Below, in pieces: positions 1 through 64,000 of a DNA stretch of 64,000 bases. The stretch is taken from contig VBWB01000013.1 in assembly GCA_006218045.1 (NCBI GenBank), forward strand, positions 1 through 64,000, read 5' to 3'. Positions within the stretch are counted from its first letter, which is position 1. The number at the start of each line of letters is the position of its first letter. Made by a program: the position numbers and the translations under genes. The notes under the pieces were generated by a model. That model was not told where the DNA came from and did no database searches. It was given only the letters and a program-made list of their open reading frames with translations. This DNA is from Stygiobacter sp. GTDB lineage: Bacteria; Pseudomonadota; Alphaproteobacteria; Rhodospirillales; Magnetospirillaceae.

Positions 1-77
1 ACGCCGGAAGTGTCAGCCTTCACCCGGATTTTCACGTTGTAATCAATGACGCGCTTTGCCGCGACAAGTACCTTCAT
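1..77 (-). CDS. etfB: Electron transfer flavoprotein beta subunit, N-terminal 25 residues (runs off the window)
   Basis: The minus-strand ATG at 77 opens a reading frame that starts MKVLVAAKRVIDYNVK and continues off the left edge. This opening is typical of EtfB, the smaller subunit of the soluble FAD/AMP-binding heterodimer that carries electrons from acyl-CoA dehydrogenases to ETF:quinone oxidoreductase. A purine-rich GGGAAG sits upstream of the ATG. The adenosyltransferase gene upstream on the same strand is a common alphaproteobacterial neighbour. Only 25 codons are visible, so the call rests on the N-terminal signature and the context. Confidence 0.85.
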   Translation of the reverse strand, partial: MKVLVAAKRVIDYNVKIRVKADTSG

Positions 78-151
78 GGTCTTCCCGATCCCTCGATTGA
101 CCGCCCGCGCCGTAAATAAGTATCGCGTGGCGTATTTAGGTATTGCATTGC

Positions 152-180
152 ACCATATGACGTGTGGTTATGGATGTCAA
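152..180 (-). promoter_or_regulatory. Sigma-70-type promoter for etfB
   Basis: On the minus strand TTGACA (180-175) is followed after exactly 17 bp by TATGGT (157-152), about 75 bp before the etfB ATG. It lies in the 126-bp gap after pduO, so etfB probably has its own promoter. The match is by eye. Confidence 0.6.
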
Positions 181-203
181 CGTCACCCGGCTTACGGATA
201 TTG

Positions 204-770
204 TTACCGATTTGCGCCGGGACTCCACAAGACATCGCTGGCGCCTTTTTCATTGAGCCAGCGGGCCATGACGAACAGATGGTCCGATAGCCGGTTGATA
301 TAGGCAATGGTCTGTTCACCAAGGCTTTCTTCCCGCGCCAGGGCGCAGATGTGCCGCTCGGCCCGCCGCGCGATGGTGCGGGCCAGATGCAGGTGGGCGG
401 CGGCGGGCGAGCCGCCGGGCAGGATGAAGGAATTGAGCGGGGCCAGTTCCGCGTTCATGGCATCGATTTCCGCCTCCAGCCGCTCGACCTGGGTGGCGAC
501 GATGCGCAGCGCACTGCCCGGAGCCTCTGTCGCGGCGGCGGGGGTGCACAAATCGGCGCCCAGATCGAACAGGTCGTTCTGGATGCGGGCGAGCATGGCG
601 TCGTCGGCGCCTCGGGTGTGCAGCCGGGCCAGGCCGATGACGGCATTGGCCTCGTCCACCGTGCCATAGGCCTCGACGCGCAGCGATTGCTTGGGCACGC
701 GGGCGCCGTTGCCCAACGATGTCTCGCCCTTGTCGCCGCCTTTGGTGTATATGCGGGTCAGCCGGACCAT
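204..770 (-). CDS. pduO: PduO-type ATP:cob(I)alamin adenosyltransferase
   Basis: This 188-residue cytoplasmic enzyme transfers the 5'-deoxyadenosyl group of ATP to cob(I)alamin, making coenzyme B12. The N-terminal [12 protein letters not shown] motif (about residues 8-19) is the PduO-family ATP-binding loop. The [13 protein letters not shown] stretch (about 31-43) and [10 protein letters not shown] near residue 140 are further conserved helices of the trimeric fold. Length is normal for the family and the fold is unrelated to CobA/BtuR. The start has AGGAAGGAACCCC upstream. The gene precedes etfB on the same strand but a promoter lies between them. It faces lptG across a 119-bp gap. Confidence 0.93.
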
Positions 771-807
771 GGGGTTCCTTCCTGTCTGAACGGACGGGGA
801 TTTATGC

Positions 808-826
808 CATGATCAAACCGATCATG
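808..826. repeat. Inverted repeat between pduO and lptG
   Basis: CATGATC (808-814) and GATCATG (820-826) form perfect 7-bp arms around a 5-bp spacer in the divergent intergenic region. It may be a regulator site acting on either gene, but no binding protein can be named. Confidence 0.4.
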
Positions 827-854
827 CGAGCCTTCCCCTGGCGTGGATTCGCAC

Positions 855-860
855 TATAAT
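855..860 (+). promoter_or_regulatory. -10 element of a likely lptG promoter
   Basis: A perfect TATAAT lies 30 bp before the lptG ATG. The -35 region 17 bp upstream (TTCCCC) is poor, so an activator or an extended -10 may be involved. Confidence 0.5.
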
Positions 861-889
861 CCGCCGCGACGTCATTTTGGATCGACCCC

Positions 890-1993
890 ATGCGCCTGTC
901 CCATACCCTCAGCGCCTATATCGGTCGCCAGTTCCTGCTGGCTTTCGCCTCGGTGCTGGCGGTCATCTTGGGCGTGGTGTTCCTGTTCGACATCATCGAG
1001 TTGATCCGCCGCGCCGCCGGTCGCGGCGATCTGGGCGTCTTCAATCTGATCGCCATGGCGCTGTTGAAGCTGCCGCAGATGCTGCACACCGTGCTTCCCT
1101 TCGCCGTGATGATCGGCGCCATGGTGGCGTTCTGGCGGTTGACACGGACGCATGAACTGGTGGTGGCGCGGTCCGCCGGGATTTCGGCCTGGCAGTTCCT
1201 GACCCCGGTTCTGGTGCTGGTGGCGGGTATGGGGGTGATCGAGCTTGCCGCCTTCAATCCCATGGCGGCGGCCATGTACGGGCGCTTCCAGAAGATGGAG
1301 GACGAGATCCTGCTGGGCAAGACCAGCGCGCTCGACGTCTCCGAGATGGGGCTGTGGCTGCGCGAGGGCGATGTCCAGCGCCAGATCGTCCTGCATGCCG
1401 ATCAGGTCCAGCAGGATTTGTTGACCCTGAACCTGCGCGGCGTCCACGTCTTCGTCCTCAATGACCGGGAACATTTCACCCGCCGTCTGTCGGCGGCATC
1501 GGGGCGATTGGCCGACGGTGTGCTGGAACTGAGCGATGTGTGGGAGATGGAGGCCGGCAAGTCGTCGGTGCACCATCCGGCGCTGAAACTGTCGACCGAA
1601 CTGACCTTGGAGCGGGTGCACGACAATTTCGCCTCGCCCGAGACCATGAGCTTCTGGCAATTGCCGGCCTTCATCACCTTTTTCGAGAAGGCCGGTTTCG
1701 CCGCCACCAAGCATCGCATGCATTTCCAGTCGCTGCTGTCGTCGCCCCTGCTTTATTGCGCCATGGTGCTGGTGGCGGCGGTGTTCTCGCTGCGCCCCAA
1801 CATGCGCGCCGGCGGTCTGCTGATGCGGGTGGGCGGCGGCGTCGCCGCCGGTTTCGGCATTTATTTCTTCAACAAGATCATCTATGCCTTCGGCCTGTCG
1901 GCGACCCTGCCGCAAGGACTGGCGGCGTGGAGCCCGGCCCTGGTGGCCGGCCTGATCGGAATATCCGGTCTGCTGCATCTGGAAGACGGCTGA
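890..1993 (+). CDS. lptG: LPS export permease LptG (YjgP/YjgQ family)
   Basis: This 367-residue inner-membrane protein is one of the two permeases of the LptB2FG ABC transporter that extracts LPS from the inner membrane. The layout is that of the family: two N-terminal membrane segments (about 12-34 and 58-85), one near 100-118, a central periplasmic domain (about 130-270) and three C-terminal segments (about 283-360). The motif HELVVARSAGIS (about residues 86-97) is the conserved cytoplasmic coupling-helix region that contacts LptB. LptG rather than LptF is inferred from the second, more LptF-like gene at 34450. Many alphaproteobacteria keep lptF and lptG adjacent, but here they are 32 kb apart. 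Only 4 bp separate it from the glycosyltransferase gene that follows. Confidence 0.88.
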   Translation: MRLSHTLSAYIGRQFLLAFASVLAVILGVVFLFDIIELIRRAAGRGDLGVFNLIAMALLKLPQMLHTVLPFAVMIGAMVAFWRLTRTHELVVARSAGISAWQFLTPVLVLVAGMGVIELAAFNPMAAAMYGRFQKMEDEILLGKTSALDVSEMGLWLREGDVQRQIVLHADQVQQDLLTLNLRGVHVFVLNDREHFTRRLSAASGRLADGVLELSDVWEMEAGKSSVHHPALKLSTELTLERVHDNFASPETMSFWQLPAFITFFEKAGFAATKHRMHFQSLLSSPLLYCAMVLVAAVFSLRPNMRAGGLLMRVGGGVAAGFGIYFFNKIIYAFGLSATLPQGLAAWSPALVAGLIGISGLLHLEDG

Positions 1994-1997
1994 GGTC

Positions 1998-3464
1998 ATG
2001 ACTGCATCCAATCGCTGGCCGCTGGCCGCTCTGGTCCTGGTGGCCGTGGTCACCTTGTGGCGTCTGGCCGTGCTGGCTTTTGCCCCGCCCAATCTGTCCT
2101 TCGACGAGGCCCAGTACTGGGCCTGGGCGCAAAGCTTCCAACTCGGGTATTACTCCAAGCCGCCCATGGTCGCCTGGGCCATCGCCGCCACCACCGCCTT
2201 GTTCGGCGAGGGCGAGGGGGCGGTCAAGCTGTCTTCGACCCTGGCCCACACCCTGACCGCCCTGTTCCTTTACGTGCTGGGGCGCGATCTGTTCGGCCGC
2301 CGCGAGGGTGCCTTGGCCGCCATGGGCTGGATCACCCTGCCGGCGGTGTCGCTGTCGGCGATGATGATCACCACCGACCCCTTCCTGCTGACGGCATGGG
2401 CGGCGGCCTTGTGGTTCCTGGTGCGGGCCGAGCGCCGGGGCGCCGACGTCAACGGCTGGTGGCTGGCCTTGGGCTTGGCCTTCGGCCTGGGGCTGTTGTC
2501 CAAATACGCCATGGCCTTCTTCCTGCCGGGGCTGGCCCTGTGGATGGTGCTGGTGCCCGAGGCACGGCGATTGCTGAAAGGCCGGGGGCTGTGGCTGGCC
2601 CTGGGGCTGGGGCTGGTGATTTACGCCCCCAACGGCATCTGGAACGCCTTGAACGGCTTCGTCTCCTATGCCCATACCCGCGACAACGCCAATTTGCGCG
2701 GTGACATGTTCAATTTCGGCAAGCTGGCGGAATTCGTCGGCGGCCAGTTCGGCGTCGCCGGCCCGATCCTGATGGCGCTGTTGCTGGTCGGGCTGGTGGC
2801 GGCCCTGCGTCGTGGCGGCGATGGCCGGTTGCGGCTGCTGGCCGCCTTCACCCTGCCGGTGCTGGCGATCATGACGGCGGAAAGCTTTCTGTCGCGGGCC
2901 AACGCCAATTGGACGGCACCGGCTTATGTGGCCGGATCGATGCTGGCCACCGCCTGGGCGGCGCCGCGCTGGCCGCGCCTGCTGCTGGCGTCGTTGGTCT
3001 TGCATGTGCTGGCCATGGGGGTCCTCTACAACATGGATGCGGTGCGTCATGGCCTGGGGCTGGCGGAAAGCAGCCAACTCGACCCGATGAAGCGCATTCG
3101 CGGCTGGGACAAGGTGGGGGCACGGGTTTCGGCGCTGCTGGCCGAACATCCCGGCGCCCGCCTGCTGGCCGATGAACGCAAGGTGCTGGCGACCCTGACC
3201 TATTACGTCCACCCGCATCCCTTCGACGCCATCAAGTGGAACCCGGACGGGCGGGTGCGCGACCATTTCGACCAGACCACCGCTTTGCCGGTGGGGCCGG
3301 GGCAATACCTCTATGTCACCGAAAACCCCAACGTGCCGGAGGGAGTGATCGCCCGCTTCGCCCAGGCCCGCGCCCTGGGGCGCATCGATGACCATCTGAG
3401 CGGCTCCCATGGCCGCGCCTTATCGGTGTGGTGGTTGAGCGCGTTCAAGGGCTATGGGCAATGA
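1998..3464 (+). CDS. ArnT/PMT-like family 39/83 membrane glycosyltransferase
   Basis: This 488-residue polytopic membrane protein has the GT-C fold pattern. An Asp-Glu pair in LSFDEAQYWAWA (about residues 34-45) in the first periplasmic loop is the expected catalytic/metal site. KPPMVAW (about 55-61) and a second conserved TTDPFL follow, then many hydrophobic helices and a soluble C-terminal tail. ArnT-type enzymes move a sugar from undecaprenyl phosphate to lipid A, and related ones modify proteins. Placement between lptG (4-bp gap) and a PAP2 phosphatase (4-bp ATGA overlap) suggests a lipid A or LPS acceptor. The acceptor and sugar cannot be read from the sequence. Confidence 0.82.
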   Translation: MTASNRWPLAALVLVAVVTLWRLAVLAFAPPNLSFDEAQYWAWAQSFQLGYYSKPPMVAWAIAATTALFGEGEGAVKLSSTLAHTLTALFLYVLGRDLFGRREGALAAMGWITLPAVSLSAMMITTDPFLLTAWAAALWFLVRAERRGADVNGWWLALGLAFGLGLLSKYAMAFFLPGLALWMVLVPEARRLLKGRGLWLALGLGLVIYAPNGIWNALNGFVSYAHTRDNANLRGDMFNFGKLAEFVGGQFGVAGPILMALLLVGLVAALRRGGDGRLRLLAAFTLPVLAIMTAESFLSRANANWTAPAYVAGSMLATAWAAPRWPRLLLASLVLHVLAMGVLYNMDAVRHGLGLAESSQLDPMKRIRGWDKVGARVSALLAEHPGARLLADERKVLATLTYYVHPHPFDAIKWNPDGRVRDHFDQTTALPVGPGQYLYVTENPNVPEGVIARFAQARALGRIDDHLSGSHGRALSVWWLSAFKGYGQ

Positions 3465-4165
3465 GTCCGGCCAACGCTTTGTGGGGATCCATGCGGGGCA
3501 ATCCGTGGCGTTGGCTGGCGGTCCTGCTGGTGCCGCTGATCCTGTTCCCGGCCATCGATCTGACCATTACCGCCCAATTCTACGATCCGGTGCAGAAGAT
3601 TTTTCCCGCCCGCATGTCGCCCATGTACGAATGGGTGCGCCGGGTCATGCCCTATTTCATGTTCGCCGGCGCCGGCTATGTGCTGGTGCTGTGGCTGGCC
3701 GGCGAGGTGATGGGCCAGGTGTTCCTGGGTATCGGTCGCCGTGTCGCCCTGTTTTTGCTGTCGTCGCTGCTGGTGGGGCCGGGGTTGATCGTCAATGTGC
3801 TGTTGAAGGATAGCTGGGGGCGTCCGCGTCCCTCGACCATCCGCGAATTCGACGGCCCCAATTACTTTGTTCCGCCGCTGGTGTTCAGCGACCAATGCGA
3901 CAACAATTGCTCGTTCTCGTCCGGCCACGGCGCCTTGGGTTTCTGGCCGGTGGCCATCGCGCTGTTGGTGCCGGCGCCGTGGCGCGGCTGGGCCGTGGCC
4001 GCTTCCCTGGTGTTCGGCGGGCTGGTCGGTTTCGTCCGCATCGCCCAGGGTGGACACTTTTTTTCCGACGTGGTGTTTTCCGCCGTCATCGTCATCGGCA
4101 CGACATTGTGGTTGCGGCGCCGATTGCTGTCCGAAGTCGGAACGGAGTCACGGAAAAATAATTGA
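3461..4165 (+). CDS. PAP2-family membrane phosphatase
   Basis: A 234-residue membrane phosphatase with all three PAP2 signature motifs: KDSWGRPRP (K-x6-RP), SFSSGHGA (PSGH-like) and VRIAQGGHFFSD (SR-x5-H-x3-D-like). Family members remove phosphate from lipid A, undecaprenyl pyrophosphate or phosphatidyl lipids on the periplasmic face. An in-frame start at 3428 would lie inside the preceding gene. The ATG at 3461 overlaps that gene's stop (ATGA), so translational coupling is likely. As the third gene of lptG-glycosyltransferase-PAP2, an LpxE-like lipid A phosphatase or undecaprenyl-phosphate recycling role is plausible but not shown. Confidence 0.85.
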   Translation: MSPANALWGSMRGNPWRWLAVLLVPLILFPAIDLTITAQFYDPVQKIFPARMSPMYEWVRRVMPYFMFAGAGYVLVLWLAGEVMGQVFLGIGRRVALFLLSSLLVGPGLIVNVLLKDSWGRPRPSTIREFDGPNYFVPPLVFSDQCDNNCSFSSGHGALGFWPVAIALLVPAPWRGWAVAASLVFGGLVGFVRIAQGGHFFSDVVFSAVIVIGTTLWLRRRLLSEVGTESRKNN

Positions 4166-4319
4166 TCGAATCGCTCTGACTCATCGCAAGACCCTATGCG
4201 CGGGATCGATTCTCGGGTAATGATATGAGTTCAGACTGTGCTTGATACCATAATGGTGCAAGCTGGTACGGCCTGCGCTTTGGCGTGGGGGTGTTTTTTT
4301 CTAAGACGAGTAATGACAC

Positions 4320-4946
4320 ATGGCATGGAACCGAGACAATCATGGTAGCCGCTCCCGCGATCGTGGCCGGCGGGACGACTTTGGTGGCGATATGGGTGGG
4401 TACGAACCCCGCGCCCCGCGGATGAGCGCCCCGAGCAGCTTCGACCGCCAGCAGGTCACCCAAACCAATGTGACCGCCACCGTGAAGTGGTTCAATGCCT
4501 CGAAGGGCTTCGGCTTCGTCGCTCCGTCCGACGGCACCCCCGATGCTTTCCTGCACATCTCCGCCCTGGAGCGTGCCGGTCTGACCCAGGTTGCCGAAGG
4601 CACCACCCTGGTGGTGGATCTGGGCCAGGGCAATCGCGGCCCGCAGGTCGTGGTCGTGCATGAAGTGGATGCCAGCACGGCGACCGCCGCGCCGCGCGCT
4701 TCCGCTTCCTCGGCTCCGCGCATGGATCGCGGCCCCAGCGAGACCGTCGAGGGCGTGGTCAAGTTCTTCTCGGCCGAGAAGGGCTTCGGCTTCGTTCAGA
4801 CCGACCAGGGCGGCAAGGATGTGTTCGTGCACATCAAGGCCCTGGAACGCTCGGGCATCAAGGCTCTGGAGACCGGTCAGCGCGTGCGCTGCACCACCAC
4901 CCAGGGTCAGAAGGGTCCGCAGGCCGACACCGTCGCCCTGATCTGA
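4320..4946 (+). CDS. Protein with two cold-shock domains
   Basis: This 208-residue protein carries two complete CspA-like domains, about residues 50-115 and 140-208. Each has the RNP1 motif KGFGF (SKGFGFVAP, EKGFGFVQT) and an RNP2-like motif (AFLHISAL, VFVHIKAL). The N-terminal 45 residues are rich in Arg, Gly and Asp (RDRGRRDDFGGDMGG), like an RG-rich disordered RNA-binding tail. Two-domain cold-shock proteins are common in alphaproteobacteria and act as RNA chaperones or transcription antiterminators. The 150-bp upstream gap holds a T-rich leader, and two terminators follow, so the gene is probably monocistronic. Confidence 0.92.
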   Translation: MAWNRDNHGSRSRDRGRRDDFGGDMGGYEPRAPRMSAPSSFDRQQVTQTNVTATVKWFNASKGFGFVAPSDGTPDAFLHISALERAGLTQVAEGTTLVVDLGQGNRGPQVVVVHEVDASTATAAPRASASSAPRMDRGPSETVEGVVKFFSAEKGFGFVQTDQGGKDVFVHIKALERSGIKALETGQRVRCTTTQGQKGPQADTVALI

Positions 4947-4972
4947 CGCTTCCGCGCCAAGGTTCAAGCCGT

Positions 4973-5014
4973 CCGCTGGCCGATCCGTATGGATTGGCTG
5001 GTTGGGCGGTTTTT
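4973..5014 (+). terminator. Rho-independent terminator of the cold-shock gene
   Basis: GCCGATCC (4979-4986) and GGATTGGC (4991-4998) pair around a GTAT loop, with outer CCGC/GCGG pairing, followed by TTTTT. Confidence 0.65.
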
Positions 5015-5078
5015 CCTTGACTCAAAATAAGCATAAGCGTACTCATTTACCGGTAACACTTTGTCTCTCAATAAATTC

Positions 5079-5115
5079 AGCGAGGCCGGGGAATCCGGGC
5101 CTCGCTATTTTTTTT
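5079..5115. terminator. Strong terminator between convergent genes
   Basis: AGCGAGGCC (5079-5087) pairs with GGCCTCGCT (5098-5106), followed on the plus strand by A and eight T. The minus-strand side is A/T-rich too, so it may also serve the IalB-like gene that ends at 5140. Confidence 0.85.
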
Positions 5116-5139
5116 ATGGATGATCAGCGGGATAGGGTA

Positions 5140-5646
5140 TCAGCGTTTGACGCCGCAGGCCTTGTCGATGGCGGCCAGGGCGTCACCAAAGCCGGACAGG
5201 GGGACGCTGTCGGTGACGGCGCCGCCCTTGTTGGGCACCGCCCGCACGGTGACGTCGCGCCCCTTGACCATGGCGGCGACGATGGAGCCGTCGGCCTTGG
5301 CATCCTTGGCCCAGGCCGATTTGCCGTTGGTGAAGAAGCTGTGCTTCATGCCGCCGATCTGGATTTCCGCCTCGGATTCCTTTTTGAAACCATACCCGGC
5401 GATCAGGCTGACCTCGCCCGGGCTTTTGGGCCGATGGGTGATGGCGATGGCGGTGCCGACCCGTCCTTTGTCGCCGCCTTGCAGACGATCGGCCTGGGCG
5501 GCCATGTAGCACACCTTGCCGCCGCTTTCCGGGTAGACATAGGCCTCCCAGGCGCCGGTCTTGCCCAGGCGCTTGGGGGCGTCTTGGGCCTGGGCGGGCA
5601 GGGCGACGACGAGAACGGCCAAAATGGCCAGCGGACGACGGAACAT
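5140..5646 (-). CDS. IalB-like periplasmic protein (invasion-associated locus B family)
   Basis: A 168-residue protein with a clear signal peptide: MFRRPLAILAVLVVALPAQA, with cleavage probably after AQA. The mature part opens with GAWEAYVYPESGGKVCYM, the Trp and Cys pattern typical of IalB-like proteins, and ends with a second Cys (DKACGVKR), so a disulfide is possible. IalB is named from Bartonella, but relatives are widespread in free-living alphaproteobacteria with no invasion role and no assigned biochemical function. The frame stays open upstream to 6147 through a repeat region; the ATG at 5646 is chosen because it begins the signal peptide. Confidence 0.75.
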   Translation of the reverse strand: MFRRPLAILAVLVVALPAQAQDAPKRLGKTGAWEAYVYPESGGKVCYMAAQADRLQGGDKGRVGTAIAITHRPKSPGEVSLIAGYGFKKESEAEIQIGGMKHSFFTNGKSAWAKDAKADGSIVAAMVKGRDVTVRAVPNKGGAVTDSVPLSGFGDALAAIDKACGVKR

Positions 5647-5730
5647 GATGCGGCCTTTTCTGTTTCGCATATGCGAGGGGTTAAAGCCTGACAGCGGAGC
5701 TGGTGTCAATCGCCTTGGCGGCAGGGATGA

Positions 5731-5886
5731 GCCTGAGCGGCGTCTGAGCGGCCCGTCACGGGCCACTTTTATCAAGCCCGAGCGGCGCCTGAGCGGCCCG
5801 TCACGGGCCATTTGTCGAGCCCGAGCGGCGTCTGGAGTCGAAGACGTGTGCTTCGCACACAGCGGCCGGTCACGGGCCATTTGTAA
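5731..5886. repeat. Three-copy palindromic repeat GGCCCGTCACGGGCCA
   Basis: The unit occurs at 5750-5765, 5795-5810 and, with one change, 5864-5879. Each is followed by an AT-rich ATTTGT-like tail, and copies 1 and 2 are embedded in GAGCGGCG/CTGAGCGG flanks with a 45-bp period. Copy 3 is preceded by an extra small hairpin (GTGTG..CACAC). Each unit can fold as a short hairpin. The array lies between the ends of a LysR gene and the IalB-like gene start. It looks like a REP-type intergenic element, although the minus-strand frame through it is open. Confidence 0.7.
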
Positions 5887-5890
5887 CGCC

Positions 5891-6793
5891 TCAGACGAAG
5901 CGTAGTTCCGCCGGGTCGGCGAAGCGTTCACGCAGGAAGCGGAACACCGCCTGCACGCGGGCGGCGCCGTTGGTTTCGCTGTGCGATACCAGCCACAGCG
6001 GCATGGCGACGCTGAGGCCCAGGTCGAGTTCCTGCAATTCGGGGATGATGCGGGCGTAATAGACCGGCAGAAAGGCGATGCCCAGGCCGGCGCGGGCGGC
6101 TTCCAGATAAGTGCGGGCGGAATCGGTGGCGAAGACCACGCGGGCATGGTCGGCCATCAGCCGCCGCCAGTGGTCGAAGCCGGGCAGATGGGCGTAACCC
6201 AGGTGATCGAGCAAATCGTGATGGGCCAGATCATCCAGGCAGGTCGGCACCCCGGCACGGTCCAGATAGGCCGGTGCGGCAAAGGGGTGGACGCGAAAGA
6301 TGCCGACCTTGACGCCGATGGCGCGCGGATCGCTGGGCAGGGCCAGTTGCAGGGCCATGTCGGCATCGCGGGTGCGCAAATCCACCACCTTGTTGCCGAC
6401 GCGGATACGCAAGGTGATGCCGGGATAACGCAGGCGGAATTGCGCCAGCCATTGGGTCAGGGCAAAGGACGCCAAGCCTTCGGGAGCGGCGATGGTCACT
6501 TCGCCGGACAACTCGCGGTCATGGCCGGCGAGGTCGCGCTCGATATTGCCGGCGGCTTCCTCCATGGCCTCGGCCATGGCCACCAGCCGTTTGCCCGCCG
6601 GCGTCACCCGCATGGCCCGGCCGATACGGTCGAACAGCTTGACCCCCAGCCCGCTTTCCAGGCGCTCGATGCGCCGCCCCACCGTGGTCTGATTGGTGCG
6701 TAGATCGTCGGCGGCGCGCATATACGATCCGGCGCGCAGGGCGGCCAGGAAAAAGCGCAAATCGTCCCAATCGTCGATGCGGTGCGAACTCAT
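5891..6793 (-). CDS. LysR-family transcriptional regulator
   Basis: A 300-residue LysR-type regulator. Residues about 10-68 form the winged helix-turn-helix (FFLAALRAGSYMRAADDLRTNQTTVGRRIERLESGLGV region, with the typical R-x-I-x-x-L-E recognition end). Residues about 95-295 form the periplasmic-binding-like effector domain, starting GEVTIAAPEG. The repressor acts on divergent or own promoters in most relatives. A small ORF starts 109 bp away on the plus strand. The intergenic region contains TGCA-AATA-TGCA next to the start, a possible site. The effector is unknown. Confidence 0.9.
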   Translation of the reverse strand: MSSHRIDDWDDLRFFLAALRAGSYMRAADDLRTNQTTVGRRIERLESGLGVKLFDRIGRAMRVTPAGKRLVAMAEAMEEAAGNIERDLAGHDRELSGEVTIAAPEGLASFALTQWLAQFRLRYPGITLRIRVGNKVVDLRTRDADMALQLALPSDPRAIGVKVGIFRVHPFAAPAYLDRAGVPTCLDDLAHHDLLDHLGYAHLPGFDHWRRLMADHARVVFATDSARTYLEAARAGLGIAFLPVYYARIIPELQELDLGLSVAMPLWLVSHSETNGAARVQAVFRFLRERFADPAELRFV

Positions 6794-6901
6794 GCAAATA
6801 TGCAGATCACTATGGCAACATTCGGCATTTTAGCGATGGTCTCATGGGTGCATCCTGCATTCAAGCCGCTTATGCCGCGGCGCGAAAAATGGAGCCCGAT
6901 C

Positions 6902-7102
6902 ATGTACGACCATGCCGCCTATACCCGGACCGCCACCCGTTTGCGTCGCTGGGCCCGCCGGGGCACCTGGCGCCGCATGGTCCGCGCCAGTGCCGCCCGT
7001 CGGGGGGCGGAAATTACCGCCATCGGCGGGGTGATGGCGGCCTTCGCCCATCAGCTCCAATGCCTGTCCAAGGCGATGGCGACCAGCAATCCCAGCAGAT
7101 AG
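6902..7102 (+). CDS. Small basic hypothetical protein (66 aa)
   Basis: The reading frame from 6902 encodes MYDHAAYTRTATRLRRWARR and a further basic stretch (TWRRMVRASAARR), then a short hydrophobic helix. A GGAG lies 6-7 bp before the ATG, and third codon positions are GC-rich as in neighbouring genes. It is divergent from the LysR gene and overlaps the 3' end of the heme O synthase gene by 52 bp on the opposite strand. I do not recognise a family; the Arg/Trp-rich start loosely recalls DUF1127-type small proteins but lacks their C-terminal motif. It could be spurious. Confidence 0.4.
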   Translation: MYDHAAYTRTATRLRRWARRGTWRRMVRASAARRGAEITAIGGVMAAFAHQLQCLSKAMATSNPSR

Positions 7103-7905
7103 GGGATCGACCAGGCGAAGTTCCAGCCGGCCCAGCGCCGGCTGGGCGTGGCCACCAGTTTGAGGTTGAGGCCGATCAGCACCAATCCCAGTCCGGAAGC
7201 CGCCCAGCCATAGAGAGGGCCCAGCAGGCCCAAGCCCCAGGGCAGCAACGACGATCCGGTGAGCAGGACGGAATTGAGCAAGATCCACCGCGCCGTCAGC
7301 TTTTCTCCCACCACCACCGGCAGCATGGGGATGCGGGCGGCGCGATAATCGTCGGTCAGCAAGATGGCCAAGGCCCAGAAATGGCTGGGGGTCCACAGAA
7401 ACAAGGTGACGGCCAAAAGCGTGGGCAACAGCCATTGCGACGGCTCGACCACCGCTGCCCCGGCCAGCAGGGCGAAACTGCCGGCGGCCCCGCCGAAGAC
7501 GATGTTCCACCACGTCCGCCGCTTCAGCCACACGGTGTAGATCACCGCATAGACGAAAATCCCCAAAAACAGGTGCAGCGCCACCACCCAGTTCAGCGTC
7601 ATCACCGCTGTCGACAAGGCGGCGATGGTCAGGCCCGCCGACAGCATCAGCGCGTCGGTGGGGCTGACATCGCCCTTGACCATGGGCCGGTTGCGGGTGC
7701 GCGTCATCAGGCCGTCGATGTCGCGGTCATAGAGATGGTTGAAGACCGCCGAGCCGCCCGACCCCAGCAGCATGGACAGGATCAGCGCCAGCATGGGCAG
7801 GGGCTCGACCTTGTCGGCGACGGCGGCATAGCCGGCGGCGGCGGTGGCGGCGATGGTGATGCCGATGCGCGGTTTCATCAGTTCCAGACCGTGACTCAGG
7901 CGCAT
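7051..7905 (-). CDS. ctaB: Protoheme IX farnesyltransferase (heme O synthase)
   Basis: This 284-residue UbiA-superfamily membrane enzyme adds a farnesyl group to heme b, giving heme O, the precursor of heme A for cytochrome oxidases. The first prenyl-diphosphate-binding motif NHLYDRDIDGLMTRTRNRP (about residues 56-74) is characteristic of CtaB/CyoE. The second, DDYRAARIPMLPVV, is near residue 190. About eight to nine membrane helices are visible. The gene follows a DUF420 gene and a one-helix protein in the same direction, a typical oxidase-assembly set, although no heme-copper oxidase subunit gene is in this window. Confidence 0.95.
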   Translation of the reverse strand: MRLSHGLELMKPRIGITIAATAAAGYAAVADKVEPLPMLALILSMLLGSGGSAVFNHLYDRDIDGLMTRTRNRPMVKGDVSPTDALMLSAGLTIAALSTAVMTLNWVVALHLFLGIFVYAVIYTVWLKRRTWWNIVFGGAAGSFALLAGAAVVEPSQWLLPTLLAVTLFLWTPSHFWALAILLTDDYRAARIPMLPVVVGEKLTARWILLNSVLLTGSSLLPWGLGLLGPLYGWAASGLGLVLIGLNLKLVATPSRRWAGWNFAWSIPYLLGLLVAIALDRHWS

Positions 7906-7914
7906 GGCCTTCCC

Positions 7915-8337
7915 CTAAGGATAAAGGTGATAAAGCATCCCATAGACCAGCAGGCCCGAGGCGCTGACATAGACCCAGACGGGCCAAGTCCAGCGCGCCA
8001 GCCGGCCATGGGCGTCGTAGCGTCCAGCCAGGGCGCGGGCCAGGGTCAGCAGGATCATCGGGGTGACGGCGATGGCCAGCACCACATGGCTGATCAGCAT
8101 GGTGTAGTAGAACGGCCGGACCCAGCCTTGGCCGCGAAAGACGAATATGGGGGCGATGAAGTGATAGGCCAGATAGGCCAGCAGAAACAAAGCGCTGGCT
8201 GCTACCGCCACCAGCATGGCGGCGCGGTGCAGGTCGCGCCGCCCGGCCCGGATCAGGCCGAAACCGGCCAGGGCCGCCGTCAGCGCCGCGCCGTTGAGGC
8301 TGGCGGTGATGTGGGGCAGCAGGGCGGCGGCTTCCAT
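7915..8337 (-). CDS. DUF420 membrane protein
   Basis: A 140-residue protein with four predicted membrane helices (about 8-27, 42-62, 76-98 and 115-135). His residues are placed near helix ends (LLPHI, LAYHF, YTMLISHVVLA, MLYHLYP), as in DUF420/YozB-like proteins. Members often sit beside cytochrome c oxidase and ctaB genes; the spaced histidines have led to ideas of heme or copper binding, but function is not established. It overlaps the preceding small gene by an ATGA and lies 9 bp before ctaB, so all three are probably one operon. Confidence 0.82.
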   Translation of the reverse strand: MEAAALLPHITASLNGAALTAALAGFGLIRAGRRDLHRAAMLVAVAASALFLLAYLAYHFIAPIFVFRGQGWVRPFYYTMLISHVVLAIAVTPMILLTLARALAGRYDAHGRLARWTWPVWVYVSASGLLVYGMLYHLYP

Positions 8338-8450
8338 CAGCGCCCCATCATGACGCCGAACCGCAGCACGGTGGCGGCATAAAGCCCCAGGGCGACCAGC
8401 CCCAGCAGCAGCAGGGTCAGGCGCCGGGCGCGGCGCGGCGTCATATCCAT
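8337..8450 (-). CDS. Single-helix 37-aa membrane protein of the ctaB operon
   Basis: The frame from the ATG at 8450 encodes MDMTPRRARRLTLLLLGLVA and one membrane helix (about residues 11-31) with a basic cytoplasmic N-terminus, so N-in orientation is expected. AAGGGGAA lies 7-8 bp upstream of the ATG. Its TGA overlaps the DUF420 ATG by ATGA. The size and position resemble small accessory subunits or assembly factors of terminal oxidases, but I recognise no named family. The frame is open further upstream, but the ribosome-binding site and charge pattern support this start. Confidence 0.65.
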   Translation of the reverse strand: MDMTPRRARRLTLLLLGLVALGLYAATVLRFGVMMGR

Positions 8451-8514
8451 GGCACGTTCCCCTTTGATGTTAAGGGAAAGGTGGGGACGACCAGGGACGG
8501 TTAAAAGGGGGGGA

Positions 8515-8880
8515 TCAGCGCCGCGACGCCTGGGTCTTGCCGTCATACCCCCAATCGCTGGCAGCAACCTCGCGTACGATGGCGTAAGTGGCCTCGGGCA
8601 GAGTGCCGCAATGGCGGTGCAGCATGATCCTGGCCGCGTGCAGGAACGCGGCCTTTTCGGCGTCACTGTTGGTGCCGGCGGTGATGACGGCCTCCAGGTG
8701 GGCGGCGCGGGGGGGCGTCTGGCCGCCGATGGTCCAGGTGCCGATGACGTCTTCCACCAGTACGGCGGTCAGCGGCGCCTTTTTCCCCAGGATTTCGGCG
8801 ATCAACCGGGTGGTGTCGGCGGCGATGGCGGCATGGGCTTGCGGGTGGGCGGGCGACAGGGTGATGCGGATAAAGGGCAT
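8515..8880 (-). CDS. 4-oxalocrotonate tautomerase-family protein
   Basis: A 121-residue protein starting MPFIRITLSP. The Pro immediately after Met is the catalytic base of tautomerases once Met is removed, and this decides the start over an upstream in-frame ATG at 8919. Family members catalyse keto-enol tautomerisation or dehalogenation. At twice the size of the 62-residue 4-OT it is nearer to the longer MSAD/cis-CaaD or DUF1904-like members. A LysR gene diverges 93 bp away, suggesting control by that regulator. The substrate is unknown. Confidence 0.8.
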   Translation of the reverse strand: MPFIRITLSPAHPQAHAAIAADTTRLIAEILGKKAPLTAVLVEDVIGTWTIGGQTPPRAAHLEAVITAGTNSDAEKAAFLHAARIMLHRHCGTLPEATYAIVREVAASDWGYDGKTQASRR

Positions 8881-8945
8881 GATGACCTCGATGACTGTGA
8901 AGGTCCCCCAAGGTGGCAAAAGACACGTCCGTCGACTAATTTATA

Positions 8946-8959
8946 GATTGTGATGAATC
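8946..8959. promoter_or_regulatory. Candidate LysR-box between tautomerase and LysR genes
   Basis: GATT-GTGATG-AATC is a perfect inverted repeat containing the LysR-type T-N11-A pattern, 15 bp before the regulator's ATG and within the divergent intergenic region. The regulator below is the obvious candidate ligand. Confidence 0.45.
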
Positions 8960-8973
8960 CATAAGGAACTTTT

Positions 8974-9792
8974 ATGAAAGCGCTCGATCTGCCGGTGGAT
9001 TTGCTGCGGACCTTCGCCACCGTCTGTCGGCTGGGCTCGGTGACGCGGGCGGCGGCGGTGTTGGGGCGGACCCAGCCGGCCCTTTCCCTGCAATTGCGCC
9101 GGCTGGAGCATCTGGTCGGACGCCCGGTGCTGCGCCGGCAGGGGCGCATATTGGTGCTGACGCCGTTGGGTGAGGTGCTGCTGGACCATGCCGGACGGCT
9201 CCTGGACGCCCACGATGCCGCCTTGGCGGCGCTGGCGGCCGAACCCTTGAGCGGACGCTTGCGGGTCGGAGTGATCCAGGATGTGGCCGACACCGCCCTG
9301 ACCCAGGCCCTGGCCCGGTTCAGTCGCCGTCATGGTCGGGTACGGCTGGATGTGCGGGTGGCCGGATCGCAGGAATTACGGCGCCTGTTGGCCGAAGGTG
9401 AATTGGAGGTGGCGGTGTGCAGCGCAGCCGCTGTCGACGGTGATGTGACTTTGCCGATGGAATGGTTCGGCTCGGTCGATCTGCTGACGGCGGAGCCTTT
9501 GCCGTTGGCGCTGTTGGACGCACCATGCCCGTTCCGCCAAGCGGCCATCGATGCCCTGGATCGGGCCGGACTCCCGTGGCGCATGGCGGTGTCGGGCTCC
9601 AGCCTGTCGGGCCTGCGGGCGGCGGCGGCGGCGGGGCTGGCCGTTACCTGCCGGTGGCGTTTCGGCATGGTCGGCGTACCGCCCCTGGCCGGGTTACCGG
9701 ACTTGCCCCAGGCTGGATTGCAGGTATTGCAGCAAGGAGCCCAAGCCGCGCCCTTGGCCGATCTGCTGCGTCAGGAGATCGTGGCGCTTTAG
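8974..9792 (+). CDS. LysR-family transcriptional regulator
   Basis: A 272-residue LysR regulator. The N-terminal winged helix-turn-helix spans about residues 5-63, with LLRTFATVCRLGSVTRAAAV and TQPALSLQLRRLEHLVG (the conserved Q-P-A-x-S-x-Q-x-x-x-L-E). The effector domain begins with GRLRVGVIQDVADT. It is a little short at the C-terminus compared with the usual 290-300 residues but has no visible frameshift. It is divergent from the tautomerase gene and converges with the MBL hydrolase gene, overlapping its end by 4 bp. Confidence 0.88.
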   Translation: MKALDLPVDLLRTFATVCRLGSVTRAAAVLGRTQPALSLQLRRLEHLVGRPVLRRQGRILVLTPLGEVLLDHAGRLLDAHDAALAALAAEPLSGRLRVGVIQDVADTALTQALARFSRRHGRVRLDVRVAGSQELRRLLAEGELEVAVCSAAAVDGDVTLPMEWFGSVDLLTAEPLPLALLDAPCPFRQAAIDALDRAGLPWRMAVSGSSLSGLRAAAAAGLAVTCRWRFGMVGVPPLAGLPDLPQAGLQVLQQGAQAAPLADLLRQEIVAL

Positions 9793-10445
9793 GCCATCAT
9801 CCGCCACCAGCGGCGGGCTTCGTCGGCGCCCCAATCGGGACCATGGCCGGAATACAGGCGCGGGGTCTCGCCCACCTTGCCGAGCAGGCGGGTGATGGAT
9901 TCCCACAGCTTGGCCTCGGAGCCGCCGGGCAGGTCGGTGCGCCCGACGCCGTGGCGGAACAAGGTGTCGCCGGTGACGACGAAGTCGCCGAAATCGAAGC
10001 ATACCCCACCCGGGGTGTGGCCGGGGGTGAAGATCACCTTGACCGTCGCCCCGCCCAGGCTGAAATCCGGCTCGCCCGTGAACCAGTGCAGGTCGGCCGG
10101 GCCGTCCTGATCCTGGCCGGTGAAGGCCTTGTTGAGGTCGCTGGCCCGCTCGATCACCGGCTTTTCCTCGGCGTGGGCGATGGTCGGGATGTTCAGACCC
10201 TGCTCGATGGCGTGGGCGGCGCCCAGATGATCGGGGTGACCGTGGGTCAGCCAGATGGCCACCGGCGTGCCGCCCATCTGGCGCACCGCCTTGATGATTT
10301 GCGGGGCGTCGCCGCCGGGATCGATGATGGCGATTTCCCCGCTGGGACGGTGCTGGACGATATAGCAGTTCTGGTGCCATGGCGGCGGCGACACCGCGAT
10401 GGTCAAGGAAAAGTCGCCGAAATCACCGCCCGCATGAATCGTCAT
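9789..10445 (-). CDS. MBL-fold metallo-hydrolase (glyoxalase II-like)
   Basis: A 218-residue metallo-beta-lactamase-fold enzyme. The first metal motif is THGHPDHLG (about residues 67-75, T-H-x-H-x-D-H). Downstream His and Asp ligands are seen in TPGHTPG (about 139-145), VTGDTLF (about 157-163) and YSGHGPD near the C-terminus. The set matches the short glyoxalase II/YcbL-type hydrolases that use two Zn or Fe ions to hydrolyse thioesters. It lacks the C-terminal HAGH-C substrate domain of true hydroxyacylglutathione hydrolases, so the substrate is open. Confidence 0.87.
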   Translation of the reverse strand: MTIHAGGDFGDFSLTIAVSPPPWHQNCYIVQHRPSGEIAIIDPGGDAPQIIKAVRQMGGTPVAIWLTHGHPDHLGAAHAIEQGLNIPTIAHAEEKPVIERASDLNKAFTGQDQDGPADLHWFTGEPDFSLGGATVKVIFTPGHTPGGVCFDFGDFVVTGDTLFRHGVGRTDLPGGSEAKLWESITRLLGKVGETPRLYSGHGPDWGADEARRWWRMMA

Positions 10446-10463
10446 TGTCGCCCGCCCGCCGGA

Positions 10464-10491
10464 TTGAAAGCGAAAGATGATTTTCTATACG
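10464..10491 (+). promoter_or_regulatory. Candidate sigma-70 promoter for the LOG gene
   Basis: TTGAAA (10464-10469), a 16-bp spacer and TATACG (10486-10491). It lies 100 bp upstream of the start codon, implying a leader of roughly 90 nt that contains TTACC-GGGC-GGTAA at 10524-10537. Confidence 0.45.
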
Positions 10492-10590
10492 GGATAAATG
10501 CGACGATTTCCAGGTGCGGCTCTTTACCGGGCGGTAATGAAGCCCCATGACAATGAGACGAGGTTTTTGTTTGCCTGAATCGAGACCACC

Positions 10591-11484
10591 ATGACCGATA
10601 TCCTTGTCTCCGACGCCCCTTTTCCCTCGGCCCGCGACGAAGTGACCGCCACGCCGGACGAGGTGGTGACGGCGCAGACCGCCTCGCCCGCCTATAAGCT
10701 GGCCTTCACCGATGACGACTTCCTGCTGCGCCCCGACATGCGGGCGGTGCGTCTGCAACTGGAATTGCTGAAGCCGGAATTGCTGCAACAGGAACAGGGC
10801 ATCCGTTCCACCGTCGCCATGTTCGGCTCGGCCCGCATCCCCGCCCCCGAAGTGGCGAAGGAGCGGCTGGAAAAGGCGGAAGCCGCCGCGCGCGGCCATC
10901 CGCGCGACAAGAAGGTGGCGCATGAATTGACCGTGGCCCGGCGCATGCTGGCCAACAGCCGCTATTACGACGAGGCCCGCCGGCTGGCCGGCATCGTCAC
11001 CAATACCTGCATCGGCGAGCACATCTGCGATTTCGTCGTCAAGACCGGCGGCGGGCCGGGCATCATGGAGGCGGCCAATCGCGGCGCCTACGAGATCGGC
11101 GGCAAGTCCATCGGCCTCAACATCGTGCTGCCCATGGAGCAGGCGCCCAATTCCTATGTGACGCCGGATCTGTGTTTCCGCTTCCACTACTTCGCCATCC
11201 GCAAGATGCATTTCATGATCCGGGTCAAGGCGCTGGTGGTGTTTCCCGGCGGCTTCGGCACCTTGGATGAATTGTTCGAGGCGCTGACCCTGATCCAGAC
11301 CGGCAAGATCGAGCCCATCCCGGTCATCATGTTCGGGCGCGAATATTGGGAGCGCGTCATCAATTTCGACGCCATGGCCATGGAAGGCATGATCGGTCCG
11401 CACGACAAGGACTTGCTGACCTTCGTCGAAACCGCCGAGGAGGCCTGGCACATCATCGCCGATTTTTATCGCCTGCCGCACTGA
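10591..11484 (+). CDS. LOG-family protein (lysine-decarboxylase-like, nucleotide 5'-monophosphate phosphoribohydrolase type)
   Basis: A 297-residue LOG-family protein with the two signature motifs GGGPGIMEAANRGA (about residues 153-166) and PGGFGTLDELFE (about 219-230, P-G-G-x-G-T-x-x-E). LOG proteins cleave N6-modified AMP (cytokinin activation in plants) or AMP; they are not lysine decarboxylases despite the older name. This member has a long N-terminal region (about 100 residues) with charged helices before the Rossmann core, typical of a bacterial subgroup annotated as TIGR00730-like. The gene stands alone; the next gene starts 209 bp downstream. Confidence 0.88.
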   Translation: MTDILVSDAPFPSARDEVTATPDEVVTAQTASPAYKLAFTDDDFLLRPDMRAVRLQLELLKPELLQQEQGIRSTVAMFGSARIPAPEVAKERLEKAEAAARGHPRDKKVAHELTVARRMLANSRYYDEARRLAGIVTNTCIGEHICDFVVKTGGGPGIMEAANRGAYEIGGKSIGLNIVLPMEQAPNSYVTPDLCFRFHYFAIRKMHFMIRVKALVVFPGGFGTLDELFEALTLIQTGKIEPIPVIMFGREYWERVINFDAMAMEGMIGPHDKDLLTFVETAEEAWHIIADFYRLPH

Positions 11485-11693
11485 TCTCGGGTCAATGCCC
11501 GATCCCGCCCCCGGCGCCTTGGGTTAGGATAGTCCCATCTCCACCCCGGGGGGGGGAGGGGGACGACGCCTCCGATGGGTTGCATCTTCTGCCGTGCAGC
11601 CATGTCGCGAGGCGTCCTTGCTTTGGGCCTCACCGCTTTGCCCGCCGCCCCATCAGGCGTATGATGATGGGGAATACGGTGAGGGAGGCGACC

Positions 11694-12383
11694 ATGTCTC
11701 ACAACATTCTTTCGGTCATTGCGGCCATGGCCGAGGTGGCGACCGTCACCCACGACGAGCCGTCGACCCGGCACCCCAAGAAACCGGTCATCACCATCTC
11801 GCGCGATTACGGTTCCGGCGGCGACATCATCGCCCACCGTCTGGCGCAGCGCTTGAACATTCCTCTTTATGACGAAGTGGTGCTGAAGGAAATCGCCACC
11901 CGTCTGCAAGACGATCCGGCCATCATCAGGATGCTGGACGAAGGCTTTGGCAGGGCCAAGGACATGTGGTTGTACCGGATGTTTTCCGGCAACGATGTCG
12001 GCCCCGACGCCTATCGCGACACCTTGATCAAGGTGGTGATGAGTCTGGGCCGCATGGGCGGCGTCCTGTTGGGACGCGGCGCCCATGTCATCTTGCAGGA
12101 AGCCTGCGCCCTTCGGGTCCGCATCATCGGCACGCCGGAGGCCTGTGCCAAGCGCATGGCCCAGTCGGGCCACGGCACCTACGAGCAGGAATTGGCCAAG
12201 ACCCGCGAGGTGAGCCACGCCCGCGGCAAGTTCGTGTGGGAAGTGTTCAATTCCCGCCTGTCCGACGCCAGCCAGTTCGACATCATCATCAACACCGACC
12301 GCATGGCCGATTTCGAGGATGTGGTCGAGATGCTGGAAGGCATGGCCAAGGCCATCCATGCCGGTCGGGTGCTGGCCCTGTAG
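11694..12383 (+). CDS. Cytidylate kinase-like protein
   Basis: A 229-residue P-loop protein of the cytidylate-kinase-like family (AAK-type, distinct from Cmk). ITISRDYGSGGDIIAHRLAQRL (about residues 31-52) is the nucleotide-binding loop. LGRMGGVLLGRGAHVIL (about 120-136) and RVRIIGTPEACAKRMA follow, as in this family. Members are thought to phosphorylate a nucleoside monophosphate or other small molecule, and the substrate is not established. GAGGGAGG 6 bp before the ATG at 11694 supports this start over an in-frame upstream extension. It ends at a hairpin shared with a convergent small gene. Confidence 0.75.
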   Translation: MSHNILSVIAAMAEVATVTHDEPSTRHPKKPVITISRDYGSGGDIIAHRLAQRLNIPLYDEVVLKEIATRLQDDPAIIRMLDEGFGRAKDMWLYRMFSGNDVGPDAYRDTLIKVVMSLGRMGGVLLGRGAHVILQEACALRVRIIGTPEACAKRMAQSGHGTYEQELAKTREVSHARGKFVWEVFNSRLSDASQFDIIINTDRMADFEDVVEMLEGMAKAIHAGRVLAL

Positions 12384-12389
12384 AGGGGA

Positions 12390-12421
12390 AGGGGCGGGGG
12401 AGCATAAGCTTCCCCGCCCCT
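12390..12421. terminator. GC-rich hairpin between convergent genes
   Basis: GGGGCGGGG (12391-12399) pairs with CCCCGCCCC (12412-12420) around a 12-nt loop. It lacks a proper T-run on either side, so intrinsic termination is likely but not certain. Confidence 0.5.
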
Positions 12422-12425
12422 CTGC

Positions 12426-12701
12426 TTATCCCAGCGTCAACCCTTCGATATGGGTCAGGAACATGCCGCCGCGGATGCAGGCCAGGAAGGAATCCCGGCA
12501 CCCCAGGTCATCGGCCTGGGACAGGGTTTCCCGGTGTTGCCGGGGCGGGCAGGGGATGACCCGGGTCTGACGGCTTTGCCGGGGCAGGTCGTGGTGTTCG
12601 GCCAGGGCACTGACGATTTTCCAGGCGGATTCCATGGCCTCGGCGGCGACCACCGCCACCGGTTGCTGATCGGACAGAACGGTCCATAATTTCCGGTTCA
12701 T
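12426..12701 (-). CDS. Hypothetical 91-aa protein downstream of cydX
   Basis: The frame starts MNRKLWTVLSDQQPVAVVAA with AAAGGA 8 bp upstream of the ATG. It has no signal peptide or membrane helix; three Cys residues occur in the C-terminal half (IPCPP, LGCRD, LACIR). I recognise no family. It is the last gene in the cyd direction, 60 bp after cydX, but a strong hairpin lies between them. It may be a separately expressed companion of the oxidase or unrelated. Confidence 0.5.
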   Translation of the reverse strand: MNRKLWTVLSDQQPVAVVAAEAMESAWKIVSALAEHHDLPRQSRQTRVIPCPPRQHRETLSQADDLGCRDSFLACIRGGMFLTHIEGLTLG

Positions 12702-12727
12702 GTCGGTTATCCTTTTTCGCGGTCAAG

Positions 12728-12753
12728 GCGGGCGCTCCCTCGGGAGCGCCCGC
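12728..12753. terminator. Perfect 12-bp inverted repeat after cydX
   Basis: GCGGGCGCTCCC (12728-12739) and GGGAGCGCCCGC (12742-12753) are separated by 2 bp, giving an 11-bp stem with a tetraloop. It stands 8 bp beyond the cydX stop. No T-run follows on the minus strand, so it may act as an mRNA-stabilising 3' hairpin or attenuator rather than a simple terminator. Confidence 0.55.
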
Positions 12754-12761
12754 GTCAGGAT

Positions 12762-12872
12762 TTATTCGTCCGCCCCACCGGGGTCGGGCAGGTGCATTTC
12801 ATGCCAAAGGGCATTGAGGATGCCGGCGCCGCAGGCTAGGCCGATGCCAAGAATCCAGGCGAAATACCACAT
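12762..12872 (-). CDS. cydX: Cytochrome bd oxidase small subunit CydX
   Basis: A 36-residue single-helix protein starting MWYFAWILGIGLACGAGILN and ending HEMHLPDPGGADE. The MWYFAWILG start is the CydX signature: a short N-terminus, a Trp/Phe pair and one membrane helix, with an acidic tail. CydX binds CydA near heme b595 and is needed for stable, active bd oxidase. It follows cydB by 12 bp on the same strand, the canonical cydABX order, with GAGGAGAAC upstream of its ATG. Confidence 0.92.
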   Translation of the reverse strand: MWYFAWILGIGLACGAGILNALWHEMHLPDPGGADE

Positions 12873-12884
12873 GGTCTGTTCTCC

Positions 12885-14033
12885 TCAGTAATGGCCGGTG
12901 GGGTTGTGTTCGATCTGGGCGGCGGTGACCCGGCCCCTGAGGACGCGGAACACATAGGCGGTGTAAGCCAGTACGATGGGCAGGAAGATCAGCGTGCAGA
13001 CCAGCATGACGAACAAGGTCCGTTCGCTCGATGACGCGTCCCACACCGTCAGGCTGGCCTGGGGCGCGATGCTCGATGGCATCAGGAACGGGAACATGCT
13101 CACCCCGGCGGTGGCGACGATGCCGAAAATGCCGGTGCCGCTGGCGATGAAGCCCAGGCCGGGACGGCCCAGGCGCACCAGCGCCAGGGCCAGCAACGGC
13201 CCGACCACCCCCAGGACCGGGGCGATCCACATCCACGGGTAGGCGGCGTAATTGGCCATCCAGGCGCCGTCTTGCACCAAGACCTGCTTCAACAGCGGGT
13301 TGGACGGGCCATTGGTGACCACCTCGCCGGCGATGACATAGCCGGGGATGGCCATGGCCAGCCACAGGCCGGCCAGGATGAACAGCACAACCGCCAGCGG
13401 CGCGGTGATGGTTTGCACCAGGGCGGCGCGGTCGCGCACCGGACCATCGGCCTTGACCGCCAGATAGACCGAACCGTGCGACACCAGCATGAACAGCGAC
13501 ACCAGACCGGCCAGCAGGCCGAAGGGGTTCAGCAGTTCAAACAGGCCGCTGCCGTCATAGAAGATGCGCATGTCGCCATCGATGCTGAAGGGCACGCCTT
13601 GCAGCAGATTGCCGAAGGCGACGCCGAACACCAGGGACGGCACCAATCCGCCGATGGCCAAGGCCCAATCCCAGAACGACCGCCAGCGGGGATCGTTGAT
13701 CTTGTTGCGGAACTCGAAGCCGACGGGGCGGATGATCAAGGCCGCCAGCACCAGGAACAAGGCGATGTAGAAGCCCGAGAAGGCGGCGGCGTAGATGGTC
13801 GGCCAGGCGGCGAAGATGGCGCCGCCGCCCAGGATGAACCACACCTGATTGCCGTCCCAGACCGGGCCGATGGTGTTGATGGCCACCCTTCGTTCGGTGT
13901 CGGTGCGGGCGACGAAGGGCAGTTGCGCGGCGACGCCCAGATCGAAGCCGTCCATGATGGCGAAGCCGATCAACAGTACGCCGAGGAACAGCCACCAGAT
14001 CAGACGCAGGATTTCGTAATCCACGATTCCCAT
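12885..14033 (-). CDS. cydB: Cytochrome bd-type quinol oxidase subunit II
   Basis: A 382-residue subunit starting MGIVDYEILRLIWWLFLGVLLIGFAIMDGFDLG, with the typical CydB G-F-D-L-G motif, followed by PVWDGNQVWFILGGGAIFAAWP (about residues 57-78). About eight to nine membrane helices are present. CydB binds no heme but pairs with CydA. The frame is open to 14375; the ATG at 14033 is the family start and comes 11 bp after the cydA stop. It belongs to the cydP-cydA-cydB-cydX series. Confidence 0.97.
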   Translation of the reverse strand: MGIVDYEILRLIWWLFLGVLLIGFAIMDGFDLGVAAQLPFVARTDTERRVAINTIGPVWDGNQVWFILGGGAIFAAWPTIYAAAFSGFYIALFLVLAALIIRPVGFEFRNKINDPRWRSFWDWALAIGGLVPSLVFGVAFGNLLQGVPFSIDGDMRIFYDGSGLFELLNPFGLLAGLVSLFMLVSHGSVYLAVKADGPVRDRAALVQTITAPLAVVLFILAGLWLAMAIPGYVIAGEVVTNGPSNPLLKQVLVQDGAWMANYAAYPWMWIAPVLGVVGPLLALALVRLGRPGLGFIASGTGIFGIVATAGVSMFPFLMPSSIAPQASLTVWDASSSERTLFVMLVCTLIFLPIVLAYTAYVFRVLRGRVTAAQIEHNPTGHY

Positions 14034-14044
14034 GATGTTTTTCC

Positions 14045-15613
14045 TTATTCGGCGGGGTGCGCGACGGTGGCGGCGGAGACGGAGCGCTTCAGCCCCAGGG
14101 CCTTGACCGGCCCGAGGCGGATGGTCTTGCGCATCAGCACGATGTCGACCACCAGCAGCGACGAGTAGAAGACGATGAAGCCGGCCAAGGTGAACAGCAC
14201 CTTGGGCAGGGACAGCGACGACGAGGCCAGGAAGGTGGGCAGCATGCCGTCCACCGCCCAGGGTTGGCGGCCGAACTCGGCGACGAACCAGCCGAATTCG
14301 GCGGCGATCCAGGGCAGGGGCAGGGAAAACAGACACAGTTTCAGGAACAGCGGGCCGCCGAAATCGCGCTTGCACGCCTTCCAGAACGCCACCGTGAAAA
14401 AGGCGATGAAGAAGAAGCCCAAGGCGACCATGAGGCGGAAGCCCCAGAACAGCGGGCCGACACCGGGCACGGTGTCGCGCGCGGCCCGGGCGATCTGTTC
14501 GTCGGTGGCTTGGCGCGGATCGGCGACATAACGCTTCAGCAAAAGCGCATGGCCCAGATCCTTGTCATTGGCGGCCAGGATGGCGCGGGCTTCGCCATTG
14601 CCGCGGTCGGCGCGCAGCTTTTCCAAGGCGTCATAGGCCACCAGACCGTTACGGACGCGGGCCTCGGCGGATTTCACCAGATCATTGATGCCGGGAACTT
14701 CGATGTCGGTGGAACGGGTGGCGATCAGCCCCAGCACCCAGGGGATCTTGACCTCGTAATGGTTCTCGCCGGTCTTGCCGTCGGGGATGGCGAAGAGGGT
14801 GAAGCCGGCGGGGGCCGGTTCGGTCTCCCACATGCCTTCCATGGCGGCCAGCTTCATCTTCTGGCTTTCGCTGACGGCATAGCCGCTTTCATCCCCCAGC
14901 ACCACCACCGACAGGCTGGACAGCAGGCCGAAGGTCGAGGCGACGATCATGGAGCGTTGGGCGAATTGCACATGGCGGTTCTTCAGCAGGTACCAGGCGC
15001 TGATCGCCATGACGAAGATGGCCCCGGTGACATAGCCGGCGCTGATGGTGTGGACGAACTTGGACTGGGCCACCGGATTGAACAGCAAGTCCCAGAACGA
15101 GGTCATTTCCATGCGCATGGTGTCGGGGTTGAAATGGGCGCCGACCGGATTTTGCATCCAGCCATTGGCGATCAGGATCCACAGGGCCGACATGTTCGAG
15201 CCGATGGCCACCAGCCAGGTGGCGGTCAGGTGACCGACCTTGCTCATGCGGTCCCAGCCGAAGAAGAACAGGCCGACGAAGGTGGATTCCAGGAAAAAGG
15301 CCATCAAACCCTCGATGGCCAGCGGCGCGCCGAAGATGTCGCCGACGTAATGCGAGTAATAGGCCCAGTTGGTGCCGAACTGGAATTCCATGGTGATGCC
15401 GGTGGCCACGCCCATGGCGAAGTTGATGCCGAACAGCTTGCCCCAGAACTTGGTCATGTCGCGCCAGATGGTGCGCCCGGTCATCACATAGGCGCTTTCC
15501 ATGATGGCCAGCAGAAAGGACAGCCCCAGGGTCAGGGGCACGAACAGGAAGTGATAAAGGGCGGTGACGGCGAATTGCAGCCGTCCCACCTGGGTCGGAT
15601 CGAAATCGAACAT
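14045..15613 (-). CDS. cydA: Cytochrome bd-type quinol oxidase subunit I
   Basis: A 522-residue membrane subunit that binds hemes b558, b595 and d and oxidises quinol while reducing O2 to water, with high O2 affinity. The start GRLQFAVTALYHFLFVPLTLG (about residues 10-30) contains the conserved His axial ligand. MEFQFGTNWAYYSHYVGDIFG and AIEGLMAFFLESTFVGLFFFGW follow. GRQPWAVDG is the CydA W-loop, and the stretch of about residues 250-390 is a long Q-loop, so this is the L-type (E. coli-like) subfamily. It lies between cydP (4-bp gap) and cydB. Confidence 0.98.
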   Translation of the reverse strand: MFDFDPTQVGRLQFAVTALYHFLFVPLTLGLSFLLAIMESAYVMTGRTIWRDMTKFWGKLFGINFAMGVATGITMEFQFGTNWAYYSHYVGDIFGAPLAIEGLMAFFLESTFVGLFFFGWDRMSKVGHLTATWLVAIGSNMSALWILIANGWMQNPVGAHFNPDTMRMEMTSFWDLLFNPVAQSKFVHTISAGYVTGAIFVMAISAWYLLKNRHVQFAQRSMIVASTFGLLSSLSVVVLGDESGYAVSESQKMKLAAMEGMWETEPAPAGFTLFAIPDGKTGENHYEVKIPWVLGLIATRSTDIEVPGINDLVKSAEARVRNGLVAYDALEKLRADRGNGEARAILAANDKDLGHALLLKRYVADPRQATDEQIARAARDTVPGVGPLFWGFRLMVALGFFFIAFFTVAFWKACKRDFGGPLFLKLCLFSLPLPWIAAEFGWFVAEFGRQPWAVDGMLPTFLASSSLSLPKVLFTLAGFIVFYSSLLVVDIVLMRKTIRLGPVKALGLKRSVSAATVAHPAE

Positions 15614-15617
15614 GGGA

Positions 15618-15836
15618 TCAATTCCCCTGGTCTTGGCCGGCGACGGGCGTCAGGCGGTCATCCATGACGGAATGATCCACCGCGACGCGCGTGTCGCCGC
15701 CGAACAGAAACAGACGCATGGCCACGACCACGCAAACCTTCACGCATAAGGTGAGGGCGATACCGCGCGCCAACGGGGTTTTCGGCCGCAATCCGGCGGC
15801 GGCGAAGGCGCGAAGAGAGGTGAGGACGGCACGCAT
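15618..15836 (-). CDS. cydP: CydP-like small subunit of the bd oxidase operon
   Basis: A 72-residue protein from the ATG at 15836, preceded by AAGGAG at 8 bp. It has a basic N-terminus, the TPLARGIALTLCVKVCVVVAMRLFLF helix (about residues 20-45) and a polar tail. An Arg/Glu-x-Ile-A-L-x-L-x-x-K-V helix directly upstream of cydA is the pattern of the small CydP proteins described as putative bd-oxidase subunits. The helix contains two Cys, which is less usual. The gap to cydA is 4 bp. The family call rests on helix pattern and position. Confidence 0.65.
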   Translation of the reverse strand: MRAVLTSLRAFAAAGLRPKTPLARGIALTLCVKVCVVVAMRLFLFGGDTRVAVDHSVMDDRLTPVAGQDQGN

Positions 15837-16030
15837 GGCATGCTCCTTGGGCGAGTTCGTGATCTGCCGGGCGCGTTTGCGGCGCGGCGGCTTGCGTCGA
15901 TGAAGACAAAGGTCCGGTTGCCGGGCGGCCATGGCCAATCCCCGTGGTCACCGCCACGACGGGCGGGGACGACGTGATCCAAGCAAAATCGGGTTATCCC
16001 TGCGGAAAACGCGATACCGGACGGAAGGGA

Positions 16031-16486
16031 TCAGGCGATGGGCGGGGCGCGTGGCGCGGCGGCGCCGGCAAGGCGGGCCGGCTTGGCGGCGGGCGGGGCT
16101 TGCGGCGAAAATTCGCCGACAAAGGCCGGTTCAAGGTGGACAACCATCGCCAGGGTGGTCGGCGCCTTGGCGCCGCCATGCATCAAGGGCAGGCAGAAAA
16201 CGCAGAAATTGTCATGACCGCCGGCACTGTCGGTATCGATGACGTTGCCGTCGCGATCCATCACCACCATGCCGGCGGCGGTACAGATGACGATGCGGTC
16301 ATCCAGCAACGCCTGGGCGAAGGCGGCGTTACCCGCGTCAGCGGCCCGCGCCGGCATGGCGCCGGCACCGACGATGTTGAAGGTCAGGATGAACAGGCCC
16401 AGCAACGACACGACCAAGCGGCGCAGATCCCCGCACTGGGAACGCGTCGACAGGTCATAGGGGCGCCGTCTGATAACCTTGTTCAT
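16031..16486 (-). CDS. DUF2946-like secreted/membrane-anchored protein
   Basis: A 151-residue protein with an N-terminal membrane anchor or signal (RRLVVSLLGLFILTFNIVGAGAMPARA, about residues 22-48). It then has VICTAAGMVVMDRDGN, a Cys-x-x-Cys in NFCVFCLPL and a nearby His (LMHGG). The order C...H-x-x-x-CxxC-x-P fits DUF2946-type proteins, often found beside metal or respiratory genes, with unknown function; metal or thiol chemistry is plausible. The tail is Pro/Ala-rich. It precedes cydP by 194 bp on the same strand, and an FNR-like box lies just upstream. Confidence 0.6.
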   Translation of the reverse strand: MNKVIRRRPYDLSTRSQCGDLRRLVVSLLGLFILTFNIVGAGAMPARAADAGNAAFAQALLDDRIVICTAAGMVVMDRDGNVIDTDSAGGHDNFCVFCLPLMHGGAKAPTTLAMVVHLEPAFVGEFSPQAPPAAKPARLAGAAAPRAPPIA

Positions 16487-16509
16487 GGTGAGGGAATGTG
16501 CGCCTGGGT

Positions 16510-16523
16510 TTGATCAAAGTCAA
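16510..16523 (-). promoter_or_regulatory. FNR/ANR-like box TTGAC-TTTG-ATCAA
   Basis: On the minus strand the site is TTGACTTTGATCAA, one base from the TTGAT-N4-ATCAA consensus. Its centre is 30 bp before the start codon of the DUF2946-like gene, too close for class II activation of a leader-bearing mRNA at that start. It may repress, or the true start may lie further downstream. Confidence 0.5.
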
Positions 16524-16551
16524 GATCACCGCCGCTGCCCGTGGGGCCGGA

Positions 16552-17145
16552 TCAGGGCCGCGCCGGCCAGGCCAGCAAGGCCATTTCCGCCACCTTGTGC
16601 AATTGTGCGCGGGTGGCGCCGTGGACCACCTGATGCGACATGCCCTGGATGAAGGTGGTGAGGAACTGGGTCAGTTGCACCACGTCGGCATCGGCGGGCA
16701 ATTGGCCGTCCTGTTTGGCCTGTTCCAGCCGTGCATGCATGCGGGTTTCGTAATCGGCCTTCAGATGCTCGATCTGGTCCCTGACCGACTGCGCTTCGTC
16801 ACCACAGGTCATGGCCCCTTTGGTTACCAGGCACCCCACCGGATGGGACGGGTCGGTCAGCATGTCGGCGGCGCCGAACAACAGCCGTTCGGCCACGCCG
16901 CGAGCGGTGGGGGCGTCGAGCGCCTCGGAGATATAGGCGACTTTTTCCTTGGTGTAGCGGTCCAGCGCCTTGCGGAACAGGTCTTCCTTGTTGCCGAACG
17001 CCGCGTACAGGCTGGGCTTGTTGATGCCCATGGCCTCGGTCAGCTCGTTCAGCGACGCCCCTTCGTATCCCTTGCGCCAGAACACTTCCAAGGCCCGGTT
17101 CAAGGCGGTGTCGGTGCAGAAGGCGCGGGGTCGGCCCATGGCCAT
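16552..17145 (-). CDS. TetR/AcrR-family repressor of the adjacent efflux genes
   Basis: A 197-residue TetR regulator. Residues about 5-55 hold the helix-turn-helix: ALNRALEVFWRKGYEGASLNELTEAMGINKPSLYAAFGNKEDLF with the G-I-x-x-x-S-x-Y-x-x-F-x-x-K-E signature. The C-terminal ligand domain includes GCLVTKGAMTCGDE, typical of the AcrR/NemR-like TetR_C group that carries a conserved Cys and may sense electrophiles. AGGAGG 7 bp before the first ATG decides the start. It diverges from SDR-MFP-RND genes, and two copies of one operator lie in the 111-bp gap. Confidence 0.9.
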   Translation of the reverse strand: MAMGRPRAFCTDTALNRALEVFWRKGYEGASLNELTEAMGINKPSLYAAFGNKEDLFRKALDRYTKEKVAYISEALDAPTARGVAERLLFGAADMLTDPSHPVGCLVTKGAMTCGDEAQSVRDQIEHLKADYETRMHARLEQAKQDGQLPADADVVQLTQFLTTFIQGMSHQVVHGATRAQLHKVAEMALLAWPARP

Positions 17146-17165
17146 GGAGGTTCCTCCTTGATTTT

Positions 17166-17180
17166 TGTACCTGATGGTAA
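17166..17180 (+). promoter_or_regulatory. TetR operator O1, TGTACC-TGA-TGGTAA
   Basis: TGTACCTGATGGTAA contains the palindrome TACC-TGAT-GGTA. The same 15-bp pattern recurs in reverse orientation at 17219-17233. It lies 21 bp upstream of the repressor's own start, so autoregulation is likely. Confidence 0.65.
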
Positions 17181-17189
17181 AATAATCAG

Positions 17190-17195
17190 TTGACA
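17190..17195 (+). promoter_or_regulatory. -35 element of the SDR-MFP-RND promoter
   Basis: A perfect TTGACA sits between the two operators; an 18-bp spacer leads to a weak -10 (CATTCT). The promoter core is flanked by O1 and overlapped downstream by O2, a layout suited to repression. Confidence 0.5.
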
Positions 17196-17218
17196 GGCCC
17201 GTGTCCAGTTCGACATTC

Positions 17219-17233
17219 TTACCAAACGGTACA
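17219..17233 (-). promoter_or_regulatory. TetR operator O2, TGTACC-GTT-TGGTAA on the minus strand
   Basis: On the plus strand it reads TTACCAAACGGTACA; its reverse complement matches O1 at 12 of 15 positions, including all arm bases. It lies 24 bp before the SDR start codon. Confidence 0.65.
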
Positions 17234-17256
17234 GAAATGCGAAACGGAGCCTTCCC

Positions 17257-18006
17257 ATGAGCACATCCCTTTCCGGTAAAGTTGCCTTGGTCACCGGCGC
17301 CTCGCGCGGTATCGGCGCCGCCATCGCCTTGGCTTTGGCCGAGCAGGGCGCCAGCGTGGCCATCAGCTACGCCGCGTCCGACGACAAGGCGGCTTCCCTG
17401 GTCCGGCAACTGGAGGCCTTGGGCGTGCGCGCCGCCGCCTTCAAGGCCGACCAGGGCGACCGCGCCCAGGTGGCGGCGCTGATCGATGATGTCGTCGTCC
17501 GTTTCGGGCGGCTGGACATCCTGGTCAACAATGCAGGCATCGCGGTGATGACCCCCATCGACAACCCCGAGGCCGATGCGGCGGCTTTGCAGCGCATGTA
17601 CGACGTCAACCTGCACGGCGTCATCGCCGCCATCCGCGCCGCCGCGCGGGTGATGCAGGACGGCGGTCGCATCATCAGCCTGGGTTCGGTGCTGGCGGCA
17701 CGGGCCGGCTTCCCCGGCGTCGCCGATTATGCCGCCACCAAGGCCGGGCTGGTCGGCTATTCCCGTGGTGCCGCCCGCGATCTGGCGGCGCGCGGCATCA
17801 CCGTCAACGTGGTGCAGCCGGGCTCGACCGCCACCGACATGAATCCCGCCGATGGTCCGGGCGCCGCCGGCCAATTGATCGGCAATGCCCTGGGCCGTTT
17901 CGGCACGCCGGCGGAAATCGCCGCCGCCGTGGCCTTTCTGGCCAGTCCGGGCGCGGCCTTCATCACCGGGACCACGCTGACCGCCGACGGCGGCGTGACG
18001 GCGTAG
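17257..18006 (+). CDS. Short-chain dehydrogenase/reductase (FabG-like)
   Basis: A 249-residue classical SDR. The cofactor motif is TGASRGIGAAIA (about residues 14-25, T-G-x-x-x-G-x-G), NNAGIAV is about 88-94, and the catalytic Ser, Tyr and Lys are seen in SLGSVLA and DYAATKAG (Y-x-x-x-K, about 160-164). The residues after beta-2 suggest NADP(H). It resembles 3-oxoacyl-ACP reductase, but as the first gene of an efflux operon (9 bp before the MFP gene) under a TetR repressor it more likely reduces a xenobiotic carbonyl or quinone. The substrate is not readable. Confidence 0.88.
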   Translation: MSTSLSGKVALVTGASRGIGAAIALALAEQGASVAISYAASDDKAASLVRQLEALGVRAAAFKADQGDRAQVAALIDDVVVRFGRLDILVNNAGIAVMTPIDNPEADAAALQRMYDVNLHGVIAAIRAAARVMQDGGRIISLGSVLAARAGFPGVADYAATKAGLVGYSRGAARDLAARGITVNVVQPGSTATDMNPADGPGAAGQLIGNALGRFGTPAEIAAAVAFLASPGAAFITGTTLTADGGVTA

Positions 18007-18015
18007 GAGAGCATT

Positions 18016-19212
18016 ATGAAAACACAGACTTTTCTCGGGGTTGGCGTGGCTGCTCTGGTGCTGGCGGGGGGAGCGTTCGCCCTGTTCGGTCCAGGCGACC
18101 ACGACGCCCGGGCCACCGGGACAACGGCCGCCCCCCCCTCTGCCCTCCCTGTCCCGGTGGCCATGGTCGAAAGCCGCGACATCGTCCCGTGGGAGGAATT
18201 CTCGGGCCGGCTGGAAGCGGTGGATAAGGTGGAGGTCCGCTCGCGCGTCTCCGGCCAGGTGCAGCAGGTGCATTTCCGTGAAGGCGGATTGGTGAAGAAG
18301 GGCGACCTGCTGGTCACCATCGACCCCGCCCCCTTCGCCGCCGAACTGGCCGGCGCCCAGGCGCAACTGGCCTCGGTCCAGGCGCGGCTGGCCTTCACCA
18401 AGCGCGAATACGAGCGCGCCCAGCAACTGACCGGCTCCGGCAACATGCCGGTGCGGGAGTTGGATAATCGCGCCAACGCCTATTTCGAGGCCCAGGCCAG
18501 CGTGCGGGCGGCCCAGGCGATGGTCGACACCGCCCGGCTCAATCTGGGCTATACCCGCGTCACCGCCCCGGTCTCGGGCCGGGTCGGGCGGGCCGAGGTG
18601 ACCTCCGGCAATCTGGTCGCCGCCGGGGCCGGCGCTCCGGTGCTGACCACCTTGGTGTCGGTGGATCCGGTCTATGCCAGCTTCGATGCCGGCGAGCAGG
18701 TGGTGATGCGTTCGTTGGCCGCCCTGCGCCACGGCGGCGATGCCGCCCTGCGCCACGGCGGCGATACCGGCGCTCAGGTCGACCGCATTCCCGCCCGCAT
18801 CACCGCCCAGACCCATGGCGACACCCCGATCTCGGGCCATGTGCAGATGATCGGCAACGTGGTCGATGCCCGCTCGGGCACGGTGGCGGTGCGTGCGGTG
18901 TTCGACAATGCCGATGGCAGCCTGATGCCCGGTCAGTTCGTCCGCGTCGGTTTGGGCCAGCCGCAGCCGCAATCGGTGCTGCTGATCAGCGAGCGGGCGG
19001 TGGGCACCGACCAGGACAAGAAGTTCGTGCTGGTGGTGGACGATGCCGACAAGGCGGTCTATCGCAGCGTCACCCTGGGGCCGGCGGTGGACGGCATGCG
19101 GGTGGTGGTCAGTGGGTTGGCGGCGGGTGAACGCATCGTCGTCAACGGTCTGCAACGGGTTCGTCCCGGCGCCCAGTTGGCGCCGCAGAATGTGGCCATG
19201 GCCCAGCGCTAA
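18016..19212 (+). CDS. RND efflux periplasmic adaptor (membrane fusion protein)
   Basis: A 398-residue AcrA/MexE-type adaptor that links the RND pump to an outer-membrane channel. It has an N-terminal signal or anchor helix (about residues 7-26) without a clear lipobox Cys. The lipoyl-like half-domain VEVRSRVSGQVQQVHFREGGLVKKGDLL spans about 73-100, then come the alpha-hairpin (about 108-170), the second half-domain (TRVTAPVSGRVGRAEV) and the beta-barrel and membrane-proximal domains. An in-frame 21-bp tandem duplication (ALRHGGDAALRHGGD) lies in the beta-barrel region near residue 240. It is 86 bp upstream of the pump gene. Confidence 0.92.
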   Translation: MKTQTFLGVGVAALVLAGGAFALFGPGDHDARATGTTAAPPSALPVPVAMVESRDIVPWEEFSGRLEAVDKVEVRSRVSGQVQQVHFREGGLVKKGDLLVTIDPAPFAAELAGAQAQLASVQARLAFTKREYERAQQLTGSGNMPVRELDNRANAYFEAQASVRAAQAMVDTARLNLGYTRVTAPVSGRVGRAEVTSGNLVAAGAGAPVLTTLVSVDPVYASFDAGEQVVMRSLAALRHGGDAALRHGGDTGAQVDRIPARITAQTHGDTPISGHVQMIGNVVDARSGTVAVRAVFDNADGSLMPGQFVRVGLGQPQPQSVLLISERAVGTDQDKKFVLVVDDADKAVYRSVTLGPAVDGMRVVVSGLAAGERIVVNGLQRVRPGAQLAPQNVAMAQR

Positions 19213-19298
19213 GCGTTTCCTTTTCTCCCAATTCATCGACGTGTCCGCGGTCTTGTCCGCGGACATGACGGGGGACTTTTGTCCCAACGGAGCGGATC

Positions 19299-22200
19299 AT
19301 GAACCTGTCCAAATTCTTCATCGACCGCCCCGTCTTCGCCGGTGTGCTGTCGATCCTGATCTTCGTCTCGGGCCTGTTGGCCCTGCGCGGCCTGCCGGTG
19401 TCGGAATACCCGGAAGTGGTGCCGCCGACGGTGGTGGTGCGCGCCCAGTATCCCGGCGCCAGCCCCAAGGTGATCGCCGAGACGGTGGCCACCCCCATCG
19501 AGGAACAGGTCAACGGCGTCGAAGGCATGCTGTACATGGGCAGTCAGGCCACCACCGATGGGGTGATGACGCTGACCATCACCTTCCGCCTGGGCACCGA
19601 CCCGGACAAGGCGCAGCAATTGGTACAAAACCGCGTCGCCCAGGCCGAGCCGCGCCTGCCCGAGGAAGTGCGGCGCCTGGGCGTCACCACCATCAAAAGC
19701 TCGCCCGATCTGACCATGGTGGTGCATCTTCTGTCGCCGGACGGGCGCTATGACATGGCCTATTTGCGCAATTACGCAGGGCTCAACGTCAAGGACCGGC
19801 TGGCCCGCATCGAAGGCGTCGGGCAGGTGCAGTTGTTCGGCTCGGGCGATTATTCCATGCGGGTGTGGCTGGACCCGCACAAGGTGGCGGAACGCGGTCT
19901 GTCGGCGGGGCAGGTGGTGCAGGCCATCCGCGAACAGAACATCCAAGCCGCCGCCGGCGTGGTCGGCGCTTCGCCCGGCCTGCCCGGGGTGGACCTGCAA
20001 TTGTCGGTCAACGCCCAGGGCCGCTTGCAGTCGGAACAGGAGTTCGGCGATATCATCGTCAAGACCGACCAAGGCGGCGCGGTGACCCGGCTGCGCGACC
20101 TGGGACGGATCGAGATGGGCGCGGCCAGCTATGCCTTGCGCTCGCTGTTGGACAACAAATCGGCGGTGGCCATCCCCATCTTCCAGGCGCCGGGCTCGAA
20201 TGCCATCGCCATTTCCGACAATGTCCGCGCCACCATGGCCGAGATGAAGTCGTATATGCCCGAGGGCGTGGATTATTCCATCGTCTACGATCCCACCCAG
20301 TTCGTCCGCGCCTCGATCAAATCGGTGATCCACACCTTGCTGGAAGCGGTGCTGCTGGTGGTGCTGGTGGTCATCTTGTTCCTGCAGACCTGGCGGGCGT
20401 CGATCATCCCGCTGCTGGCGGTGCCGGTGTCGGTGGTCGGCACCTTCGCCGTCATGCATCTGCTGGGGGTGTCGGTCAACGCCCTGTCGCTGTTCGGGCT
20501 GGTGCTGGCCATCGGCATCGTCGTCGACGACGCCATCGTCGTGGTGGAAAACGTCGAACGCAACATCGAGGCCGGGCTGGCGCCCAAGGACGCCACCTAT
20601 CGGGCCATGCGCGAAGTGTCGGGGCCGATCATCGCCATCGCCCTGGTGCTGGTGGCGGTGTTCGTGCCCTTGGCCTTCATCAGCGGCTTGTCGGGGCAGT
20701 TCTATAAGCAATTCGCCCTGACCATCGCCATTTCCACGGTGATTTCCGCCGTCAATTCGCTGACCCTGTCGCCGGCTTTGGCCGCCTTGCTGCTGAAGGG
20801 CCACGACGCCCCCAAGGACCGGCTGACCCGGGCCATGGATGCTGCCCTGGGCTGGCTGTTCCGCGGCTTCAATCGCGCCTTCGGTCGCGGCACCCGGGCG
20901 TATGGCGTCGGCCTGGGTCGGGTGGTGTCGCGCAAGGTGCTGATGATGGGGCTGTATCTGGGGTTGGTGGGGGTGACCTATGGCCTGTTCCAGGCGGTGC
21001 CCGGCGGCTTCGTCCCCATGCAGGACAAGCAATACCTGATCGGCTTCGCCCAGCTTCCCGACGGCGCCACCTTGGATCGCACCGAACAGGTGATCCGCGA
21101 CATGAGCCAGATCGCCATGGACGATCCGGGCATCGAGCACGCCATCTCGTTCCCCGGTCTGTCGATCAACGGCTTCACCAATTCCACCAATTCCGGCATC
21201 GTCTTCGCAGCTCTCAAGCCGTTTGAGCAGCGGACCGAGGCGGGGATGAGCGCGGGGGCCATCGCCGGGCGGCTCAACGGCAAATATGCCGGACTGCAAG
21301 ACGCCTTCGTCGTCATGTTCCCGCCGCCGCCGGTACAAGGCCTGGGCACCACCGGCGGCTTCAAGCTGCAGGTCGAGGACCGGGCGTCGCAGGGGTACGA
21401 AGCCCTGGACGGGGCGGTGAAGGCATTCCTCGCCAAGGCAAGGCCGGCGCCGGAACTGGCCAATCTGTTCACCTCGTACCAAGTCAACGTGCCGCAGCTT
21501 TATGCCGATGTCGATCGCACCAAGGCGCGGCAATTGGGGGTGGCGGTGACCGATATCTTCGACACCTTGCAGATTTATCTGGGTAGCCTGTACGTCAACG
21601 ATTTCAACCAGTTCGGTCGGACCTATTCGGTGCGGGTGCAGGCCGACGCCCCCTATCGCGCCCATGCCGACGACATCGGCAAGCTGAAGGTGCGCGCCAG
21701 CAGCGGCGAGATGGTGCCGTTGGCCGCGCTGTTGACGGTCAAGCCCGCCGCCGGGCCGGAACGGGCCATGCGGTACAATGGTTTCCTGTCCGCCGATATC
21801 AGCGGCGCCGCCGCGCCCGGCTTTTCCTCTGGCCAGGCGCAGGCGGTGGTGGAACGCATCGCGGCGGAAACCCTGCCCAAGGGCTTCACCTTTGAATGGA
21901 CCGACCTGACCTATCAGCAGATCATCGCCGGCAATTCCGCCCTGATCATCTTTCCGCTGGCCATCTTGCTGGTGTTCCTGGTGCTGGCGGCGCAGTACGA
22001 AAGCCTGACCCTGCCCATCGCCATCATCCTGATCGTCCCCATGAGCCTGCTGGCGGCCATGACCGGCATTTGGTTGACCGGCGGCGACAACAACATCTTC
22101 ACCCAGATCGGCTTGATCGTGTTGGTGGGGCTGTCGGCCAAGAACGCCATTCTGATCGTGGAATTCGCCCGCGAGTTGGAACTGGCCGGACGTTCGCCAC

Positions 22201-22511
22201 GCGATGCGGCGATCGAGGCGGCGCGGCTACGGCTGCGGCCCATCCTGATGACCTCGTTGGCCTTCATCATGGGCGTGGTGCCGTTGGTGCTGTCCACCGG
22301 GGCCGGGGCCGAGATGCGCCATGCCATGGGGGTGGCGGTGTTCGCCGGCATGCTGGGGGTGACCGCCTTCGGCATCTTCCTCACCCCGGTGTTTTACGTG
22401 CTGATCCGGGCCATGGCCGGCAACCGCCCCCTGCATCACCACCAGAGCACCCATGCCATCGAGGTGCCGGACGAGGTGGAGGCGCCCCTGCAGCCGCAGG
22501 CTGCTGAATGA
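19299..22511 (+). CDS. RND-family multidrug efflux permease (AcrB/MexF-like)
   Basis: A 1070-residue proton-driven trimeric pump of the HAE1 family. It starts MNLSKFFIDRPVFAGVLSIL (canonical F-I-x-R-P-x-F). Proton-relay Asp residues are present in the fourth helix (GIVVDDAIVVVENVERN, about residues 405-421) and the Lys in the tenth (GLSAKNAILIVEFA). Two large periplasmic loops (about 40-335 and 560-870) carry the drug-binding porter domains. The gene has no outer-membrane factor beside it, so a shared TolC-like channel must be used. Its last codons form the first copy of a three-copy 26-bp repeat. Confidence 0.95.
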   Translation: MNLSKFFIDRPVFAGVLSILIFVSGLLALRGLPVSEYPEVVPPTVVVRAQYPGASPKVIAETVATPIEEQVNGVEGMLYMGSQATTDGVMTLTITFRLGTDPDKAQQLVQNRVAQAEPRLPEEVRRLGVTTIKSSPDLTMVVHLLSPDGRYDMAYLRNYAGLNVKDRLARIEGVGQVQLFGSGDYSMRVWLDPHKVAERGLSAGQVVQAIREQNIQAAAGVVGASPGLPGVDLQLSVNAQGRLQSEQEFGDIIVKTDQGGAVTRLRDLGRIEMGAASYALRSLLDNKSAVAIPIFQAPGSNAIAISDNVRATMAEMKSYMPEGVDYSIVYDPTQFVRASIKSVIHTLLEAVLLVVLVVILFLQTWRASIIPLLAVPVSVVGTFAVMHLLGVSVNALSLFGLVLAIGIVVDDAIVVVENVERNIEAGLAPKDATYRAMREVSGPIIAIALVLVAVFVPLAFISGLSGQFYKQFALTIAISTVISAVNSLTLSPALAALLLKGHDAPKDRLTRAMDAALGWLFRGFNRAFGRGTRAYGVGLGRVVSRKVLMMGLYLGLVGVTYGLFQAVPGGFVPMQDKQYLIGFAQLPDGATLDRTEQVIRDMSQIAMDDPGIEHAISFPGLSINGFTNSTNSGIVFAALKPFEQRTEAGMSAGAIAGRLNGKYAGLQDAFVVMFPPPPVQGLGTTGGFKLQVEDRASQGYEALDGAVKAFLAKARPAPELANLFTSYQVNVPQLYADVDRTKARQLGVAVTDIFDTLQIYLGSLYVNDFNQFGRTYSVRVQADAPYRAHADDIGKLKVRASSGEMVPLAALLTVKPAAGPERAMRYNGFLSADISGAAAPGFSSGQAQAVVERIAAETLPKGFTFEWTDLTYQQIIAGNSALIIFPLAILLVFLVLAAQYESLTLPIAIILIVPMSLLAAMTGIWLTGGDNNIFTQIGLIVLVGLSAKNAILIVEFARELELAGRSPRDAAIEAARLRLRPILMTSLAFIMGVVPLVLSTGAGAEMRHAMGVAVFAGMLGVTAFGIFLTPVFYVLIRAMAGNRPLHHHQSTHAIEVPDEVEAPLQPQAAE

Positions 22512-22570
22512 AGGACCAGCCGCAGGCTGCTGAATAAAGGCTTGGCCGCAGGCTGCTGAATAATAGTAGA
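22493..22570 (+). repeat. Three tandem 26-bp repeats at the RND gene end
   Basis: The 17-bp core GCCGCAGGCTGCTGAAT occurs at 22493-22509, 22519-22535 and 22545-22561, a strict 26-bp period. Copy 1 encodes the final PQAAE-stop of the permease; copies 2 and 3 are in the 3' untranslated region. Confidence 0.85.
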
Positions 22571-22601
22571 TCCCGATGAGGTCGACTCATCGGGATTTGC
22601 T
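22565..22601. terminator. Bidirectional hairpin between the RND pump and the P-type ATPase
   Basis: ATCCCGATGAG (22570-22580) pairs with CTCATCGGGAT (22586-22596), and flanking AGTAG/TTGCT can extend the stem with wobble pairs. The last codons and the stop codon of the minus-strand ATPase gene lie inside the hairpin, which is unusual. Confidence 0.65.
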
Positions 22602-24680
22602 ACTCGGCATCAGCCGGCGCAAGGCGTTGAGCAGGATGCCGATGGTGGTGCCGTTGTGCAAAAGCGCGGTGGCGATGGGCGACAGCAGGCCCAAGGCCGC
22701 CAGGCCGAGGATGCCGGTGTTCAGGCCCACGGTCAGGCGATAATTGCCGGCGATGCGGGCCATGGCGGCGTTGGCCAGTTCCTTGGCGTCGGCGACGCGT
22801 CCGATGTCGTCTTCCAACAGGGCGATGTCGGCGGTCAGTCGGGCGATGTCGGCGCCCTTTTGCATGGCGATGCCCACATGGGCGCCGGCCAGGGCCGGGG
22901 CGTCGTTGATGCCGTCGCCGACAAAGGCGATGCGGGCGCCGTCCTGGTTGAGGCGGGCGATGATCTCGGCCTTGTCCTCGGGCATCAGTTCGGCGTGGAA
23001 GTCGTCCAGCCCCAATTCGGCGGCCAGATCGGCGGCACGGTCGCGGTGATCGCCGGTCAAAAGCAGGATGCGCTTGGCCCCGGCCCGGCGCAGGCGGGCG
23101 ATGGTTTCGGCGCTGGTGGCGCGGATGGAATCCTTCAAGGCCAGGATACCCAGCAGCGTGCCGCCATAACCGATGAACAGCAGGGTCTTGCCCTGGTGGT
23201 ACAGGCGGTCGATCACCGGCTGATGCAAGGTGATGTCGATACCTTCGTCCTCCTGGATGAAATGGCGCGAGCCCACCACCACGCGCTTACCGTCGATGAC
23301 GCTGGCGACGCCATGGGCGACGATGAACTGCACCTCGGCATGGTCGAAATGGTGATTGTGGGTGGCCTTGGCGGCGTTGACCACGGCCAGGGCCAGGGGG
23401 TGGAAATAATGCTCCTCGACCGAGGCGGCCAGACAGATCAGGTCTTCGGCGCTGAAGGCGGCATCGAAGGCGATGGAATCGGTGATCTCCAGCATGCCGG
23501 TGGTCAGGGTGCCGGTCTTGTCGAAGATGAAGGTGTCGGCGCTGGCCAGACGTTCCAGCGCGGTGGCGCCCTTGACCAGGATGCCGGCGCGACCGGCGTC
23601 GAACATGGCCGATTTGAAGGCCACCGGCGTGGCCAGCTTGAGGGCGCAGGAATAATCGGCTTGCAACACCGAGGCGGCGTTGCGCCAGTTGCCGGTGATC
23701 AGGGCCGAGGCGCCGGCCAGCTTGAGCACGCCGGGCACCAACTGGTCGGCCAGTTTGGCCGCCTCGATCTGGGCTTCGCTCTTGGCGGTCAGCGATTGCT
23801 CCACATAATCGGCGATGCGGGCGGCGGCGGTGCGGCTGCCCACCTGCTCGGCATAGATGCCGAGGCGGCCTTCCTCCATCAGCGTGCCCGACAGCACCGA
23901 ATCGCCGCGGCCCTTGACCACGGCGACGCTTTCACCGGTCATGGCCGCCTCGTTGACGGTGGCCTCGCCGGTCAGCACGGTGCCGTCGACGGGAATGACC
24001 GAGCCCGATCCCACCACCACGGTGTCCCCCACCGCCACCTCGGTCGCCGGGATCCGCACCTCGACCCCGTCCTTCAGCACCCAGACCTGATCGCTGGTCG
24101 GGCGCAGCAGGTGTTTCAGCAAATCGTCGGAGCGGCGGGCGATGGAGTTTTCCATGTATTCGCCCAAAGCCAGCATGAAGGTGGTGGTGTTGGCGGCGGT
24201 GAAGTCGGACCGGGCCAGCGAGATGGACACCGCCATGGCCTCAAGCACATGGCTGGTGATGCCGTTCTCGCCATAATCGGCGGCGGCGTGATGCAACAGC
24301 GGCAAGGCCGAATGCAGGCTGACCGGCAGGCGCAACCCCATGGGCAGGGCATTGGTGCCCAGCAGCACGGCCAAGGCGACGGCCACCGCCGCCTTGCCGT
24401 CATCGGCCCTGGCCGCCTTGGCGACGATGTCATCCAGGCCGAGCCCGGCCACGGCGGCGGCCACACGGTCGCTATCGGTCAGGGCCGGGTCGAAGTGGAT
24501 CACCAGCGAGCGGGCGCGGCCGTTGACGCGGGCGCTCTCGACCCCGTCCAGCAGACAGACCGCCGCCTCCAGCGCCGCGCCTTGAACGGGGGCCTCGGGG
24601 TGGCGATGGTAGCGTAGGCGGATGCGACCGGGCAGGCGGTGGACCACCGCCACCGAGCGCAGCCACGGGGCGCCGCTCAT
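22587..24680 (-). CDS. P1B-like metal P-type ATPase with non-canonical YSC motif
   Basis: A 697-residue P-type ATPase. An HMA_2-like domain without CxxC occupies about residues 10-75 (HRLPGRIRLRY at 14-24). Catalytic motifs are intact: TGES 248-251, DKTGTLT 387-393 (phosphorylated Asp 387), the P1B-specific His-Pro at 427-428, TGDHRDRA near 542 and GDGINDAP 588-595. The metal-site helix reads ADYSCALKLATPVA (341-354), so the usual Cys-Pro-Cys is Tyr-Ser-Cys. Only one C-terminal helix pair and a reduced N-terminal membrane region are visible. It is the last gene of a six-gene overlapping operon (ATGA overlap with the previous gene). The transported ion is unknown. Confidence 0.88.
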   Translation of the reverse strand: MSGAPWLRSVAVVHRLPGRIRLRYHRHPEAPVQGAALEAAVCLLDGVESARVNGRARSLVIHFDPALTDSDRVAAAVAGLGLDDIVAKAARADDGKAAVAVALAVLLGTNALPMGLRLPVSLHSALPLLHHAAADYGENGITSHVLEAMAVSISLARSDFTAANTTTFMLALGEYMENSIARRSDDLLKHLLRPTSDQVWVLKDGVEVRIPATEVAVGDTVVVGSGSVIPVDGTVLTGEATVNEAAMTGESVAVVKGRGDSVLSGTLMEEGRLGIYAEQVGSRTAAARIADYVEQSLTAKSEAQIEAAKLADQLVPGVLKLAGASALITGNWRNAASVLQADYSCALKLATPVAFKSAMFDAGRAGILVKGATALERLASADTFIFDKTGTLTTGMLEITDSIAFDAAFSAEDLICLAASVEEHYFHPLALAVVNAAKATHNHHFDHAEVQFIVAHGVASVIDGKRVVVGSRHFIQEDEGIDITLHQPVIDRLYHQGKTLLFIGYGGTLLGILALKDSIRATSAETIARLRRAGAKRILLLTGDHRDRAADLAAELGLDDFHAELMPEDKAEIIARLNQDGARIAFVGDGINDAPALAGAHVGIAMQKGADIARLTADIALLEDDIGRVADAKELANAAMARIAGNYRLTVGLNTGILGLAALGLLSPIATALLHNGTTIGILLNALRRLMPSSKSR

Positions 24681-25012
24681 AGGGCGCCGGTCTGCTCGGC
24701 CTGGACTTCCGCTTGCAGGTCGGCCAGTTGTTCCTTCATCTCGGCGACGCCGCCCATCATGCCGGCATAGGCCTTGAGGGCGCCCTTGAACAGCTTGCCG
24801 CGCAACTCCTCATCCGACAGCACATAGGCGGCGCCGCCGCCCATCAGCAGGCCCAACAGGAATTGTTCGCCGCGGCCCTGGGGCAGCAGGCGGCCCAGAC
24901 CGGCCAGCATTCCCTGATTCTGCCCCTGGCCCATGTGCAGGGCCATCATCTGTTCAAGGTCGCGGCGCTTCAGGCCCTTCTTCGCCTGCTTCTGCTTGTT
25001 CTTCTTAGCCAA
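24677..25012 (-). CDS. Small Gly-rich membrane-associated protein of the ATPase operon (111 aa)
   Basis: The start is TTG at 25012 with GGAGG about 8 bp upstream. The 111-residue product has a very basic N-terminus (AKKNKQKQAKKGLKRRD), a Gln/Gly/Met-rich segment, a short hydrophobic Gly-rich stretch (FLLGLLMGGGAAYVLS, about residues 51-66) and an amphipathic acidic C-terminal helix (MKEQLADLQAEVQAEQ). The layout recalls YtxH-like proteins, but no named family is certain. It overlaps its upstream neighbour by 8 bp and the ATPase by 4 bp, so its product probably works with the ATPase. Confidence 0.72.
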   Translation of the reverse strand: MAKKNKQKQAKKGLKRRDLEQMMALHMGQGQNQGMLAGLGRLLPQGRGEQFLLGLLMGGGAAYVLSDEELRGKLFKGALKAYAGMMGGVAEMKEQLADLQAEVQAEQTGAL

Positions 25013-25337
25013 TTTCGGCCTCCTCGGCGGGGGTGTGGGTGGGGTTCAGGAGCATCTCGGCGACGCCGACGCCGACGGCGCCGCCGGCAACGGCGATCAG
25101 GGCGCGGGCATAATCGCCCCGGCGCAGGGATTCGGCGGCGGCGATGCCGGCGGCCAGGGCGGCACCGCCTTGCAGGGCCAGACGCAGCACCTTGCGGTTG
25201 GACGGCTTTTCATGGCTCCAGCGATCCTGGATAGCCGCCAGCAGGCCGGTGGCGATCAGGCCACGGGTGAAATTGCCGGCCAGTTCCACCGGCGCCAGGG
25301 CGGCGGCGGCTTTGGCCTTACCCTTGCCCTTCCTCAC
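25005..25337 (-). CDS. Small hydrophobic protein of the ATPase operon (110 aa)
   Basis: The start is GTG at 25337, overlapping the previous stop (GTGA). The 110-residue protein has a basic Lys-rich start, then two or three weakly hydrophobic Gly/Ala-rich helices (FTRGLIATGLLAAI, LALQGGAALAAGIAAAES, ALIAVAGGAVGVGVAEMLL). The Ala/Gly pattern suggests tightly packed membrane helices. I recognise no family. Tight coupling on both sides places it in the same complex or pathway as the ATPase. Confidence 0.7.
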   Translation of the reverse strand: MRKGKGKAKAAAALAPVELAGNFTRGLIATGLLAAIQDRWSHEKPSNRKVLRLALQGGAALAAGIAAAESLRRGDYARALIAVAGGAVGVGVAEMLLNPTHTPAEEAEIG

Positions 25338-25681
25338 GAATCGGACTCGGGCTTGGCATCGATCGGGGGGGACGCGGCGACGGCTTGCTTCTTCGCCGTC
25401 ACCTTGCGCCGCGGCGCCGCCTTGGTCACCGGAACGGCGGCGGGTTCGGGCGCCGCCGGCTCTTCCGGGGTCAGCTTGGTGCGCAAGCTGGCCGAGGATT
25501 TCTCAAGGGCCGACAAGCCGGAGACGGTGGCGTCGCGCAGGCCCGCCTGGGCCTTGTCCAGGCCGCTGCGGGCCTTGTCGCCCATCGTGCCGAGCGAGTC
25601 CGGGGCTTTGACGTTTTTCAGCAGTTTGACGCCGATGATCCCGGCGACGATGCCGGAGGCGAAGGTAAGAAAAGGCAACAT
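25334..25681 (-). CDS. One-helix membrane protein with Ala/Pro/Lys-rich tail (115 aa)
   Basis: The ATG at 25681 is preceded by AAGGAG at 6 bp, which decides it over an upstream in-frame ATG at 25717. The product begins with a membrane helix (MLPFLTFASGIVAGIIGVKLL, a Gly-zipper-like pattern), then a charged amphipathic region (DKARSGLDKAQAGLRDATVSGLSALEKS, about residues 34-62) and a disordered Pro/Ala/Lys tail. It recalls DUF5132/phasin-like layouts but a firm family cannot be given. It is the third gene of the ATPase operon, 19 bp after the HMA-like gene. Confidence 0.7.
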   Translation of the reverse strand: MLPFLTFASGIVAGIIGVKLLKNVKAPDSLGTMGDKARSGLDKAQAGLRDATVSGLSALEKSSASLRTKLTPEEPAAPEPAAVPVTKAAPRRKVTAKKQAVAASPPIDAKPESDS

Positions 25682-25700
25682 GGTCGACTCCTTTTCTGGC

Positions 25701-26030
25701 TCAGGCCTTGGCGGCATTCACCAAGGTTTGCAGAAGAATTTCGCTGCCCGGGGCGTCTTGCCCGGACAGCAGGCCATCCCAGGCGGAAGCGGGGATGACC
25801 TTGGGGTCGTATTCGATGGTGCAGGATTTCGCCAACGGGTTCAGGTTGATGGCGCCGATGCCCGGCATGGCCCCCAGGGACTGGCCGAAGCGTTTGGCGG
25901 TAGCGGCCTGGGCCATCAGGTCGGCCTCCAGCCCTCCGGTCAGCTTCAGGCGGATGCGACCGGGGATGTGATGGGCGACGGTGAGGGCGCGGGCGAAACG
26001 CAGCAGGGGGAAATCCAGATCCACGGACAC
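25701..26030 (-). CDS. HMA_2-like domain protein (109 aa)
   Basis: A GTG at 26030, 15 bp after the preceding stop and behind AAAGGGA, is the likely start; a second GTG at 26024 is possible. The product is essentially one ferredoxin-like HMA-type domain: VAHHIPGRIRLKLTGGLEAD (about residues 22-41) as first strand and loop, then MPGIGAINLNPLAKSCTIEYDPKVI (about 62-86) as strands 2-3. The M-x-C-x-x-C metal site of HMA domains is missing; the PGRIR loop replaces it, and one Cys remains (KSCTIEYD). The same PGRIR motif recurs in the operon's first gene and in the ATPase N-terminus. Confidence 0.68.
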   Translation of the reverse strand: MSVDLDFPLLRFARALTVAHHIPGRIRLKLTGGLEADLMAQAATAKRFGQSLGAMPGIGAINLNPLAKSCTIEYDPKVIPASAWDGLLSGQDAPGSEILLQTLVNAAKA

Positions 26031-26044
26031 GGGCGACGGTCCCT

Positions 26045-26512
26045 TTACTTGAAGGTGCGGCGCCAATGGACCGCCATATGGGTCAACATCATCAGCACGA
26101 ATAGGGCGCCGGCCTGGGCATGTAATTTCCGGCTGGTGCCCAGGGCGGCCAGGGACACCGCCATGCTGGCCACCGCGCCGATCTTGGCGGCCCGGTTGAT
26201 CTGCCATTTGGCCTTGTGCGGTTGCGGCAGGGCGATGCGCTTGCCCCTGTGCGGCGCCGACCGGGCGGCGGGCAGGGGGGACGGATCGATGGGCAGCACC
26301 GCCGCCACCTCGGCGCGGATGCGGGTTTCCATACCGGTGTCGGTGGGATCAAAGCGCAGCAGCAGCGAGCCGATGGCCGGGTTGCCCTCGACCTGGGCCA
26401 GCGGCAGCAGCCGCGCGATCAAGTCCCGATGGCGGCCCGCATCGCGTAACAGCGGGTGGCGCAGGCGAATCCGCCCCGGCAGGACCGAGACGAAGGCGGT
26501 CTTGTCGATCAT
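26045..26512 (-). CDS. HMA-like domain protein with two membrane helices (155 aa)
   Basis: First gene of the operon. The N-terminal domain opens FVSVLPGRIRLRHP (about residues 7-20) and continues with VEGNPAIGSLLLRFDP (about 41-56), again an HMA-type fold without CxxC. After a Pro/Arg-rich linker come two membrane helices (about 109-125 and 129-149). The C-terminus contains HMAVHWRR. The start at 26512 has AAGGA upstream. An FNR-type promoter lies about 75 bp upstream. The protein may be a membrane-bound partner or metal/lipid sensor for the ATPase; this is inference. Confidence 0.68.
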   Translation of the reverse strand: MIDKTAFVSVLPGRIRLRHPLLRDAGRHRDLIARLLPLAQVEGNPAIGSLLLRFDPTDTGMETRIRAEVAAVLPIDPSPLPAARSAPHRGKRIALPQPHKAKWQINRAAKIGAVASMAVSLAALGTSRKLHAQAGALFVLMMLTHMAVHWRRTFK

Positions 26513-26592
26513 CGGGTGTGTCGTCCTTGTCCTGGGTCCATATCCCATATCCTGGATTTGTGCGGTTGATAATGAATTGCACAATCCAGCTT

Positions 26593-26634
26593 ATTCCACA
26601 AGAAAGATATGGTCAAATCTTTGACGCTCATCAA
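26593..26634 (-). promoter_or_regulatory. FNR-type class II promoter of the HMA/ATPase operon
   Basis: On the minus strand the FNR-like box TTGAT-GAGC-GTCAA (26634-26621) is one base from consensus. Counting 41.5 bp from its centre puts +1 near 26586, and the -10 position expected for class II activation (26598-26593) reads TGGAAT, a 4-of-6 match to TATAAT. The leader to the start codon would be about 73 nt and contains the direct repeat GGATATGG-GATATGG. Confidence 0.6.
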
Positions 26635-26661
26635 TCGCGCAGTAGGGGGGAAGGGCGGAGT

Positions 26662-28557
26662 CTAACCGATGCGGCCCAGCGACTGTCCGCCGCCGGGGGG
26701 GCCGGGCAATTGTTGAGCGCCGGCGGTCTGCTTCATCAGCTTTTCCATTTCCTCGATCATCTTGCCGGCCACCTCGACGATGGGGGCGAAGCCGCGCGGA
26801 TCGGCGATGCGTTCCAGCAAGGTCTTGTAATGGGCCTGGATGAGCAGGGCTTCTTCCTTGCGCTCGGGCGGCAGGCCTTGGGTCTGTCGCCGTGCCCGGG
26901 CAGGAATACGGCGCAGCAGGCCCATGCGCCGGTTGGAGAGCACCTTGTAGTTCATCACCTCGGCCAATTGGCTGGAATAATCGGCGGGGGACAGGGCCTC
27001 GAACAGATGCTCGATCAGTTCGATCTCGCTGTATTCCAGGATCAGGAAGACCCGCTGGGTCTTTTGCCAATCGGCGATGAACTGCCCGACATCGGCCAGT
27101 CTTTGCGCCAGTTCGGGGGCGAAGGTGGTGCAGTCCAGCATCTTCCAGGCCTTGCACGAGGCCATGGGCAATTTGCCGGGGAGGCCGAAATTACGGCTGA
27201 GCTGATGGGCGACCGCCAGTAAGGCGCGGCTGGAGCTGGACTGGGTGACCTTGCCCCAGCATTTGTACAGCAGATCAAGGGCGGCGAAATCGGAATCCGG
27301 CCCGTGATCGTCCAGCAGGGCGGCCAAGGCATCACGGTCGGCAGGCAGATCCGAATCTTCGCAGGATTTGAGCGGCAGCGGCGCGGCGGCGGGATGGTAC
27401 GCGGCAATGATCGCCTCGACCCGCACGGCCAACAAGGACGGTGGTGCTACGTCGATGATTGGCTCCGGCTCCGGCTCCGGTTCCGGCGGGGCGAGGAAGA
27501 CGGGCTCCGGCTCCGGCTGCGGTTCCGGCGGGGCGAGGAAGACGGGCTCCGGCTCCGGCTCCGGTTCCGGCGGGGCGAGGAAGACGGGCTCCGGCTCCGG
27601 CTCCGGTTCCGGTGGGGCGAGGAAGACGGGTTCTGGTTCCGGCTCCGGTTCCGGCGGGGCGAGGAAGACGGGTTCTGGTTCCGGCTGCGGTTCCGGCGGA
27701 GCGAGGAAGACGGGTTCTGGTTCCGGCTCCGGTTCCGGAATTGCGGGGGCTGCGGCAACAGGCGGCGGTTCGGGTGGCGCCGGCATGCGCTTGCGCTTGG
27801 GTTTCAGCTTGATTTTCAAGCCTTCCACTTCGCTCGGCGGCAGCGGCGGCGGTTCCATGGCGGCGGTGATAACCGGTGCGGGCTGGCTCTGTTCGACCGG
27901 TTGGGCCGGGGGCACCACCCGTTTGCGTCGCTTCGGCTGATGCACCTTGATGGTAGGCGGCGGTGCCGGTGCCGGTGGTTCGGCGGGGATGAAGGATTCC
28001 ATCACCTCGTCGGTCAGCGGGGCGGCGGGCAGGGGCGGGATATCCTGCGGCGGCGGTTCGGGCACCGATGGCGCGGGCTCGGCGGTCCAACCGCCGTCGG
28101 GAGAGTTGATCGGGGTGCCGATTTCTTCCAGCAAAAGGCGATCGTTTTCCGCCTGTGCCGACGGTGGCGGCAGGGTGTCCGGCGGACGGTGGCGCAGACT
28201 CACTTCCTTGCGGCGCCGACGTCGGCGGCGTTCGACCGCGTCCATCTCCTGAAATGGCGGGGGCAAGGGGGCGCTGTCGTTGGGGACGGCCCGTTCCAGC
28301 ATGGCGGTGACCACCCGCAATTGCGGCAGGATGTCTTCATGGCCGGTATCGTCGCCATGGCCATCCTGGCTGTGGCCGTGATCGTGCGCCATGGCGTCGC
28401 CGAGAGTGCGGACGATGCCCAGTAAGCCGGCGGAGGGTGGTGTTTGCAGGGCGTCCGTCGCCAGCACATGATCCAGCATTGCGACCAAGTGCTCGGCCGG
28501 AATACCGACGATATCGGCCGGGCTTGGTCGGCGGCGCGGGACGGAAGAGGTGCTCAT
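26662..28557 (-). CDS. Unknown 631-aa protein with acidic Pro-rich repeats and a His/Asp patch
   Basis: No known family is recognised. Residues about 57-74 form a His/Asp/Gly-rich patch ([18 protein letters not shown]) that could bind metal. Residues about 100-270 are Pro-rich and of low complexity, and residues about 270-370 hold six copies of a 14-residue unit around VFLAPPEP-(E/Q)-PEPEP. The C-terminal 250 residues look folded and mostly helical ([50 protein letters not shown]). There is no signal peptide or membrane helix, so a cytoplasmic, partly disordered protein is expected. It follows rsmA by 18 bp on the same strand and ends before the FNR promoter of the HMA operon. Confidence 0.8.
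27457..27740. repeat. Six-and-a-half tandem 42-bp coding repeats
   Basis: A 42-bp unit encoding 14 residues ([14 protein letters not shown] type) repeats within the 631-aa gene. Units differ by a few silent changes (GGCTCC/GGTTCC) and Glu/Gln swaps, suggesting recent expansion by slippage or recombination. Confidence 0.9.
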
Positions 28558-28575
28558 ACCCTGACCTTACCACGC

Positions 28576-29409
28576 CTATTGTGGTTGCGGACGGTCCAAA
28601 TACTCGGCCAAAGCGCAGAATTGGGCAACCGTCAATTCCTCGGCGCGGGCGGTGCCGGCGATGCCGGTGGCGGCCAGCATGTCCTCGACCGGGCCAAGGG
28701 ATTTCAGACTCGAGCGCAGCATCTTGCGCCGTTGGCCGAAGGCGGCGGCGGTAACCTTTTCCAGGGTTTCCATGCGGGCCGGGGCCAAGGGGTGCGACCG
28801 TGGGACCAACTGCACCACCGTCGACATGACGTTGGGCGGCGGGGTGAAGGCGCGCTTGTCCACGTTGAACAGCGGACGCACGTCGCACAGCCATTGGGTG
28901 ATTACCGACAGCCGCCCGTAATCGGAGCTGCGCGGGGCGGCGGCCAGACGGTCCACCACTTCCTTCTGGAACATCAGGGTCAGGTTCTCGAAGGCGTCGA
29001 TGCGCCGCAGCCACGCCAACAGCAGGACGGTGGAGATGTTATAGGGCAGGTTGGCGACGATGCGGCGCGGCGCCTCGCCCAAGGCGGCGGCCTCCACCTC
29101 CAGGGCGTCGGCGGCCATGATCTCGAGCCGGCCCGGATAGGCGGCCGCGATTTCATTCTGGATGGCGATGGCGCGGTCGTCGCGTTCGATGGCGATGACG
29201 TGGCGGGCGCCGTTGTCCAGCAAGGCCCGGGTCAGGCCGCCGGGGCCGGGGCCGATCTCGATGGTGGTGCCCACCGCCAGATTGCCGGCGGCGCGGGCGA
29301 TACGACCGGTCAGATTGAGATCCAGCAGGAAGTGCTGGCCCAGGGATTTGCGCGCGGTCAGGCCGTGGGCATTGAGCACGTCACGCAAGGGGGGCAGCGG
29401 CTCAGCCAT
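28576..29409 (-). CDS. rsmA: 16S rRNA dimethyladenosine transferase
   Basis: A 277-residue SAM-dependent methyltransferase that dimethylates the two adjacent adenosines in helix 45 of 16S rRNA (A1518 and A1519 in E. coli numbering). Motif I is TIEIGPGPGGLTRALL (about residues 49-64), IAIERDDRAI follows, and the catalytic motif NLPYNIST (N-L-P-Y, about 116-123) is intact. The first 30 residues (KSLGQHFLLD) carry the KsgA-specific LGQ-x-F-L. It overlaps the pdxA stop by 8 bp, part of the lptF-lptD-surA-pdxA-rsmA series. Confidence 0.97.
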   Translation of the reverse strand: MAEPLPPLRDVLNAHGLTARKSLGQHFLLDLNLTGRIARAAGNLAVGTTIEIGPGPGGLTRALLDNGARHVIAIERDDRAIAIQNEIAAAYPGRLEIMAADALEVEAAALGEAPRRIVANLPYNISTVLLLAWLRRIDAFENLTLMFQKEVVDRLAAAPRSSDYGRLSVITQWLCDVRPLFNVDKRAFTPPPNVMSTVVQLVPRSHPLAPARMETLEKVTAAAFGQRRKMLRSSLKSLGPVEDMLAATGIAGTARAEELTVAQFCALAEYLDRPQPQ

Positions 29410-30412
29410 GCGGGCGGCTCCGGTTGGCGGCCATCAAGGCGGCCATGTTCAGGGCGTTCATCAGGCTGGTTTCCACCGCTTGGCCGGTACCGGCCAGGGC
29501 AAGGGCGGTGCCGTGGTCGGGCGAGGTGCGGATGATCGGCAGACCCAAGGTGATGTTGACGCCGCCGTCGAAATCGATGGTCTTGATCGGGATCAGCGCC
29601 TGATCATGGTACATGCAAAGCGCCGCGTCGTAACCGGCGCGGGCGCGGGCGTGGAACAAGGTGTCGGCGGGCAGCGGCCCGCTGGCGTCGATGCCTTGGG
29701 CCTTGAGCGCGGCCACCGCCGGGGCGACGACATCAGCATCTTCGTGCCCCATGGCGCCGTTTTCGCCGGCATGGGGGTTGAGGCCGGCCACCGCCAGACG
29801 CGGGGCATCGATGGCGAAATCCCGGCGCAGCGCCCAGGCGGTGACTTGGCCGGCATGGATGATGGCCCGGGTGGTCAGCCCCGCCGCCGCCTGGGCCAGC
29901 GACACATGGATGGTCACCGGCACCACGCGCAAAAGCGGACAGGCCAGCATCATCACCTCGGCGCCGTCGACGCCCAGCAGATGGGCCAGATATTCGGTGT
30001 GGCCGGGAAAGGCGAAGCCGGCCTGATACAGCACCGCCTTGTGGATGGGGTTGGTGACCATGGCCGCGGTATCGCCGGCCCGGGTCAACATCACCGCCCG
30101 CTCGATCGAGGCCATGACGGCGCTGCCATTGGCCGGGTCGGGGCAGCCGGCCTTGATCGCCCGGACCAGGGGTTGCGGCAGCACCGGCAAGGCATCGGCA
30201 AAGACCTCCACCGCCTGTTCGGCGGCGGCGATGACGGTGACGGGAACATCCCAGCCCAGGGACTGGGCAATGGATCGCAGGCGGTCGGGGTCATCGATGG
30301 CCAGGAACGGATGTGTCAGATCCTGGCGCCGCAGCCATGCCTTCAGGGTCAGTTCGCCGCCGATCCCAGCCGGCTCGCCCATGGTCAGGGCCAGGGGCAA
30401 AGGCTTGGTCAT
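29402..30412 (-). CDS. pdxA: 4-hydroxythreonine-4-phosphate dehydrogenase
   Basis: A 336-residue NAD-dependent enzyme of the DXP-dependent pyridoxal phosphate pathway. It oxidises 4-phosphohydroxy-threonine, whose product condenses with deoxyxylulose phosphate at PdxJ. The start LALTMGEPAGIG (about residues 7-18) and the metal and substrate motifs VTNPIHKAVL, PGHTEYLAHLLG, GLNPHAGENGAMGHEDADV and MYHDQALIPIKTI are all present, including the His ligands for the divalent cation. The ATG at 30412 lies 10 bp after the surA stop. The overlap with rsmA indicates coupling. Confidence 0.97.
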   Translation of the reverse strand: MTKPLPLALTMGEPAGIGGELTLKAWLRRQDLTHPFLAIDDPDRLRSIAQSLGWDVPVTVIAAAEQAVEVFADALPVLPQPLVRAIKAGCPDPANGSAVMASIERAVMLTRAGDTAAMVTNPIHKAVLYQAGFAFPGHTEYLAHLLGVDGAEVMMLACPLLRVVPVTIHVSLAQAAAGLTTRAIIHAGQVTAWALRRDFAIDAPRLAVAGLNPHAGENGAMGHEDADVVAPAVAALKAQGIDASGPLPADTLFHARARAGYDAALCMYHDQALIPIKTIDFDGGVNITLGLPIIRTSPDHGTALALAGTGQAVETSLMNALNMAALMAANRSRPHG

Positions 30413-30422
30413 GGCCCTGTTC

Positions 30423-31688
30423 TCACATGCGTACGTCGATGAAGGCGGCACGGCGCAGGTTGCGCAGATACCGGCGCGACAGCATGTCGCGACGCTCATC
30501 CTCGATCTGGCGGCGCACCTGTTCAGCGGTGGGCGGCGACACCACCAGGGCATCCTGGCGCGAACAAACCATGGGCACCATGATGCCTTGCGGCATATCC
30601 ATGGGCACGCCGACCTGATTGGCGACCATGCCGGCGACCATGCCCTTGATTTCGGCGGGCAATTCGCCGATGCGCACCGGCCCCTGGCGGGGCGGAACCG
30701 GTGCCCCGGCCTTGGCGGCCAAGGCGTCGAACTCGGCGCAGCTCTTGGCATTGCGGGTCAGGGCAAAGGCCCGTTCCATCAGTTCCGTCTTGGGCGGCGC
30801 CCCGGCGGGAATCGGCAGGGTCATGCGGGCGATGGTGACCGTGCTGTCCTCGGCGTTGATGGTCTGGCCGATGATCCGGGTTTCCAGCACCTGAAGCAGG
30901 TAGAAACCGGTGGCGGCGCGCACCAGGGGCGAGGTCTGGCCACGATCCATGGTTTCCAACACCGCCGCCACTTCGTCGTCGACCATGCCCTGGGACACCC
31001 AGCCCAGCAGGCCGCCGTTGGACGAAGTGGGCGAGCGCGAGAATTGCCGCGCCAATGATTGGAACGGCGTACCCTGGCGCAGGCCTTCCTGCAAGCGCTC
31101 GCCCAGGGCGCGGGCTTCCGCTTCCTGATCCGGGCTTTCCACCGGCAGGAAGATTTCGGCGGCGCGAACTTCGCGCAGGCCCTGGCGTTCGGACAGGCTT
31201 TGCAGGCGGTCGTTCACCTCCTCCTCGCCGATACGGATCTGTGGGCCGATCACGCGGGTGACCAGGCGCATCCAGGTGAGGTCGGCGCGGATCTGTTCGC
31301 GCACCCGGGCCGGGTCGACGCCCTGGCGAGCAAGATTGGACAGCAACGCGCCCTTGGGCATGCGGCTCTGGTGTTCGATGGTGGCGATGGCGCCGTCGAC
31401 ATCGGCGTTGGACAGCACGATGTTCAGGCGTTGCGCTTCCTGCAATTGCAGGCGCTCGTCGATCATCTTGCGCAGCACCTGCGGCACGACGCGTTGCCGC
31501 GCTTCCTGCGAATCCGGAATATTCGACGATACCAGGGCCAAACGCACCCGGGCCTCGACGTCGCGATAGGAAACGGCTTCGTCGTTGATCACCGCCACCA
31601 CCCGATCCAGCATCTGGGCCTGGGCCCCCGACCACAAGGTCAGGGCGAGGGCGGCGGTGGCACAGGTCAGGACGATTCGAGAAAACAT
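30423..31688 (-). CDS. surA: Periplasmic peptidyl-prolyl isomerase/chaperone SurA
   Basis: A 421-residue periplasmic chaperone for outer-membrane proteins, including LptD. It has a signal peptide (MFSRIVLTCATAALALTLWSGAQAQ), then MLDRVVAVINDEAVSYRDVEARV, the SurA N-domain signature. A parvulin domain spans about residues 170-270 (VRAAEIFLPVESPDQE, FQSLARQFSRSPTSSNGGLLGWVSQGM). A second PPIase-like region follows but is degenerate. GGAAGGAC upstream supports the ATG at 31688. It lies 49 bp downstream of lptD, a conserved pairing of the chaperone with its essential client. Confidence 0.94.
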   Translation of the reverse strand: MFSRIVLTCATAALALTLWSGAQAQMLDRVVAVINDEAVSYRDVEARVRLALVSSNIPDSQEARQRVVPQVLRKMIDERLQLQEAQRLNIVLSNADVDGAIATIEHQSRMPKGALLSNLARQGVDPARVREQIRADLTWMRLVTRVIGPQIRIGEEEVNDRLQSLSERQGLREVRAAEIFLPVESPDQEAEARALGERLQEGLRQGTPFQSLARQFSRSPTSSNGGLLGWVSQGMVDDEVAAVLETMDRGQTSPLVRAATGFYLLQVLETRIIGQTINAEDSTVTIARMTLPIPAGAPPKTELMERAFALTRNAKSCAEFDALAAKAGAPVPPRQGPVRIGELPAEIKGMVAGMVANQVGVPMDMPQGIMVPMVCSRQDALVVSPPTAEQVRRQIEDERRDMLSRRYLRNLRRAAFIDVRM

Positions 31689-31737
31689 GCCATGTCCTTC
31701 CGGTCGGGTGGGGCAGTCAAGCATCTGGAGAGGACCA

Positions 31738-34434
31738 TCAGAATACATTGAGCGGCAAATCGGCCAGCGTCTTGAAGACGATGTTGAAGGTCAATTGATA
31801 GCCGGAATAATCGTCACGGTCACTGGTCGTGGTTCGTCTGAAATCGGAAACAAAGGCGAAGCATTCGTCGGCATAGGTGGCCTTGGCGCCCCAGCTTTGG
31901 ATGTCGCCACCGTCCAGCAGGTTGGAACTGACACTGGCCGAGGCCATCCAATGGCGCGATATCCGGCTGCTGAGGGTGTTGACCAACGCATGCCGGCGAT
32001 CGAAAGCCGCTGCGCTGTCGCCCGATTTTTCCAGCATCAGATACGTGGTCGCAAGCTGTAGCAGGGGCGAGCCGATGACCAGCGTGTTTTCATTGCGGCG
32101 CAGGGCCAGCGTCTCCCTATCCAGCCGCACGCGGTTGAGCAAGGAAATGTTGCCGGCGGGAGCGATGTCGAAACGGCCCACGTAGTCGGACAGATAATCA
32201 TCGAAGCCCTGGCCGGGGGCAAAGGTGCTGTCCTTGCGTGCCCGCCAGCCCTGGGCCACCTGGGCGTTGATGAAGCCACCGCGCCAGGGATAGGCCGCCC
32301 AACGCAGGCCATAGCCGCCACGGACACCGCCTTCGACCCGATCCAATCCGGTCATGCGATTGGGCATCAGGGCGTTGATTTCATCCAACTCGAAGGTCTG
32401 CGAATCTTCGTTGGGCAGTTTGCGCGGATTGCCGCCATTGGGGCTGGCGGCGATCATCAACATGGGTTCCAGCACCTGGGGCAGGGTGGCGTTGCGCCGG
32501 ATGAACGGCTGGCGCCATGTCGCCGCCACCTGCGGAATGACGCGCCCCGTATTGGCCGACCCATCGTCGTTGTCCAGGTGGTCGGCGTGATAGGCATCGC
32601 CACGCAGCGACGTGCTCAGGTTGGTCATGTCGCCCATGCGACCGACGAACGGGCGGTTCCAGGCCAGTTGGGTGGACAGGCGGTTGGCCGACAGACCTTC
32701 GCTGCGGGCGTAGGTCAGGGTGTCGGCATCGACGCTCCAATAGCCGCCGCGTGACGACGGCATGCTCACATGGCTGAAGGTGGCGTGGGGCAGGACCAGC
32801 GGTGAAATCCCCAGATCATCCTGTTCACGCAAACCCTGATAGGAAAAACCTTCCAAGAGGGCGTAGTTGCGGCGCCCAAAGCCCTCGACATAGGGGCGCG
32901 AGGTCAGCCATGGCTGATTACGTTGAAATGAATAGCCGTAGATGCCGGTATAGGTGTCGTCGCTGGACCGCTGCACGTCATAGCCGGTCCGCCACACATT
33001 GCTGAGGTCGAAGCGACCGTGGGCATCCACGTGGCCGCGCAGGTCGGCGGTGTATCTGTCGGCGGTCAGGCTGGCATTGGTCCTGGTTTCGCCGTTCATT
33101 CCGGCCCAACGGTGTTCCCCGGCCAGCACCACGCGTTGCAGCACCGAGCGGCCCTGGTTGTCCAGATCCGGCACCGATGTGGAACTGGACGAGGGGAACA
33201 GGAAGCGCGGGGTGAAGGTCACATCCTGGTTGGTGTCGATGGCCCAGAAATAGGGGACCGAAACATTGGTGCCCAGGTTGGACGACAGGCCGGCGCTGGG
33301 CATCAGGAAGCCGGTGCGGCGGCGCACGGTCGGATCGGGATGGGCCATATAGGGCGTGTACAACACCGGTATGCCGGCGAATTCCAGCCAGGCGTCGCGG
33401 TATTCGATTTCCTGGTCGGCCTGGTTGTGGGTGACCCGCTCGGCCTTCAGTTCCCACAGCGGGCGGCGGCTGGGGTCGCGGCGGCAGGGCTGGCAGGCGG
33501 TATAGACGGCCTTGTCGAAATCGGTGCGGTTGCCGCCGATGCGGGTGCCGCTGACCGCCCCCAGACGGGACGAATCGGCCAGGATGACCTTGATTTCGCT
33601 GGCGACGCCATCCTTGAAATCGCCGGTCAGTTCAAAATAATCGGCGAACACCACCTCGCCCCCGGGCTCGGTGATGATGACGTTGCCGGAGGCGGCGATG
33701 ACGTCCTGCTTCAGGTTGTAGCTGACGGTGTCGGCCACCAAGGTGCGATTGATCTGGGCGATCTCCACCCGGCCCTTGGCGGTGACGATGCCCAATTCGC
33801 GGTCATGGGTGATCTGGTCGGCGGTCAACTGCACCGGCTCTTGGCTTTGGCCGGGGCCGGTAGGGACTTGTGCGCCCACCGACAGACGCTGATCCTCGGC
33901 CACCGACACGCTTGGCAGGGACGAAGCCGCCAGCGGCGGGGCGGCGGCGGTTGAGGGAGGAACTGCCGGGCGTGGGGCGGAAATCGGCTGGCTGGTCGCC
34001 TGCTCGTTGTTCCAGGCATTGCCCCAGCCGCCGATATCACCAGGTCGGGGGCCGGCGGGCATGGCACCGGCTGGGGCGGCCATACGCGGAGTCTCCACCC
34101 GCGGCGCGACGGTATTTTGAATTTGCCGCGGCGCGGCGGTATTTGGTATCTGCCGCGGCGCGGCGGGGGGCGCGCTCTGCTGGGGACCCCAGGCGTCGCC
34201 CCAGCCGCCCACGTCGGACGGAGCCGGTCCTGTCGGCATGGCTGCGGCACGGACCGTTGGCACCGCCGGTATCGGCGCCGGAGCCGAGACGCGCGCGCGC
34301 GCGGGGGACGGCACGGCGGTACCATTCTCGCCCCAGGCATCGCCCCACGATCCCACATCGGCGGGGGACGCGGCCTGGGCGGGGCCGGCGGCAATCAGCG
34401 AAGCGGTCAGAAAGGCGGGGCGCAGAATCCGCAT
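31738..34434 (-). CDS. lptD: LPS-assembly outer-membrane protein LptD with unusual N-terminal repeats
   Basis: An 898-residue outer-membrane translocon that inserts LPS into the outer leaflet. It has a signal peptide (cleavage near AQA, residue 21), then an extra Pro/Ala-rich segment (about 22-195) with three copies of a D-(V/I)-G-x-W-G-(D/N)-A-W motif near residues 26-34, 74-82 and 132-141. The LptA-like jellyroll begins about 200 (PVQLTADQITHDRELGIVTAKG) and the 26-strand barrel occupies about 320-898, ending with Phe. Cys pairs occur in YTACQPCRRD (jellyroll/barrel boundary) and one Cys near the C-terminus (DECFAF), a reduced set compared with E. coli. It is downstream of lptF. Confidence 0.94.
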   Translation of the reverse strand: MRILRPAFLTASLIAAGPAQAASPADVGSWGDAWGENGTAVPSPARARVSAPAPIPAVPTVRAAAMPTGPAPSDVGGWGDAWGPQQSAPPAAPRQIPNTAAPRQIQNTVAPRVETPRMAAPAGAMPAGPRPGDIGGWGNAWNNEQATSQPISAPRPAVPPSTAAAPPLAASSLPSVSVAEDQRLSVGAQVPTGPGQSQEPVQLTADQITHDRELGIVTAKGRVEIAQINRTLVADTVSYNLKQDVIAASGNVIITEPGGEVVFADYFELTGDFKDGVASEIKVILADSSRLGAVSGTRIGGNRTDFDKAVYTACQPCRRDPSRRPLWELKAERVTHNQADQEIEYRDAWLEFAGIPVLYTPYMAHPDPTVRRRTGFLMPSAGLSSNLGTNVSVPYFWAIDTNQDVTFTPRFLFPSSSSTSVPDLDNQGRSVLQRVVLAGEHRWAGMNGETRTNASLTADRYTADLRGHVDAHGRFDLSNVWRTGYDVQRSSDDTYTGIYGYSFQRNQPWLTSRPYVEGFGRRNYALLEGFSYQGLREQDDLGISPLVLPHATFSHVSMPSSRGGYWSVDADTLTYARSEGLSANRLSTQLAWNRPFVGRMGDMTNLSTSLRGDAYHADHLDNDDGSANTGRVIPQVAATWRQPFIRRNATLPQVLEPMLMIAASPNGGNPRKLPNEDSQTFELDEINALMPNRMTGLDRVEGGVRGGYGLRWAAYPWRGGFINAQVAQGWRARKDSTFAPGQGFDDYLSDYVGRFDIAPAGNISLLNRVRLDRETLALRRNENTLVIGSPLLQLATTYLMLEKSGDSAAAFDRRHALVNTLSSRISRHWMASASVSSNLLDGGDIQSWGAKATYADECFAFVSDFRRTTTSDRDDYSGYQLTFNIVFKTLADLPLNVF

Positions 34435-34449
34435 CGGGGGTTGCTTTTC

Positions 34450-35571
34450 CTAAGCCGGTTGGGCCGCGACGGCGCGGCGGAAGGACGAAAGACGCGGCGA
34501 CCGTAACAGCACCCAGGGGCCGAGGGCCAGAGGCAGCAAGGCAAGAACATAAAGAAGGGGCAGGAAAACCGGTTTCGAGGCCGACAGATTGGCCAGTCCC
34601 AGCACGGCGGCCTGGACGCCGACCATCAGGCCGATGGCGGTCAGGATGGTGACGGTCTGGCCGCGCCGGTCGAAACCGGCGGTCAGCAAGGTGGCCAGGG
34701 CGATCAGGGCGTATCCCAGGCTGTAAAGCGGCGAGGTCAGGCGCTGATGCAGTTCCACCTTGGCCCGGCGGTAATCGGTGAGGCCCATGCGGGCTTCGTC
34801 GGCATTCAGCAGTTCGGTCACCGATAATTCGCGTGCATCGCGGAATCGGGTGCCTCTGTCGCCGCCGCTCATGCTCAGGTCGATGGTATAGGAATCAAAA
34901 TTCAGCACCGACAATTGCCCGGTTCCATCCGGCAATTGCTGGCGGTTGCCGTTGACCATCAGGATGCGCGGCCCGGTCTCGGTGAAGACGAGGGCACCCT
35001 TTTCCGCCATCAGCGTCACCGGTTTGGTCGGCGACCGCTTGTCATGGACCAGCAGCCCCAGCAACTCGCCCTCGGACGTGCGGGCGCGCACATAGATGGT
35101 CACGCCTTGGCCGAACTTGTTGAAGGTGCCTTCCTGCAACAGCAGGTTGGAGATGTCGTTGCGGATGGACCACTGTACCTCGCGGAAGTTCTGCACGGTC
35201 TGCGGAATGATCCACAGGGCCAGGACATAGCCCAGGAGGGTGGCGGCTCCGGCCAGGATCAGAGCCGGCTTGGCCAACGCCCAGTTGGACAGGCCGGCGG
35301 CGCGCAGAACCACCAATTCACGGTCGCTGTTGAGCTTGTTGTAGGTGAACAAGATCACCGCGAACAGGGCGATGGGAATGATCACCACCAGGAAGGTGGG
35401 CATCAGCATGCCGGTCAGCTTCAGAAAGGTGGCCACCGAAATGCCTTGGTTGACGATCATCTCGATCAGGCGCAGCGACTGGGTCAGCCACAAGACACAG
35501 GTCAGCGCGGCGGAGACGAACAGCATCCCCACCGCCAGTTGTCGCAGAAAATAGCGCGTAATTCCCATCAT
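34450..35571 (-). CDS. lptF: LPS export permease LptF
   Basis: A 373-residue permease partner of LptG in LptB2FG. It starts MMGITRYFLRQLAVGMLFVSAAL; the second Met at 35568 is an alternative. The coupling-helix motif SDRELVVLRAAGLSNW (about residues 80-95) is the LptF version (S-E/D-R-E-L-x-V-x-x-A-x-G). The periplasmic beta-jellyroll spans about 130-260, then three C-terminal helices. It is the first gene of the LptF-LptD-SurA-PdxA-RsmA run, with 15 bp to lptD. The partner gene lptG is at 890. Confidence 0.92.
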   Translation of the reverse strand: MMGITRYFLRQLAVGMLFVSAALTCVLWLTQSLRLIEMIVNQGISVATFLKLTGMLMPTFLVVIIPIALFAVILFTYNKLNSDRELVVLRAAGLSNWALAKPALILAGAATLLGYVLALWIIPQTVQNFREVQWSIRNDISNLLLQEGTFNKFGQGVTIYVRARTSEGELLGLLVHDKRSPTKPVTLMAEKGALVFTETGPRILMVNGNRQQLPDGTGQLSVLNFDSYTIDLSMSGGDRGTRFRDARELSVTELLNADEARMGLTDYRRAKVELHQRLTSPLYSLGYALIALATLLTAGFDRRGQTVTILTAIGLMVGVQAAVLGLANLSASKPVFLPLLYVLALLPLALGPWVLLRSPRLSSFRRAVAAQPA

Positions 35572-35639
35572 CACGGGGCGGATTATAGACAGCCGGGGCG
35601 CCCCGACCAAAGGGAATCTGGTCGGGGCTGAAAACCGCC

Positions 35640-37337
35640 TCAGCTGCGCATGCTGGACAGGAAGCTGGAAACTTCGCCCCGCAGCTTTTCCGCCTCGCCC
35701 AGCAATTCGTTGGCGGCGCTGAACATGGATCGGGCCATGGTCCCGGTTTCTTCGGCGGCTCGGGAAACGTCGGCGATGTTGCGGGTGACCTCGCCGTTGC
35801 CTTCCGCTGCCTGCTGGACCGAACGGACGATTTCCTGAGTGGCGGCCGATTGCTCTTCCACCGCCGAGGCGATGGAGGAAACGATGCCGCTGACCTTGTC
35901 GATGGTGTCGCCGACGGTGCGGATGCGGGCCACCGCGTCGTGGGTGGCCGATTGGACCGAGGCGATCTGGTTGGTGATCTCTTCGGTGGCCTTGGCCGTC
36001 TGGTTGGCCAAGGACTTGACTTCATTGGCGACCACGGCGAAGCCCTTGCCGGCGTCACCGGCCCGCGCCGCTTCGATGGTGGCGTTCAAGGCCAGCAAAT
36101 TGGTCTGGCTGGCGATCTGTTGGATCAATTGCACCACCTCGCCGATCCGCTTGGCCGATTCATCCAGGCTGGCCATGGTGGTATTGGCCGCCTGGGCGCC
36201 ATGGACGGCGTCGGCGGTGATGTCCACCGTACAGGCGATCTGGCGGGCAATCTCCTGGACCGAGGCGCCCAACTGTTCGGCGGCGGCGGCGACGGTGTCG
36301 ACATTGGCGGCGGCGCCGGCTGCGGCCTCGGCCACGGCCGAGCCCTGCCGGCTGGTGCGGGCGGCGTTTTCCTGCAAACCATTGGAACTGGAATGGACGT
36401 GCTGGACGGTGGTCATCACCGTATCCAACATGTGCTCCATGGCGGCGTTGAAGTTTTCGGTCAGTGATTCGCGGCGGGCGCTGCGTTCGGCGCTGGCTGC
36501 GGCTTGCGCCTGTTTTTCCTCTTCCAGCGTCCGGGCGCGGCGCATGCCTTGCTGGAACACCGCCACCGCCCGGGCCATGGCGCCGATCTCGTCCTTGCGT
36601 TCCTGGGAATGAACCTCGACCGACATCTGACCATCGGCCAGGCTGTTCATCACCTCGGTGATCTCGACCACCGGGCGTGAAATCATCCGGGTGGCGAGCA
36701 CGGCCAGGCCACCCCCCACCAGCAGGCAGGCGGCGAAGACGGCGAAATACTGGAAGCTGGCCGCCGACGCCACCTGTTGGGCCTGGTCATAGGATTGATC
36801 GGTTCGGGCGGAATTGGCCTTCACCAATTCGGCCACCAGCTTTTGCAGTTTGTCGTATTCGATCTCGGCCGAGGTCATCATGATCAGGCCGGTGACCGGA
36901 TCCAGCGCCGCCATGTCGGCCACGTCCAGAACCGCCCTGTGGAAGGCTTCCATGGCCGGGACGATGGGGGCGATCAGGGCCTTGTCCTCGGGGTCGTCGA
37001 CGGTGGCGGCGAAGGCGCGGACGCGATCCACCAGCGCCGCCGAATCGGCGCGGATGGTCTTTTCCAGGGCTTGGACCTTGTGGGTCTCGACGCCGGCCCC
37101 GGCCCAGCCCAACAGCCGGTAGGCGTTGGACTGGACACGGGTGCTGCCGGAATCGACGCTGGCGACGAAACGACCGTGGACGGCGGCGGAATAGTGCACG
37201 CCGTCGAGCGCCGCCCCTTGCCGGGTCATGGAAACCTGGAAAATACCCGCCAGGATCAGCATGCAGCCGATCAGCAGCAGGGGGGCAATGGTCACCTTGA
37301 CCACAAGCCGGGTGTCGGCAAGCCGTTGGGCGAGCAT
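35640..37337 (-). CDS. Methyl-accepting chemotaxis protein
   Basis: A 565-residue transmembrane chemoreceptor. Helix 1 is about residues 12-35, a periplasmic four-helix-type sensor domain follows (about 36-190), helix 2 is about 192-212, and HAMP is about 213-265 ([21 protein letters not shown]). The signalling hairpin shows the highly conserved tip [40 protein letters not shown] (about 398-437). No C-terminal CheR-binding pentapeptide is visible. A secreted Cache-domain protein is encoded 54 bp upstream on the same strand, which suggests a receptor and soluble binding-protein pair. Confidence 0.95.
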
Positions 37338-37391
37338 GGCGGCGCCTTTGTCGGGGGAGTGGACTGGACGGGGCTGGAGGAGGCTTGGGGC

Positions 37392-37853
37392 TTAGGGCTT
37401 GTAGATGCCGGCACCGATGAAGGTCTCTCCGTCACTCTTTTCCACATAGCTGGATTTGGGCTCGATCTTCTTGGTGCCGGCATTGACCCACTTGTAGTCG
37501 ACCCAGCCCGTGCCCTTGCTCTTCACCACCTCGACCATCTGGGCGACGAAGGCGGTGCCGTCACTATCCTTGAGGCCGCTCAGGTTCTTGCCGTTCAGGG
37601 CCGGATTCTTGCCGTGGCAGATCATGGCACCGTCCAATTGCTGGACGAACACGTAAAGATCCTTGACCTGATAGGCGCCGGCGGCGGCGAAATCGGCGCA
37701 GGCCTTATCCTTGCCCGTCGCCTTGTAGTGAGCGATGGCCTTCTTGACCAGGGATTGGGCTTCGGCGGCGGTGCCGACTTCCTGGGCGAAGGCGGTGGCG
37801 GACAGGGCCATGGCGGCAGCCAGGCTGATCATGCGCAGAGCGATCTTGGACAT
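37392..37853 (-). CDS. Secreted single-Cache-domain protein
   Basis: A 153-residue protein with a signal peptide (MSKIALRMISLAAAMALSATAFA, cleavage after AFA). The mature domain has the sCache/single-Cache pattern: a long N-terminal helix, then YVFVQQLDGAMICHGKNPALNGKNLSGLKDSDGTAFVAQMVEVVK and GTGWVDYKWVNAGTKKIEPKSSYVEK. The latter is the family's W-x-x-Y-x-W...K-x-x-Y-V signature seen in Cache domains of MCPs and free periplasmic proteins. It stands upstream of an MCP gene and could present a ligand to that receptor; alternatively it senses redox or organic acids on its own. Confidence 0.85.
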   Translation of the reverse strand: MSKIALRMISLAAAMALSATAFAQEVGTAAEAQSLVKKAIAHYKATGKDKACADFAAAGAYQVKDLYVFVQQLDGAMICHGKNPALNGKNLSGLKDSDGTAFVAQMVEVVKSKGTGWVDYKWVNAGTKKIEPKSSYVEKSDGETFIGAGIYKP

Positions 37854-37998
37854 GGTTTCCCCTTTTATGATTCTTTGGCCTCAGCCGATAGATATAGCTA
37901 TACGGTATTATCAAGCGAGGCTTTTGTCTATCCACGCATTCCCGCATGGTCGATTCTGCGCGTATGGCATCCCTCGTCCGAGCATTGTTCCAGCCCGG

Positions 37999-38012
37999 TT
38001 GACGATGGTCAA
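37999..38012. promoter_or_regulatory. Symmetric FNR-like motif TTGAC-GATG-GTCAA
   Basis: A perfect 5-bp inverted repeat with the FNR spacing but one change in each half. On the minus strand its TTGACC also serves as a -35, with AACAAT 17 bp downstream as -10, pointing at the Cache gene about 120 bp away. It may be a promoter, an FNR/Dnr site, or both. Confidence 0.4.
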
Positions 38013-38018
38013 GGATGT

Positions 38019-38038
38019 AAACGAACAATTGTTCGTTT
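38019..38038. promoter_or_regulatory. Perfect 20-bp palindrome AAACGAACAATTGTTCGTTT
   Basis: A perfect palindrome 6 bp upstream (minus-strand sense) of the candidate promoter for the Cache-MCP genes, in the 284-bp gap below the FAD oxidase gene. It resembles TetR-type and Gram-positive-type LexA operators (CGAAC-N4-GTTCG) but not the alphaproteobacterial LexA direct repeat. The rest of the gap holds only a small GGGCGC-AGTG-GCGCCC hairpin (38101-38116). Confidence 0.6.
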
Positions 38039-38137
38039 GATGGAGGGGGTTAATACTAAAGGAGGCTGTTCGCCCGGGGGTGGTGCGCCATCCTGGGCTG
38101 GGGCGCAGTGGCGCCCAAACGCTCCGGTACGGGCGCA

Positions 38138-39541
38138 TCAGGCCGACGGCAGCACCTTGCCGGGATTCATCAATCCGCTCGGGTCCAGGGCCGCCTTCAC
38201 CGCCCGCATCAGGTCCAATTCCACATCCTGCTTGTAGCGGGCCATTTCGGCGATCTTCAATTGGCCGATACCGTGTTCCGCCGACACCGACCCGTCCATG
38301 GCGGCGACGATATCGTGAACGATGCGATTCATCTCGGCCCAGCGATCAAGGAAGCCCGCCTTGTCGGCGCCCACCGGCTGGCTCAGGTTGAAATGGATGT
38401 TGCCGTCGCCCATATGGCCGAAGGCGACCACGCGTACCCCCGGCAAGGCCGCTTCCACCGCCCGGGTGCAGGTCTCGATCATTTCCGGCACCCGGCTGAC
38501 CGGCACGGCGACGTCATGCTTGATCGAGCCGCCCGCTTTCTTTTGCGCTTCCGGCACGCCTTCGCGGATACGCCACAGCCCCTTGCGCTGGTCGCCCGAC
38601 TGGGCCAGCACCGCGTCCACGGCGTGGCCGTCTTCCAGCGCCTGGGCCAGAATCGCTTCCAGCGCCGCCAGCAGGCCGGTCGGGCGCGACGACGACAATT
38701 CCAGCAACAGATACCAGGGATGGGGGGCGTCCAGCGGGTCGCGCAGGCCGGGCACATGGGCCAACCCCAATTCCAGGCCGATGCGTGGCACCAGTTCGCA
38801 GGCGGTGACCAGATCGCCGGAAGCCCGCCGCGCCGCGCCCAGGATGGCCAAGCCGGCGGCAGGGTCGGGCAGGGCGATGAAGGCGGTGGCGATTTCGCGC
38901 GGCTTGGGGAACAGCTTCAGGCTGGCGGCGGTGATGATCCCCAAGGTGCCCTCGGCGCCGATGAACAGGTGTTTCAGGTCATAGCCGGTATTGTCCTTGC
39001 GCAAGGATCGCAGGCCGTTCCACACCCGCCCGTCGGCCAGCACCACTTCCAGCCCCAGGGCAAGGTCGCGGGTATTGCCATAGCGCAGCACGCCGACGCC
39101 GCCGGCATTGGTGGACAGATTGCCGCCGATGCGGCACGACCCCTCCGCCCCCAGGGACAAGGGGAACAGGCAGCCGGCCTGATCGGCGGCCTGCTGCACG
39201 GCGGCCAGCACGCAGCCGGCCTCGGCCACCAGGGTGAAATTGACCGCATCGACGGCGCGGATGCGGGTCAGTCGTTCGGTGGAAACCACCACTGCGCCGT
39301 GGTTCGGCACGCCGCCGCCGCACAGGCCGGTATTACCGCCTTGCGGCACCATGGCGATGCCGGCTTGGGCGCAGGCGGTGACCACCGCCGCCACCTGGGC
39401 GGTGTCGGCGGGGCGGGCCACCGCCAGGGCTTGGCCGCGATACAGGCCGCGTTCCTCGGTGACATAGCTTTCCAGGTCGCGGTCTTCGGTCAGCAGGTTG
39501 GCGGGGCCGACGATGGCGGCCAACTGGTTGAGCACATCCAT
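38138..39541 (-). CDS. FAD-linked 2-hydroxyacid oxidase/dehydrogenase (GlcD-like)
   Basis: A 467-residue FAD enzyme of the VAO/PCMH family. The FAD-binding domain (about residues 35-215) has VPQGGNTGLCGGGVP (P-x-G-G-x-T-G), GLCGGG and the diagnostic CRIGGNLSTNAGGVGVLRYGNTRDLALGLEVVLADG. The C-terminal FAD-oxidase cap includes FGHMGDGNIHFNLSQP (His ligands for a divalent metal) and EHGIGQLK near the end. Relatives oxidise D-lactate, D-2-hydroxyglutarate or glycolate and pass electrons to ETF or quinone; the substrate is not defined. It is 3 bp after the threonylcarbamoyl-AMP synthase gene. Confidence 0.9.
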   Translation of the reverse strand: MDVLNQLAAIVGPANLLTEDRDLESYVTEERGLYRGQALAVARPADTAQVAAVVTACAQAGIAMVPQGGNTGLCGGGVPNHGAVVVSTERLTRIRAVDAVNFTLVAEAGCVLAAVQQAADQAGCLFPLSLGAEGSCRIGGNLSTNAGGVGVLRYGNTRDLALGLEVVLADGRVWNGLRSLRKDNTGYDLKHLFIGAEGTLGIITAASLKLFPKPREIATAFIALPDPAAGLAILGAARRASGDLVTACELVPRIGLELGLAHVPGLRDPLDAPHPWYLLLELSSSRPTGLLAALEAILAQALEDGHAVDAVLAQSGDQRKGLWRIREGVPEAQKKAGGSIKHDVAVPVSRVPEMIETCTRAVEAALPGVRVVAFGHMGDGNIHFNLSQPVGADKAGFLDRWAEMNRIVHDIVAAMDGSVSAEHGIGQLKIAEMARYKQDVELDLMRAVKAALDPSGLMNPGKVLPSA

Positions 39542-39544
39542 GGT

Positions 39545-40507
39545 TCAGCTCCGGGGGGCGGCGGCGCGGCGCAGGCGGTCGTTGATGGCGGCGCCCAGTC
39601 CGTGTTCGGGAATGGGGGCGACGGCCAGGGCGGTGAATTCAGGGCGGTCAAGGGCGCGCATCATGGCGAACAGATGGGCGGCGGCCTCTTCCAGGTCGCC
39701 CGTGGGTGACAGGTTCAAGGTGCAGTCCATGGCGCCGAAGCCCAACAACGCCTCGCCGGCGCGGGCTTGGTCAACGTTCAGGCGCACGGCCAGGGCCGGG
39801 GCGTAATGGCTTTCCAGCATGCCGGGGCTTTTGGGGGCACTGGCCTCGGCCTGGGCGGATTGCGGCTTTTGTCCCAATACCGCCTCGATCTGCTCGGCGG
39901 TGACGCCGCCGGGGCGCAGCACGGTGGGGATGGGCGTCGACAAATCGAGGACGGTGGATTCCACCCCCACCCGGCAGGGACCGCCATCGATGATCAGGCC
40001 GGCCCGTTCCCCCAGGCTTTCCGCCACATGGGCGGCGGTGGTCGGGCTGACCGCGCCCGAGCGGTTGGCGCTGGGGGCGGCGATGGGCCGCCCGGCGGCG
40101 CGGATGATGGCGCGGGCGACGTCGTGGTCGGGCATGCGGATGGCGATGGTGTCGAGCCCGGCACTGGCCAGCAGCGAGATGGGCGAATGGGCGGCGCGCG
40201 GCAGCACCAGGGTCAGCGGGCCGGGCCAGAAGCGGGCCATCAGGGCGCGGGCGCGATCGTCCACCCGGACCAGGGCTTCCACTTGGTCGAAATCGGCGAC
40301 ATGAGCGATCAGCGGGTTGAAGCTGGGACGGCCCTTGGCGGCGAAGATGGCGGCGACCGCCCGGTCATTGGTGGCGTCGCCACCCAGGCCGTAGACGGTT
40401 TCGGTGGCGAAGGCGACCAGTTGGCCGGCGCGCAGCAGGACGCCGGCTTCGGCCACGGACAAGGGCGTGGCCGGTTCGATGCGGGCATGGGTCAGGGTTT
40501 GGCTCAT
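39545..40507 (-). CDS. L-threonylcarbamoyladenylate synthase (Sua5/TsaC type)
   Basis: A 320-residue enzyme that makes threonylcarbamoyl-AMP from threonine, bicarbonate and ATP for the t6A modification of ANN-decoding tRNAs. The YrdC domain spans about residues 15-205: VAFATETVYGLGGDA, KGRPSFNPLIAHV, FWPGPLTLVL, PSANRSGAVSPT. A C-terminal Sua5 domain (about 225-320, PGMLESHYAPALAV) makes it the long Sua5 type rather than short TsaC. The ATG at 40507 is chosen over an upstream one at 40525. Downstream is the FAD oxidase gene with almost no gap. Confidence 0.94.
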   Translation of the reverse strand: MSQTLTHARIEPATPLSVAEAGVLLRAGQLVAFATETVYGLGGDATNDRAVAAIFAAKGRPSFNPLIAHVADFDQVEALVRVDDRARALMARFWPGPLTLVLPRAAHSPISLLASAGLDTIAIRMPDHDVARAIIRAAGRPIAAPSANRSGAVSPTTAAHVAESLGERAGLIIDGGPCRVGVESTVLDLSTPIPTVLRPGGVTAEQIEAVLGQKPQSAQAEASAPKSPGMLESHYAPALAVRLNVDQARAGEALLGFGAMDCTLNLSPTGDLEEAAAHLFAMMRALDRPEFTALAVAPIPEHGLGAAINDRLRRAAAPRS

Positions 40508-40546
40508 GCCCGCACCATAGAACAAACCGGGCGGTGGCGGGAAGGG

Positions 40547-41824
40547 TCAGAACTTGAAGGAAAAGCCGATGGCCAGTTCGTCCTGGTCCATGCGCAGCTT
40601 GGTGGTCTGGTTGGCGTTCATCGCCGGGTTGGCGCCACTGATGGAATGGGAAAACGCATGGGCATAGGATCCGGTCAGCGACCATTGCTCGTCGATATGC
40701 CAGGTGCCGCCGAAGCCGACATGGGTGGTCGGCGTCGCCGGTGCCAGGATGTTGAACATGGTTTCCTGGCCGTTGGTGAATTCGTTGGCATGGCTGATGC
40801 CGGTGCGCAGGACCAGGGCCGGATCGGCCTGCCATTGCACGCCGACGCGGTAGATATCCATGTTGTTCCAACCGAAGCCGCCGCCGTCATCGCTGCCCAG
40901 GTTGAGGGCGTTGGAGCCACGGACATGGGAATTGCTGAGCGCGGCGACGTCTTCATAGAAGATGCGCTGATGCTCGATCATCACCGCCCAATCGCGGTGC
41001 GGTTTGATGGCGATGCCTTCGTTGATGAAGGAGGGGATGTCGAAATCACCTTGTTCGGCGAACAGGCCGGAATATTTGTCGAATTTGCTCATCCACATGC
41101 GCGACTGATAGGCGGCGCCCAGGGACAGCCACGGCAGCGGATCCCAGGTGGCGCCCAGTTTGAAGCCGCCGCCATAGGACCAGTCATAGCCATTGCCGGT
41201 CAGGTGGGTCGAATTGGTGGACATCGGTCCGAACATTTCCAGGCCGTAGGCCTTGAAGCGCTGCACGGCCAGGACCGGGGCAATGCCCAGGCTGACATTG
41301 TTGTCGAACTTATGGGCCAGATTGAAGGAAAAGAACGCCTGGGCCAGATCGACGCCCAGCGGCGCGGTGCCGCTGCCGAAGCCGGGGACGAAGACGTTGG
41401 TGTCGTATTCGGTGTTCATGCCGCCATTGCCGAACATCAGCAGGCCGACCGAGGTGCGGTCGTCGACCATGTAATTGGCACCGCCGCAAACGATCTCGAA
41501 AAACTCGTTCTTGCTGTCGTAGGTGCCGTTCTTCAGGCCGCCGGTCCCCTCGTTGGTGATGTCGCGATGGGGCATGAACGAGGTGAAGCACAAGCCGGCG
41601 ACATTGCCCACCGCAGTGCCCAGGGCGGGGTTCTGGGCCGAGGCCAGCGGTCCTTCGCCCATGGCGACGCCGGCCCCGGCCATGGCCTTGGAAGGAGCGC
41701 CGTAGCCGTTGGAAAAATAGCCGTTGGTGGCGAAAGCCGGACTGGCATTCCCCGCCATCAGGATCAGGATCAAGGGTACGATCAAGGATCGCCCGGTCAG
41801 GACCGGGGCGGTGGTGCAAGGCAT
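40547..41824 (-). CDS. OmpP1/FadL-family outer-membrane transporter
   Basis: A 425-residue outer-membrane beta-barrel. The signal peptide ends near NASPAFA. The mature N-terminus TNGYFSNGYGAPSKAMAGAGVAM carries the plug-domain signature of FadL-like proteins, and the chain ends FKF with terminal Phe for Bam recognition. FadL relatives bring in long-chain fatty acids, aromatic hydrocarbons and other hydrophobic molecules. GGAGG 8 bp before the ATG at 41824 supports the start. It stands alone, with two inverted repeats in its promoter region, so it is probably regulated. Confidence 0.9.
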   Translation of the reverse strand: MPCTTAPVLTGRSLIVPLILILMAGNASPAFATNGYFSNGYGAPSKAMAGAGVAMGEGPLASAQNPALGTAVGNVAGLCFTSFMPHRDITNEGTGGLKNGTYDSKNEFFEIVCGGANYMVDDRTSVGLLMFGNGGMNTEYDTNVFVPGFGSGTAPLGVDLAQAFFSFNLAHKFDNNVSLGIAPVLAVQRFKAYGLEMFGPMSTNSTHLTGNGYDWSYGGGFKLGATWDPLPWLSLGAAYQSRMWMSKFDKYSGLFAEQGDFDIPSFINEGIAIKPHRDWAVMIEHQRIFYEDVAALSNSHVRGSNALNLGSDDGGGFGWNNMDIYRVGVQWQADPALVLRTGISHANEFTNGQETMFNILAPATPTTHVGFGGTWHIDEQWSLTGSYAHAFSHSISGANPAMNANQTTKLRMDQDELAIGFSFKF

Positions 41825-41904
41825 GATGTTTCCTCCCGTTTGCGCGCGGCCTGCTGGCGGGCCACGTTGATCAGAACACCCTGATGTGCAAACGAGAGTA
41901 GGAG

Positions 41905-41922
41905 GCAGTACAATAATACTGC
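41905..41922. promoter_or_regulatory. Inverted repeat GCAGTA-N6-TACTGC upstream of the FadL gene
   Basis: Perfect 6-bp arms around an AT-rich hexamer, centred 90 bp upstream of the FadL-like start codon and 5 bp from a second inverted repeat. It is likely a regulator operator or part of the promoter. Confidence 0.45.
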
Positions 41923-41927
41923 AAATT

Positions 41928-41955
41928 GACAAATATCAGCTAAATCGTATTTGTC
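41928..41955. promoter_or_regulatory. Inverted repeat GACAAATA-N12-TATTTGTC upstream of the FadL gene
   Basis: Perfect 8-bp arms (41928-41935 and 41948-41955). This 140-bp AT-rich stretch stands out against the GC-rich genome, as expected for a regulated promoter with two binding sites. Confidence 0.5.
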
Positions 41956-42017
41956 GCACTGCAATAAAGTCTGTGGTTATTTCTTTGGGGCAGGTAGTAC
42001 TAACCCGTCCGGGTTGG

Positions 42018-42776
42018 TCAAATCCTGGCGCGGGCGAGAAAGTCCGGATTGAGGAATTTCGGCTTGCCATAGGCCAAGGGCCGTTCGTCCCAGGTCACCA
42101 CCTCGCCGCCGGCGGCCAGCAGCACGGCGTGGGCGGCGGCGGTGTCCCATTCGCAGGTGGGGCCGAAGCGGGGGTAATAATCCCCCGACCCTTCGGCGAT
42201 GCGGCAGAACTTCAACGACGATCCGGCGTTTTCAACCACCGCGTCGGGCAGGCCGTCGAGGAAGGTCCGTAAACGGTCGGCGGCGCGGTGCGAGCGCGAA
42301 TCCAGCACGATGGCGCCATGGGCCGGAGCCGGACGGCAGGCGATGGTCTTGCGGCCCTGGGCATCCTGGCGCCAGGCCCGACCGTCGCCACCTGCCCACA
42401 AGATATCCAGCGCCGGGGCATAGACCACGCCCAGGACCGGCACCCCGCCGGCGATCAAGCCGATATTGACGGTGAATTCGCCGTTCTTCTTGACGAATTC
42501 CTTGGTTCCGTCCAGCGGATCGACCAGCCAGAAGGTGTCGCCCACGGCGGGGATGCGTCCGGCGGCGGCTTCTTCCTCGGCGACGATGGGAATGTCGGGG
42601 GTAAGTGCCCGCAATACCGGCAGGATCACCGCCTCGGCCTTGGCATCGGCGGCGGTGACCGGATCGTTCTCACCCTTGAAATGGACGGCGAAGTCCTGGG
42701 CGTAAATGCCCATGATCACCTTGCCGGCGTCACGGGTGGCGGTTTCCAGGTGGGGGAGCAGGGGCTGGTAGGTCAT
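42018..42776 (-). CDS. cysQ: 3'(2'),5'-bisphosphate nucleotidase CysQ
   Basis: A 252-residue inositol-monophosphatase-fold phosphatase that hydrolyses 3'-phosphoadenosine 5'-phosphate (from sulfate assimilation) to AMP. Metal-binding motifs are present: VAEEEAAAG (E-E), FWLVDPLDGTKEFVKKNGEFTVNIGLI (W-x-V-D-P-L-D-G-T-K-E-F, the CysQ form) and TCEWDTAAAHAVLLAAGG (W-D-x-A-A-x-x-x-x). Mg-dependent and Li-sensitive activity is known for the family. The ATG at 42776 is chosen because it begins the family N-terminus (MTYQPLLPHLETATRDAG). The patatin gene diverges 129 bp away. Confidence 0.95.
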   Translation of the reverse strand: MTYQPLLPHLETATRDAGKVIMGIYAQDFAVHFKGENDPVTAADAKAEAVILPVLRALTPDIPIVAEEEAAAGRIPAVGDTFWLVDPLDGTKEFVKKNGEFTVNIGLIAGGVPVLGVVYAPALDILWAGGDGRAWRQDAQGRKTIACRPAPAHGAIVLDSRSHRAADRLRTFLDGLPDAVVENAGSSLKFCRIAEGSGDYYPRFGPTCEWDTAAAHAVLLAAGGEVVTWDERPLAYGKPKFLNPDFLARARI

Positions 42777-42905
42777 GGCCCGACCATAGCCGTCCGAGAT
42801 AGCGGCGGCCAAGGCAGAATTTTCAGGGAAGTGGTAGAAATATATTGAACTTCATATGCCCAAGGTTGCATCGTTACGGAGATTATTTCGTTATGGGGGT
42901 GTTCC

Positions 42906-44984
42906 ATGGGCGGGGTGAATCCGAACGGGCAGGACACGCTGGTCGATCTCGAGGCGGTCATCGCCGCCGAAATCGAGCATCTGCGGCAGCGACGGGGGGG
43001 GCTGGGCGAGTGGTCCGACTTGCGGGGACCCCTGAACGGCGTTGCCGTTGATGCCAATCCGTTGGCCGAACTGTTTTCCGACGCCGCCAACATAGCTTGG
43101 ACGGGTCGCCCCAGTCTGTTCGGCATCGCCTTGTCGGGCGGCGGCATCCGTTCCGCCACCTTTTCCCTGGGGGTGTTGCAGTCCCTGGCGGCCAAGGGAC
43201 TGTTCCATCAGTCCCATTATCTGTCGACGGTGTCGGGCGGCGGTTATACGGGCGGCTGCTTCAACGCCATGAACGCCACCCCGCCCGAAGGCCAGAAAAA
43301 GGGTATGGCGGCGGTGTTCGCCCACACCGCCTACCAGCAGGAATCCGCCGCCTTTCGCCATTTGCGCGCCTATTCGCGCTTTTTGGCCCCCAGTGGCGCG
43401 GCGGATACCTTGCGCATGGTCGCTCAGCCTTTGGTGGGGACGGTGACCAATTTGCTGGTGCTGCTGTCGTTGATGTTGTTCGTTGCGGCGGTGGGCGGGA
43501 TGCTGTCCTTCATCCGACCAGTGGCCTGGCCGTGGCTGGGGGCCGCAATCGGCCTGACCTGGTTCTCGGCCTTGGGCATCTGGATGCAGTTCCAGCAGTG
43601 CGATCCGTTGGACCAACGCGATAAGATAGGCGGTTGGCTGGGATGGTCGCTGGTGTTTTTGGCCGTGATGGTGTTCTGGGATATTCAACCCAAGCTGATC
43701 CATTGGTTGTTTTCGCCCGAGACCGATTGGACGCAATGGACGTTTTGGGGCCTCACCCCGACGGCCATCGCCACTTTTCTCGCTAAACGCGTGCAAGGCC
43801 AGGGTGCCCGGCTGCGCATGAAACTGCTGTTGGTGGCGGTGGGCACGGTGGTGCCGCTGGCGGTGCTTTACGGCTATCTCTGGCTTGCCAGCCAGATTGT
43901 GTTGGAAGTGCCGACGTGGTGGCATTTTACCACCGGCATTGCCGCTTTGGACTGGTGCTTGGCTTACGGCATCGGCGGTTTGATCCTGGGTTTCGCCACC
44001 AAACTGGTCAACCTCAACATCACCTCGCCCCATCGTTTCTACCGCGACCGCATCAGCCGGGCCTATATCTTCCGGCAGGCCGATAACGGCAACGACATCC
44101 AGTCGCTGGACGAGTTGAAATTGTCCAAGCTGCAACACCCGGATTTCCGTGCTCCTTATCCCATCATCAACGCCACCTTGAACGTATCGACGGCGGGGGG
44201 TGGCAAGCATCTGGCGGAAATGGTTCGCCATGCCGAGTGGTTCATGTTCAGCAAGCTTTATATCGGCGCCCCATCCACCGGTTTTCGCCCGACCACGGAG
44301 ATGGAGGACCGCGACCCCTATGTCAATCTGGCCACCGCCGTGGCCATATCGGGGGCGGCCGCCTCGCCCAATATGGGCCAGATCGATTTGCCGGAACTGC
44401 GCATGCTGATGACGTTGCTGAACGTGCGGCTGGGCTATTGGCTGCCCAATCCGGCCAAGACCGGCACGGGGCGGATGGATGCACTGACGTTATTGCGGAC
44501 CGAAATGGTCGGGGCGGTGTCGTCCAAGGGTGATTTCGTCAATGTCAGCGATGGCGGCCATGTGGAGAATCTGGGGGTTTATGCCCTGATCCAGCGGCAA
44601 TGCCGGCTGATCATCGCCTCCGACGCCGAGGCTGATGGCGGATATGACTTGCCGGCCCTGACCAATCTGATCCGCATGATCCGCATCGACATGGGGCTGT
44701 TCCTGACCTTCGACAAGGATGAAATGGCGGAACTGAAGGCGGGCAAGCGGCACTGGCTGGTGGGGCACATCTATTACAGCGACAACCGCCAGGGGCTGCT
44801 TTTGTATCTGAAGGCGTCGATGACCGGAGACGAGGATCCCACGGTTCTGGCTTATCAGAAGGAATACCCGGCCTTCCCGCACGAAAGCACCGCCGACCAA
44901 TTCTTCAGCGAACAGCAATTCGAGGCCTATCGCTGGCTCGGTTATCACGTCGCCAACAAGGCGGTATCCGGGCTCAACCTTTGA
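42906..44984 (+). CDS. Membrane-anchored patatin-like phospholipase
   Basis: A 692-residue protein of the patatin-like family with a membrane insertion. The oxyanion loop is ALSGGGIRSATFSLGVLQSL (about residues 75-94), the nucleophile Ser is in STVSGGGYTGG (G/V-x-S-x-G, about 108-118), and the catalytic Asp is in NVSDGGHVENLGVYAL (D-G-G, about 545-560). Between them lie four to five membrane helices (about 175-225, 237-260, 300-345), which splits the hydrolase fold. Such patatins are known in scattered bacteria and fungi, with lipid substrates unassigned. GGGGG precedes the ATG at 42906. Its end overlaps the convergent Memo gene by 11 bp. Confidence 0.82.
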   Translation: MGGVNPNGQDTLVDLEAVIAAEIEHLRQRRGGLGEWSDLRGPLNGVAVDANPLAELFSDAANIAWTGRPSLFGIALSGGGIRSATFSLGVLQSLAAKGLFHQSHYLSTVSGGGYTGGCFNAMNATPPEGQKKGMAAVFAHTAYQQESAAFRHLRAYSRFLAPSGAADTLRMVAQPLVGTVTNLLVLLSLMLFVAAVGGMLSFIRPVAWPWLGAAIGLTWFSALGIWMQFQQCDPLDQRDKIGGWLGWSLVFLAVMVFWDIQPKLIHWLFSPETDWTQWTFWGLTPTAIATFLAKRVQGQGARLRMKLLLVAVGTVVPLAVLYGYLWLASQIVLEVPTWWHFTTGIAALDWCLAYGIGGLILGFATKLVNLNITSPHRFYRDRISRAYIFRQADNGNDIQSLDELKLSKLQHPDFRAPYPIINATLNVSTAGGGKHLAEMVRHAEWFMFSKLYIGAPSTGFRPTTEMEDRDPYVNLATAVAISGAAASPNMGQIDLPELRMLMTLLNVRLGYWLPNPAKTGTGRMDALTLLRTEMVGAVSSKGDFVNVSDGGHVENLGVYALIQRQCRLIIASDAEADGGYDLPALTNLIRMIRIDMGLFLTFDKDEMAELKAGKRHWLVGHIYYSDNRQGLLLYLKASMTGDEDPTVLAYQKEYPAFPHESTADQFFSEQQFEAYRWLGYHVANKAVSGLNL

Positions 44985-46335
44985 TTTCCACCGCCTGGAA
45001 GCGGCTGGCCTTGAAGTTTGGTGACCAATGGGCCGGCGCCATGCCGGCCTTTTGCTTGAGATGGGCGAGGAATTGCCCGTTGTCGGGCAATTGTTCCCAG
45101 ACGCTGGGCAGGAACAGGGCGCGCTTGCCCTGATCCTCGATGATCAGTCCGTCCACGCGCGGGCGCAATTGCGCCAGCAGGTCGGCCTGATCGGTGAAAG
45201 TCATGGGGACGGGCGCTGTCAGCACCGATACCGACATCTCCACCAGCGGCCATTCCTGGGCGGATAGGGGGGCGAAGCGCGGGTCGTGGAAGGCGGCCTT
45301 GCCCGCGTTGTCGGCCACGTCCTCGGCCAGCGGGCGCCAGGCGGTGGGCGAGCCGATGCAGCCGCGCAAGGCGCCCTTGATCTTCAAGGTGACGAAACAG
45401 GCGCCGGGGCGGGCCAACAGGGCGGGCATGTCGGAGCCGGCATGGGCATCCACCGGATGATCGGGGACGAAGCGGGCATTGATGGCGGCGCGGGCGATTT
45501 CCAGCAGCAGCGGGCCGATGGCGGCGATGTCCTCGGCCCCCGCCTCGTACAAGGCCCAGGCGCCATAGCCGACCACCCGATCCTTGGGGCCGGCGGTGTC
45601 GCCGGAATTGCGGCGGTCGATGGCTTCGATGGTCATGCCGCGCGCCTTGGCCGCCCGCAGCAAGCCGCCGACCGGGATGCGCCCGCAGGCCTGGTCGCGG
45701 CCCAGGGCGCTTTCGTCCAGGGCTTCGATGGCGGCGGCGGTGCGGCTGTCCATGTCCCGGCAGGCGGCATAATCCAGGTAATGGGACAGGTCGGTGGAAA
45801 CGACGATCAGGGTTTCCGGCCCGCCCCACAGGGCATCGAGCAGGGCTGCCACCTGGTCGGGCGCGGCATCGCCCACCACCACCGGCACCAGGGTGAAGTC
45901 GCCCAGCATCCGTTGCAGGAAGGGCAGGTGCACCTCGAGGGAATGTTCCTGGGCGTGGGCGGCTTCCAGTTCCCCGGTCAGGGGCACTTTTCTGGCTCGT
46001 TCGACGCCGGCATGGTCCAGCCGCACCGATCCCAAGGGCGAGGCCCAGGCATCGGCGGTGCTCACCGCCATGCCGCGAAAGGCGACCCGGTGCGACGGCC
46101 CCAGCAGCACCACGCGGGCGATGGTGCCGCGAGCTGCCTTCAGCAGGTCATAGGCGCTGGCCGCCACCGCGCCGGAATAGACATAGCCGGCATGGGGGAC
46201 GATGATCGCCTTGGGCACGCCCAATTCCGGGTGCGGGCGGGCCTGGGCCCAGCAGGCATCGAGCTGGCGTATCAACTGTGCCGGTTCCGCCGGATAAAAC
46301 ATGCCGGCGACGGCGCTCGGGCGTATGATGGTCAT
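44974..46335 (-). CDS. Memo-AMMECR1 fusion (AmmeMemoRadiSam system proteins B and A)
   Basis: A 453-residue fusion. The Memo-like part (about 1-260) starts IIRPSAVAGMFYPAEPAQL and has the metal-site residues of this extradiol-dioxygenase-like fold: IIVPHAGYVYSG, LLGPSHRV, EHSLEVHLPFL and STDLSHYLDY. The AMMECR1 domain (about 275-453) carries GACFVTLKIKGALRGCIGSPTAWRPLAEDVADNA, with the conserved L-R-G-C-I-G. A radical SAM gene diverges 49 bp away, completing the three-part AmmeMemoRadiSam set. Function is not established for this bacterial system. The ATG at 46335 is preferred to 46347. Confidence 0.92.
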   Translation of the reverse strand: MTIIRPSAVAGMFYPAEPAQLIRQLDACWAQARPHPELGVPKAIIVPHAGYVYSGAVAASAYDLLKAARGTIARVVLLGPSHRVAFRGMAVSTADAWASPLGSVRLDHAGVERARKVPLTGELEAAHAQEHSLEVHLPFLQRMLGDFTLVPVVVGDAAPDQVAALLDALWGGPETLIVVSTDLSHYLDYAACRDMDSRTAAAIEALDESALGRDQACGRIPVGGLLRAAKARGMTIEAIDRRNSGDTAGPKDRVVGYGAWALYEAGAEDIAAIGPLLLEIARAAINARFVPDHPVDAHAGSDMPALLARPGACFVTLKIKGALRGCIGSPTAWRPLAEDVADNAGKAAFHDPRFAPLSAQEWPLVEMSVSVLTAPVPMTFTDQADLLAQLRPRVDGLIIEDQGKRALFLPSVWEQLPDNGQFLAHLKQKAGMAPAHWSPNFKASRFQAVEIKG

Positions 46336-46384
46336 GACGGCCCCCATGCTCTGGTTACGGGGGCATCATAGCACGGGAACGGCC

Positions 46385-47473
46385 ATGAACGCAGAGCTGC
46401 AAGGGGCGCATTTCCCCGCCCGCCATTGGCACCTTTTGGACGATGGCCGCATCCAGTGCGACGTCTGTCCGCGTTATTGCAAGCTCAACGACGGCCAGCG
46501 CGGCCTGTGTTTCGTCCGCGCCCGCGACGGTGGCCAGATGGTGCTGACCACCTATGGACGGTCGTCGGGGTTTTGCGTCGATCCCATCGAGAAAAAACCG
46601 CTCAATCACTTTTTGCCCGGTACCCCGGTTCTGTCCTTCGGCACGGCGGGGTGCAACCTGACCTGCAAGTTCTGCCAGAACTGGGACATCTCGAAAGCGC
46701 GCGAGATCGACCGCCTGAACGATGCCGCCAGCCCAGGGGAAATCGCCGCCATGGCGGCAAAGCTCGACTGTCGCTCGGTCGCCTATACCTATAACGACCC
46801 GGTGGTGTTCATGGAATACGCCATCGACACCGCCATCGAATGCAAGAAACGCGGCATCAGGAACGTGGCGGTGACGGCGGGCTACATGGCGCCCGAGGCC
46901 CGGCGCGAGTTTTATGCCCACATGGATGCCGCCAATGTGGATCTGAAGGCCTTCACCGAGGATTTCTATCACCAGCTTTGCGGCGGCCATCTGGCCGATG
47001 TGCTCGATACCCTGGTCTATCTCAAGCACGAAACCGATGTGTGGTTCGAGATCACCACCTTGCTCATTCCGGGCAAGAATGACGGCGACGTCGAGTTGAC
47101 AGCGCTGTCGGCCTGGGTGATGGAACATCTGGGCCCCGGCGTGCCGCTGCATTTCACCGCTTTTCATCCCGACTGGAAGATGCGCGACATCGGCAATACC
47201 CCGGCGGCGAGTCTGGCCCGCGCCCGATCCATCGCCCAGGCCGCCGGGCTGCATTTCGTCTATACCGGCAATGTCCATGACGAAGCCGGCGGCACCACCT
47301 TCTGCCCCCATTGCGGCACGGCCCTGATCGGGCGCGACTGGCACCTTTTGACCCGCTGGGGGCTGGATGAACACGGCGCCTGCCGTACCTGCGGCACCGC
47401 CTTGCCCGGTGTGTTCGAGGCCCGGCCCGGCACCTGGGGGCGCAAGCGTTTGCCCGTGCGCCTGCGCCGGTGA
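46385..47473 (+). CDS. amrS: AmmeMemoRadiSam system radical SAM enzyme
   Basis: A 362-residue radical SAM protein. The cluster motif GTAGCNLTCKFCQNWDIS (C-x3-C-x2-C, about residues 93-110) sits after an N-terminal segment with CDVCPRYCKLNDGQRGLC, a second Cys-rich site (about 22-40). A C-terminal zinc-ribbon-like domain has CPHCG and CRTCG (about residues 315 and 336), not present in the shorter members. The family resembles pyruvate-formate-lyase activases, and substrate and reaction are unknown. It diverges from the Memo-AMMECR1 fusion, so both are probably expressed from one intergenic region. Confidence 0.9.
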   Translation: MNAELQGAHFPARHWHLLDDGRIQCDVCPRYCKLNDGQRGLCFVRARDGGQMVLTTYGRSSGFCVDPIEKKPLNHFLPGTPVLSFGTAGCNLTCKFCQNWDISKAREIDRLNDAASPGEIAAMAAKLDCRSVAYTYNDPVVFMEYAIDTAIECKKRGIRNVAVTAGYMAPEARREFYAHMDAANVDLKAFTEDFYHQLCGGHLADVLDTLVYLKHETDVWFEITTLLIPGKNDGDVELTALSAWVMEHLGPGVPLHFTAFHPDWKMRDIGNTPAASLARARSIAQAAGLHFVYTGNVHDEAGGTTFCPHCGTALIGRDWHLLTRWGLDEHGACRTCGTALPGVFEARPGTWGRKRLPVRLRR

Positions 47474-47518
47474 TGTGCTAAACCGGCTGCGATTTTCCTT
47501 ATCCGGCACGCGGTATTC

Positions 47519-48526
47519 ATGATCAAGCGTCTTTTGCCCTGGCTGCTCAAGGGCGGCATTTCCTTCGGTCTGATCGCCTGGGTGCTGTCCAAGGTGGATT
47601 TGTCCAGTGCCTGGGACAAGGCCATGTCCATGGATGGCGCCATGGTGCTGTTGGCCCTGGTGCTGATGCAGGCCCAGATCGCCCTTGGCGCCGTGCGCTG
47701 GGGGCTGGTGCTGCGGGCCTTGGACGCGGTGTTCCGCTGGACCACGACGGCGACGGTCTATTACATCGGCGTGTTCTTTTCCATCGTCCTGCCCGGTGCC
47801 GTCGGCGGCGATGCCGTGCGCATGTGGTTTTCCCGCCGGGCCGGGCTGAGTTTGGCCACCGCCGTCAATTCGGTGGCGCTGGAGCGGGCCATGACCGTGT
47901 TCGCCCTGGTGCTGCTGGTCTGCCTGACCCAGCCCATCCTGATCGCCCGCATTCCCGACATGCCCGGCACCTGGGTGTTTCCGCTGCTGCTGGCGGTATG
48001 CGTCATCGGCATCCTGGTGCTGGCGTCCTTGGACAAGTTGCCGCTGTCGCTGCACCGCTGGAAGCTGGTGCGCGGCGTGGCGCAACTGGCCGGCGACACC
48101 CGCAAGCTGTTCTTTCATCCGGCCTGGAGCCTGGGCACCCTGGTGGTCGCCCTGATCGGCCACATCAATCTGTCGCTGGCCGTCTATGTGCTGGCGGTGG
48201 GGCTGGATCTGGATGTGCACGTGCTCGATACCCTGGTGCTGGTGCCGCCGGTGATCCTGATCATGACCCTGCCCATTTCCATCGCCGGCTGGGGCGTGCG
48301 TGAAACCGCCATGGTCACCGCCTTGGGCTTCGTCGGCATCGCCGCCGACAGCGCCATTGTGCTGTCCATCATCTTCGGCATCGTCACCATGGTGACGGCG
48401 CTGCCCGGCGGTCTGGTCTTCCTGCTGGCCGGCGGCAAGACCATGGAACAAGAGGAACTGGCCGAGGAAAAGGCCGCCGGCGATCAGGCCACTGGCGTGC
48501 ATACCCCGCCTTCGCCCTTGCCGTAG
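47519..48526 (+). CDS. LPG-synthase-type transmembrane protein (UPF0104/YbhN-like)
   Basis: A 335-residue membrane protein with about eight helices matching the lysylphosphatidylglycerol synthase transmembrane domain. Conserved features are FFSIVLPGAVGGDAVRMWFSRRAG (about residues 90-113), the PG-x-x-G-G-D-x-x-R signature, ALERAMT, and PISIAGWGVRETAM (about 256-269). It lacks the cytosolic aminoacyltransferase domain of MprF, so it is a stand-alone flippase-like or glycolipid-associated protein. Relatives sit in hopanoid (HpnL-like) and LPS pathways; no direct clue is given here. The gap to the aminopeptidase gene is 54 bp. Confidence 0.85.
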   Translation: MIKRLLPWLLKGGISFGLIAWVLSKVDLSSAWDKAMSMDGAMVLLALVLMQAQIALGAVRWGLVLRALDAVFRWTTTATVYYIGVFFSIVLPGAVGGDAVRMWFSRRAGLSLATAVNSVALERAMTVFALVLLVCLTQPILIARIPDMPGTWVFPLLLAVCVIGILVLASLDKLPLSLHRWKLVRGVAQLAGDTRKLFFHPAWSLGTLVVALIGHINLSLAVYVLAVGLDLDVHVLDTLVLVPPVILIMTLPISIAGWGVRETAMVTALGFVGIAADSAIVLSIIFGIVTMVTALPGGLVFLLAGGKTMEQEELAEEKAAGDQATGVHTPPSPLP

Positions 48527-48580
48527 ACGGCAGGGGCGCTACATTGGGGGAAAGACTTTTCCCACAAAGGACTGCCCCGG

Positions 48581-50071
48581 ATGAAAATCAGCTTCGCCAA
48601 GCCCCATTTGCCGACCGACGGCGCCGTCATCGTCGGCGTGCTGGACAACAAGGTGTTCACCCCCACCGCGAGCGCGCTCGACGATCTGGCCGGCGGCGGC
48701 CTCAAGCGGGCGATGGATGCCAGCAAGTTCACCGGCAAGAAGGATCAGACCCTGACCGTGCTGGCCCCCGCCGGGACCAAGGTCAACCGCGTGGTCCTGG
48801 TCGGCCTGGGCAAGGCCGATGAAGTCGACGCGCTGGCGGCGCAAGCCTTTGGCGGCAACGCTTTGGCCCAGGTGCTGACGTCGGGCGACGCGTCGGTTTT
48901 CATCGCCGTCGATGCGGTGCCGGGTCTGAAGATCGCCGAGGCCGATTTCGCCGCCAACGTCGCCTTCGGCGCCCGCTTGCGCTCGTACCGCTTCGACAAG
49001 TACTTCACCAAGGAAAAGAAGGAAGACAAGCCGTCGGTTAAGAAGCTGACGGTGCTCTGTGCCGCTCCCGCGGCCAAGACCGCCTTCGCCCCCCTGGACG
49101 CCATCGCCGACGGCGTGTTCCTGACCCGCGACGTGGTTTCCGAACCGGCCAATGTCATCTACCCCGAATCGCTGGCGGCGGAATGCCAGAAGCTCGCGGC
49201 CCTGGGCGTCGAGGTGGAAACCTTAGGCGAAAAGCAGATGAAGAAGCTGGGCATGGGCTCGCTTTTGGGCGTCGGCCAGGGCTCCGACCGCGAAAGCCAG
49301 TTGGTGGTCATGCGCTGGACCGGGGCCAAGGACAAGAGCGCCGCCCCCATCGCCTTCATCGGCAAGGGGGTGTGTTTCGACACCGGCGGCATTTCCATCA
49401 AGCCGGCGGCGGGCATGGAGGACATGAAGTGGGACATGGGCGGGGCCGGCGCCGTCATCGGCGCCATGAAGGCCTTGGCCGGGCGCAAGGCGCCGGCCAA
49501 TGTCATCGGCGTTGTCGGTCTGGTGGAAAACATGCCATCGGGCAACGCCCAGCGTCCGGGTGACGTGGTCACCTCCATGTCGGGCCAGACCATCGAGGTC
49601 ATCAACACCGACGCCGAGGGTCGGCTGGTGCTGGCCGACGCCCTTTGGTACACCAAGGAAACCTACAAGCCCAAGGCGATGGTCGATCTGGCCACCCTGA
49701 CCGGGGCCATCATCATCTCGCTGGGCGGTGAATATGCCGGCCTGTTCGCCAACGACGACAAGCTGGCCGATCATCTGACCGAGGCCGGCAAGGCGGTGGG
49801 CGAGCCGCTGTGGCGCCTGCCCATGGGCGATGCCTATGACAAGCAGCTGAAATCCGACATCGCCGACATGAAGAACGTGGGCGGGCGCGAGGGCGGTTCG
49901 ATCACCGCCGCCCAGTTCCTCAAGCGCTTCGTCGGCGACGTCGCCTGGGCCCATCTGGACATCGCCGGCACGGCGTGGTCGAAGAAGGATACCGCCACCT
50001 GCGCCAAGGGGGCGACCGCCTTCGGCGTGCGCCTGCTGGACCAGTTGGTGGCCGATCATTACCAGGATTGA
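48581..50071 (+). CDS. pepA: Leucyl aminopeptidase (M17)
   Basis: A 496-residue M17 family aminopeptidase. The two-metal site residues are in IGKGVCFDTGGISIKPAAGMEDMKWDMGGAGAV (about residues 259-291), with the catalytic Lys in the GKG-x-x-F-D-T/S-G-G motif, and NTDAEGRLVLADAL (about 342-355, the classical N-T-D-A-E-G-R-L signature). The N-terminal macro-like domain (about 1-165) is complete. The hexameric enzyme releases N-terminal residues from peptides and, in some bacteria, also acts as a DNA-binding regulator. A paralogue follows directly. Confidence 0.97.
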   Translation: MKISFAKPHLPTDGAVIVGVLDNKVFTPTASALDDLAGGGLKRAMDASKFTGKKDQTLTVLAPAGTKVNRVVLVGLGKADEVDALAAQAFGGNALAQVLTSGDASVFIAVDAVPGLKIAEADFAANVAFGARLRSYRFDKYFTKEKKEDKPSVKKLTVLCAAPAAKTAFAPLDAIADGVFLTRDVVSEPANVIYPESLAAECQKLAALGVEVETLGEKQMKKLGMGSLLGVGQGSDRESQLVVMRWTGAKDKSAAPIAFIGKGVCFDTGGISIKPAAGMEDMKWDMGGAGAVIGAMKALAGRKAPANVIGVVGLVENMPSGNAQRPGDVVTSMSGQTIEVINTDAEGRLVLADALWYTKETYKPKAMVDLATLTGAIIISLGGEYAGLFANDDKLADHLTEAGKAVGEPLWRLPMGDAYDKQLKSDIADMKNVGGREGGSITAAQFLKRFVGDVAWAHLDIAGTAWSKKDTATCAKGATAFGVRLLDQLVADHYQD

Positions 50072-50105
50072 GTTCGTCCTGACGGCGGAGCCGGCGGCGA
50101 CCCGG

Positions 50106-51377
50106 GTGGTCGCCGCCAAGGCCGGATCAAGGGTGCTGACGGCTCATCAGCCGGTGTTGGTGGAAGTGGCGAAGGGCGATCCGCGTCCGCGCGGGGCGGT
50201 CCTGGCCGCTTTGCTGCCCGGCTGCCCCGGCCCGGTGGTGGTGGATCTGGAACTGTCCGCCGACGATGCCGCCCAACTGGCCTATGGCTTGGTCTTGCGC
50301 GATTATCGTCCGCTTGGCAAATACCGCCGGCCCGCCGATGACGACCCGCTGCCCATGCCCGACCGGGTGATGGTGCTGACCGACGATCCCGTCGCGGCAC
50401 AGGCTTTGTTCGACCGCCTGCTGCCGGTGGCGGCGGGGGTGCATCTGGCCCGCGATCTGGTGGCCGAGCCGGGCAACCACCTGGGGCCGGCGGAACTGGC
50501 CGCCCAGGCCCGGGCGCTGGAAAGCCTGGGGGTCGGCGTTGAACTGCTCGACCCCGCTGGTCATGGCCTCACCCTGCTGGCGGCGGTGGGGCAGGGCAGT
50601 ACGCGGCCCCCTGTTCTGGCGGTACTGCGTTGGCAGGGCGGCGCGGCGGCGGAAAAGCCGCTGGTGCTGGTGGGTAAGGGACTGACTTTCGACAGCGGTG
50701 GTCTCTCCCTCAAACCCGCCGAGCATATGGAAGAAATGAAGGGCGACATGGGCGGTGCGGCGGCGGTGCTGGGGGCCATGCGGGCCATCGCCGGCAGGAA
50801 AGCCAAAGCCAACGTGGTCGGCGTGCTGGCCATCGCCGAGAACATGCCCGGCGGCGGCGCCTTGCGCCCCGGCGACGTCATCCGCTCCTACCAGGGGCTG
50901 ACGGTGGAGGTGGTGGATACCGATGCTGAGGGTCGGCTGGTGCTGGCCGATGCCCTGGCCTGGGCCTGCGACCATCTGCGCCCGGCGGTGCTGGTCGATG
51001 CCGCCACCCTGACCGGGGCGGTGGTGCGGGTGCTGGGCCGTCATCATGCCGGACTTTACGCCAACCGCGATACCTTGGCGGCACGACTGCTGAAACTGGG
51101 GCGCGCGCAGGCGGAACCGCTGTGGCGGTTGCCGTTATCGGCGCGCTGCGACGATGATTTCCGCTCGGACGTGGCCGATTGGAAGAATTGCGGCTGGGGA
51201 CCCGTGCCCGACAACGACGATGCCGCCCGCTTCCTGCAACACTTCGTCGACCCCAAGGTGCCGTGGGCGCATCTGGATATCGCCGGCACCTCGGAAGCCG
51301 ACGAACACCAGCTTTATGGCCCCAAGGGCGCCACCGGCTTCGGCGTGCGCTTGTTCGATGCCCTGGCCGGGGGCTAA
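50106..51377 (+). CDS. Second M17 leucyl-aminopeptidase-family protein
   Basis: A 423-residue paralogue of the preceding PepA. The metal site VGKGLTFDSGGLSLKPAEHMEEMKGDMGGAAAV and the signature DTDAEGRLVLADAL (D instead of the usual N before T-D-A-E-G-R) are intact, so it should be active. The N-terminal domain is shorter than in PepA. GTG at 50106 is the first standard start in frame, but the coding pattern extends upstream to about 50055 (ITRIEFVLTAEPAATRVV) with only ATC and ATT candidates, so the true start could be a rare ATT near 50058, overlapping the pepA stop. holC follows after 9 bp. Confidence 0.88.
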   Translation: MVAAKAGSRVLTAHQPVLVEVAKGDPRPRGAVLAALLPGCPGPVVVDLELSADDAAQLAYGLVLRDYRPLGKYRRPADDDPLPMPDRVMVLTDDPVAAQALFDRLLPVAAGVHLARDLVAEPGNHLGPAELAAQARALESLGVGVELLDPAGHGLTLLAAVGQGSTRPPVLAVLRWQGGAAAEKPLVLVGKGLTFDSGGLSLKPAEHMEEMKGDMGGAAAVLGAMRAIAGRKAKANVVGVLAIAENMPGGGALRPGDVIRSYQGLTVEVVDTDAEGRLVLADALAWACDHLRPAVLVDAATLTGAVVRVLGRHHAGLYANRDTLAARLLKLGRAQAEPLWRLPLSARCDDDFRSDVADWKNCGWGPVPDNDDAARFLQHFVDPKVPWAHLDIAGTSEADEHQLYGPKGATGFGVRLFDALAGG

Positions 51378-51386
51378 AGTGCGGCC

Positions 51387-51842
51387 ATGACCCAGATCGG
51401 TTTCTATCACCTCACGCGCCTGCCCTTGGATCAGGCCTTGCCCAAACTGCTGGAAAAGGCGGTGCAGGCCGGCTTGCGGGTGGTGGTGATGGCCGGCTCA
51501 AGCGAACGGGTGGAGCACCTGAACGCCATCTTGTGGACGTTCTCCGAGGAATCCTGGCTGCCCCACGGTTCCGCCCGCGACGGTGAGCCGACCTTGCAAC
51601 CCATCTGGCTGACCGATCAGGACGAAAACCCCAACAGCGCCACCGTGCTGGTGCTGTGCGATGGCGCCCGCCCGGCCCGCCTGGACGGCTGGGACCGCTG
51701 CCTGGATCTGTTCGACGGTAACGACGAAAATGCGGTGCTAGCCGCGCGCGAACGGTGGAAGACCTGGAAGGCCGAAGGGCACCAATTGGTCTATTATCAA
51801 CAAAATCAAAACGGTGGTTGGGAAGAAAAATCAAGGACTTAG
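51387..51842 (+). CDS. holC: DNA polymerase III subunit chi
   Basis: A 151-residue protein typical of alphaproteobacterial HolC. It opens MTQIGFYHLTRLPLDQALPKLLEKAVQAGLRVVV and has LWTFSEESWLPHG (about residues 50-62) and PIWLTDQDENPN, the conserved chi features. Chi, with psi, links the clamp loader to SSB during replication. Placement directly after pepA-type genes (9-bp gap) is the usual alphaproteobacterial arrangement. The tail (YYQQNQNGGWEEKSRT) is polar. Confidence 0.93.
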   Translation: MTQIGFYHLTRLPLDQALPKLLEKAVQAGLRVVVMAGSSERVEHLNAILWTFSEESWLPHGSARDGEPTLQPIWLTDQDENPNSATVLVLCDGARPARLDGWDRCLDLFDGNDENAVLAARERWKTWKAEGHQLVYYQQNQNGGWEEKSRT

Positions 51843-51890
51843 TGCTGATTTCGATCTGATCGGGTCAGGCTGAAATCCGCACCAAGCCCG

Positions 51891-52328
51891 CTAGCGCAAA
51901 CGCTTGCGCATCAGGATTTCGTCCTCGCCGACGCTGATCAGGTCGTTCAACTCGGCTTTCTCGACGAAGCCGTTGCGGCCATAGAAATCTCGTCCCCGGG
52001 TGTTGAAGGCCGAGACGCAGACCCACAGATTGCCGCCATTCTGCCCTGCCGCCCAGGCCAAGAGCGCGCTGCCGATACCTTGGCCCTGGTGGTCGGGGAC
52101 CACCGCCAGCAATTCCACATAGGGGCCGCGCAGCCAGGGCGAGCGCAGGCACAGCACGCCTACGGGGCGGCCTTCCTCTTCATAGACCACGCGCAACAGA
52201 TTGGCGTCGTCGCGGCTCAGATAACCGGCCAGCCCATCATCGGAAAAACCCAAGCGGCGCCACGGGTCCATATGGGCCAAGGCCTCGGCCAGGGCCGGGG
52301 CTTCCTGGGGGCGCAACGGGCGGATCAT
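51891..52328 (-). CDS. GNAT-family N-acetyltransferase
   Basis: A 145-residue GNAT enzyme. Motif A is VELLAVVPDHQGQGIGSALLAWA (about residues 79-101), with the Q-G-Q-G-I-G-S acetyl-CoA pyrophosphate loop, followed by NGGNLWVCVSAFNTRGRDFYGRNGFVEKAEL (motif B, with the N-x-R-x-x-x-F-Y-x-R-x-G-F pattern). The fold is complete and the substrate cannot be read. The start overlaps the stop of the polysaccharide deacetylase gene by 4 bp on the same strand, so the two are coupled. Confidence 0.88.
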   Translation of the reverse strand: MIRPLRPQEAPALAEALAHMDPWRRLGFSDDGLAGYLSRDDANLLRVVYEEEGRPVGVLCLRSPWLRGPYVELLAVVPDHQGQGIGSALLAWAAGQNGGNLWVCVSAFNTRGRDFYGRNGFVEKAELNDLISVGEDEILMRKRLR

Positions 52329-52999
52329 TTCAACACCTCATCCAGACGCACGAATTGAACATTGCGGGCCTTCAGCCCCTTGATGATGGCCGGCAGGGCA
52401 GTGGCGGTGGCCGGGGCGCGTTCATTGATATGGAAGATCAGAATATCGCCCGCCCGCGCTTTTGCCAGTACCCAGTTTTTCAGGGCCTCCGGCTTCAGCC
52501 CCGGTGTCGGATCACCCGAGGCGAAGCTCCAATGCACCACCTTGTGGCCGGTGGCCTCGACCGTGGCCAAGCTGGCCGCGTCATAATTGCCGGCGGGAAA
52601 GCGGAAGAAACGCGGTTGCCGCCCGGTGATGCCGGCGATCACCGCATCGGTGTCGGTCACCTGGGCGCGAACCTGATCGGGGCTCAGGCGCTCCATGTGT
52701 TGGGGGTGGTCGAAGGAATGGTTTTCCACCGCGACCAGGGGGGATCGGGCCAGTTCGGTCAATTGCGCCTGATTGCGTCGGGCGAACAGGCCGGTGGCGA
52801 AAATGGTATAGGGCAGCTTCTCGGCGGCCAGATAATCCAGGATGGCCTGATCGAAAAAGGCCGGCTTGTTGCGGGCCTCGCAGGCGTCGAAGGTCAGGGC
52901 GATGCGGGTTTCCCCCGCCGGCAGATGCTCGATCACCTCGGCCGGTGCGGGCGAAGCGGTCAGCAAAAACACGCAGGCAAGCAGCGCCCTGCCCATCAT
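52325..52999 (-). CDS. Secreted polysaccharide deacetylase (CE4-like)
   Basis: A 224-residue secreted protein with a signal peptide (MMGRALLACVFLLTASPAPA). The NodB-type domain has motif 1 as ALTFDACEARN (T-F-D-A, where the second Asp of the usual T-F-D-D is Ala), motif 2 as VENHSFDHPQH (H-S-x-x-H) and FFRFPAGNYD (motif 3, R-x-P), with the C-terminal ILIFHINERA (motif 5). The Asp to Ala change alters one classical metal/catalytic position, as in some alphaproteobacterial relatives, so activity is plausible but not assured. GST is encoded 2 bp upstream. Confidence 0.85.
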   Translation of the reverse strand: MMGRALLACVFLLTASPAPAEVIEHLPAGETRIALTFDACEARNKPAFFDQAILDYLAAEKLPYTIFATGLFARRNQAQLTELARSPLVAVENHSFDHPQHMERLSPDQVRAQVTDTDAVIAGITGRQPRFFRFPAGNYDAASLATVEATGHKVVHWSFASGDPTPGLKPEALKNWVLAKARAGDILIFHINERAPATATALPAIIKGLKARNVQFVRLDEVLK

Positions 53000-53001
53000 G
53001 A

Positions 53002-53673
53002 TCAGAAATCCAGATCGGCGTAATGTTTGGGCGGCGGCACACCGGGCACATGATCGGCCAGCAGCAGCCGGAAACTGGGGCGCGACTTGACCATGGCGTA
53101 CCATTCCTTGGCGCCGGGATGGCGGTCCCAGGGCACATCGCCGATATAATCGATGCAGGAAATCTGGGCGGCGGCGGCGGCATCGGCCAGGGTGAAATAG
53201 CCCCCGGCCAGCCAGGTGCGCCGCTCCGTCAGCCAGGCGATGTATTCCAAATGCTGATGGATATGGGCGAAACCGGCGCGGATGGCCCGCGAATCCGGTG
53301 CCCCCTTGACCGTGGTCAGCCGCTTGGTGACCTTTTCGTCCACCAGATTGCGGGTGACCTCGTCGTGGAACTTGCGGTCGAACCAGCCGACCAGCCGGCG
53401 CACCTCGGCCCGCGCCTCCGGCTCCGCCGGCAACAAGGGCGAGTCGCGGTGGGTTTCGTCCAGATATTCGCAGATGGCGGTGGCGTCGCCGAAGATGGTG
53501 CCGTTCTGTTCGACCAACACCGGCAGGTCGCCGCCGGGGCTGAGCTCAAGGAACTCGTCGCGACGTTCCCACGCCTTCTCGATCCGCTCATCGAATTCCA
53601 GCTTCTTTTCGGCCAGAACGATGCGGACCTTCCGTGAAAACGGGCATAGGGGGTAATGGTAGAGCGTCCTCAT
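53002..53673 (-). CDS. Glutathione S-transferase family protein
   Basis: A 223-residue GST. The N-terminal thioredoxin-like domain (about 1-78) starts MRTLYHYPLCPFSRKVRIVLAEK with a Cys-Pro-Phe-Ser site (C-P-x-S), as in beta/omega-like classes with Ser or Cys catalysis, and has GGDLPVLVEQNGTIFGDATAICEYLDE (cis-Pro and glutathione-gamma-glutamyl binding E-S-like site). The helical C-terminal domain spans about 90-215. The substrate is unknown. It heads a GST-deacetylase-GNAT run with near-zero gaps. Confidence 0.9.
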   Translation of the reverse strand: MRTLYHYPLCPFSRKVRIVLAEKKLEFDERIEKAWERRDEFLELSPGGDLPVLVEQNGTIFGDATAICEYLDETHRDSPLLPAEPEARAEVRRLVGWFDRKFHDEVTRNLVDEKVTKRLTTVKGAPDSRAIRAGFAHIHQHLEYIAWLTERRTWLAGGYFTLADAAAAAQISCIDYIGDVPWDRHPGAKEWYAMVKSRPSFRLLLADHVPGVPPPKHYADLDF

Positions 53674-53744
53674 GGGCCTTTTCTACCGCGTTTTGCGGTG
53701 CAAGAACAGAGGGCTGCGCACAGGAGGGGCGAACAAGGGCGGCC

Positions 53745-54209
53745 TCAGGCGGCGCGGCTGGTCGGCGATTCGGTCAGCAGGGCATAGAGCGCCTCGGGGC
53801 TGTCGGTGCCGCGCAGCTTTTCGCACACGCCCTTGTCGCGCAACAGCCGCGACACCCGGGCCAAGGCCTTGAGATGATCGGCACCGGCGGATTCGGGGGC
53901 GAGCAGCAGGAAAATCAGATCGACCGGATGTTCGTCGATGGATTCAAAATTGATGGGGCGCTCGAGGCGGGCGAACAGACCGTGGAGACGGTCCAAGGTG
54001 GGCAGCTTGCCGTGGGGAATGGCAATGCCGTTGCCGACGCCGGTGGTGCCCAGACGCTCGCGTTCCAGCAGCACGTCGAAGACGGCGCGCTCATGCAAGC
54101 CGGTCAGGTCCGCCGCCTTCTTGGCCAAATCCTGCAAGGCCTGCTTCTTTGAAGTGGCGCGCAGATTGGGGATGACGGCAGCCGGAGTAATCAGGTCGGC
54201 GATGTCCAT
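53745..54209 (-). CDS. ptsN: Nitrogen-related PTS EIIA protein
   Basis: A 154-residue EIIA-Ntr of the PTS-Ntr phosphorelay that links nitrogen/energy status to potassium and stress control. The phosphorylated His lies in TTGVGNGIAIPHGKLPTLDRL (about residues 57-77; His in I-P-H-G-K). The start MDIADLITPAAVIPNLRATSKKQAL is typical. The frame is open to 54290; the ATG at 54209 is chosen on family length. It follows rpoN on the same strand, but the hpf gene usually between them is missing and the gap is 337 bp. Confidence 0.94.
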   Translation of the reverse strand: MDIADLITPAAVIPNLRATSKKQALQDLAKKAADLTGLHERAVFDVLLERERLGTTGVGNGIAIPHGKLPTLDRLHGLFARLERPINFESIDEHPVDLIFLLLAPESAGADHLKALARVSRLLRDKGVCEKLRGTDSPEALYALLTESPTSRAA

Positions 54210-54546
54210 GAAGTATCTAACCCTATGGTTTAAGAGCAGATCCCCGAGGGAAGGCCACGCCTTCCGTATCGAACCAGCGCGGATCGCCATCCGCTGTTAT
54301 TGGCCTCTTGTGGTCGCGGCATCGTTGGCCGTCGACCAGTTCAGGGAAGCGCCGGACCTTAATTCCGCTACACTTCCAAGTCAAGCTTTCTAGGTGCTTA
54401 CAGGGCAATCGGGGGAAGGAGGAGGCTCTCCTCATCTCTCGTCACTCCCGCGAAGGCGGGAGTCCAGGAGGTGCACCAGCATCATCCCCGTGACTCCTGG
54501 ATACCCGCCTTCGCGGGTATGACGACGTAAAAAAAGCAAACGCCCC
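54210..54546. other. 337-bp intergenic region between rpoN and ptsN
   Basis: The hpf ribosome-hibernation gene that often separates rpoN and ptsN is not found on either strand here. A 70-codon frame (54223-54435, minus) does not resemble HPF. The region holds a palindromic element (54441-54525) and, near 54215-54235, AT-rich sequence that may be the ptsN promoter. Confidence 0.6.
54441..54525. repeat. Palindromic intergenic element (30-bp imperfect inverted repeats)
   Basis: The left arm (54441-54470) starts CGTCACTCCCGCGAAGGCGG and the right arm (54496-54525) ends CGCCTTCGCGGGTATGACG; they are imperfect reverse complements, each itself a hairpin (CCCGCGAAGGCGGG). This sequence type (TCCCGCGAAGGCGGGA) is common as a dispersed repeat in alphaproteobacterial genomes. 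It is followed by AAAAAAA on the plus strand, so it may also end rpoN transcription only weakly. Confidence 0.75.
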
Positions 54547-56040
54547 TTACCCGCCCAACGCCTTTTCCCGCCGCCGCTGGACCGAGGAGGGGATGTTCAT
54601 GCCCTCCCGGTATTTTGCCACCGTGCGCCGGGCGATGTCGATGCCTTCGCGCTTCAGGATCTCGACGATGCTGTCGTCGGACAGCACCGCCTTGCCCTCG
54701 GCCTCGATCAGCGCCTTGATGCGGTGGCGCACCGATTCGGCCGAATGGGCGTCGCCGCCGTCATTGGAGCCGATGGCCTGGGTGAAGAAGTACTTGAGTT
54801 CGTAGATGCCCCTGGGCGTCGAGATGTACTTGTTGGAGGTCACCCGGCTGACCGTGCTTTCGTGCATGCCGATGGCCCCGGCGATGTCGCGCAGCACCAG
54901 GGGCCGCAGGTGCTGGACGCCCAGGCGGAAGAAGGCGTCCTGCTGGCGCACCAGCTCCGCCGCCACCTTCAAGATGGTGGTGGCGCGCTGGTGCAGGGAC
55001 TTGACCAGCCAGTTGGCCGATTGGAAGCGCTCCGTCAGATAGGATTTGTCGTCGCGTTTGCGGGTCTGGTCGGCCACCTGGGTGTAATAGCGGGTATTGA
55101 CCAGCACGCGCGGCAGGGTGTCGGAATTCAGCTCCACCGCCCAGGCCCCGTCGGGGGTGCGGCGCATCAGCACGTCAGGCGTGACCGGCTGTGCCACCAC
55201 GTGATCGAATCTGAGCGCCGGCTTGGGGTCCAGCGCCTTGATCTCGCCGATCATCTCGGTCAGATCCTCGGCATCGATGGCGCACACCTTCATCAGCCCG
55301 ACCAGATCGCGCCGGGCCAGCATCTCCAGATTGTTCAACAGCGCCTGCATGGCCGGGTCCAGGCGGTTGCGCTCGGCCAGTTGCAGGGCCAGGCATTCCT
55401 TGAGCGAGCGGGCGAAGGCGCCGATGGGGTCGAAACGCTGGACCTTGACCAGCACCGCCTCCACATCAGCGACGGAGCAGCCCAGCTTTTCCGCCAGTTC
55501 GTCCAAGCCGCCGATCAGATAGCCCGATTCGTCCAGCATCTCGATCAGATGCAGGCCGATCAGCTTTTCCCTTGGGTCGATGATGTCCATGTTCAACTGG
55601 GCGATCAGGTGGTCACGCAGCGAAATCTCACCGGCCACCGTCTGTTCCAGATTGTTCTCGCCATCGTCGAAACCGTGATGGCCGCCCGATTGCCCCCATT
55701 GGCCAAAGGCCTCGCCGCCGCCGATGCCGTCGGCGGCGCTGTCGTTGTTGTAGAGGTTGTCGTAATCCACATCCATGCCGTCTTCGGCGGAAGACTGGGT
55801 CATGCCGTCCAGCATGGGCGGTTCTTCCACCTGAGCTTGGATTTCCGGTTCGGGCGCGGGTTCGGGTTCGCCCCGCTCGGCATCCTCGCGCTCGAGCAGC
55901 GGATTGCGCTCCAATTCCTGCTCGATGAAGGCGGTCAGTTCCATGTTGGACAATTGCAGCAGCTTGATGGCCTGCTGCAATTGCGGCGTCATCACCAGCG
56001 ACTGGCTTTGACGAAGATCGAGGCGGGGGGTCAGGGCCAT
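54547..56040 (-). CDS. rpoN: RNA polymerase sigma-54 factor
   Basis: A 497-residue sigma-54. The N-terminal glutamine-rich activator-interaction region (LRQSQSLVMTPQLQQAIKLLQLSNMEL, about residues 9-35), an acidic linker (about 60-110), the core-binding domain (about 120-290), a helix-turn-helix near 370 (LRDIAGAIGMHESTVSRVTSNKY) and the RpoN box ARRTVAKYREGMNIPSSVQRRR (near 470) are all present. It initiates at -24/-12 promoters for nitrogen, motility and other genes with enhancer activators. It is downstream of lptB by 12 bp, the common alphaproteobacterial linkage. Confidence 0.98.
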   Translation of the reverse strand: MALTPRLDLRQSQSLVMTPQLQQAIKLLQLSNMELTAFIEQELERNPLLEREDAERGEPEPAPEPEIQAQVEEPPMLDGMTQSSAEDGMDVDYDNLYNNDSAADGIGGGEAFGQWGQSGGHHGFDDGENNLEQTVAGEISLRDHLIAQLNMDIIDPREKLIGLHLIEMLDESGYLIGGLDELAEKLGCSVADVEAVLVKVQRFDPIGAFARSLKECLALQLAERNRLDPAMQALLNNLEMLARRDLVGLMKVCAIDAEDLTEMIGEIKALDPKPALRFDHVVAQPVTPDVLMRRTPDGAWAVELNSDTLPRVLVNTRYYTQVADQTRKRDDKSYLTERFQSANWLVKSLHQRATTILKVAAELVRQQDAFFRLGVQHLRPLVLRDIAGAIGMHESTVSRVTSNKYISTPRGIYELKYFFTQAIGSNDGGDAHSAESVRHRIKALIEAEGKAVLSDDSIVEILKREGIDIARRTVAKYREGMNIPSSVQRRREKALGG

Positions 56041-56052
56041 GGAATCAGGTCA

Positions 56053-56868
56053 TCACAGGCTGAACCGCTCGCCCAGATAGACGCGGCGGACGCCTTCATG
56101 GGCAACGATTTCCGACGGTCGTCCCTCCATCAGCACCCCCCCGTCATGCAGGATATAGGCGCGGTCGATGATATCCAGGGTCTCGCGCACATTGTGGTCG
56201 GTGATCAGCACGCCGATGCCGCGGTCCTTCAGATGCGACACCAGATCGCGGATGTCGGACACGGCGATGGGATCGATACCGGCCAAGGGTTCGTCCAGCA
56301 GGATGAAATGCGGTTTCGACGCCAGGGCGCGGGCGATTTCGACGCGACGACGCTCACCACCCGACAGCGCCATGGCCGGGGCGCGGCGCAGATGCTCGAT
56401 GGAAAACTCGGCCAGCAGCGAATCCAGGGTGGTCTCGCGGGTGGCGCGGTCGGGCTCGATGGCTTCCAGCACCGCCATGATGTTGCCTTCCACCGAAAGC
56501 CCGCGAAAAATCGAGGCTTCCTGCGGCAGATAGCCGATGCCCAGACGGGCACGCTGATACATGGGCAGGCCGGTGATGTCGTTGCCGTCCAGCATGATGG
56601 CGCCGACATCGGGATTGATCAGGCCGGTGATGCAATAGAAACAGGTGGTCTTGCCGGCGCCGTTGGGCCCCAGCAGCCCCACCGCCTCGCCGCGCTGGAC
56701 TGAAATGGAGACATCGCGCAACACCGCGCGGCGCTTGAAGCGCTTGCCGATATTGTTGGCCACCAGCCCCGCATTGTCGGCCACCAGACGTGGCCCGGTG
56801 ACAGGGGGGCCATCCATTTCAGCGGACACGGCGCTATCGCTCAGGTCGTCGGGTTCGATCCCGGTCAT
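56053..56868 (-). CDS. lptB: LPS export ABC transporter ATPase LptB
   Basis: A 271-residue ABC ATPase powering LptB2FG. Walker A is GPNGAGKTT (about residues 68-76), the signature is LSGGERRR, Walker B is [12 protein letters not shown], and the H-loop is in [12 protein letters not shown]. LptB-specific features include the start [36 protein letters not shown] and the C-terminus [15 protein letters not shown]. The N-terminal 35-residue extension ([20 protein letters not shown]) is longer than in E. coli. It lies between lptA (15 bp) and rpoN (12 bp). Confidence 0.97.
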
Positions 56869-56883
56869 TGTGGTTTTCGTCCC

Positions 56884-57741
56884 TTACCGCTTGTCGGCCG
56901 ACGGACCGGCCCCCTTGAAGATGGCTCGGCGCTGATCCGGATTCTGCTTGTCGGGGGTGAAGGTGCCGCGCACCCGCGTATCCCCCTGTCCGCCCGGCGC
57001 CTGGCCGAACAGCTTGCTGATGCCGGTATTCAGATTGACGTGGGCATAGCCGCCGTTCAGTTCGTTGCCGTCGCGGATGATCTTAACCGAACCGGCGACG
57101 GTGGCGATACCGGTTTGCAGGTTGTAGTCGGAACGGTCACCGGTCACCACTTCCTTGGGCGTGGTCAACACCACATGGCCGTAGCCGTCGGCGCGTTCCA
57201 GTTCCAGGCTGCCCTTGGCGCCTTCCTTGAAATGGGCGGTCAGGATGTCGGACTGGATCTTCTTGTCCTTCTGGATGGCCACCGCGTCGCCGCGCGCCAC
57301 CGCCATGCGTTCCTTTTCCCAATATTCCAAGGTGTCCTTGGCGGTCACCTGATCGGTGGGAGTGACGATCTTGGCCGGCTGGCCACGCAGCACGAAGATG
57401 GCCTTTTCCAGATCATAGGTGGCCTTGGTGCCGGTGCCGGTCTCGGTCGGGGTGGTGATGGTGACGTTGCCGTCGGCGTCCAGACGCCAGATTTCGTTGC
57501 CGCCGGCACCGTCACGGTAATAGGCGGTCAGGCTGTCGGCGGTCACCGTCATGGTGCCGCGGGTGGCCTTGGCGTTGCCGCGGGCGATGACGCGGGTGGC
57601 GTCGGAAACCCATTCGATGCCGTCATCGGCATAGACCTGGATTTCCTCGTTGTTGCCGCGCCCCAGGTTGAAGCCTTGCGCCCAAGCCTGAACCGGCGCC
57701 AGCAGCACCGCCAGCAGAAGAACTACGCCACGCCCGATCAT
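56884..57741 (-). CDS. lptA: Periplasmic LPS bridge protein LptA
   Basis: A 285-residue protein with a signal peptide (MIGRGVVLLLAVLLAPVQAWA, cleavage after AWA). Its two-fold repeats of the OstA/LptA beta-jellyroll begin IQVYADDGIEWVSDATRVIARGNAKATRGTMTVTADSL. It is longer than E. coli LptA (185 residues), with a second OstA-like half (about 160-250: RGDAVAIQKDKKIQSDILTAHF), as in many alphaproteobacteria. It forms the periplasmic bridge from LptC to LptD. Start and lptC stop overlap by 4 bp, indicating coupling. Confidence 0.92.
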   Translation of the reverse strand: MIGRGVVLLLAVLLAPVQAWAQGFNLGRGNNEEIQVYADDGIEWVSDATRVIARGNAKATRGTMTVTADSLTAYYRDGAGGNEIWRLDADGNVTITTPTETGTGTKATYDLEKAIFVLRGQPAKIVTPTDQVTAKDTLEYWEKERMAVARGDAVAIQKDKKIQSDILTAHFKEGAKGSLELERADGYGHVVLTTPKEVVTGDRSDYNLQTGIATVAGSVKIIRDGNELNGGYAHVNLNTGISKLFGQAPGGQGDTRVRGTFTPDKQNPDQRRAIFKGAGPSADKR

Positions 57742-58421
57742 TTCTTCTGCCCCGCCTTTTTCAAAGACATGCCCGACTGGCCGGTGACGACGATCTTGCG
57801 GCCCTCGTCGGTGATGCGGAATCCCTTGCCGTCCAGACGCCCCTGCGGCCCCTTGCCGGTCACCGGCTCGTGTCCCTCGGCGGTGGACTCCTTGAGATTG
57901 ATGCGGGCACGCTGGGTATGCAGCTCGTAGCCCTGATCATGATACAGATTGACGTCGCCTTCCAGGTCCAGCCATTGCTCGTGCTGGTAATAGGTGCCCA
58001 GACGCGCCTCGATATAGACGCCGGCGCCGCTTTGGGTGACGAAATCGGCCTTGGGATTGTCCAGCACCACGACGCCGTTCTTGGGGTCTTCCTCGGTGCC
58101 CTTGTCGGCGGTGACGGCGAAGGGGTTGTTGCGTTTGTCGATGCCCTGATAGCGGGCATTGACCATGGACAGGTTTTCCACCGCATCCGGCTTCAGAGTG
58201 GCGAAACCGACCTGGAAGCGCTCATCGCTGCGCAATTGCGGCCACAGGCCCAGCAGCACCAGCAACACCAGGGCGGTGGCTGGCAGCGCCACCCGCAAGA
58301 TGCCGACCCGGCGCGAATGGGCCTTGTGCGCCACCGGCTTGACCGGATGCGGATGGGGCCGCTTGTGCGGGGATGGTTTGGGCCGCAGATCGCTGTCGGC
58401 GCGCAGGTCCATGGCCGTCAT
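57738..58421 (-). CDS. lptC: LPS export protein LptC
   Basis: A 227-residue bitopic membrane protein. A basic His/Pro-rich cytosolic segment (about residues 10-38, PKPSPHKRPHPHPVKPVAHKA) precedes one membrane helix (about 42-63, ILRVALPATALVLLVLLGLW). The periplasmic LptC jellyroll follows (about 75-210: SMVNARYQGIDKRNNPFAVTADKG, YQHEQWLDLEGDVNLYHDQGYELHTQRARINLK). The long cytosolic stretch is unusual for LptC. The ATG at 58421 is chosen with AAGG at 8 bp; it starts 7 bp after the kdsD stop. Confidence 0.9.
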   Translation of the reverse strand: MTAMDLRADSDLRPKPSPHKRPHPHPVKPVAHKAHSRRVGILRVALPATALVLLVLLGLWPQLRSDERFQVGFATLKPDAVENLSMVNARYQGIDKRNNPFAVTADKGTEEDPKNGVVVLDNPKADFVTQSGAGVYIEARLGTYYQHEQWLDLEGDVNLYHDQGYELHTQRARINLKESTAEGHEPVTGKGPQGRLDGKGFRITDEGRKIVVTGQSGMSLKKAGQKK

Positions 58422-58428
58422 CCCGCCT

Positions 58429-59412
58429 TCACACCACCCCGGCCCGCAACAGGTCGTGGACATGCAGGACGCCTAAGGGGCGCCCGTCTTCGACCACGAA
58501 CAGGCTGGTGATTGATTTCTCGTTCATCACCCGCAGCGCCTCGGCCGCCAGCAGGCTGGGCAGAACCGTCTTGGGGTTGCGGGTCATCACCTCGATGGCC
58601 GGCTGGCTCATCAGATCGGCGCGCAGATGACGGCGCAAATCGCCATCGGTGATGATGCCGGCCAGCAACCCGTCGTCGCCGACCACGCCGACGCAGCCCA
58701 GGCTTTTGGCGGTCATTTCCAGGATCACCTCGGTCATCCCCGCCTGCGGCGACACCAGCGGCAGGCCGTGGCCGCCATGCATGATGTCGGCCACCTTCAA
58801 CAGCCGCCGCCCCAATTGGCCGCCGGGATGGAAGACGCGGAAATCGGCGGCGGAAAAGCCGCGCCGGTCCAGCAAGGCCACGGCCAGGGCATCGCCCAGG
58901 GCCAGCATCATGGTGGTCGAGGTGGTCGGTGCCAGACCGATGGAACAGGCCTCGGGCATGGGCGGCAGCACCAGGGCGACGTCGGATTCCACCGCCAGGG
59001 TGCTGGCGGGGCGCGAGGTGATGCCGATCAGCGGAATCTCGAACCGGCGGGTGAAGGCGATGATGTCGGACAATTCCGGTGTCTCGCCCGAATTGGACAG
59101 GGCGATCACCGCATCGGTGGTGGTGATCATGCCCAGATCGCCGTGGCTGGCCTCGGCCGGATGGACGAAAAACGACGGCGTGCCGGTGGAGGCCAAGGTG
59201 GCGGCGATCTTGCACCCCACATGGCCCGACTTGCCCATGCCCGACACCACCACCCGACCGGCGACGCCGGCCAGGGTGTCGCAAGCGGCGACGAAGGCGT
59301 CACCCAGCGAGTCCGACAAGGCGGTCAGCGCCGCCGACTCGGTGGCAAGGACACGGCGAGCCGAAGCAAGATCGGTGGAAGCGGTGGAACCGTCGTGGAC
59401 GGCAGTGTTCAT
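58429..59412 (-). CDS. kdsD: Arabinose-5-phosphate isomerase
   Basis: A 327-residue SIS-domain enzyme that converts ribulose 5-phosphate to arabinose 5-phosphate, the first step of Kdo synthesis for LPS. The SIS domain (about 40-175) carries VVSGMGKSGHVGCKIAATLASTGTPSFFVHPAEASHGDLGMI and ALSNSGETPEL; the two CBS domains span about 200-325 (VADIMHGGHGLPLVS, MTRNPKTVLPSLLAAEALRVMNEKSITSLFVVE). The start at 59412 fits the usual length. It heads the kdsD-lptC-lptA-lptB-rpoN run. Confidence 0.95.
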   Translation of the reverse strand: MNTAVHDGSTASTDLASARRVLATESAALTALSDSLGDAFVAACDTLAGVAGRVVVSGMGKSGHVGCKIAATLASTGTPSFFVHPAEASHGDLGMITTTDAVIALSNSGETPELSDIIAFTRRFEIPLIGITSRPASTLAVESDVALVLPPMPEACSIGLAPTTSTTMMLALGDALAVALLDRRGFSAADFRVFHPGGQLGRRLLKVADIMHGGHGLPLVSPQAGMTEVILEMTAKSLGCVGVVGDDGLLAGIITDGDLRRHLRADLMSQPAIEVMTRNPKTVLPSLLAAEALRVMNEKSITSLFVVEDGRPLGVLHVHDLLRAGVV

Positions 59413-59468
59413 GGCTTGGCCCTGGCACAGACTTGCAATCCCCGCGCCAAACATGACCGGGGTGCTTA

Positions 59469-59474
59469 ACTATA
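59469..59474 (-). promoter_or_regulatory. -10 element of a likely kdsD-operon promoter
   Basis: TATAGT on the minus strand lies 57 bp before the kdsD ATG; a -35 (TTCCGC, 17-bp spacer) is poor. It sits in the 106-bp gap between rnd and kdsD. Confidence 0.4.
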
Positions 59475-59518
59475 CGAATCGGACGGGCAAGCGGAAGGCA
59501 AAAGAACGGTTGACGTCA

Positions 59519-60130
59519 TTAATGCGTGAAAACGTCCTGCTCGTCCCAGCCGGCCAGATCAAGGGCGGCGCGGTCGGGCAGGAAGCGGAAGCAGGCTTCC
59601 ACCAGGGCGCGGCGGCCTTCGCGGTCGAGCAGATGCTCGAGCTTGGCCTTCAACTGATGCAGATAGAGCACGTCGGAGGCGGCATAGGCCAATTGGTCGT
59701 CATTGAGCGCCGCCGCCCCCCAATCCGAGGTCTGCTGCTGCTTGGACAAGTCCACGCCCAGCAATTCGCGGCACAGATCCTTCAAGCCATGGCGGTCGGT
59801 GTTGGTGCGCACCAGCTTGGACGCCACCTTGGTGCACCACACCGGTTCGCAGCGGATGCCCAGATATTTGGCGATCATGGCCAGATCGAAGCGGGCGAAG
59901 TGGAACAGCTTGACCACCCTGGGGTCGGCCAGCAGCCGCTTGAGATTGGGGGCGTCGTAAGTGCCGTCGGGAAAATGCACCACATGGGCATTGCCATCAC
60001 CCGCCGATAGCTGGATCACGCAGAGCCGGTCGCGCACCAGGCTCAGCCCCATGGTCTCGCTGTCGATGGCGACGATGGACCCCAGATCCACATGAGCGGG
60101 CAGATCACCGACATGATACTGGATAGACAT
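59519..60130 (-). CDS. rnd: Ribonuclease D
   Basis: A 203-residue DEDD-family 3'-5' exoribonuclease. Exo I is VAIDSETMGL (D-x-E, about residues 19-28), Exo II is VKLFHFARFDLAMIAKYLG (about 74-92), and Exo III is YAASDVLYLHQL (Y-x-x-x-D, about 157-168). It is much shorter than E. coli RNase D (375 residues) because the C-terminal HRDC domains are absent, the usual short alphaproteobacterial form. It matures tRNA 3' ends. It lies 90 bp downstream of tRNA-Leu on the same strand, and a hairpin covers its ribosome-binding site. Confidence 0.95.
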   Translation of the reverse strand: MSIQYHVGDLPAHVDLGSIVAIDSETMGLSLVRDRLCVIQLSAGDGNAHVVHFPDGTYDAPNLKRLLADPRVVKLFHFARFDLAMIAKYLGIRCEPVWCTKVASKLVRTNTDRHGLKDLCRELLGVDLSKQQQTSDWGAAALNDDQLAYAASDVLYLHQLKAKLEHLLDREGRRALVEACFRFLPDRAALDLAGWDEQDVFTH

Positions 60131-60133
60131 GCG

Positions 60134-60168
60134 AACGGCTCCTTCAGGATATGCCCGAAGGAGCCGTT
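60134..60168 (-). promoter_or_regulatory. RBS-sequestering hairpin upstream of rnd
   Basis: AACGGCTCCTTC (60168-60157 on the minus strand) pairs perfectly with GAAGGAGCCGTT (60145-60134), with an 11-nt loop. The AAGGAG Shine-Dalgarno sequence lies inside the downstream arm, 8 nt from the ATG at 60130. The 12-bp GC-rich stem should block initiation until it is opened or cut. Confidence 0.75.
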
Positions 60169-60220
60169 GGCAGGTGGCCCCTTGAGGGGCGTTTCCGACG
60201 CCGAAGCATCGGAAGCAGTA

Positions 60221-60307
60221 TGGTGCCCAGGAGAAGACTCGAACTTCCACGACCTCACGGCCACACGGACCTGAACCGTGCGCGTCTACCAATTCCGCCA
60301 CCTGGGC
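60221..60307 (-). tRNA. tRNA-Leu(CAG)
   Basis: An 87-nt class II tRNA, including an encoded CCA end. Acceptor strands GCCCAGG and CCTGGGC pair, and the discriminator A precedes CCA. The anticodon stem is CACGG/CCGTG with a seven-base loop TTCAGGT, giving CAG, so it reads CUG, the common Leu codon here. A long variable arm follows. It has its own promoter (60376-60404). Confidence 0.95.
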
Positions 60308-60375
60308 TAGGTGGTGCCTCTCTGGGTTGCCCCGTTGAGCTGGCATCTCGTCGGGTCACCCCGTCGAGGCGCAGA

Positions 60376-60404
60376 GAAATATGCGACCAGCGCCCCCCTG
60401 TCAA
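60376..60404 (-). promoter_or_regulatory. Sigma-70 promoter of tRNA-Leu
   Basis: On the minus strand a perfect TTGACA (60404-60399) is followed after 17 bp by TATTTC (60381-60376). Transcription would start near 60369, about 60 nt before the tRNA 5' end, and could continue through rnd. Confidence 0.65.
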
Positions 60405-60555
60405 CCGACAAAAAAAGCGGATTTGAAAAAAAATTCATGCCTGTGGTTTTGCCCCCGGTTCGCCACCCTTGCCGCACCGGGCGGAAACGAATAGCCTTCA
60501 CGGCAACAGACAAGCCGCCCGGTCGCAAGGCGGCATCAGGGATGCGGAGGTCCAT

Positions 60556-61539
60556 ATGAACCGGCAGGTGGTTACGGTTTTCGGCGGTTCCGGTTTCATC
60601 GGACGTCAGGTGGTCAAGCGCTTCGCCAAGGCGGGCTGGATCGTCCGCGCCGCCATGCGCGACACCGTCGCCGGCGCCGTGCTCAGGCCCATGGGCGAAC
60701 CCGGTCAGGTCACCCCCATCCGCGCCGACATCACCGACCCCGCCGCAATCGCCGCCGCCGTCAACGGCGCCCACTGCGTGGTCAATCTGGTCGGCATCCT
60801 GTTTGAAAAGGGCAAGCGCCGCTTCGACGCCGTCCACACCCAAGGTGCCGCCAATGTCGCCCGCGCCGCCCGTGCCGCCGGTGTCGGCAGCCTGGTGCAC
60901 ATGTCGGCACTGGGCGCCGACAAGGGATCGGCCTCGGCCTATTCCCGCAGCAAGGCCTTGGGCGAGGAGGCGGTCCTCGCCGCTTTCCCCACCGCTACCA
61001 TCCTCCGTCCCTCGGTGGTGTTCGGCCCCGATGACGACTTCTTCAACCGCTTCGCTAAACTGGCGCGGCTTTCGCCGGTGCTGCCGGTGTTCACCAATGA
61101 CGGCTTCAAGCCCACCCGCACCGAAAGCGGCTATGGCCTGGACCTGTTCGGGTCGGGGGGGCCGACCTTCCAGCCGGTCTATGTGGGCGATGTGGCCGAC
61201 GCCGTCTTCCGTGCCGCCACCGATGGCGCCGCCGCCGGCAAGATCTATGAACTGGGCGGACCGCGGCGCTATACCATGAAGGAAATCATGGAGACGGTGC
61301 GCACCGGCACCGGCCTGTGCCGCCTGCTGGTGCCGCTGCCGTTCTTCGTCGCCCGCATTCAGGCCGCTTTCCTGAAATTCCTGCCGACGCCGCCCTTGAC
61401 CCCGGATCAGGTGATCTTGATGCGCAGCGACAACGTGGTGCGCGGCGGCAAGCCCGGACTGGCCGAGCTTGGCATCAGCGCCACCGCCTGCGAGGCCATC
61501 GTGCCCATCTATCTGGCCCGCTTCGCCCCGACCAGTTGA
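60556..61539 (+). CDS. Complex I NDUFA9-like NAD(P)-binding protein (atypical SDR)
   Basis: A 327-residue extended/atypical SDR. The cofactor loop is VVTVFGGSGFIGRQVVKRF (G-G-x-G-F-I-G, about residues 5-23). It has CVVNLVGILFE (about 77-87), VGSLVHMSALGADKGSASAYSRSKALGEEAV (Y-x-x-x-K-like active-site region) and ILRPSVVFGPDDDFFNRFAKLARL. The pattern matches NDUFA9/39-kDa subunit-like proteins of alphaproteobacteria, often near complex I but also stand-alone. The NADPH-binding role is structural in mitochondria and unproven in bacteria. The start at 60556 has GGAGG upstream. Confidence 0.9.
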   Translation: MNRQVVTVFGGSGFIGRQVVKRFAKAGWIVRAAMRDTVAGAVLRPMGEPGQVTPIRADITDPAAIAAAVNGAHCVVNLVGILFEKGKRRFDAVHTQGAANVARAARAAGVGSLVHMSALGADKGSASAYSRSKALGEEAVLAAFPTATILRPSVVFGPDDDFFNRFAKLARLSPVLPVFTNDGFKPTRTESGYGLDLFGSGGPTFQPVYVGDVADAVFRAATDGAAAGKIYELGGPRRYTMKEIMETVRTGTGLCRLLVPLPFFVARIQAAFLKFLPTPPLTPDQVILMRSDNVVRGGKPGLAELGISATACEAIVPIYLARFAPTS

Positions 61540-61601
61540 GGTGTCCGTGGAAAAGTACACTAAGCGAAGCGAAGGACTTTTTCAGGGGTGACTGAGGCGG
61601 A

Positions 61602-61928
61602 TCAGCTGCCCAGGGTGACGGCGGTGCCGTTGACGCTGACCATCAGCAAGGTCTTGTTGTCACCGCCGATCACTTCGTAATCCAGGTCGACACCGACCAC
61701 GGCATTGGCGCCCAGCGCCTTGGCCCGCGCCACCATGTCGGCGATGGCCTGATCCTTGCCCTCCTGCAACAGCTTCTCATAGGACGCCGAACGCCCGCCG
61801 ACGATGTCGCGGATCGAGGCGAACAGATCCTTGAAGATGTTGGTGCCCAGTACGGCATCGCCAGAAACAATGCCCAGATACCCGGTGATCCGGGTGCCCT
61901 CGACGGTTTCGGTGGTGGTGATGATCAT
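61602..61928 (-). CDS. YbjQ/UPF0145 family protein
   Basis: A 108-residue protein of the YbjQ family, starting [28 protein letters not shown]. It has the conserved core [42 protein letters not shown] (about residues 41-82) and forms a pentameric beta/alpha fold in known structures. Heavy-metal-binding annotation exists, but function is not established. GGAAGGA at 8 bp supports the start at 61928. It converges on the NDUFA9-like gene. Confidence 0.9.
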
Positions 61929-62002
61929 GAAGGTATCCTTCCCGGGCACCATCGCCCAATCAGAAACAGGCAAATAGCGCGACGGCGGCCTGGTTCAAGT
62001 CA

Positions 62003-62236
62003 TCAGAACTCGGCGGCCTGACGCACGTGCTGGAAACAATCGGGATCGAACAGCATGGACACGGCGACGGTCATGGCCCGGGCGCCATTGCGCTCGACCA
62101 GACGGACGTGCCGGGGGATATCGGGATAGTCGAAAACGCGTTCGACGATCCACTCGCCTCCATAGGTTCCGGCCTTGCGGAAAATATCGCCGGGAGCAAC
62201 TTCGTCGCCCCGAGCCCGGCGGCCAAACAGGCTCAT
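62003..62236 (-). CDS. Conserved hypothetical 77-aa protein
   Basis: A small protein, MSLFGRRARGDEVAPGDIFRKAGTYGGEWIVERVFDYPDIPRHVRLVERNGARAMTVAVSMLFDPDCFQHV, with a strand-rich pattern like a small beta-barrel and no membrane helix. Good codon use and a typical coding frame with alternatives excluded support it as real. I recognise no named domain. It is 74 bp upstream of the YbjQ gene on the same strand and downstream of dinB by 82 bp. Confidence 0.7.
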   Translation of the reverse strand: MSLFGRRARGDEVAPGDIFRKAGTYGGEWIVERVFDYPDIPRHVRLVERNGARAMTVAVSMLFDPDCFQHVRQAAEF

Positions 62237-62318
62237 GATCCATTACCTCTCATTAAAATGCCCTATCGTATCCCCAAAACCACTCATACCGCGACCAACC
62301 AAGACTTGTCGAGAAGAG

Positions 62319-63479
62319 TTAAGAGCCAAAAAGATCGGGGGGATCAGCGTTATCAGCCGAACACAAGTCGGCCACGCCGACGCCGATCAGGCGAAAGGCC
62401 CGCCCATCCGCTTCGCGCTCCAATAAAGACAGCGCCGTGCGCAAGATGATGTCCGCGCGCCCGGTGGGCTCGTTCAGACGATGATTGCGCGTCAGCACCC
62501 GAAAATCCGATGTCTTCATCTTCAACACCACCGTATGACCAGCCAGCCCGGCCTTGCCCAGACGACCGGCGACCTTTTCAATCAAGGGCGACAAAGCCGC
62601 CCGCAAATCGGCTGGGCTGTGCATATCATGCCGGAAAGTGGTTTCGTTGGATACGCTTTTGGCCGGTCGGTCGGGGGTGATGGGGCGATTGTCCTCACCC
62701 CGGGCCATGAAGAAAAGGTGACGCCCGAACTTGCCGAAGCGCGCGATCAGATCGGCTTCGGCCATGGTCTGCAATTGACCGATGGTGGTGATGCCGGCGG
62801 CCTCCATACGGGCGGCGGTGGCCGCTCCCACGCCCCAGAGGGCGGCAACCGGCAAGGTGGCCAACTGCCCCACCGCCTCGACCCGACCGATGACGGAAAA
62901 GCCGCGCGGCTTGTTGCGATCCGAGGCCATCTTGGCGAGAAACTTGTTGTAGGACAGGCCGACGGAAATGGTGATGCCGACCTGACGCTCGATGGCGCGG
63001 GCCAGGCGGGCCAGCAGCACCGCCGCCGGACGATCGCGCAGCCGATGCTCGGGCGACAGGTCGAGATAGGCTTCGTCCAGGGACAAAGGCTCGACCAGGG
63101 GGGTGGCCTGCACCAGCAGAGCGCGGATGGCCTGGGACACGGCTTTGTATTTGGCCATGTCCGGGGGCACGACCACGGCATCGGGACACAGTTCCAGCGC
63201 CTTATACATGGGCATGGCCGAGCGCGGACCGTATTTGCGGGCGATATAACAGGCGGTGGTGACGACGCCGCGCCCACCGGCATGGCCGACGATCAGAGGA
63301 CGATCAGCCAAGGCGGGATTGTCGCGCTTTTCCACCGAAGCGTAAAAAGCATCGCAATCCATATGGGCGATGGTGAGATCGAACAATTCCGGATGGGCGA
63401 TGACCCGGGCCGAGCCGCACCGGGGACAATCGTCCCCGGACTTGAACGGGCGGCAGCAATCACGGCAAAGGGCGGGCAT
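62319..63479 (-). CDS. dinB: DNA polymerase IV with N-terminal zinc ribbon
   Basis: A 386-residue Y-family translesion polymerase. Polymerase motifs are intact: IAHMDCDAFYASVEKRDNPAL (catalytic Asp), VTTACYIARKYGPRSAMPM, and SLDEAYLDLS (the S-x-D-E motif). Residues about 205-215 (WGVGAATAARMEAAGI) are the thumb HhH region, and the little finger spans about 260-375. A short N-terminal extension carries CRDCCRPFKSGDDCPRCG (residues 5-22), a Cys4 zinc ribbon not present in E. coli DinB but known in some alphaproteobacterial forms. No LexA box was seen directly upstream. Confidence 0.95.
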   Translation of the reverse strand: MPALCRDCCRPFKSGDDCPRCGSARVIAHPELFDLTIAHMDCDAFYASVEKRDNPALADRPLIVGHAGGRGVVTTACYIARKYGPRSAMPMYKALELCPDAVVVPPDMAKYKAVSQAIRALLVQATPLVEPLSLDEAYLDLSPEHRLRDRPAAVLLARLARAIERQVGITISVGLSYNKFLAKMASDRNKPRGFSVIGRVEAVGQLATLPVAALWGVGAATAARMEAAGITTIGQLQTMAEADLIARFGKFGRHLFFMARGEDNRPITPDRPAKSVSNETTFRHDMHSPADLRAALSPLIEKVAGRLGKAGLAGHTVVLKMKTSDFRVLTRNHRLNEPTGRADIILRTALSLLEREADGRAFRLIGVGVADLCSADNADPPDLFGS

Positions 63480-63511
63480 GGCGTATCATAGCCCGGCGAT
63501 GCCGGGGATGC

Positions 63512-63715
63512 CTAGCGCCGACCGGCGGCCTTGATGTCGGCTTCCAACTCGTTGATACGTTTGGCCAGCGAAGTCTTGACCGCCTCGGCCGCCCAAGGCT
63601 TCAGGGCCGCTTGCTGTTCCTTCAGTTGCACCAGCATGCGCTTCTTTTCATCCAAGGAACGCTTGATCGGCATGCGATCCGAATGCTGGCCGTCATGGCT
63701 GCGAAATCCACTCAT
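63512..63715 (-). CDS. Small coiled-coil hypothetical protein (67 aa)
   Basis: A 67-residue charged helical protein: a polar His/Ser-rich N-terminus (SGFRSHDGQHSDRMPI), then a heptad-like helix (DEKKRMLVQLKEQQAALK and SLAKRINELEADIKAAG). It may begin instead at the Met at 63673. A coiled-coil dimer is likely, and I recognise no family. It is upstream of dinB by 32 bp on the same strand. Confidence 0.6.
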   Translation of the reverse strand: MSGFRSHDGQHSDRMPIKRSLDEKKRMLVQLKEQQAALKPWAAEAVKTSLAKRINELEADIKAAGRR

Positions 63716-63822
63716 TGGCCGTCCCTTCCATGACTGACTCGGTTAGCGGGGGCGGGACCATGCCCCAACGGCAGGGGCTAGGCAAGGGACAAAACAAAGA
63801 CAAGGCAAAGCCACCGGATGAT

Positions 63823-63851
63823 TTGTCGCCGGCTCCGCTATTTGCTATAAC
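63823..63851 (+). promoter_or_regulatory. Sigma-70 promoter of the tRNA-Arg gene
   Basis: TTGTCG (63823-63828), a 17-bp spacer and TATAAC (63846-63851), 18 bp before the tRNA 5' end. The gap upstream (63716-63822) shows no other feature. Confidence 0.65.
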
Positions 63852-63869
63852 CCGGCCATCGTCGACAGC

Positions 63870-63927
<58 letters not shown>

Positions 63928-64000
63928 AAAACATAGCACTAAAGCGCAACATGGGGGCGATACAGGGGCCTCATGGGGGCGCTATGCGGGTGTAATTTTG
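63928..64000. mobile_element. Foreign-looking junction sequence after the tRNA break
   Basis: The 73 bp to the edge are not tRNA-like. CATGGGGGCG occurs at 63950-63959 and 63972-63981 (22-bp spacing), a spaced direct repeat like the arm-type binding sites near integrase-mediated att junctions. No integrase coding sequence is visible before the edge. Confidence 0.4.

Follow-up and report, generated by a model that had tools for sequence, protein, structure and literature searches.

Rhodopseudomonas palustris CGA009 is reported to make ferrosomes from six fez genes, RPA2333-2338 (PMC12016538). In the accounts available, FezB is described as a putative ferrous-iron transporter and FezC as a DUF4405-like heme cytochrome (PMC11334425, PMC10979944). 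Also, a DUF4405-like membrane part with conserved His is described for FezC of D. magneticus and D. indicum, for which a homodimer has been proposed (PMC11334425), and in C. difficile a membrane protein, FezA, and a transporter, FezB, are reported as Fur-repressed and needed for ferrosomes (PMC12574912). A second described system is PacL1-CtpC of M. tuberculosis, where a small transmembrane (TM) protein stands beside a P1B ATPase with HN in TM6 (PMC9374683).

Here we describe a group of six genes, A to F, of Stygiobacter sp. (GCA_006218045.1), found in the window, that is, the 64,000 nucleotides analysed (contig VBWB01000013.1, positions 1 to 64,000). We consider a ferrosome (fez) operon for iron storage in membrane compartments the best explanation of these genes, with a probability of roughly 0.87 on the basis of their sequences; the likeness is to Fez systems as they are described in publications. 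In this sense, the six genes very probably constitute a known kind of gene set, here in a Magnetospirillum-type bacterium. The original prediction for this DNA knew of no functional description of such a set; as a sign of novelty this is not supported, in view of the published fez system (PMC12016538, PMC11334425, PMC10979944). A system with this gene set and an assigned function, which had been named as counting against that prediction, very probably exists in the ferrosome literature.

Gene content, order and distribution

What the analysis showed directly are the make-up and order of the gene set, its conservation, the domains and motifs of its products and its linkage to iron genes in genomes. 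The six co-directional open reading frames (Table 1) were all recovered from the sequence with the lengths, starts, gaps and overlaps claimed for them, consecutive genes from A to F being separated by gaps of 14 and 19 bp and then overlapping by 4, 8 and 4 bp.

Table 1. Coordinates of genes A to F and of the candidate upstream boxes in the window
Feature	Position	Strand	Start codon	Length	Description
Gene A	26045..26512	-	ATG	155 aa	N-terminal HMA_2 (ferredoxin-like) and two-helix hairpin; FezC-like candidate half-cytochrome
Gene B	25701..26030	-	GTG	109 aa	HMA_2 protein with PGRIR, without TM-like stretch
Gene C	25334..25681	-	ATG	115 aa	N-terminal TM-like stretch, then Lys/Ala/Pro-rich tail
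Gene D	25005..25337	-	GTG	110 aa	Short product; TM-like stretches at 50-68 and at 79-97
Gene E	24677..25012	-	TTG	111 aa	G54xxxG58 segment, then acidic helix face; precedes the ATPase
Gene F	22587..24680	-	ATG	697 aa	FezB-like metal ATPase of type P1B-6
Candidate FNR-type box TTGATGAGCGTCAA	26621..26634	-			122 bp upstream of A; one mismatch to consensus
Candidate Fur-type box TGCAATTCATTATCA	26567..26581	-			69 bp upstream of A; three mismatches to consensus

Conservation was followed in the best 80 of 125 loci found with patterns from F; this set holds several species of one genus, and therefore its counts are not independent. After a per-gene recount with overlaps resolved, A was present in 60, B in 67, C in 74, D in 74, E in 79 and F in 80 of these best 80 of 125 loci. 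Nine of the 80 (L069, L076, L077, L099, L105, L111, L112, L120 and L124) extend under 1.5 kb upstream of F, which may be why upstream genes are missing from them. For the alignments of A to F, the window was joined by 27 of these loci, or by 26 in the case of A. High-GC DNA often holds small Gly/Ala-rich ORFs, and separate genes could by chance resemble an operon. We give this next to no credence, and chance grouping is ruled out by the kept order (all six genes in 57 of the best 80 of 125 loci) and by the adjacency of E and F, with E at most 300 bp ahead of F in 78 of the same 80; in the exceptions, E is 3.2 kb before F (L109) or absent (L120). Order and proteins are likewise kept in 11 of 11 genomes of the same genus or family with a close ATPase (L038-L048; F is split into two frames in L039). 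Since both are kept in relatives, A to F are real genes. The small genes are thus conserved with the ATPase, and, as the original prediction had it, a non-standard P-type ATPase and the HMA-like modules next to it do form one conserved set.

A separate search begun from E among 398 sampled genomes led to 6 others, and in all 6 an HN-motif ATPase lies directly downstream of E. The operon is patchy: of 12 further genomes of the genus, 7 have a close F. Among 16 Rhodopseudomonas genomes, E was found in 5 and had no match in 11; the exact A-F order occurs in 4 (L058, L176-L178) and a divergent version in one (L175). The fez cluster of R. palustris CGA009 agrees with the present one in having six genes and, as described, in its P1B-6-type ATPase, although the two were compared by description and CGA009 could be of the divergent L175 type. 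A plasmid search with F returned 12 records, unannotated or generically annotated, of which 8 are from Azospirillum.

The ATPase and the linkage to iron genes

F matches TIGR01525 (E=6e-142), and its best PDB relatives are copper and zinc/cadmium P1B ATPases. It has an HMA_2-like N-terminal domain bearing PGRIR, DYSCALK in TM4, LLHNGTT in TM6 and the DKTGT phosphorylation site. In the best 80 of 125 loci, LHN in TM6 was found in 77 and the TM4 pattern D[YF][SA]C..K in 71, the 9 others being unmatched by this pattern. F has SCA where four other P1B ATPases of the same genome (L001, L002, L004 and L005) bear CPC. With HN in TM6 and no CPC in TM4, F is by its motifs a non-standard ATPase of P1B-6 type. 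FezB, too, is reportedly a P1B-6 ATPase. HN in TM6 is described as a P1B6 feature, shared by the zinc exporter CtpC (PMC9374683); metal specificity is not readable from sequence.

The same features could be accommodated by efflux of zinc or cadmium through a platform such as PacL-CtpC of mycobacteria, in which the ATPase, stabilised by the small TM proteins, would export a toxic metal at the plasma membrane and no organelle would be involved. CtpC, with the TM6 HN seen in F, is encoded in the same operon as PacL1, and DUF6110 proteins are said to accompany P1B6 ATPases (PMC9374683). Moreover, F scores above the cut-off of TIGR01512 (cadmium family), and C combines a TM GxxxG with a low-complexity tail. 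However, the CPC in TM4 of CtpC is missing from F, and FeoB and a ferritin-like gene are among the recurrent operon neighbours, which argues against a zinc/cadmium platform and makes this explanation improbable in our judgement. PacL1-CtpC is described with CPC and zinc, whereas A-F has SCA and iron-gene neighbours, and neither DUF1490 nor DUF6110 was matched in 28 C sequences (E<=0.1) or 28 E sequences (E<=0.01). Membership of A-F in the PacL-CtpC system was rejected, there being no CPC in F and no DUF1490 or DUF6110 match in the 28 C and 28 E sequences.

The ferrous-iron importer FeoB is a neighbour of the operon at 12 of the best 80 of 125 loci (a weak FeoB fragment in L108 was left out), always on the operon's strand, compared with 0-3 for seven control proteins, and a ferritin/rubrerythrin-like gene within the cluster in 15 of these 80. 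On the window's contig (C9) neither FeoB nor ferritin was found; the best FeoB match of this genome is on contig C51, and its ferritins are on contigs C16, C60 and, weakly, C51. The occurrence of FeoB beside just 12 of the best 80 of 125 operons, as well as the patchy distribution, speaks against a fez reading. Among the matches listed by a literature search for ferrosomes with rubrerythrin, FeoB or ferritin-like proteins, none contained the word 'ferrosome'. Linkage to FeoB and ferritin-like genes would suit storage and a detoxifying Fe2+ exporter equally well, the latter being a complex of this very pump with its partners in the plasma membrane that forms no vesicle, and no vesicle sign is readable from the sequence of A-F. 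Nevertheless, iron-containing particles are reported for fez genes elsewhere (PMC12016538), as are membrane-encased iron granules in fez-bearing species (PMC9160268), so that we regard detoxification by efflux as a poor contender beside the ferrosome.

Repression by Fur and expression at low iron and without oxygen would be expected of a fez operon; upstream of A, the two candidate boxes of Table 1 are suggestive only. They were scored against FNR and Fur consensus sequences, in upstream regions of the window and, among the 60 A-bearing loci, of 58 (leaving out L077, at a contig edge, and L113, where A follows F). FNR-type boxes with at most one mismatch occur in 6 of 59 regions versus 0.4 expected, these 6 representing three groups of relatives; Fur-type boxes with at most three mismatches also occur in 6 of 59, versus 0.2 expected, at scattered positions.

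HMA_2 modules, protein A and the small proteins

The recurrence of PGRIR in three products is borne out, at residues 12-16 of A, 23-27 of B and 17-21 of F. The motif had been placed in the first strand-loop of the fold; in the model of A it is not in the loop between strand 1 and helix 1, and its PG forms a break within strand 1. PGR[ILM]R was found in A at 56 of 60 loci (from the best 80 of 125), three of the four exceptions being cases of no match near a trimmed start, and GRxR in B at 67 of 67 loci from the same set. Across the 28 aligned F sequences neither Arg ever changes, while Pro and Gly vary. The motif is thus conserved across loci, yet not letter for letter. As had been claimed, the HMA-like products have no CxxC; Cys is missing altogether from A, while B contains one and F three, and CxxC is absent from the first 260 residues of the open frame of F. 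B matches HMA_2 (PF19991) with E=2.7e-7 and 31.1 bits for a cut-off of 30, and with 28.9 bits, below this cut-off, in the genome scan; the window's A and F score under it. At E<=0.01, HMA_2 was matched by 28 of 28 aligned B and 26 of 27 aligned A sequences. Residues H20, G24, R25, R27, G57, N64, A67, S69, Y74 and D75 of B are present in 68 of 68 sequences. A literature search for 'PGRIR' returned matches unrelated by title.

Protein A matches HMA_2 at E=1.4e-4 and DUF4405 at E=0.0013, in neither case reaching the Pfam cut-off, and the DUF4405 match is weak also in the family (E<=0.01 in 6 of 27 aligned sequences). Its model (pLDDT 85.9) has helices at 98-123 and 128-148, and H131 and H145 are present in 61 of 61 sequences. 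Foldseek found nothing similar to this model in the PDB at E<=0.001. With VIA, residues 11-75 matched HMA domains at a middling Z of about 7 (2qif: Z 7.5, rmsd 2.3, 63 aligned), and in the same list the hairpin matched generic helical pairs, up to Z 8.9. A may consist, then, of an HMA_2 module and a DUF4405-like membrane hairpin with two invariant His, which makes it a candidate FezC-like half-cytochrome. Its resemblance to FezC of D. magneticus and D. indicum is drawn from the description of the latter.

The three short products had been predicted to be membrane-associated. Hydropathy agrees for C (one TM-like stretch) and D (two) and not for E, which, like B, has none above the cut. G10xxxG14 lies inside the TM-like stretch of C in 75 of 75 sequences, and the order of this stretch and the tail is PacL-like; Pfam gave nothing consistent for C (at best a ZapG-like match, in 3 of 28 sequences) or for D, where FxRG and G58 are conserved in 75 of 75 sequences. 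E has a weak DUF5132/YtxH similarity, and its acidic face is made of E91, E94 and D98 (80 of 80 sequences) and E102 (79 of 80). By its position before F (78 of the best 80 of 125 loci), E could be the counterpart of FezA, but it lacks a TM-like stretch above the cut. The comparison with C. difficile is again one of descriptions, two proteins being named in the available account and six genes being found here.

Proposed mechanism and its meaning for iron compartments

We infer substrate, heme binding, organelle formation, scaffold roles and the role of GRxR as follows. The FezB-like F would move cytoplasmic Fe2+ into the lumen of a membrane vesicle, and iron would be deposited there. A may form a homodimer that holds heme b between the membrane helices and would tune the Fe2+/Fe3+ state for iron loading and release. 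C, D and E may be scaffolds in the membrane, gathering the pump into clusters and giving the compartment its shape, and the CxxC-less HMA_2 modules of A, B and F may be docking or regulatory modules working through their basic GRxR strand. Lipid or metal sensing through PGRIR, as put forward in the original prediction, would be a further possible role. A bolder proposal, which we put forward tentatively and hold to be rather unlikely, is that the GRxR strand is not a metal site but a docking port, a basic ladder shared by the pump F, the cytochrome A and the adaptor B and bound by the conserved acidic helix face of E. If this is true, electrostatic pairing of E with GRxR would gather the pump F and the cytochrome A in a single patch of membrane, from which the iron compartment would arise, and a ferritin-like protein whose hydrophobic C-terminus is rich in glycine would, in some lineages, enter the same patch.

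A search for magnetochrome (MCR) motifs found none in this genome or in three relatives that bear the operon, and found them in two other operon-bearing genomes, one of the same genus (G007) and one of the same family (G034). As the operon occurs in relatives with and without this magnetosome marker, two iron organelles may be compared within close relatives. To judge from its sequence alone this operon seemed undescribed; very probably it serves an iron organelle, and GRxR in the HMA_2 modules, the acidic face of E, the His pair of A and the SCA and HN of F would be point-mutant targets for the question of how ferrosomes are assembled.

A candidate ferrosome operon and its surroundings

We put at about 0.87 the probability that the six minus-strand genes A-F constitute a ferrosome operon (membrane-bound iron storage) in a Magnetospirillum-type genome, judging from gene set, motifs and context rather than from alignment with a proven Fez protein. 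This kind of operon is already known, and the present copy is a new member of it. The ferrosome transporter FezB was reportedly classed as a P1B-6 ATPase by Grant in 2022, who is also said to have described a six-gene operon in S. putrefaciens. In R. palustris CGA009, ferrosomes arise from six fez genes (PMC12016538), the same number as here. Elsewhere, FezC is described as a heme b cytochrome of DUF4405-like type with the potential to form homodimers, and FezB as a putative ferrous-iron transporter (PMC11334425; preprint PMC10979944). Ferrosomes of C. difficile are stated to need FezA and FezB, both being Fur-repressed (PMC12574912). Rhodopseudomonas genomes show both the A-F and a divergent form, either of which CGA009 may carry: E was found in five of 16, with the exact A-F order in four (L058, L176-L178) and a divergent set in the other (L175), where HMA, D-like, E-like, F and HMA genes are recognisable, HMA_2 genes occupy both ends and feoB adjoins.

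The original prediction described the gene lengths correctly (table), as it did the gaps of 14 and 19 bp, the overlaps of 4, 8 and 4 bp, the basic PGRIR motif in A, B and F, and the absence of CxxC from these three products. KsgA, PdxA and SurA family genes lie upstream together with a 631-aa ORF that has no Pfam match at E<=1e-5 and carries several tandem repeats of one 12-residue type, while an AcrB-type pump gene and its HlyD partner lie downstream, convergent with the operon. In the window the operon stands on its own, without the adjacent feoB seen in some relatives. The search for the magnetosome marker magnetochrome (MCR) was positive in the relatives' genomes G007 and G034 and found no such motif in the own 4.33 Mb assembly (G000), so the host is probably not magnetotactic.

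Features of the operon region in the window
Feature	Positions	Strand	Length (aa)
A	26045-26512	minus	155
B		minus	109
C		minus	115
D		minus	110
E		minus	111
F (P-type ATPase)	22587-24680	minus	697
ORF with 12-residue repeats	26662-28557		631
Three near-copies of TTCAGCAGCCTGCGGC, by eye, between the convergent ATPase and AcrB-type gene ends	about 22500-22575		

FNR-like and Fur-like candidate sites were found upstream of A in the window. With consensus patterns, each type matched 6 of 59 regions upstream of A, against 0.4 (FNR-like) and 0.2 (Fur-like) expected from shuffles; most of these regions have no good match, related loci share sites, and positions vary.

Conservation and linkage to iron genes

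Conservation and iron-gene linkage, like the anatomy, were observed directly. Among 80 named loci, the best of 125 found with F patterns, 57 have the full A-B-C-D-E-F order. Partial sets comprise B-F (seven), C-F (seven), D-F (two), E-F (two) and all but D (two), and one locus has C-F with A after F, one has only the trio B, E and F, and one has F alone; less than 1.5 kb of sequence precedes F in nine of the 80. E lies at most 300 bp before F in 78/80. At L113, A (10100-10558) follows the ATPase instead of leading the cluster, and at L109 E and F are about 3.2 kb apart. The six genes are complete in each of the 11 loci from the same genus or family whose ATPase is close (L038-L048); L050 (39% ATPase match) lacks all the small genes, and L049 (43%) ends at a contig edge. 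With E as query, 7 of 398 genomes of the phylum were positive, including the own one, and in all six others an HN-motif ATPase directly follows E, with HMA_2 proteins nearby; the set is thus rare in the phylum and tightly linked where present.

feoB is found no more than about 2 kb from the operon, always on the same strand, in 12/80 loci (L051, L052, L053, L054, L055, L078, L089, L094, L096, L126, L127, L130), while the same cut gave 0 for KsgA, PdxA, SurA and SDR, 1 each for AcrB and HlyD, and 3 for a CopA paralogue. Its distance upstream of the operon, again with both on one strand, is about 300 bp in M. sulfuroxidans J10 (L051), Magnetospirillum sp. 64-120 (L052), M. aberrantis SpK (L053) and Magnetospirillum sp. 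W65 (L127), and FeoB also flanks the divergent clusters L144 and L175. Moreover, 15/80 clusters contain a ferritin/rubrerythrin-like gene, one between B and E (L126) and 14 between B and C (L060, L062, L067, L072, L073, L074, L079, L082, L084, L088, L096, L097, L104, L129). The L129 protein exceeds the Pfam Rubrerythrin cut-off (1.4e-5), and that of L060 has no Pfam match at E<=0.01. Since nine aligned proteins share a glycine-rich, hydrophobic C-terminal segment, they may be membrane-anchored and part of the same compartment. In L084 this gene spans two frames.

The ATPase and its putative partners

F matches TIGR01525 (heavy-metal P1B ATPases) at 6e-142 and carries DYSCALK in TM4 and LLHNGTT in TM6, unlike the four CPC-type P1B ATPases elsewhere in the genome (L001, L002, L004, L005); L003 and L007, with neither motif type, look like other P-type classes. 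The HN motif is given as a feature of P1B6 ATPases, alongside which DUF6110 proteins are encoded (PMC9374683). Of the 80 loci, 77 contain LHN and 71 the TM4 pattern, and D342, C345, A346, L347, K348 (TM4), H675 and N676 (TM6) are invariant over 28 aligned F sequences. Of the more distant versions retrieved with E, L144-L147 have DFSCGIK or DFACGIK, and L148 and L149 have DYSCALK. The closest named relative of F is from Magnetospirillum sulfuroxidans J10 (86%), and same-genus G007 reaches 92% over residues 1-607. In G007, which carries magnetochrome motifs, the gene (L039) is split over two frames, residues 1-607 and 605-695, by a frameshift or a sequencing error. The F model (pLDDT 80.8) is P1B-like, its best solved relatives being copper and zinc/cadmium P1B ATPases.

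Among the window proteins, Pfam HMA_2 matches B, with weaker matches to A and F; DUF4405 weakly matches the membrane part of A and DUF5132 weakly E, and C and D have no Pfam match. At E<=0.01, HMA_2 was detected in 26/27 aligned A and 28/28 B sequences, DUF4405 in 6/27 A, and DUF5132 and YtxH in 13/28 and 12/28 E. The whole genome has four HMA_2 matches, three of which fall in the operon; the fourth lies in a CPC-type ATPase.

The A model (pLDDT 85.9) shows the HMA-domain strand/helix order and, after it, a pair of long helices (98-123 and 128-148). H131 and H145, present in 61/61 sequences, are 14 residues apart on the second, which places them on nearly the same face, towards the helix's two ends. 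Cytochrome b has a comparable histidine pair on a single helix, which there serves two hemes; the spacing in A fits a putative half-cytochrome that would have to dimerise. In the same model R14, R16 and R18 occupy every other position of the first strand, so their side chains should face one side. E, in turn, has a helix face with four acidic residues inside an arc of about 80 degrees, each conserved in at least 79 of the 80 sequences. In the mycobacterial zinc efflux system, Glu/Ala repeats of the small TM protein PacL1 are required for contact with the N-terminal region of the ATPase CtpC (PMC9374683). By analogy, we propose the GRxR motif as a docking site, with the acidic face of E as partner. 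F would load Fe2+ into a vesicle, A would cycle the redox state of iron, and C, D and E would organise the membrane. The operon gives good leads on ferrosome assembly.
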